This document shows, in pieces, positions 1 through 15,630 of a stretch of 15,630 bases of DNA (positions are counted from its first letter, which is position 1; every line of letters starts with the position of its first letter). Both the position numbers and the translations under genes were made by a program. The notes beneath the pieces are model-generated. The model saw only the letters and a program-made list of their open reading frames with translations, made no database searches and was not told the origin of the DNA. Source of the DNA: Rhodocyclaceae bacterium (GTDB lineage: Bacteria > Pseudomonadota > Gammaproteobacteria > Burkholderiales > Rhodocyclaceae); assembly GCA_013821865.1 (NCBI GenBank), contig PNJM01000027.1, positions 1 to 15,630 of the forward strand, given 5' to 3'.

Positions 1-2
1 TC

Positions 3-1574
3 GGCGTGCTGGCGGCGATCCTGTTCTCGGTATCGCTGGCCGGCGTGCAACTGGTGGTGATGAAGATGCTGCCCTTCGACAACAAGAGCGAGTTCCAGGT
101 GGTGCTCGACATGCCGGTGGGCACGCCGGTGGAGGAAACGGCGAAGGTGCTGCGCGAGATCGGCGCCCACATTGCCACCGTCGAGGAGGTGACCGACTAC
201 CAGTCCTACGCCGGCTCGGCCAGCCCGATCAACTTCAACGGCCTGGTGCGCCAGTACTACCTGCGCGCGTCTTCCGAGCTGGGCGACATCCAGGTCAACC
301 TTGTCGACAAGAAGGATCGCCACCGGCAGAGCCACGAGATCGCCGTTTCGGTGCGTGACAAGGTGATGGAGATCGCGCGCAGGCACGGCGGCAACGCCAA
401 GGTGATCGAGGTGCCGCCCGGCCCGCCGGTGCTCTCGCCCATCGTTGCCGAGATCTACGGCCCCGACTACGCCGGCCAGATCGCCGTGGCGAAGGAAGTG
501 CGCAAGGCCTTCGAGGGCACGGCGGACATCCTCGGCGTCGACGACTCGGTGCAGGCGGATGCGCAGAAGTTCGTCCTGCGCGTGTCGCAGAGCAAGGCGG
601 CGCTGCTCGGCGTGGCGCAGAAGGACATCGTCGAGGTAGTGCGCCTCGGCCTCGCCGGGGAAGACGTCACGCCGGCCCACTCGCAGGATGCCAAGCACGA
701 AATCCCGGTGCGCGTGACCCTCGCCCCGGAGAAGCAGGGCTCACTCGACGCCCTGCTCAAGCTCACCGTGCGCGCCACCCAGGGTGAACTTCGCGGCAGG
801 ATGGTGCCGGTGTCCGAGCTGGTCGAGGTGCGCGAGAAGCTGCGCGAGAAGGCCATCTATCACAAGGACCTGCTGCCGGTGGTGTACGTCGTCGGCGACA
901 TGGGCGGCAAGTTGGATTCCCCGCTTTACGGCATGTTCGACATCCGCTCCAAGGTGAATGGCATGGCATTGGAGCAGGGCGGTTCGCTCGGCGAATATTT
1001 CATCCACCAGCCGAAGGATCCCTACGCGGGCTATGCGCTGAAGTGGGACGGCGAGTGGCAGGTGACTTACGAGACCTTCCGCGACATGGGCCTGGCCTAC
1101 GCCGTCGGCCTGGTGCTGATCTACCTGCTGGTGGTGGCGCAGTTCAGGAGCTACCTGGTGCCGCTCATCATCATGGCGCCGATTCCGCTGACCATCATCG
1201 GCGTCATGCCGGGACATGCGCTGCTCGGCGCGCAATTCACCGCCACCTCCATGATAGGCATGATCGCCCTGGCCGGCATCATCGTGCGCAATTCCATCCT
1301 GCTGGTGGACTTCATCAACGAACAGGTGGCCGGCGGCATGGACGCAGCCTCGGCGGTGATCCAGGCCGGCATCATCCGCGCCAAGCCCATCGCGCTGACC
1401 GGCCTGGCCGCCATGATCGGCGCGCTGTTCATTCTCGACGATCCGATCTTCAACGGCCTGGCGATCAGCCTGATCTTCGGCATCCTCGTCTCCACCCTGC
1501 TGACCCTGGTGGTGATCCCGGTGCTGTATTACGCGGCGATGAGAAACCGCTTGTCCCCGCCTGCCGCCCGCTGA
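3..1574 (+). CDS. RND-family efflux permease, C-terminal half (5' end outside window)
   Basis: This is the inner-membrane permease of a tripartite proton-driven efflux pump (AcrB/CusA superfamily). The reading frame is open from base 3 and continues upstream of the window. About 523 residues are visible, against the usual ~1030-1080. They begin in what looks like TM7, followed by the second large periplasmic loop (starting FDNKSEFQVVLDMP), and then the last TM block from about residue 360 (GLAYAVGLVLIYLLVVAQF). The segment GMIALAGIIVRNSILLVDF is the conserved RND membrane motif. The adaptor (membrane-fusion) and outer-membrane genes would lie upstream and are not visible, so the substrate cannot be assigned. 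The stop codon sits in the loop of a GC hairpin. Family assignment is secure; drug versus metal specificity is not. Confidence 0.93.
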   Translation, partial: GVLAAILFSVSLAGVQLVVMKMLPFDNKSEFQVVLDMPVGTPVEETAKVLREIGAHIATVEEVTDYQSYAGSASPINFNGLVRQYYLRASSELGDIQVNLVDKKDRHRQSHEIAVSVRDKVMEIARRHGGNAKVIEVPPGPPVLSPIVAEIYGPDYAGQIAVAKEVRKAFEGTADILGVDDSVQADAQKFVLRVSQSKAALLGVAQKDIVEVVRLGLAGEDVTPAHSQDAKHEIPVRVTLAPEKQGSLDALLKLTVRATQGELRGRMVPVSELVEVREKLREKAIYHKDLLPVVYVVGDMGGKLDSPLYGMFDIRSKVNGMALEQGGSLGEYFIHQPKDPYAGYALKWDGEWQVTYETFRDMGLAYAVGLVLIYLLVVAQFRSYLVPLIIMAPIPLTIIGVMPGHALLGAQFTATSMIGMIALAGIIVRNSILLVDFINEQVAGGMDAASAVIQAGIIRAKPIALTGLAAMIGALFILDDPIFNGLAISLIFGILVSTLLTLVVIPVLYYAAMRNRLSPPAAR

Positions 1575-1585
1575 CAGCGGGCGGC
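1563..1585 (+). terminator. GC-rich hairpin over the RND stop codon
   Basis: A perfect 10-bp inverted repeat, GCCGCCCGCT/AGCGGGCGGC, has a 3-nt loop (GAC) and spans the TGA stop. No T-tract follows, so it is not a canonical intrinsic terminator. It may protect the mRNA 3' end or slow polymerase. The hairpin is directly visible; its function is inferred. Confidence 0.4.
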
Positions 1586-1631
1586 GCTTCGGGTAACCTT
1601 CCGCGCACAACGAAAGGCGCGGGGAGGCGCA

Positions 1632-4013
1632 GTGCATCGGTTTGGCAGGGGAACCATTGCGGTGACGCGTGCCGCCCGGCTGGTGCTGGCCGTGGCCTTT
1701 GCCATGTTGCTCGCCGGCATGGCCGCCGCAGCCGCGCCCGTGACGATATACGGGACGGATTTCGTCCTGGCGGATTCCGCTGTGCCGCCCGGCGATGCGG
1801 CCGCCTGGTCAGGGCAGGCACTGCCGGACGAATGGCGCATCAGCCGGCCTCGAACGAGCGGCGTTGCCTGGTACCGCTTCCGCATTGCCCTGCCCGAGAC
1901 CCCGGGCGAAGTTCAGGCGCTCTATGTTCCGCGCGGCGGCGACAGGCTGGCCGTGTTCGTCAACGGCAGGCTGGTCGGCAGCACCGCGGAAGAAGGCGGC
2001 GAGGCCAGGCACACCTGGAAGCGGCCGTTGCTGTTCACCGTGCCGCCGGCGGCGCTGGTCGCCGGAGACAACCTGATCCATATCCGGCTGCAAGGCCGGG
2101 CCGACCACCAGAGCGGATTGTCGCCGATCGCATTCGGGCCTGAGGGATCGCTGCGCGATGCGTATTGGCGCCGCTTCGCGTTCCAGACCGTGGGGCCGGT
2201 GGGCCTGGCCGCCGCGCTCGGGCTGCTCGGCATCTTCTTCCTGATTCTGTGGTCGCGCCGCCGCGAGGACTCGACCTACGTTCTGTTCGGCGCCGCCTCG
2301 CTCGTGTGGGCGGCGCGGAACGTGCTGGATGTCCTTTTCCATCTGGCCATTCCCCAGCCGCACTGGGAAATCCTGCTGGCGGTGCTGTATCTGACCTTCG
2401 TCGGATTGCTCTGCCTGTTCAGCCTGCGTTTCGTCGGACAGGCGCTGCCGCGCTACGAACGGCTGCTGCGCTGGTCGATGCCCGCCTCGCCGGCTGTTCT
2501 CTATGCGTCGCTGCCGTGGGTGCCCGTGCTCAACTCCACCCGCTTCCTGCTGCTGTATGCCCTGGCCCTGGTTGTGCCGGCCATGCTGGTCGTGGCGCAG
2601 GCGGCGCTGTTCCAGCGCAACCTCGGCGCAATCCTGATTGCGCTGGCCGGTTTCGTGGCGTTCTGCTTCGGCGCCTACGACTGGATCGCGGTCGGCCGCC
2701 AGGGCATGTTCGACAGCGTGCGGCTGGTGCCTTATGCCGCGCCTTTCTTCACTACGGCGATCGGCTGGCTGCTCGCCCATCGCTTCATGTCGGCCTATGC
2801 GGATCTGGAGCGAATGAACATGGAACTGGACGATCGTGTCGCGCTGAAAAGCGCCGAATTGCTGAACAACCTGACCAAGCTGGAGCAGGCGAAGACCGAG
2901 GCGGAGGAGGCCAGCCGCGCCAAATCGCGATTCCTGGCCGCTGCCAGCCATGACCTGCGCCAGCCGCTGCATGCGCTCGGGTTGTTCGCCGAAAACCTCG
3001 GCATGAAGGACCGTGCGCCGGAGACGCAGGATCTGGTGCGCAATATCAGCCAGTCCGTCGAAGCGCTGGAGAAGATGTTCGCCGAACTGCTCGACATCTC
3101 TCGCCTCGACGCCGGCGCGATCAAGCTCGAGTTGCGCTGCTTTGCCATGCAGGAGATATTCGACCGGATCGCGGTCGACTTCCTGCCGCTGGCGCAGGAG
3201 AAGGGGCTGCACCTGCGCATCCGCGCCACGAAGGAATGGGCGGAGAGCGATCCCCTCATGATCGAGCGCGTCGTGCGCAATCTCGTCTCGAACGCCATCC
3301 GGTACACGGAACGGGGCGGCGTCCTTGTCGCCTGCCGCCGGCGCGGCAAGCGGCTGTGGGTGGAGGTGCGGGACAGCGGCGTGGGCATTGCCGAATCGGA
3401 GCGCGAGCGGATATTCGAGGAGTTTTACCAGGTGGGAAATGCCGAGCGCGACCGGAGCAAGGGCCTCGGGCTGGGCTTGAGCATCGTGAAGCGCTTGATG
3501 GCCTTGCTCGGAGAAAAGCTGGTTGTGAAGTCGGCTCCCGGGCGCGGCTCGGTATTTGCCGTGCGGACACGGCGGACGATTCCGCTGGCGGCGGAAGACG
3601 CGCAGGCCGGCCTGAGGGTTGAGTTCGCCGAAGGCCGGCACCTCGTTGCGCTGATCGAGGACGACAGGCTGGTGCGCTGGGCGACGGAGGAATTGCTGGC
3701 GCAGCATGGGCTGGCCGTGGCGGCTGGCGCCGACTTCCGGGAGACGCGTGACGCCTTGAACCGGGATGGTCGCGCTCCCGACCTGATCATCGCCGATTGC
3801 CGCCTGCGCGGCGGCCAGAGCGGGGTGGATGCGGCGCGTCAGCTGCGCCGGCAGTTCGGCGAGCAGATTCCGGTGCTCCTGCTGACCGGGGAGAGTTCCA
3901 GGGAAGGGCTTGCCGAGGGGATCGACAGCGGGTTTCCCATACTGAAGAAGCCGGTGATGGCCGACCGCCTGTTTGCCCGGATCGCCAAAATGCTTCCCGC
4001 TGCCTCAGCTTAA
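1632..4013 (+). CDS. Membrane-bound hybrid sensor histidine kinase with C-terminal receiver domain
   Basis: This 793-residue hybrid two-component sensor probably starts at GTG 1632, behind GGGGAGG (1621-1627). A second in-frame GTG lies at 1662. A signal-peptide-like hydrophobic N-terminus (~12-36) leads into a ~150-residue extracytoplasmic domain of beta-rich, jelly-roll appearance. Seven-odd hydrophobic segments follow between ~187 and 385, resembling the 7TMR-DISM layout, then a coiled-coil (~388-432). The H-box is SHDLRQPLHAL with His440. The ATPase domain shows the N-box (VVRNLVSNAIRY, Asn554), the G1 box DSGVGI (Asp581) and GLGLGLSIVKRLM. The receiver (~670-790) has the acidic pair Asp677/Asp678, phospho-acceptor Asp722 (IADCRL) and Lys773 (ILKKPV). 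No partner regulator adjoins it. The signal and output are unknown; a carbohydrate-like or surface cue is only a guess from the fold. Confidence 0.9.
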   Translation: MHRFGRGTIAVTRAARLVLAVAFAMLLAGMAAAAAPVTIYGTDFVLADSAVPPGDAAAWSGQALPDEWRISRPRTSGVAWYRFRIALPETPGEVQALYVPRGGDRLAVFVNGRLVGSTAEEGGEARHTWKRPLLFTVPPAALVAGDNLIHIRLQGRADHQSGLSPIAFGPEGSLRDAYWRRFAFQTVGPVGLAAALGLLGIFFLILWSRRREDSTYVLFGAASLVWAARNVLDVLFHLAIPQPHWEILLAVLYLTFVGLLCLFSLRFVGQALPRYERLLRWSMPASPAVLYASLPWVPVLNSTRFLLLYALALVVPAMLVVAQAALFQRNLGAILIALAGFVAFCFGAYDWIAVGRQGMFDSVRLVPYAAPFFTTAIGWLLAHRFMSAYADLERMNMELDDRVALKSAELLNNLTKLEQAKTEAEEASRAKSRFLAAASHDLRQPLHALGLFAENLGMKDRAPETQDLVRNISQSVEALEKMFAELLDISRLDAGAIKLELRCFAMQEIFDRIAVDFLPLAQEKGLHLRIRATKEWAESDPLMIERVVRNLVSNAIRYTERGGVLVACRRRGKRLWVEVRDSGVGIAESERERIFEEFYQVGNAERDRSKGLGLGLSIVKRLMALLGEKLVVKSAPGRGSVFAVRTRRTIPLAAEDAQAGLRVEFAEGRHLVALIEDDRLVRWATEELLAQHGLAVAAGADFRETRDALNRDGRAPDLIIADCRLRGGQSGVDAARQLRRQFGEQIPVLLLTGESSREGLAEGIDSGFPILKKPVMADRLFARIAKMLPAASA

Positions 4014-4047
4014 TCTGACCAAAGCCACCCACTCTCCCTCTGTTCAC

Positions 4048-4077
4048 TTGACGATCGTTCGCAGGATAGGATATATT
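4048..4077 (+). promoter_or_regulatory. Sigma-70-like promoter of the DUF2892 gene
   Basis: The -35 box TTGACG (4048-4053) and the -10 box TATATT (4072-4077) are separated by 18 bp. Each differs from consensus by one base. The -10 falls inside the left arm of an inverted repeat, which suits repression by steric occlusion. An AGGAAA Shine-Dalgarno sequence (4102-4107) follows upstream of ATG 4114. Confidence 0.6.
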
Positions 4078-4093
4078 AGTATCATCTAATATA
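4072..4093. promoter_or_regulatory. Perfect inverted repeat, likely repressor operator
   Basis: The arms TATATTAG (4072-4079) and CTAATATA (4086-4093) are exact reverse complements around a 6-nt spacer. The AT-rich dyad stands out sharply from the GC-rich surroundings and covers the -10 box. Size and composition resemble operators of winged-helix ArsR-type regulators. DUF2892/YgaP-like proteins are often under sulfide- or persulfide-sensing ArsR repressors of the BigR/YgaV group, so that class is the leading candidate. No such regulator gene is in the window, and the regulator identity is inference. Confidence 0.6.
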
Positions 4094-4113
4094 CTTCTGA
4101 CAGGAAAACTGCG

Positions 4114-4341
4114 ATGACCGTCAATCAATACATCCGCATCTTCGCCGGCTTTTTCATCCTGCTCTCTCTCGGCCTTGGCGTCGAAGGCAGCCCGCTGTTC
4201 GTGACCAAGAACTTCCTCTGGTTCACCGCCTTCGTCGGCGCCAATCTGTTCCAGAGCGGCTTCACCAAATTCTGCCCGCTGGAGAACATCCTCATCAAGC
4301 TGGGCGTGGCCAAGCCTTCCGTCGGCGGCAGCTGCGCGTAA
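4114..4341 (+). CDS. DUF2892 (YgaP-like) inner-membrane protein
   Basis: This 75-residue protein has two hydrophobic segments (about residues 7-22 and 28-46) in the pattern of DUF2892 proteins, which form the transmembrane part of YgaP-type rhodanese proteins. The family signature is recognisable in NQYIRIFAGFFIL, the GANLFQSGFTKFCP region (here with Cys54) and a Cys near the C-terminus (GGSCA, Cys74). The rhodanese domain of YgaP is absent, as is common for stand-alone members. A role in sulfur or persulfide handling, or in metal homeostasis, is inferred from the family and from the repressor-like promoter. The gene is monocistronic: its own promoter lies upstream and an intrinsic terminator follows directly. 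Confidence 0.85.
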   Translation: MTVNQYIRIFAGFFILLSLGLGVEGSPLFVTKNFLWFTAFVGANLFQSGFTKFCPLENILIKLGVAKPSVGGSCA

Positions 4342-4373
4342 GACCGAGTTCCCTTCCTCCTCTTCCTCCTTGG

Positions 4374-4409
4374 GGAACGCGGGCGTCGAGCCCCGTTCCT
4401 CTGTTTTTT
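4374..4409 (+). terminator. Intrinsic terminator of the DUF2892 gene
   Basis: The stem GGAACG (4374-4379) pairs with CGTTCC (4394-4399) and continues as GGGC (4381-4384) with GCCC (4390-4393) after a one-base bulge, closing on a 5-nt loop. TCTG and then six T residues (4404-4409) follow. This is a standard Rho-independent terminator for the plus-strand gene. Confidence 0.75.
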
Positions 4410-4423
4410 GTGCCGCGGGAATG

Positions 4424-4449
4424 AAAAAAGCCCGGCAAGCCGGGCTTTT
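4424..4449 (-). terminator. Intrinsic terminator of the cold-shock gene (bidirectional)
   Basis: AAAAGCCCGGC (4426-4436) and GCCGGGCTTTT (4439-4449) form a perfect 11-bp stem. Read on the minus strand, the hairpin runs into six T residues (complement of A4424-4429), so it terminates the cold-shock transcript. The four T residues on the plus side may also let it act as a backstop for the DUF2892 transcript. Confidence 0.85.
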
Positions 4450-4472
4450 CGGGACGATCGGTCCGTGAGGAC

Positions 4473-4679
4473 TTATTCGATCGGCCGGATGTTCGCCGCC
4501 TGCTTGCCCTTGGGGCCGGTGGTGACGTCGAAGGAGACCTTCTGGTTTTCAGTCAGGGTCTTGAAACCGGAAGCCTGAATTGCCGAGAAGTGGGCGAACA
4601 AGTCTTCGCCGCCATCGTCGGGAGTAATGAAGCCGAAGCCTTTGGCGTCGTTGAACCACTTAACAGTACCGTTTGCCAT
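4473..4679 (-). CDS. cspA: CspA-family cold-shock protein
   Basis: This 68-residue single-domain OB-fold nucleic-acid chaperone binds single-stranded RNA and DNA and melts RNA secondary structure in the cytoplasm. It shows the RNP1 motif KGFGFI (residues 13-18), the RNP2-like motif DLFAHFS (27-33) and the opening [17 protein letters not shown] typical of proteobacterial Csp proteins; the length is normal. The upstream minus-strand stretch (4680 to about 4815) is relatively AT-rich and could be the long 5' UTR common in this family. I could not identify a cold box or firm promoter there. Paralogue identity cannot be decided, so the symbol means the family. Confidence 0.95.
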
Positions 4680-4935
4680 TTTATGTATTCCAAAAATTAA
4701 GAAAGTACCGAACTACTGTCCGGCATGCACCAGGATCTCAGGGCAGGGAAAAATGACGAACAACTGAAGTACCGATAAGGATGACAGCTGGCGAACAACT
4801 CACTACCTTGGATAAATGCGCGGTGATTGTGGGTGCTGGAGGCAACTAAGTCAAGCTTTGTTTTTGCTTTGTTTTTCTGGCGCCGGTCGTTTCGTTCGCA
4901 ATGGCATGAAAGCGGCGCTTCCTCTCCGGCTTCGC
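4680..4935. other. Intergenic region between the divergent csp gene and nasT
   Basis: This region holds the presumed 5' UTR and promoter of the minus-strand cold-shock gene and the upstream control region of nasT. Visible details are a tandem duplication of GCTTTGTTTTT (4855-4865 and 4866-4876), a repeated CGAACAACT (4757-4765 and 4792-4800), an NtrC-like half site TGCACC (4726-4731) and another half site GGTGCT (4832-4837). None forms a convincing complete enhancer dyad. No RNA gene or further ORF of conviction was seen. Confidence 0.5.
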
Positions 4936-4951
4936 TGGCACACCCCTTGCT
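4936..4951 (+). promoter_or_regulatory. Sigma-54 promoter of nasT
   Basis: TGGCACA (4936-4942), four bases, then TTGCT (4947-4951) match the -24/-12 consensus TGGCACR-N4-TTGCW throughout. With C4950 taken as -12, transcription starts at about 4962, immediately before the nasT ATG at 4963. The near-zero leader is unusual. Sequence match is directly visible; activity is inferred. Confidence 0.75.
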
Positions 4952-4962
4952 CAGTCAACAGC

Positions 4963-5538
4963 ATGCTGAGCATTCTTGTCATCGACGAATCCCGCAGCCG
5001 CGCCGCCGAGATCTGCGCGGGCCTGGTGCTCGCCGGCCACCAGGTGGCGGCGGTGCTGTCCTCGGCGCTGGATCTGGCGCAGCAGGTCGAAGCCATCCAG
5101 CCCGACGTGATTCTCATCGAGACGGATTCGCCCTCGCGCGACACGCTGGAGCACCTGGCGACGCTGAACCGCGACCTGCCGCGGCCGGTGATCATCTTCG
5201 CGCAGGAGGGCGATGCCGAGTCGATCCGCCACGCCATGAAGGCCGGCGTCGCCGCCTATGTCGTGGATGGGCTGGAGGCGGCGCGCCTGAAGCCGGTGAT
5301 CGAGGTGGCGGTGGCGCGCTTCGAGGAGGACCAGGCGCTGCGGCGCGAGCTGGCCGAGGCCTCGCAGAAGCTCTCCGAGCGCAAGCTGGTCGAGCGCGCC
5401 AAGGGCATACTCATGAAATCGCGCGGCCTCGGCGAGGAGGAGGCCTACCGCGCGCTGCGCAAGCTGGCGATGGATCGCGGCCAGAACATGGCGGCGGTGG
5501 CGCGCGACCTCATCGCCATGGCGAAAGTCCTCCTGTAG
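4963..5538 (+). CDS. nasT: NasT-like ANTAR-domain antitermination regulator
   Basis: This 191-residue response regulator has an N-terminal receiver-like domain (1 to ~120) and a C-terminal ANTAR RNA-binding domain (~133-191; LSERKLVERAKGILM ... EEEAYRALRKLAM). NasT proteins bind twin-hairpin leader RNA and prevent termination ahead of nitrate-assimilation genes; exactly such a leader lies downstream at 5709-5795. The start is set by the MLSILVIDE opening; the frame is open further upstream (ATG 4906) but that extension has no family look. No Shine-Dalgarno sequence precedes the ATG and a sigma-54 promoter abuts it. The usual phospho-acceptor position is Glu53 (ILIETDSPSRD), with Asp55 two residues on. 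The usual co-regulator gene nasS is not adjacent. Confidence 0.9.
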   Translation: MLSILVIDESRSRAAEICAGLVLAGHQVAAVLSSALDLAQQVEAIQPDVILIETDSPSRDTLEHLATLNRDLPRPVIIFAQEGDAESIRHAMKAGVAAYVVDGLEAARLKPVIEVAVARFEEDQALRRELAEASQKLSERKLVERAKGILMKSRGLGEEEAYRALRKLAMDRGQNMAAVARDLIAMAKVLL

Positions 5539-5569
5539 TTCTCCCACGCTGGTGCGGTTTTGAAAATGC

Positions 5570-5586
5570 TGCACCGCATTAGTGCG
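5570..5586. promoter_or_regulatory. NtrC-like enhancer dyad upstream of nrtA
   Basis: TGCACC (5570-5575), N5, AGTGCG (5581-5586) matches 10 of 12 positions of the NtrC consensus TGCACC-N5-GGTGCA and contains the core GCAC-N7-GTGC exactly. Its centre lies about 125 bp upstream of the predicted start at 5703, a normal enhancer distance. It would link nrtA transcription to nitrogen limitation. Confidence 0.6.
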
Positions 5587-5676
5587 CTGCGGCCGGCCTG
5601 ACCCACCCTTCGATTGCACCCGCCCATCGGCCGTAAAGCCAATACCGGCGCGGCATTCCAGCCGATTGCCGGCGCG

Positions 5677-5692
5677 TGGCACGGGCTTTGCT
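5677..5692 (+). promoter_or_regulatory. Sigma-54 promoter of the nrtABD-nirBD operon
   Basis: TGGCACG (5677-5683), GGCT, then TTGCT (5688-5692) is a full match to the sigma-54 -24/-12 consensus. With C5691 as -12 the start is near 5703, which gives a leader of about 113 nt before ATG 5816. This leader begins just before the ANTAR-type hairpins. Confidence 0.85.
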
Positions 5693-5708
5693 GATGTAGG
5701 GGCAAGCA

Positions 5709-5755
5709 CCGGGTCAACGGCGATCCGGCGGATTTCGGACAAGGGCGTCCATTCG
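5709..5755 (+). promoter_or_regulatory. ANTAR-type twin-hairpin antiterminator in the nrtA leader RNA
   Basis: Hairpin P1 pairs 5709-5715 with 5722-5728 (7 bp, one G-U) around the hexaloop AACGGC (5716-5721). Hairpin P2 pairs GGAC (5737-5740) with GTCC (5747-5750) around the hexaloop AAGGGC (5741-5746). P2 can extend by five lower pairs (5729-5733 with 5751-5755) beyond a three-base bulge, so it abuts P1. Both loops carry A at position 1 and G at position 4, the established determinants for ANTAR proteins. The 3' part of P2 is the 5' arm of the following terminator, so the two folds exclude each other. NasT from the gene just upstream is the expected ligand. Confidence 0.85.
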
Positions 5756-5795
5756 CGGGGTACTCCTCCCCCGCGGATGCGACGCCCATTTTTTT
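5743..5795 (+). terminator. Leader terminator upstream of nrtA (attenuator)
   Basis: GGGCGTC (5743-5749) pairs with GACGCCC (5781-5787). The stem continues inward from 5750-5760 to 5769-5779, giving 18 pairs with one G-U and one bulged base (C5780), and closes on an 8-nt loop. Seven T residues follow (5789-5795). The structure ends about 20 nt before the nrtA ATG, so without antitermination it should abort operon transcription. Confidence 0.9.
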
Positions 5796-5815
5796 CTGGA
5801 AACGTGGAGCATGAA

Positions 5816-7081
5816 ATGGATGACAAGCACATCGAATCGGGAATCACGCGGCGCGACTTCCTCAAGGCCACGACGCTCGCGGCCGGCGGGGCGGCGCTGA
5901 TGGGCATGGTGCCGCCCGGTGTTCGCTCGGGCGCCTGGGCCGCCGGCTCCGACGCGCCGGAGAAGAAAGAGGTGCGCATCGGCTTCATCCCGCTCACCGA
6001 CTGCTCTTCGGTGGTGATGGCGGCGGTGAACGAATTCGACAAGAAGTACGGCATCAGGATCATCCCGAGCAAGGAGGCCTCCTGGGCCGCCGTGCGCGAC
6101 AAGCTGGTGAACGGCGAACTGGATGCCGCCCACGTGCTCTACGGCCTGGTCTACGGCGTGCACCTGGGCATCGGCGGGCCGAAGAAGGACATGGCCGTGC
6201 TGATGAACCTCAACCACAACGGCCAGGCCATCACGCTTTCGAACCAGCTCAAGGAGAAGGGCGCCGTCGACGGCGCCTCGCTGAAGAAGCTCATCGCCAC
6301 GGACAAGCGCGAGTACACCTTCGCCCAGACCTTCCCCACCGGCACCCACGCCATGTGGCTCTACTACTGGCTGGCGGCGCACGACATCAACCCGATGAAG
6401 GACGTCAAGGTGATCACCGTGCCGCCGCCGCAGATGGTGGCGAACATGCGCGTCGGCAACATGGACGGCTTCTGCGTCGGCGAGCCGTGGAACAACCGCG
6501 CCATCGTGGACAGGATCGGCTTCACCGGCGTGACGACGCAGGACATCTGGACCGACCACCCGGAGAAGGTGCTCGGCACCACGGCGGAGTTCGTCGCGAA
6601 GAACCCCAACACGGCGCGCGCCATGACGGCGGCCATCATCGAGGCCGGCCGCTGGATCGACGCCTCGCTCGCCAACCGGCGCAAGACCGCCGAGACGGTG
6701 GCAGCCAAGGCCTACGTCAACACCGACATGGACGTCATCCTCGAGCGCATGCTCGGCCGCTACTCCAACGGCCTGGGCAAGACCTGGGACGACAAGAACT
6801 ACATGAAGTTCTACAACGACGGCGCGGTGAACTTCCCCTACCTCTCCGACGGCATGTGGTTCCTCACCCAGCACAAGCGCTGGGGCCTGCTCAAGCAGGA
6901 CCCGGACTACCTCGCCGTGGCGAAGGCGATCAACCGCATCGACCTCTACAAGCAGGCCGCCACCGCCGCCGGCGCCGTGCTGCCGAAGGGCGAGATGCGC
7001 AGCTCGAAGATGATCGACGGCGTGGTCTGGGACGGCAAGGATCCGAAGAAGTACGCCGGGGGTTTCAAGGTGCATGCGTAA
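5816..7081 (+). CDS. nrtA: Nitrate ABC transporter substrate-binding protein, Tat-exported (NrtA/NasF)
   Basis: This 421-residue periplasmic nitrate/nitrite-binding component of the NrtA/CmpA/NasF family captures the anion for the NrtB-NrtD importer. The N-terminus has a twin-arginine signal (T11-R-R-D-F-L-K17) followed by an alanine-rich stretch and likely cleavage near residue 42-43 (AWA-A). The mature part starts with VRIGFIPLTDCSSVVMA, characteristic of the family, with GNMDGFCVGEPWNNRA further on. ATG 5816 is chosen because GGAG (5806-5809) sits at proper spacing and the Tat motif falls where expected; the frame is open upstream but that segment is the leader RNA. NasS sensors are homologous but cytosolic, so the signal peptide argues for transport. 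It is first in a tight operon. Confidence 0.93.
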   Translation: MDDKHIESGITRRDFLKATTLAAGGAALMGMVPPGVRSGAWAAGSDAPEKKEVRIGFIPLTDCSSVVMAAVNEFDKKYGIRIIPSKEASWAAVRDKLVNGELDAAHVLYGLVYGVHLGIGGPKKDMAVLMNLNHNGQAITLSNQLKEKGAVDGASLKKLIATDKREYTFAQTFPTGTHAMWLYYWLAAHDINPMKDVKVITVPPPQMVANMRVGNMDGFCVGEPWNNRAIVDRIGFTGVTTQDIWTDHPEKVLGTTAEFVAKNPNTARAMTAAIIEAGRWIDASLANRRKTAETVAAKAYVNTDMDVILERMLGRYSNGLGKTWDDKNYMKFYNDGAVNFPYLSDGMWFLTQHKRWGLLKQDPDYLAVAKAINRIDLYKQAATAAGAVLPKGEMRSSKMIDGVVWDGKDPKKYAGGFKVHA

Positions 7082-7091
7082 GGAGAAGGTC

Positions 7092-8051
7092 ATGAGTGCC
7101 ACAGCAATGACGATCGACAACCCCGCCGCGCCGGCGGCGGAGAAGAGGCCACCCTCGGCTGCCCCTGCGGTGCAGGCCGTGGAAAATGCTTCAGCGTTTC
7201 GGCGGAGGCTAATGCCCCCCGAGGGGGCGTTATGCCGGAACCAAAAGTCAGTCTCCGCAGTACGGCGGCAGCGCCTGGGCGCGGGCTTCGCCGCCGCGCT
7301 GCGCCTGCTCCTGCCGCCCGTGCTCGGCCTGGCGGCCTTCGTCGGCATCTGGGCGCTGGTCTCGAAGTCGAGCCCGCAGCTGCCCGGCCCGGCGCTGGTA
7401 TTCGATGCGGCGGTGCAGCTGTTCTCCGATCCTTTCTACCGCAACGGGCCGAACGATCAGGGCATCGGCTGGAACATCCTCAACTCGCTGTCGCGCGTCG
7501 GCATCGGCTTCGGCCTTGCCGCGCTGGTGGGAATTCCGTTCGGCTTCATGATCGGACGCTTCAAGTTCCTCAACGACATGGCTGCACCCATCATCAGCCT
7601 GCTGCGGCCGGTCAGTCCGCTGGCCTGGCTGCCCATCGGCCTCATGGTGTTCAAGGCAGCCAACCCGGCGGCGATCTGGGTGATCTTCATCTCGGCCATC
7701 TGGCCGATGATCATCAACACCGCAGTCGGCGTGCAGCGCGTGCCCCAGGACTATCTCAACGTGGCTCGCGTGCTCAGCCTGTCGGAGTGGAAAGTGTTCA
7801 CGAAGATTCTTTTTCCGGCGGTGCTGCCCTACATGATGACCGGCGTGCGCCTGTCCATGGGCGTGGCCTGGCTGGTGATCGTGGCCGCCGAAATGCTCAC
7901 CGGCGGCGTCGGCCTGGGTTTCTGGGTGTGGGACGAATGGAACAACCTGAAGGTGGAGAACATCATCGTCGCGATCTTCATCGTCGGCGTAGTGGGTTTG
8001 CTGCTGGAGCAGGCGCTGGTGCTGCTGGCGAAGCAGTTCAGCTACGAGTGA
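7092..8051 (+). CDS. nrtB: Nitrate ABC transporter permease (NrtB/NasE)
   Basis: This 319-residue inner-membrane permease forms the nitrate channel with the NrtD ATPase. ATG 7092 follows AAGGAG (7080-7085), which overlaps the nrtA stop. About five to six hydrophobic segments begin near residue 72 ([19 protein letters not shown]). The cytoplasmic coupling loop is [26 protein letters not shown], corresponding to the EAA motif. The family signatures [13 protein letters not shown] and [15 protein letters not shown] are present. The first ~65 residues are atypical: an Ala/Pro-rich stretch and then [23 protein letters not shown], encoded partly by a strong palindrome (7210-7232). An alternative start at ATG 7212 has a poorly spaced GGAGG. 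The C-terminus is normal. Confidence 0.92.
7202..7258. repeat. Palindromic element inside the nrtB coding region
   Basis: TAATGCCCCC (7210-7219) and GGGGGCGTTA (7223-7232) form a 10-bp stem (one T-G) with a 3-nt loop. Short inverted flanks GCGGAG (7202-7207) and CTCCGC (7253-7258) bound a 57-bp segment, a multiple of three. It lies in an N-terminal extension not expected in NrtB and may be a translated REP/MITE-like insertion. The hairpin is visible; the mobile-repeat interpretation and the boundaries are inferred. Confidence 0.4.
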
Positions 8052-8068
8052 CCGGAAGGAGGGATGCC

Positions 8069-8860
8069 ATGAAAAAACTGGTGCAGATCGAAAACGTCGG
8101 AATGGGCTTCGACACCAAGCAGGGGCATTTTGTCGCCCTGCGCGACATCAGCCTGACCGTGCGCGAGGGCGAGTTCGTCACCCTCATCGGCCACTCGGGC
8201 TGCGGCAAATCGACGCTGCTCAACCTCATCGCGGGCCTGACGCTGCCCACTGCGGGCGTGCTGATCTGCAACGGCCGCGAGGTGGCGGGGCCCGGGCCTG
8301 AGCGCGCGGTGGTGTTCCAGAACCACTCCCTCCTGCCCTGGCTGACTTGTTTCGACAATGTTTACCTGGCGGTGGAGCGGGTCTTCGGCACCAAGGAGGG
8401 CAAGCCCAGGCTGAAGACCCGTACCCATGAGGCGCTGGACCTGGTCGGCCTCACCCACGCCGAGACGAAATACCCGCAGGAGATCTCCGGCGGCATGAAG
8501 CAGCGCGTGGGCATCGCGCGGGCGCTGGCCATGGAGCCGAAGATCCTGCTGCTCGACGAGCCCTTCGGCGCGCTGGATGCGCTCACCCGCGCCAATCTGC
8601 AGGACGAATTGATGCGCATCACGGCGCAGACCAATGCTACCGTGGTGATGGTCACGCATGACGTGGATGAGGCTGTGCTGCTGTCCGATCGCGTCGTGAT
8701 GCTTACCAACGGGCCGGCGGCGACGATCGGTGAAATCCTTCATGTCGATCTGCCCCGGCCGCGAGACCGCCTGGCGCTGGCCCATGACCCTGTCTTCCTC
8801 GAATGCCGGGCGACGCTGCTGGAATTCCTCTACCAGAAGCAGTTGCGGCGGGCGGCTTGA
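8069..8860 (+). CDS. nrtD: Nitrate ABC transporter ATP-binding protein (NrtD/NasD)
   Basis: This 263-residue ATPase energises nitrate import. It shows Walker [10 protein letters not shown] (residues 41-49), the Q-loop Gln84 ([10 protein letters not shown]), the ABC signature SGGMKQR (140-146), Walker B LLLDEP (Asp163, Glu164) and the switch His197 (VTHDVDEAV). The opening [22 protein letters not shown] is typical of the nitrate/taurine-type ATPases. ATG 8069 follows a strong GGAGG (8057-8061); the open frame upstream is a shadow of nrtB. It lacks the C-terminal substrate-binding fusion of cyanobacterial NrtC, so NrtD/NasD is the better name. It sits 17 bp after nrtB and 29 bp before nirB, within one operon. 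Confidence 0.93.
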
Positions 8861-8889
8861 AGAGCGCGCAGTTTGAACGGAGAAGAACG

Positions 8890-11379
8890 ATGAGAAAACC
8901 GAAACTGGTCCTGGTCGGCAACGGCATGGCCGGCGTGCGCACGCTGGAGGAACTGCTCAAGCTCGCGCCGGACCTCTACGACATCGCCGTCTTCGGCGCC
9001 GAGCCGCACGGCAACTACAACCGCATCCTGCTCTCGCCCGTGCTGGCGGGCGAGATGAAACTGCCCGAGATCATGCTCAACGATCTCGATTGGTACAAGG
9101 ACAACGACATCACCCTGCATGCGGGAAAGAAGGTCGTGCGGATCGACCGCGCCCGCCGCAAGGTCACAGCCTCCGACGGCACCGAGGAGAGCTACGACCG
9201 CCTGCTGCTTGCCACCGGCTCCCATCCATTCATGCTGCCCGTGCCGGGCAAGGACTTGCCGGGCGTTCTCGCTTACCGCGACATCGCCGACACGGAAGCG
9301 ATGATCGAGGCGGCCGCCAACCACAGGCACGCGGTGGTGATCGGCGGCGGCCTGCTCGGCCTGGAAGCCGCCAACGGCCTCAAGCTGCGCGGCATGGACG
9401 TCACCGTGGTGCATGCGGTCGACTGGCTGATGGAGCGCCAGCTCGACAAGCCCGCCGCCGACATGCTGCAGGCCTCGCTCGAAGCCAAGGGGCTCAAGTT
9501 CAAGCTGCCCAAGCTCACCTCGGAGCTGGTGCGCGGGGAATCCGGTCGCGTCTGCGCCGTGCGCTTCAAGGACGGCGAACAGATCCCGGCCGACCTGGTC
9601 GTGATGGCCGTCGGCATCCGTCCGAACACCGAACTGGCGGAATCCGCCGGCCTGCACTGCAACCGCGGCATCGTGGTGAGCGACACCATGCAGACCTACG
9701 ATCCGCGCATCTACGCCGTGGGCGAATGCGTGGCGCATCGCGGCATTGCCTATGGCCTGGTCGCGCCGCTGTTCGAGCAGGGCAAGGTTTGCGCCAACCA
9801 CCTGGCCAACTTCGGCATCGCCCGCTACGCCGGATCGACGGTGTCCACCAAGCTCAAAGTGACCGGAATCGATGTCTTCTCCGCCGGCGATTTCACGGGT
9901 GGGGCGAACACCGAGGAGATCGTGCTGCACGACCGCAGCGCCGGCGTGTACAAGAAGCTGGTTCTGAAGAACGAGCAGATCGTCGGCGCCGTGCTCTACG
10001 GCGACACGGTGGACAGCTCCTGGTATTTCCAGCTCATGCGCGACGGCAAGGACGTCGCCGGGATTCGCGACCATCTCATGTTCGGAGAGTCGCATCTCGG
10101 CAACGCCGGCCACCAGGGGCAGAGCAAAGCCGCTGTCTTGCCCGACGCGGCCGAGGTGTGCGGCTGCAACGGCGTGTGCAAGGGCACCATCGTCAAGGCG
10201 ATCAAGGAGAAAGGCCTGTTCACCCTGGAGGACGTGCGCAAGCACACCAAGGCCTCCAGTTCCTGCGGTTCGTGCACCGGCCTGGTCGAGCAGATCATCT
10301 CCTCGACGATCGGCGGCGCCTACCAGCCGCAGGACGCCATGAAGAAGGCGCTGTGCGGCTGCACCGATTACACCCACGAGGAAGTGCGCAAGACCATCCG
10401 CGAGCAGAAGCTGCTCTCCATTCCGGCGGCGATGAAGTTCCTCGAGTGGAAGACGCCCAACGGCTGCGCGACCTGCCGGCCGGCGCTCAACTACTACCTG
10501 ATCTGCGCCTGGCCGCAGGAATACGAGGACGACCCCCAGTCGCGCTTCATCAACGAGCGGGCTCACGCCAACATCCAGAAGGACGGCACCTACTCGGTGG
10601 TGCCGCGCATCCACGGCGGCGTTACCACGCCCGCCCAGCTGAAGCGCATCGCCGAGGTGGCGGAGAAATACGCCATTGCGTCGGTGAAGATCACCGGCGG
10701 CCAGCGCATCGACCTGCTCGGCGTGAAGAAGGAGGACTTGCCGAAAGTCTGGGCCGACCTCGACATGCCCTCGGGCTTCGCCTACGGCAAGTCGATCCGC
10801 ACGGTGAAGACCTGCGTCGGATCGGAGTGGTGCCGCTTCGGCGTGCAGGACTCCACCGGCCTGGGCATCGAGCTGGAGAAGGCGCTCGACCGCATGTGGG
10901 CGCCGCACAAGGTGAAGCTGGCCGTCTCCGGCTGTCCGCGCAACTGTGCCGAGGCCGGCATCAAGGACGTGGGCATCGTCGGCGTCGATTCGGGCTGGGA
11001 GATCTACATCGCCGGCAACGGCGGCATCAAGACCGAGGTCGCCCAGTTCCTGGTGAAGGTGAAGACGCGCGAGGAGGTGCTCGAATACACCGGCGCCTTC
11101 CTGCAGCTCTACCGCGAGGAGGCGCGCTATCTCGACCGCACGGTGCATTGGGTGCAGCGCATCGGCATGGACTACGTGAAGCAGCGCATCGTCACGGACG
11201 CCGCCGGCAGGAAGGCACTCCTCGACCGGCTGCTCTTCGCCTTGCAGGGCGAGAAGGATCCGTGGCGGGAGCGCGTGCAGGGCCTGCGGGCGCACGAGTT
11301 CGCGCCGATCAGGTTTTTCGACAAGGGTTCCGCTGGAGGCAAGGGAAATGAACGGATGGCTGAGAGTGTGTCTGCTTGA
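8890..11379 (+). CDS. nirB: NADH-dependent assimilatory nitrite reductase, large subunit
   Basis: This 829-residue cytoplasmic enzyme reduces nitrite to ammonium with six electrons from NAD(P)H through FAD, Fe-S centres and siroheme. An FAD motif opens the protein (GNGMAGV, Gly10-Gly15) and a second GxGxxG (GGGLLG, ~152-157) binds the nicotinamide cofactor. Two BFD-type [2Fe-2S] modules follow: Cys424/426/459/462 and Cys489/491/526/529. The sulfite/nitrite reductase half-domain precedes the siroheme/[4Fe-4S] ligands Cys642-X5-Cys648 and Cys682-X3-Cys686. Length is near E. coli NirB. ATG 8890 follows GGAGAAG (8879-8885). The 3' end overlaps nirD by 32 bp, which suggests translational coupling. 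Nitrogen-assimilation context makes it the functional NasB; dissimilatory detoxification is the less likely alternative. Confidence 0.97.
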   Translation: MRKPKLVLVGNGMAGVRTLEELLKLAPDLYDIAVFGAEPHGNYNRILLSPVLAGEMKLPEIMLNDLDWYKDNDITLHAGKKVVRIDRARRKVTASDGTEESYDRLLLATGSHPFMLPVPGKDLPGVLAYRDIADTEAMIEAAANHRHAVVIGGGLLGLEAANGLKLRGMDVTVVHAVDWLMERQLDKPAADMLQASLEAKGLKFKLPKLTSELVRGESGRVCAVRFKDGEQIPADLVVMAVGIRPNTELAESAGLHCNRGIVVSDTMQTYDPRIYAVGECVAHRGIAYGLVAPLFEQGKVCANHLANFGIARYAGSTVSTKLKVTGIDVFSAGDFTGGANTEEIVLHDRSAGVYKKLVLKNEQIVGAVLYGDTVDSSWYFQLMRDGKDVAGIRDHLMFGESHLGNAGHQGQSKAAVLPDAAEVCGCNGVCKGTIVKAIKEKGLFTLEDVRKHTKASSSCGSCTGLVEQIISSTIGGAYQPQDAMKKALCGCTDYTHEEVRKTIREQKLLSIPAAMKFLEWKTPNGCATCRPALNYYLICAWPQEYEDDPQSRFINERAHANIQKDGTYSVVPRIHGGVTTPAQLKRIAEVAEKYAIASVKITGGQRIDLLGVKKEDLPKVWADLDMPSGFAYGKSIRTVKTCVGSEWCRFGVQDSTGLGIELEKALDRMWAPHKVKLAVSGCPRNCAEAGIKDVGIVGVDSGWEIYIAGNGGIKTEVAQFLVKVKTREEVLEYTGAFLQLYREEARYLDRTVHWVQRIGMDYVKQRIVTDAAGRKALLDRLLFALQGEKDPWRERVQGLRAHEFAPIRFFDKGSAGGKGNERMAESVSA

Positions 11380-11659
11380 GGAAATTCCGCCGCTTGGCGC
11401 GCGGGTGGTGAACGCCGGCAAGGGCGATATCGCGGTGTTCCGCGGCGCGGACGACGAGGTGTTCGCGGTGGATGACCGCTGCCCCCACAAGGGCGGCCCG
11501 CTCTCGCAGGGCATCGTCGCCGGCCGCCGCGTCACCTGCCCGCTGCACGGCATGAACATCCAGCTCGACAGCGGCGAGGCGGTGGCGCCGGACACCGGCT
11601 GCACGCACCGCTACGCGGCGCGCGTGGACGCCGGCGCAGTCTTCATCGACTTGAGGTAA
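11348..11659 (+). CDS. nirD: Nitrite reductase small subunit, Rieske-type
   Basis: This 103-residue Rieske-fold partner of NirB completes the NADH-nitrite reductase. The full Rieske ligand set is present: Cys45-Pro-His47 and Cys64-Pro-Leu-His67. It can therefore bind a [2Fe-2S] cluster, unlike enterobacterial NirD, which from memory has lost these residues. ATG 11348 lies inside the end of nirB, eight bases after GGAGG (11335-11339). It is the last gene of the plus-strand operon and ends 22 bp before the convergent nasA stop. Family and context agree strongly. Confidence 0.95.
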   Translation: MNGWLRVCLLEEIPPLGARVVNAGKGDIAVFRGADDEVFAVDDRCPHKGGPLSQGIVAGRRVTCPLHGMNIQLDSGEAVAPDTGCTHRYAARVDAGAVFIDLR

Positions 11660-11669
11660 TCAGGGGATC

Positions 11670-11697
11670 CCGCGCGGCGCGCTACGCCGCCGCGCGG
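11670..11697. terminator. Shared GC hairpin between convergent nirD and nasA
   Basis: CCGCGCGGCG (11670-11679) and CGCCGCGCGG (11688-11697) form a perfect 10-bp stem with an 8-nt loop that contains the nasA stop codon (11682-11684). There is no T-tract on either side. It probably serves as a common 3' end structure for the two converging transcripts; strict terminator function is unproven. Confidence 0.45.
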
Positions 11698-14393
11698 TTC
11701 CCGACGATCAGTCGCTTCAGCTCCGGCACACACGACCCGCAGCCGGTGCCGCAGCGCAGCCCCTCCTGCAGCGTATCGAGGGAAGCGCCCGCGGCAACGG
11801 CGGCGAGAATGTCCGCTTCGGCTACGTTGTTGCAGGAGCAGACGACGCGGCCCCGTGCAACCATGCCCTCGGGGGGCGCCGCCATCGGCGCCAGCAGCCA
11901 GCGGCGCACATCATCGGCCGGCCGGCCGGCGACGACCAAATCCTTGAGCCAGCCTCCCGCGGCTGTTTCCCCGGCGAGATGCACGCCCACCAGTCGTCCC
12001 TCCTCGATGCGCGCCTTCTTGCGGATGCCGCGCCGGCGGTCGTGGTAGCTCAGGCAGCCGGCATCCTCCATGCCCAGGATGCGGTCGATCGCGTCGAGCC
12101 ATTCCGACGGCGCCGGGACATCGTTGGCCAGCCGCAGCACCACTGCGGCCGTTTCGCGTCCGGCCAGGGCGAGGCCGGCATAGCCGAAGCGGCCCAGCAG
12201 CGGCTGCAGCGCCTCCATCCAGGCCAGGGCCTGGCCGTGGGCAGCCCCCTCGCTGCGCACTACGAACGCCTGCCACGGCAGATCGGCAAGGCTTGCCTGG
12301 ATCGCGGCGTGCTTGAGCTCGGGCTGTTTTGAATAGGGATCGAGGACGCCCGAGACCAGCTCGTTGGCGCCGCTGTTCGAGAGGAAGCGGCGGCCCCAGT
12401 GCATGGCGAGAAAAGCCTGTCCGGCGCGGATTTCGCCGGAGGCCGCGGCGGGCAGCACCACTTCGCCGCGGCGGCTCCTCACGGTTACCAGATCGTTCTC
12501 GCGCACGCCGCGCCGTGCCATGTCTTCGGCGTTCATCAGCAGGCGCGGCGCTTCCTCGTGATTGAACAGCTGCGGCACGCGGCCGGTGCGGCTCATGCCG
12601 TGCCACTGGTCGCGCAGGCGCCCCGTGTTGAGCTGCAGCGGAAAGCGCGCATCGGCGGACTCTGCGGTGCGCGAGCGGACAAGGGGAATGAAGCGGGCGC
12701 GACCGTCCGGCGTGGCGAAGCGGCGGTCGGCGTAGAGGCGCGCCGTTCCCTCCCGCGCACCCTCCGGGAACGGCCATTGCTGCGGGCCGCGCGCATCGAG
12801 CAGGGCGTAAGCAAGGCCGGTGATGTCGAGGTCGCGGCCGCGCGTCGTTTCCGCGTGCTCGCGGAAGATCTGCTCGGGATGGAACCAGGAAAACAGTTGC
12901 GGCGCGTCGTGGCGATCGAGGGCGCGCCCGAGATGGAGCGCGAAGTCGCGCGCGATCTGCCAGTCCGGGCGGGCCTCGCCCGGCGGCGGCACGGCACGGC
13001 CGACGCGGCCGATGCGCCGCTCGGAGTTGGTGAGCGTGCCTTCCTTTTCGCCCCACGCCGCGGCCGGCAGGAGCAGGTCGGCGTACTCGGCCGTCTCCGT
13101 GTTGCGGAAGGCCTCCTGCAGCACGACGAATTCCGCCCGGTCGAGCGCTTCGCGCACGCGCGCCTGCTGCGGCAGCGACTGCGCCGGGTTGGTGCAGGCG
13201 ATCCACAGCGCCTTGATCTCGCCGCGGCGCACCGCCTCGAACAATTCGACCGCGCTCTTGCCCGGTATTGAAGGCAGCGCCGGCACGCCCCAGAAGCGCG
13301 CCATCTCCGCCCGGTGCTCCGGGTTGCCGGGCTGCCGGTGTCCGGAGAGCAGCGTGGCCATGGCGCCGACTTCGCGACCTCCCATGGCGTTGGGCTGGCC
13401 GGTGAGCGAGAACGGGCCGGCGCCCGCCCGGCCGATCTGCCCCGTGGCGAGATGCAGGTGGATCAGCGCGGCGCCGTTGTGCGTGCCGTGCGCGGACTGG
13501 TTGAGTCCCTGGCACCACAGCGACAGCGCCGCCTTCGCGCCGCCGAACCAGCGCGCCGCGGTGACGATGTCCTCGGCGGCGATGCCGCAGACCGATGCCG
13601 CCACGGCCGGCGTGATTTCCCGCACGGCGTCGCGCAGCGCGTCGAAGCCTTCGGTATGGTCGCGAATGAAGTCGCGGTCGATCAAATCCTCCCACAGCAA
13701 CACGTGCAGCATGGCGCTGTAGAGGGTCACGTCGGTTCCGGGCAGCAGGGCCAGGTGCAGGTCGGCGCAGGCAGCCGTATCGGTGCGGCGCGGATCGACG
13801 ACGATCAGCCTGAGTTCCGGGTTGGCGCGGCGGGCATCCTCGATGCGGCGGAACACGATGGGATGCGCGTAGGCCGTGTTGGAGCCGGCGATGAGGATGC
13901 AGTCGGCCGCGGCGAGATCATCAAAGCTGCACGGCGGCGCATCGGCGCCGAGGGTCTGCGTGTAGGCCGCCACGGCCGAGGACATGCACAGGCGCGAATT
14001 GCTGTCGATGTTGTTGGTGCCGACGAGCGCCCGCGCCAGCTTGTTGAAGACATAGTAGTCCTCGGTCAGCAGCTGGCCGGAGACGTAGAAGGCGACGGCA
14101 TCGGGGCCATGCTCGCGGATGGTGCGGGCGAAGCGTTGCGCCGCATAGCCGAGTGCCAGATCCCAGCTGACGGGGCGGCGATGTTCTTCCCGCGCCGGAC
14201 GCAATGCCGGATGGAGCAGGCGGCCTTCATGCCGGGCCGTCAGATGAAGGGTCGCGCCCTTGCTGCACAGGCGGCCGAAGTTGGCCGGATGATCGGGGTC
14301 GCCGTGCACGCCGGTGATGCGGTCGCCGTCCGATTCGATGATGACGCCGCAGCCGGTGCCGCAGTAACAGCAGGTTGTCTTGGTTTCGCTCAT
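11682..14393 (-). CDS. nasA: Assimilatory nitrate reductase catalytic subunit
   Basis: This 903-residue cytoplasmic molybdoenzyme reduces nitrate to nitrite. The N-terminal [4Fe-4S] ligands are Cys8, Cys11, Cys15 and Cys43 (CCYCGTGCG ... GRLCSKG). The predicted Mo ligand is Cys136 in NSRLCMSSAVAAY, as in Nap/Nas enzymes. The molybdopterin dinucleotide-binding domain lies about 590-700 (LNTGRLRDQWHGMSRTGR). A C-terminal BFD-type [2Fe-2S] module closes the protein (VCSCNNVAEADIL ... RCGTGCGSC). The start is fixed: an in-frame TAG lies three codons upstream (14400-14402). There is no Shine-Dalgarno sequence and a sigma-54 promoter ends 14 nt before the ATG. No separate NADH-reductase subunit (nasC) is visible, so the electron donor may be a ferredoxin or flavodoxin, or may be encoded elsewhere. 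Confidence 0.97.
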   Translation of the reverse strand: MSETKTTCCYCGTGCGVIIESDGDRITGVHGDPDHPANFGRLCSKGATLHLTARHEGRLLHPALRPAREEHRRPVSWDLALGYAAQRFARTIREHGPDAVAFYVSGQLLTEDYYVFNKLARALVGTNNIDSNSRLCMSSAVAAYTQTLGADAPPCSFDDLAAADCILIAGSNTAYAHPIVFRRIEDARRANPELRLIVVDPRRTDTAACADLHLALLPGTDVTLYSAMLHVLLWEDLIDRDFIRDHTEGFDALRDAVREITPAVAASVCGIAAEDIVTAARWFGGAKAALSLWCQGLNQSAHGTHNGAALIHLHLATGQIGRAGAGPFSLTGQPNAMGGREVGAMATLLSGHRQPGNPEHRAEMARFWGVPALPSIPGKSAVELFEAVRRGEIKALWIACTNPAQSLPQQARVREALDRAEFVVLQEAFRNTETAEYADLLLPAAAWGEKEGTLTNSERRIGRVGRAVPPPGEARPDWQIARDFALHLGRALDRHDAPQLFSWFHPEQIFREHAETTRGRDLDITGLAYALLDARGPQQWPFPEGAREGTARLYADRRFATPDGRARFIPLVRSRTAESADARFPLQLNTGRLRDQWHGMSRTGRVPQLFNHEEAPRLLMNAEDMARRGVRENDLVTVRSRRGEVVLPAAASGEIRAGQAFLAMHWGRRFLSNSGANELVSGVLDPYSKQPELKHAAIQASLADLPWQAFVVRSEGAAHGQALAWMEALQPLLGRFGYAGLALAGRETAAVVLRLANDVPAPSEWLDAIDRILGMEDAGCLSYHDRRRGIRKKARIEEGRLVGVHLAGETAAGGWLKDLVVAGRPADDVRRWLLAPMAAPPEGMVARGRVVCSCNNVAEADILAAVAAGASLDTLQEGLRCGTGCGSCVPELKRLIVGNRAAA

Positions 14394-14407
14394 GATGTTC
14401 TAGACGT

Positions 14408-14423
14408 AGCAACCGGCGTGCCA
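14408..14423 (-). promoter_or_regulatory. Sigma-54 promoter of nasA
   Basis: On the minus strand TGGCACG (14423-14417), CCGG, TTGCT (14412-14408) is a full match to the -24/-12 consensus. With C at 14409 as -12, transcription starts near 14397, only about 4 nt before the nasA ATG (14393). It matches the nrtA promoter heptamer and pentamer exactly. Confidence 0.8.
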
Positions 14424-14484
14424 GCGTCCTGTCGCCTGGTCGGAGAACAAGGCTGGGTGCGGATTGGCAGGTTTTTCTCCCGAG

Positions 14485-14521
14485 CGGCAGGCGCCGCCAC
14501 GGGGCGGCGGATGGCCTGCCG
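14485..14521. repeat. Nested hairpin between the nasA promoter and its enhancer
   Basis: The outer arms CGGCAGGC (14485-14492) and GCCTGCCG (14514-14521) enclose an inner stem GCCGCC (14493-14498)/GGCGGC (14503-14508) with a 4-nt loop and a 5-nt asymmetry. No suitable T-tract follows on either strand (the T run at 14472-14476 is on the wrong side), so it is not a terminator. It directly abuts the NtrC-like site and could affect DNA topology or be part of the 5' UTR of the rightward gene. Function unknown. Confidence 0.45.
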
Positions 14522-14538
14522 TGCATCAGGATGGTGCG
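14522..14538. promoter_or_regulatory. NtrC-like enhancer dyad upstream of nasA
   Basis: TGCATC (14522-14527), N5, GGTGCG (14533-14538) matches 10 of 12 positions of TGCACC-N5-GGTGCA. Its centre is about 133 bp upstream of the predicted nasA start, nearly the same distance as the nrtA dyad. A further half site GGTGCG occurs at 14456-14461. Confidence 0.6.
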
Positions 14539-14599
14539 CGAAATCGATGCCGCCGATCTGTGAGAAACTACGATCTTCCGAATCCCGACCCCATTGCAA

Positions 14600-15400
14600 A
14601 TGGAAGGCTTGGCGATCTGCCGCAAGGGCAGTTTCAAGGCGCGCGCCGTGCTCGTCGGCGAGCGCATCGACCTGCGCACCTGGGGCGGCGTGAACAGTCT
14701 CGCCACCAGCCCGCTGGCGGTGGAGGTGCAGGATGGCGGCGTCGCCGTGCTGTTCCGCTACGGCGTGGTGGTTTTCTTCGATGTCGCGCCGATGGAGGAA
14801 CTGGGCTTCCTCGACAAGCTGCGCCCCTATGTCGTGCGTCCCTATGACCATCCGGAAACGGAAGAGGTCGACGTCGCCGTCAATCCGGAGGCGCGCGACG
14901 GCGTCAGGCCGGGCGGAATCGCCTTCGAGGCGTGCTCGATGGAGCGCCTGCAGCTGGTGGCCGACATCCTCTCCAAGAGCGTGCTGCTGGCCCTCTACGA
15001 GGCGCGCGTCTCGGGCGAGTTCGACCGCGTCGAGCCGCTGGCCATGGAGCTGGAACAGAAGGGGCGCATCCCCGGCCAGGAGCGTGCCCTGCTGAAGGAC
15101 ATCGGCGCCATGCTGCTCATCGAGCAGCGCATGGTCGGGCGGGCCGAGATCAGCGAGAAGCCGGAGATCCTGTGGGACCATCCCGGCCTCGAAGGGCTGT
15201 TCGTGCGCCTGCAGGACGAGTTCGAGATCCGCGAGCGGCACCAGGCGCTGGAGCGCAAGCTCAATCTGCTCTCGCACACGGCGCAGAGCATCCTGGAACT
15301 GCTCTCCAGCCGCCACGCGCTGCGCGTCGAATGGTATATCGTCATCCTGATCGTCTTCGAGATCCTGCTTTCCCTGTATGAGATGTTCTTCAAGCACTGA
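14600..15400 (+). CDS. RMD1/DUF155-family protein with C-terminal membrane anchor
   Basis: This 266-residue protein of the DUF155 (RMD1/Sif2/YagE-type) family is known from bacteria and, in yeast and humans, from mitochondrial homologues; its biochemical role in bacteria is not established. The N-terminal part (AVLVGERIDLRTW ... VAVLFRYGVVVFFDV) is the typical beta-rich start. The middle has SKSVLLALYEARV followed by charged alpha-helical, partly coiled-coil sequence (~210-240). A single TM segment near the C-terminus (EWYIVILIVFEILLSLYEMFF) follows the usual family order. ATG 14600 is preferred; a TTG two codons earlier is possible. No clear Shine-Dalgarno sequence is seen. It is divergent from nasA and 33 bp ahead of the next gene, so those two may be co-transcribed. 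Confidence 0.85.
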   Translation: MEGLAICRKGSFKARAVLVGERIDLRTWGGVNSLATSPLAVEVQDGGVAVLFRYGVVVFFDVAPMEELGFLDKLRPYVVRPYDHPETEEVDVAVNPEARDGVRPGGIAFEACSMERLQLVADILSKSVLLALYEARVSGEFDRVEPLAMELEQKGRIPGQERALLKDIGAMLLIEQRMVGRAEISEKPEILWDHPGLEGLFVRLQDEFEIRERHQALERKLNLLSHTAQSILELLSSRHALRVEWYIVILIVFEILLSLYEMFFKH

Positions 15401-15433
15401 AATCAAAACCGCGCAACCCTGACGGAGGCATTC

Positions 15434-15630
15434 ATGAATATCGGATTTGTCGGGCTCGGCCTCATGGGCCGGCCCATGGCCATCAACATCGCCCGCGGCG
15501 GCCATACGCTGCACATCTGGGCGCGGCGCGCGGCGTCGCTGGAACCGTTCGCCCAGTTCGGCGCCCATGCCCATGTCAGCGCGGCGGAAGTGGCGCGCCA
15601 TGCCGACGTGGTGTTCACCTGCGTGGCCGA
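15434..15630 (+). CDS. 3-hydroxyisobutyrate dehydrogenase-like NAD(P)-binding protein, 5' part (runs off window)
   Basis: Only the first ~65 residues are present. They show the beta-hydroxyacid dehydrogenase opening MNIGFVGLGLMGRPMAINIARGG, with the dinucleotide motif GxGxMGxPM, followed by the second beta strand (LHIWAR) and the start of the strand that carries the VVFTCV segment. The family covers 3-hydroxyisobutyrate dehydrogenase, tartronate semialdehyde (2-hydroxy-3-oxopropionate) reductase and imine reductases, and the N-terminus cannot tell them apart. ATG 15434 follows GGAGG (15424-15428) with good spacing. Confidence 0.9.
   Translation, partial: MNIGFVGLGLMGRPMAINIARGGHTLHIWARRAASLEPFAQFGAHAHVSAAEVARHADVVFTCVA

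Follow-up and report, generated by a model that had tools for sequence, protein, structure and literature searches.

The locus described here raises the question of whether a sigma-54 promoter can lie so close to a start codon that it would fix the beginning of the messenger as well as that of the protein, and whether such a placement reflects selection or chance. The window, that is, the whole 15,630-nt stretch of Rhodocyclaceae DNA that was analysed, contains an island with three sigma-54 sites, located in front of nasT (11 nt before the ATG, a distance hereafter called the gap), of nrtA (with a 113-nt leader) and of nasA. The sigma-54 consensus, TGGCAC-N5-TTGCW, has its GG and GC at a fixed spacing, and these are exact in all three sites; the nasT site is one base off the stricter pattern TGGCACG-N4-TTGCW. 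The components of the island are as follows.

4936..4951, + strand: predicted sigma-54 promoter of nasT, TGGCACACCCCTTGCT, with a gap of exactly 11 nt to the ATG at 4963
4963..5538, + strand: nasT, response-regulator/ANTAR antiterminator of 191 aa (Pfam PF03861, PF00072), predicted leaderless
5677..5692, + strand: predicted sigma-54 promoter of the nrt-nir operon, TGGCACGGGCTTTGCT, exact match
5703..5815, + strand: nrtA leader of 113 nt, with a terminator-like hairpin and a T run, presumed target of NasT
5816..7081, + strand: nrtA-like nitrate ABC transporter binding protein with a TAT signal (NMT1_2, PF13379; TIGR01409), named by neighbourhood
7074..8051, + strand: nrtB, nitrate ABC permease (TIGR01183 above cutoff)
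8890..11379, + strand: nirB, nitrite reductase large subunit (TIGR02374 above cutoff)
11348..11659, + strand: nirD, nitrite reductase small subunit (TIGR02378 above cutoff), running towards nasA
11682..14393, - strand: nasA, open reading frame for a molybdopterin nitrate reductase of 903 aa with a C-terminal BFD-like [2Fe-2S] domain (Pfam PF04879, PF00384, PF01568, PF04324)
14394..14407, - strand: nasA spacer of 14 nt, holding the predicted +1
14408..14423, - strand: predicted sigma-54 promoter (-24/-12) of nasA, TGGCACGCCGGTTGCT, exact match to the pattern
14523..14537, - strand: NtrC-like dyad GCACCATCCTGATGC, 9/10 against GCACC-N5-GGTGC; it starts 114 nt 5' of the -24 box

The presence of a short-gap sigma-54 site before nasA is confirmed: direct reading of the minus strand gives TGGCACG-CCGG-TTGCT at 14423-14408 and the ATG at 14393-14391, the perfect match at a gap of 14 nt that the initial annotation had described. 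The two arguments advanced there for the start codon hold as well; an in-frame TAG at 14402-14400, three codons 5' of the ATG, rules out an upstream start, while a late start is barred by the [4Fe-4S] cysteines, the first of which is residue 8 of the N-terminus (MSETKTTCCYCGTGC), within the Pfam Molybdop_Fe4S4 match to residues 1-50. The three nearest NasA relatives, L008, L009 and L010, retain the box and its short spacing, with gaps of 11, 12 and 11, respectively.

According to the reading that we favour, with a probability of about 0.8 and on the evidence of sequence comparison, nasA and nasT are expressed as NtrC/sigma-54-driven leaderless or near-leaderless mRNAs. For nasA, a leader of about 4 nt had been predicted, and the spacing agrees with it to within the rule used to place the start site: if the C of the GC box is taken as -12, the predicted +1 is C14397 and the leader 4 nt, and if the initiator position estimated from leadered relatives is used, it is A14396, with the leader AUC of 3 nt. 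For nasT, spacing and initiator signal put the predicted +1 on the ATG or one base before it, with a leader of 0-1 nt. The further claim that two of the promoters place +1 at the start codon is thus upheld for nasT and not, strictly, for nasA, whose predicted +1 falls 3-4 nt before it. The third promoter had been said to be followed by a 113-nt leader, and this is indeed the case, with a predicted +1 near 5703, the nrtA ATG at 5816 and a terminator-like hairpin between them, the fold of which has an energy of -54 kcal/mol (z -3.97), equalled in stability by 0 of 200 shuffles; Rfam at gathering threshold gave nothing at the nrtA leader, only cspA being matched.

The short gap is most widespread before nasT, whose start is conserved as MLxxLVID in many relatives. 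The best sigma-54 box lies 10-13 nt before the chosen ATG in 72 of 106 nasT loci, and exactly 11 nt before it in 47, against a mean of 0.28 and a maximum of 3 loci at gap 10-13 in 200 rounds of shuffling; gaps of 11-15 are found in 29 of 54 genera. These loci are a non-random collection (best matches, matches in 22 chosen genomes and 40 picked for genus variety), from which weak matches to other ANTAR or receiver proteins (L265-L270, L272-L278) were excluded; the genomes are partly MAGs, start codons were chosen by rule, and several loci are present twice, from different sources, so that locus counts overstate the number of independent genomes. An ATG start is found in 74 of the 75 short-gap rows, under a selection rule that preferred ATG where present, and of 13 rows whose chosen start precedes the usual one by 12-30 nt, 12 still have the box 11-15 nt before the chosen start. 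Many of the short-gap boxes have an imperfect -24 element, with CGG for TGG and scores of 16-17 out of 19. The short gap is absent in 31 of the 106 loci (about three in ten), as well as in four named loci outside the 106, namely L048 (gap 29), L092 (41), L107 (69) and L112 (no box). Outside the order, under the same rule, 0 of 29 nasT loci have the arrangement (from 29 of the 58 outside-order genomes that gave a match); there the chosen start is doubtful in 8 rows, lying 12 nt inside the usual one, and all in-frame starts between -60 and +12 were therefore also allowed, which yielded two weak boxes of score 16, in L456 (gap 15) and L467 (gap 13), neither with an intact TTGC. In a plasmid search the best 20 matches were all alphaproteobacterial; of these, three nasT loci were examined, and within 200 nt of them no box scored at least 17.

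The distribution among nasA genes is different in kind. Most nasA loci are without the arrangement, the short gap being found in 17 of 211 rows, and the gaps are bimodal, either 11-15 or 17-31, the latter mostly with a ribosome-binding site. A gap of 11 is present, for example, before nasA of the cultured relative Sulfuriferula multivorans TTN (L054). In the NasA tree, short-gap nasA genes fall on several branches that are separate from one another, and the short gap requires 9 changes, or 8 with one doubtful row scored as leadered. Set aside were L037 (the same record as L010), L156 (the same genome as L052), four rows without the Fe-S motif (L035, L036, L208, L309), and L094 with its repeat L296, where another in-frame ATG has a ribosome-binding site of its own; L094 remains among the 21 short-gap rows of the tree and the 17 rows of the NtrC-dyad test given below.

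The spacers themselves suggest that length, and not sequence, is what is maintained: 45 of the 47 gap-11 nasT spacers differ, with a mean pairwise identity of 0.33. The base preceding the start codon is C or T in 42 of the 45. Of 40 leadered nasA tails, 24 have a pyrimidine-purine step whose purine lies 12 nt past the box, against 2-8 at the other positions counted; a start-site signal 12 nt past the box would, for a gap of 11, make the A of the ATG the +1. A Shine-Dalgarno match of at least 4 nt is found in 14 of 75 short-gap nasT spacers, compared with 17% in shuffled spacers, that is, with neither depletion nor excess, and in 49 of 55 leadered nasA genes, compared with 21% in shuffles. An apparent depletion in short-gap nasT (9 of 75, where shuffles gave about 27%) was discarded, because the stretch counted overlapped the fixed box.

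With respect to activation, the consensus of the NtrC dyad is GCACC-N5-GGTGC, and NtrC-like dyads scoring at least 8/10 are present in 16 of 17 short-gap nasA upstream regions, against 1.8 expected, and in 52 of 55 long-gap ones, against 7.0 expected. The exact pattern TGGCACG-N4-TTGCW occurs six times in the genome (2.76 Mb, 81.7% complete) and 0 times in the reversed control, two of the six sites falling in the window. In five genomes with 30 strict sites, only nas genes have a likely start at a gap of 10-15, and the other strict sigma-54 sites lead to longer leaders; the possibility that sigma-54 genes of these genomes have short gaps as a rule was thus rejected.

Four other explanations have to be weighed against the favoured one. 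The two weakest are that TGGCACG-N4-TTGCT is a chance match devoid of promoter activity and that the start codon of nasA is wrong, the true one lying down- or upstream so that box distance does not equal leader length; both are, in our judgement, highly improbable. A 3-mismatch scan of the window shows no enrichment (52 sites found against 71.6 expected), so that weight rests on exact sites only, and strict sites do occur in the reversed controls of two relatives (1 in G067, 3 in G084); yet exact sites contrast with none in the control both in this genome and in G001, and the box is conserved in the three nearest relatives. As for the start, its assignment by rule leaves room for error, but the upstream TAG, the lack of any in-frame ATG, GTG or TTG from codon 1 to the Fe-S cysteines, and the in-frame stops at or past the box in the nasA genes of L010, L049 and L145 all argue against it.

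Somewhat more weight, though still little, is to be given to the other two. It is unlikely that the sigma-54 site is real but that the translated nasA mRNA comes mainly from an unrecognised promoter farther upstream, in the roughly 200 nt of intergenic sequence, with a normal leader. An upstream sigma-70 promoter was what the initial annotation had asked to be looked for against its own proposal, and no sigma-70-like site was found in 14380-14620, by a scan that covered the sigma-70 consensus only. Four short-gap nasA spacers (L008, L010, L051, L112) do have a 4-5 nt Shine-Dalgarno match, but the longest in the spacer of the window nasA is 2 nt, and the short-gap nasT genes, unlike leadered nasA, are without a Shine-Dalgarno signal. 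Read-through from the neighbouring gene was rejected, since this gene (DUF155, + strand) is divergent. Slightly less probable again is compaction and drift, in which unmaintained leaders shrank without selection for a 5'-terminal AUG; the gaps of the window nasA and of some others are 12-15 and not 11, which drift would permit, but gaps pile up at exactly 11, with no nasT box at 16-30 among the 106 loci and a single nasA row at 16-20, spacer sequences vary while their length is held, longer leaders follow the other strict sites of these genomes, and intergenic room is plentiful before the window nasA. That the placement is not due to chance, as originally proposed, is supported by the nasT gaps compared with shuffles, by the repeated gain in nasA and by the exact sites compared with the control; the "design" then invoked is best understood as selective constraint, and the analysis supports the view that selection, for the two promoters, keeps the predicted +1 on or beside the start codon.

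In the leaderless or near-leaderless reading, sigma-54 RNA polymerase would transcribe nasA and nasT with NtrC as activator, bound some 100 nt upstream. The -12 box, at its fixed distance from the ATG, would set the 5' end of the mRNA. This end would be the A of the AUG for nasT and for the nasA of most short-gap relatives, and would lie 3-4 nt before the AUG for the window nasA. These transcripts would have no internal Shine-Dalgarno sequence, and translation is expected on the 5'-terminal AUG, presumably by 70S initiation. The nrt-nir operon, on the other hand, keeps its long leader with a terminator, expected to be under NasT control; a guess at the purpose is that nasT and nasA respond to nitrogen status alone and the transport operon to nitrogen and nitrate.

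Antitermination of nas leaders by NasT or NasR is known for Klebsiella nasF, Azotobacter nasAB and Paracoccus nasTS; the stretch 5703-5815 resembles these systems in combining an ANTAR regulator with a terminator-containing leader before the operon, but differs in that nasA stands on its own short-leader sigma-54 unit, outside the nrtA leader. Leaderless genes have mostly been described with sigma-70-type -10 boxes in place of a ribosome-binding site. In the accessible text of PMC3160421, such genes have a TA-like -10 signal some 10-12 nt ahead of the start codon; as here, a promoter element replaces the Shine-Dalgarno sequence and, through its distance to the ATG, gives a very short leader or none, but the signal resembles the sigma-70 Pribnow box instead of an enhancer-dependent sigma-54 box. 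The few documented cases under other sigma factors include whiH under sigma-WhiG, and "sigma54" does not appear in that text (PMC3160421). Leaderless transcripts of Burkholderia cenocepacia, also a betaproteobacterium, are likewise enriched in regulators, but carry a TA-rich upstream motif, and the text available has no match for RpoN or nitrate (PMC4603805). The transcript-start maps of Sinorhizobium meliloti (PMC3616915) and Bradyrhizobium japonicum (PMC4842269) contain both leaderless transcripts and RpoN-type promoters; their main-text passages name no transcript as both, although single cases may stand in tables, and the leaderless motif of B. japonicum is an extended -10 box (PMC4842269). 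Sigma-54 promoters have been predicted for nitrate transport and nitrite reductase, for a COG that includes nitrate reductases and, mainly in beta- and gammaproteobacteria, for one that includes NasT, in a paper whose accessible text has no match for leaderless, start codon, UTR or translation start (PMC12316311). Among open-licence PMC papers, judged by titles and abstract openings, no report of sigma-54 leaderless nas genes was recognised.

A recurrent, length-fixed sigma-54 version, if true, would mean that enhancer-dependent promoters, too, are able to place the 5' end on the AUG. More broadly, and at slightly below even odds on the present sequences, Burkholderiales may possess a broad class of sigma-54 mRNAs that are both enhancer-activated and exactly leaderless, the -12 box fixing where transcription and translation begin; this class would be centred on nasT, with repeated gains by nasA. 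The nitrate regulator and reductase would then depend on 5'-AUG initiation, which could favour both when nitrogen shortage alters the ribosome pool. Many nasT genes and a number of separate nasA branches are available for study, leadered sister genes serving as controls, and the question is opened of why one gene of a pathway should use leaderless translation and the next a regulated leader.

Two points concern individual members of the short-gap group. The Shine-Dalgarno matches of L008, L010, L051 and L112 would serve if transcription began further upstream. The window nasA, with a gap of 14 instead of 11, is a slightly loose member, and its AUC leader may weaken leaderless initiation.

Three genes of the window, nasA (nitrate reductase), nasT (ANTAR antiterminator) and nrtA (first gene of the nrt-nir operon), are each preceded by a sigma-54 (-24/-12) box, and a candidate activator site lies farther upstream of nasA:

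14423-14408, minus strand: nasA sigma-54 box, TGGCACGCCGGTTGCT, read from the sequence
14402-14400, minus strand: in-frame TAG, 5' of the nasA ATG
14393-14391, minus strand: nasA ATG, 14 nt from the box; the NasA protein begins MSETKTTCCYCGTGC
14537-14523, minus strand: candidate NtrC-like dyad, GCACCATCCTGATGC, a match to the generally known consensus
4936-4951: nasT sigma-54 box, TGGCACACCCCTTGCT; ATG at 4963, gap 11
5677-5692: nrtA sigma-54 box; ATG at 5816, 113-nt leader

The perfect box 14 nt before the nasA ATG, the upstream in-frame TAG and a third promoter with a long leader, all proposed in the initial annotation, are confirmed at these positions; the nrtA leader has a computed fold of -54 kcal/mol (z -3.97), in which a T run comes after a GC-rich stem. 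The genome of the window (G000; 548 contigs, 2.76 Mb, 81.7% complete, the window being contig C27) holds six exact TGGCACG-N4-TTGCW matches versus none in the reversed control, two of the six inside the window; when three mismatches were allowed in a scan of the window, sigma-54 sites were not in excess.

The number of nucleotides between box and start codon (the gap) recurs in relatives. The nasT gene was detected in 157 of 395 genomes of the family and in 104 of 300 of the order, and 106 loci were analysed. Their start was chosen without regard to the promoter, as the ATG (failing that, a GTG or TTG) closest to the conserved protein start between -30 and +12, and their box as the best within 120 nt scoring at least 16 of 19. 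This box stands at a gap of 10-13 in 72 of the 106 (2 at 10, 47 at 11, 15 at 12, 8 at 13), whereas mononucleotide shuffles gave a mean of 0.28 and a maximum of 3 over 200 rounds, supporting the earlier suggestion that the pattern is not due to chance; the other rows lie at 14 (one), 15 (two), 31-49 (19), 0 (one) and 91 (one), or have no box of this score (10). Counted per genus, with one best-scoring row each, the gap is 11-15 in 29 of 54 and 31-49 in 15, with eight boxless and two elsewhere. At 13 loci the start chosen lies 12-30 nt 5' of the usual position, and in 12 of them (L354, L364, L380, L384 with GTG, L404-L408, L410, L412 and L414) the box precedes this start by 11-15 nt, the sole exception being L413 (31). 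The short gap is absent in four further nasT, from named loci (L048, L092, L107, L112). At gap 11 the spacing is kept and the spacer sequence is not: 45 of the 47 spacers are distinct, with a mean pairwise identity of 0.33, and C or T directly precedes the start codon in 42 of these 45. In an ATG-aligned set from 18 genera, preselected for gap 11 so that the position of the box is not independent evidence, information is high at the box, present to some extent at -3 and at -1, and little elsewhere from -45 on.

For nasA, 214 loci (L007-L221 minus L037) were collected, 211 of them with the Fe-S motif; a box with a score of at least 18 out of 19, at most 160 nt upstream of that motif, is present in 80 and absent in 131 of the 211, and nirD directly precedes nasA in many loci. 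Counted to the first in-frame ATG, the gap is short (11-15) in 17 of the 80 (10 at 11, three at 12, one at 13, the window at 14, two at 15) and 17-31 in 55, with one row at 52 and seven lacking an in-frame ATG; a single row (L211, 17) falls at 16-20. Removal of L156, a repeat of L052, and of L094, where another ATG is served by a ribosome-binding site of its own, reduces the 17 to 15. In a second set of 67 further loci from the order-wide search (Fe-S motif in 66, box in 26), the gap is 11-15 in 13 of the 26, six being repeats and seven new (L233, L235, L236, L247, L248, L297, L302), the rest lying at 23-31 (10) or 52 (one) or having no ATG (two). The nearest NasA relatives have gaps of 11 (L008, 79% identical), 12 (L009, 72%) and 11 (L010, 69%), and in the genus of the window nasA of the window type occurs in 3 of 16 genomes, with a short gap in all three. 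The NasA frame of genome G084 (L151/L223) extends about 20 residues further N-terminally than usual, to an ATG 12 nt past the box, with no further in-frame ATG between that codon and the usual start.

The short gap of nasA is spread beyond a single clade, since on a FastTree phylogeny (167 loci entered, 165 yielding protein, 152 distinct: 21 short-gap including L094, 42 long-gap, 89 without clear box) it requires nine changes, eight forced by starred branches, or eight changes with L094 recoded as long-gap; the program warned of long branches and uneven composition, and the count is blind to gain versus loss. These counts mark the arrangement as a trait of the order: none of 29 nasT loci of the class outside it (29 of the 58 genomes with a match; chosen start doubtful in eight) has a box at 10-15, 15 having one at 33-103 and 14 none, and with any in-frame start permitted two weak boxes surface, both without an intact TTGC. 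Three alphaproteobacterial loci have no box before nasT. The short gaps of the two genes are separable, since in genome G089 nasA (L145/L328) has a gap of 13 and nasT (L262) one of 31.

Shine-Dalgarno matches of at least 4 nt occur in 14 of 75 short-gap nasT spacers, the level of shuffled spacers (17%), and within the predicted transcript of 49 of 55 long-gap nasA rows (shuffles 21%). Among 40 unique tails of leadered nasA, an estimate made without short-gap genes, a pyrimidine-purine step with its purine 12 nt past the box is found in 24, and at positions 9-11 and 13-15 in 2-8, position 12 onward being purine-rich also through ribosome-binding sites that begin there. This position is the A of the ATG at gap 11. 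With the GC-box C numbered -12, as is conventional, +1 falls on C14397 and the leader of about 4 nt initially assigned to the window nasA stands; the initiator estimate instead points to A14396, predicting AUC-AUG and a 3-nt leader. An upstream sigma-70 promoter, which would have spoken against the assignment, was looked for in 14380-14620, and none resembling one was found. NtrC-like dyads (at least 8 of 10, no more than 130 nt 5' of the box) accompany 16 of 17 short-gap nasA versus 1.8 expected, and 52 of 55 long-gap ones versus 7.0.

Box-to-ATG distances were also read at the strict sites of five genomes, in which only nas genes have a likely start at a gap of 10-15. G001 has nine exact TGGCAYR-N4-TTGCW sites (control 0), with gaps of 11 (nasA), 11 (nasT) and 127 (nrtA); at the remaining ones 24 nt or more separate the box from the first ATG that opens a frame of 60 or more codons, L281 and L287 being doubtful, and at three sites a TTG is closer. 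The four other strict sites of G000 have gaps of 39-82, with closer alternative starts at L006 (ATG at 0) and L001 (TTG at 1 and 6). G067, G084 and G165 have five sites apiece against controls of 1, 3 and 0, which shows that a single strict match can be chance; nasA gaps are 11 in G067 and 12 in G084, and likely starts at the non-nasA sites are at 39 or more, some with closer doubtful ATG frames (L423 at 2, 23, 29; L431 at 23), and L429 without any likely start.

Under nitrogen shortage the box would serve sigma-54 polymerase activated by NtrC; the transcript would start on, or just before, the AUG, and the ribosome would initiate on this 5'-terminal codon. According to a review, 70S particles bind an AUG that is located at the 5' end or close to it and, in some species, such translation falls as the AUG moves away from that end (PMC9031893); gaps of 11-12 would thus be favoured and a 3-nt leader be a slight handicap. 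Because the long leader of the island is on the nrt-nir operon, nitrate control by NasT could act there and not on nasA, which would amount to a division of labour between the two. Leaderless genes are known in which the box close to the ATG is of the sigma-70 type (PMC3160421, PMC4603805), unlike the sigma-54 box of nasA and nasT here, and sigma-54 control of nas genes and of NasT is a published prediction (PMC12316311). No report that joins the two was found in the open-licence papers searched.

Adjoining nasA divergently is a DUF155 (RMND1/Sif2-like) gene (14594-15400, plus), as also at L008. NasA itself (11682-14393, minus), which carries a BFD-like [2Fe-2S] domain at its C terminus, falls below the curated cutoff of each of the 25 NCBIfam families listed; it comes nearest to formate dehydrogenase alpha (TIGR01591, 561 bits against a cutoff of 666), so automatic annotation may name it formate dehydrogenase. 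Divergent from nasT is a cold-shock leader, the Rfam cspA thermoregulator (RF01766; 4422-4824, minus; 95.3 bits, cutoff 78), and the hybrid histidine kinase at 1632-4013 (plus) is near the NahK/ErcS type, scoring 317.6 bits with NF041832 (cutoff 400).
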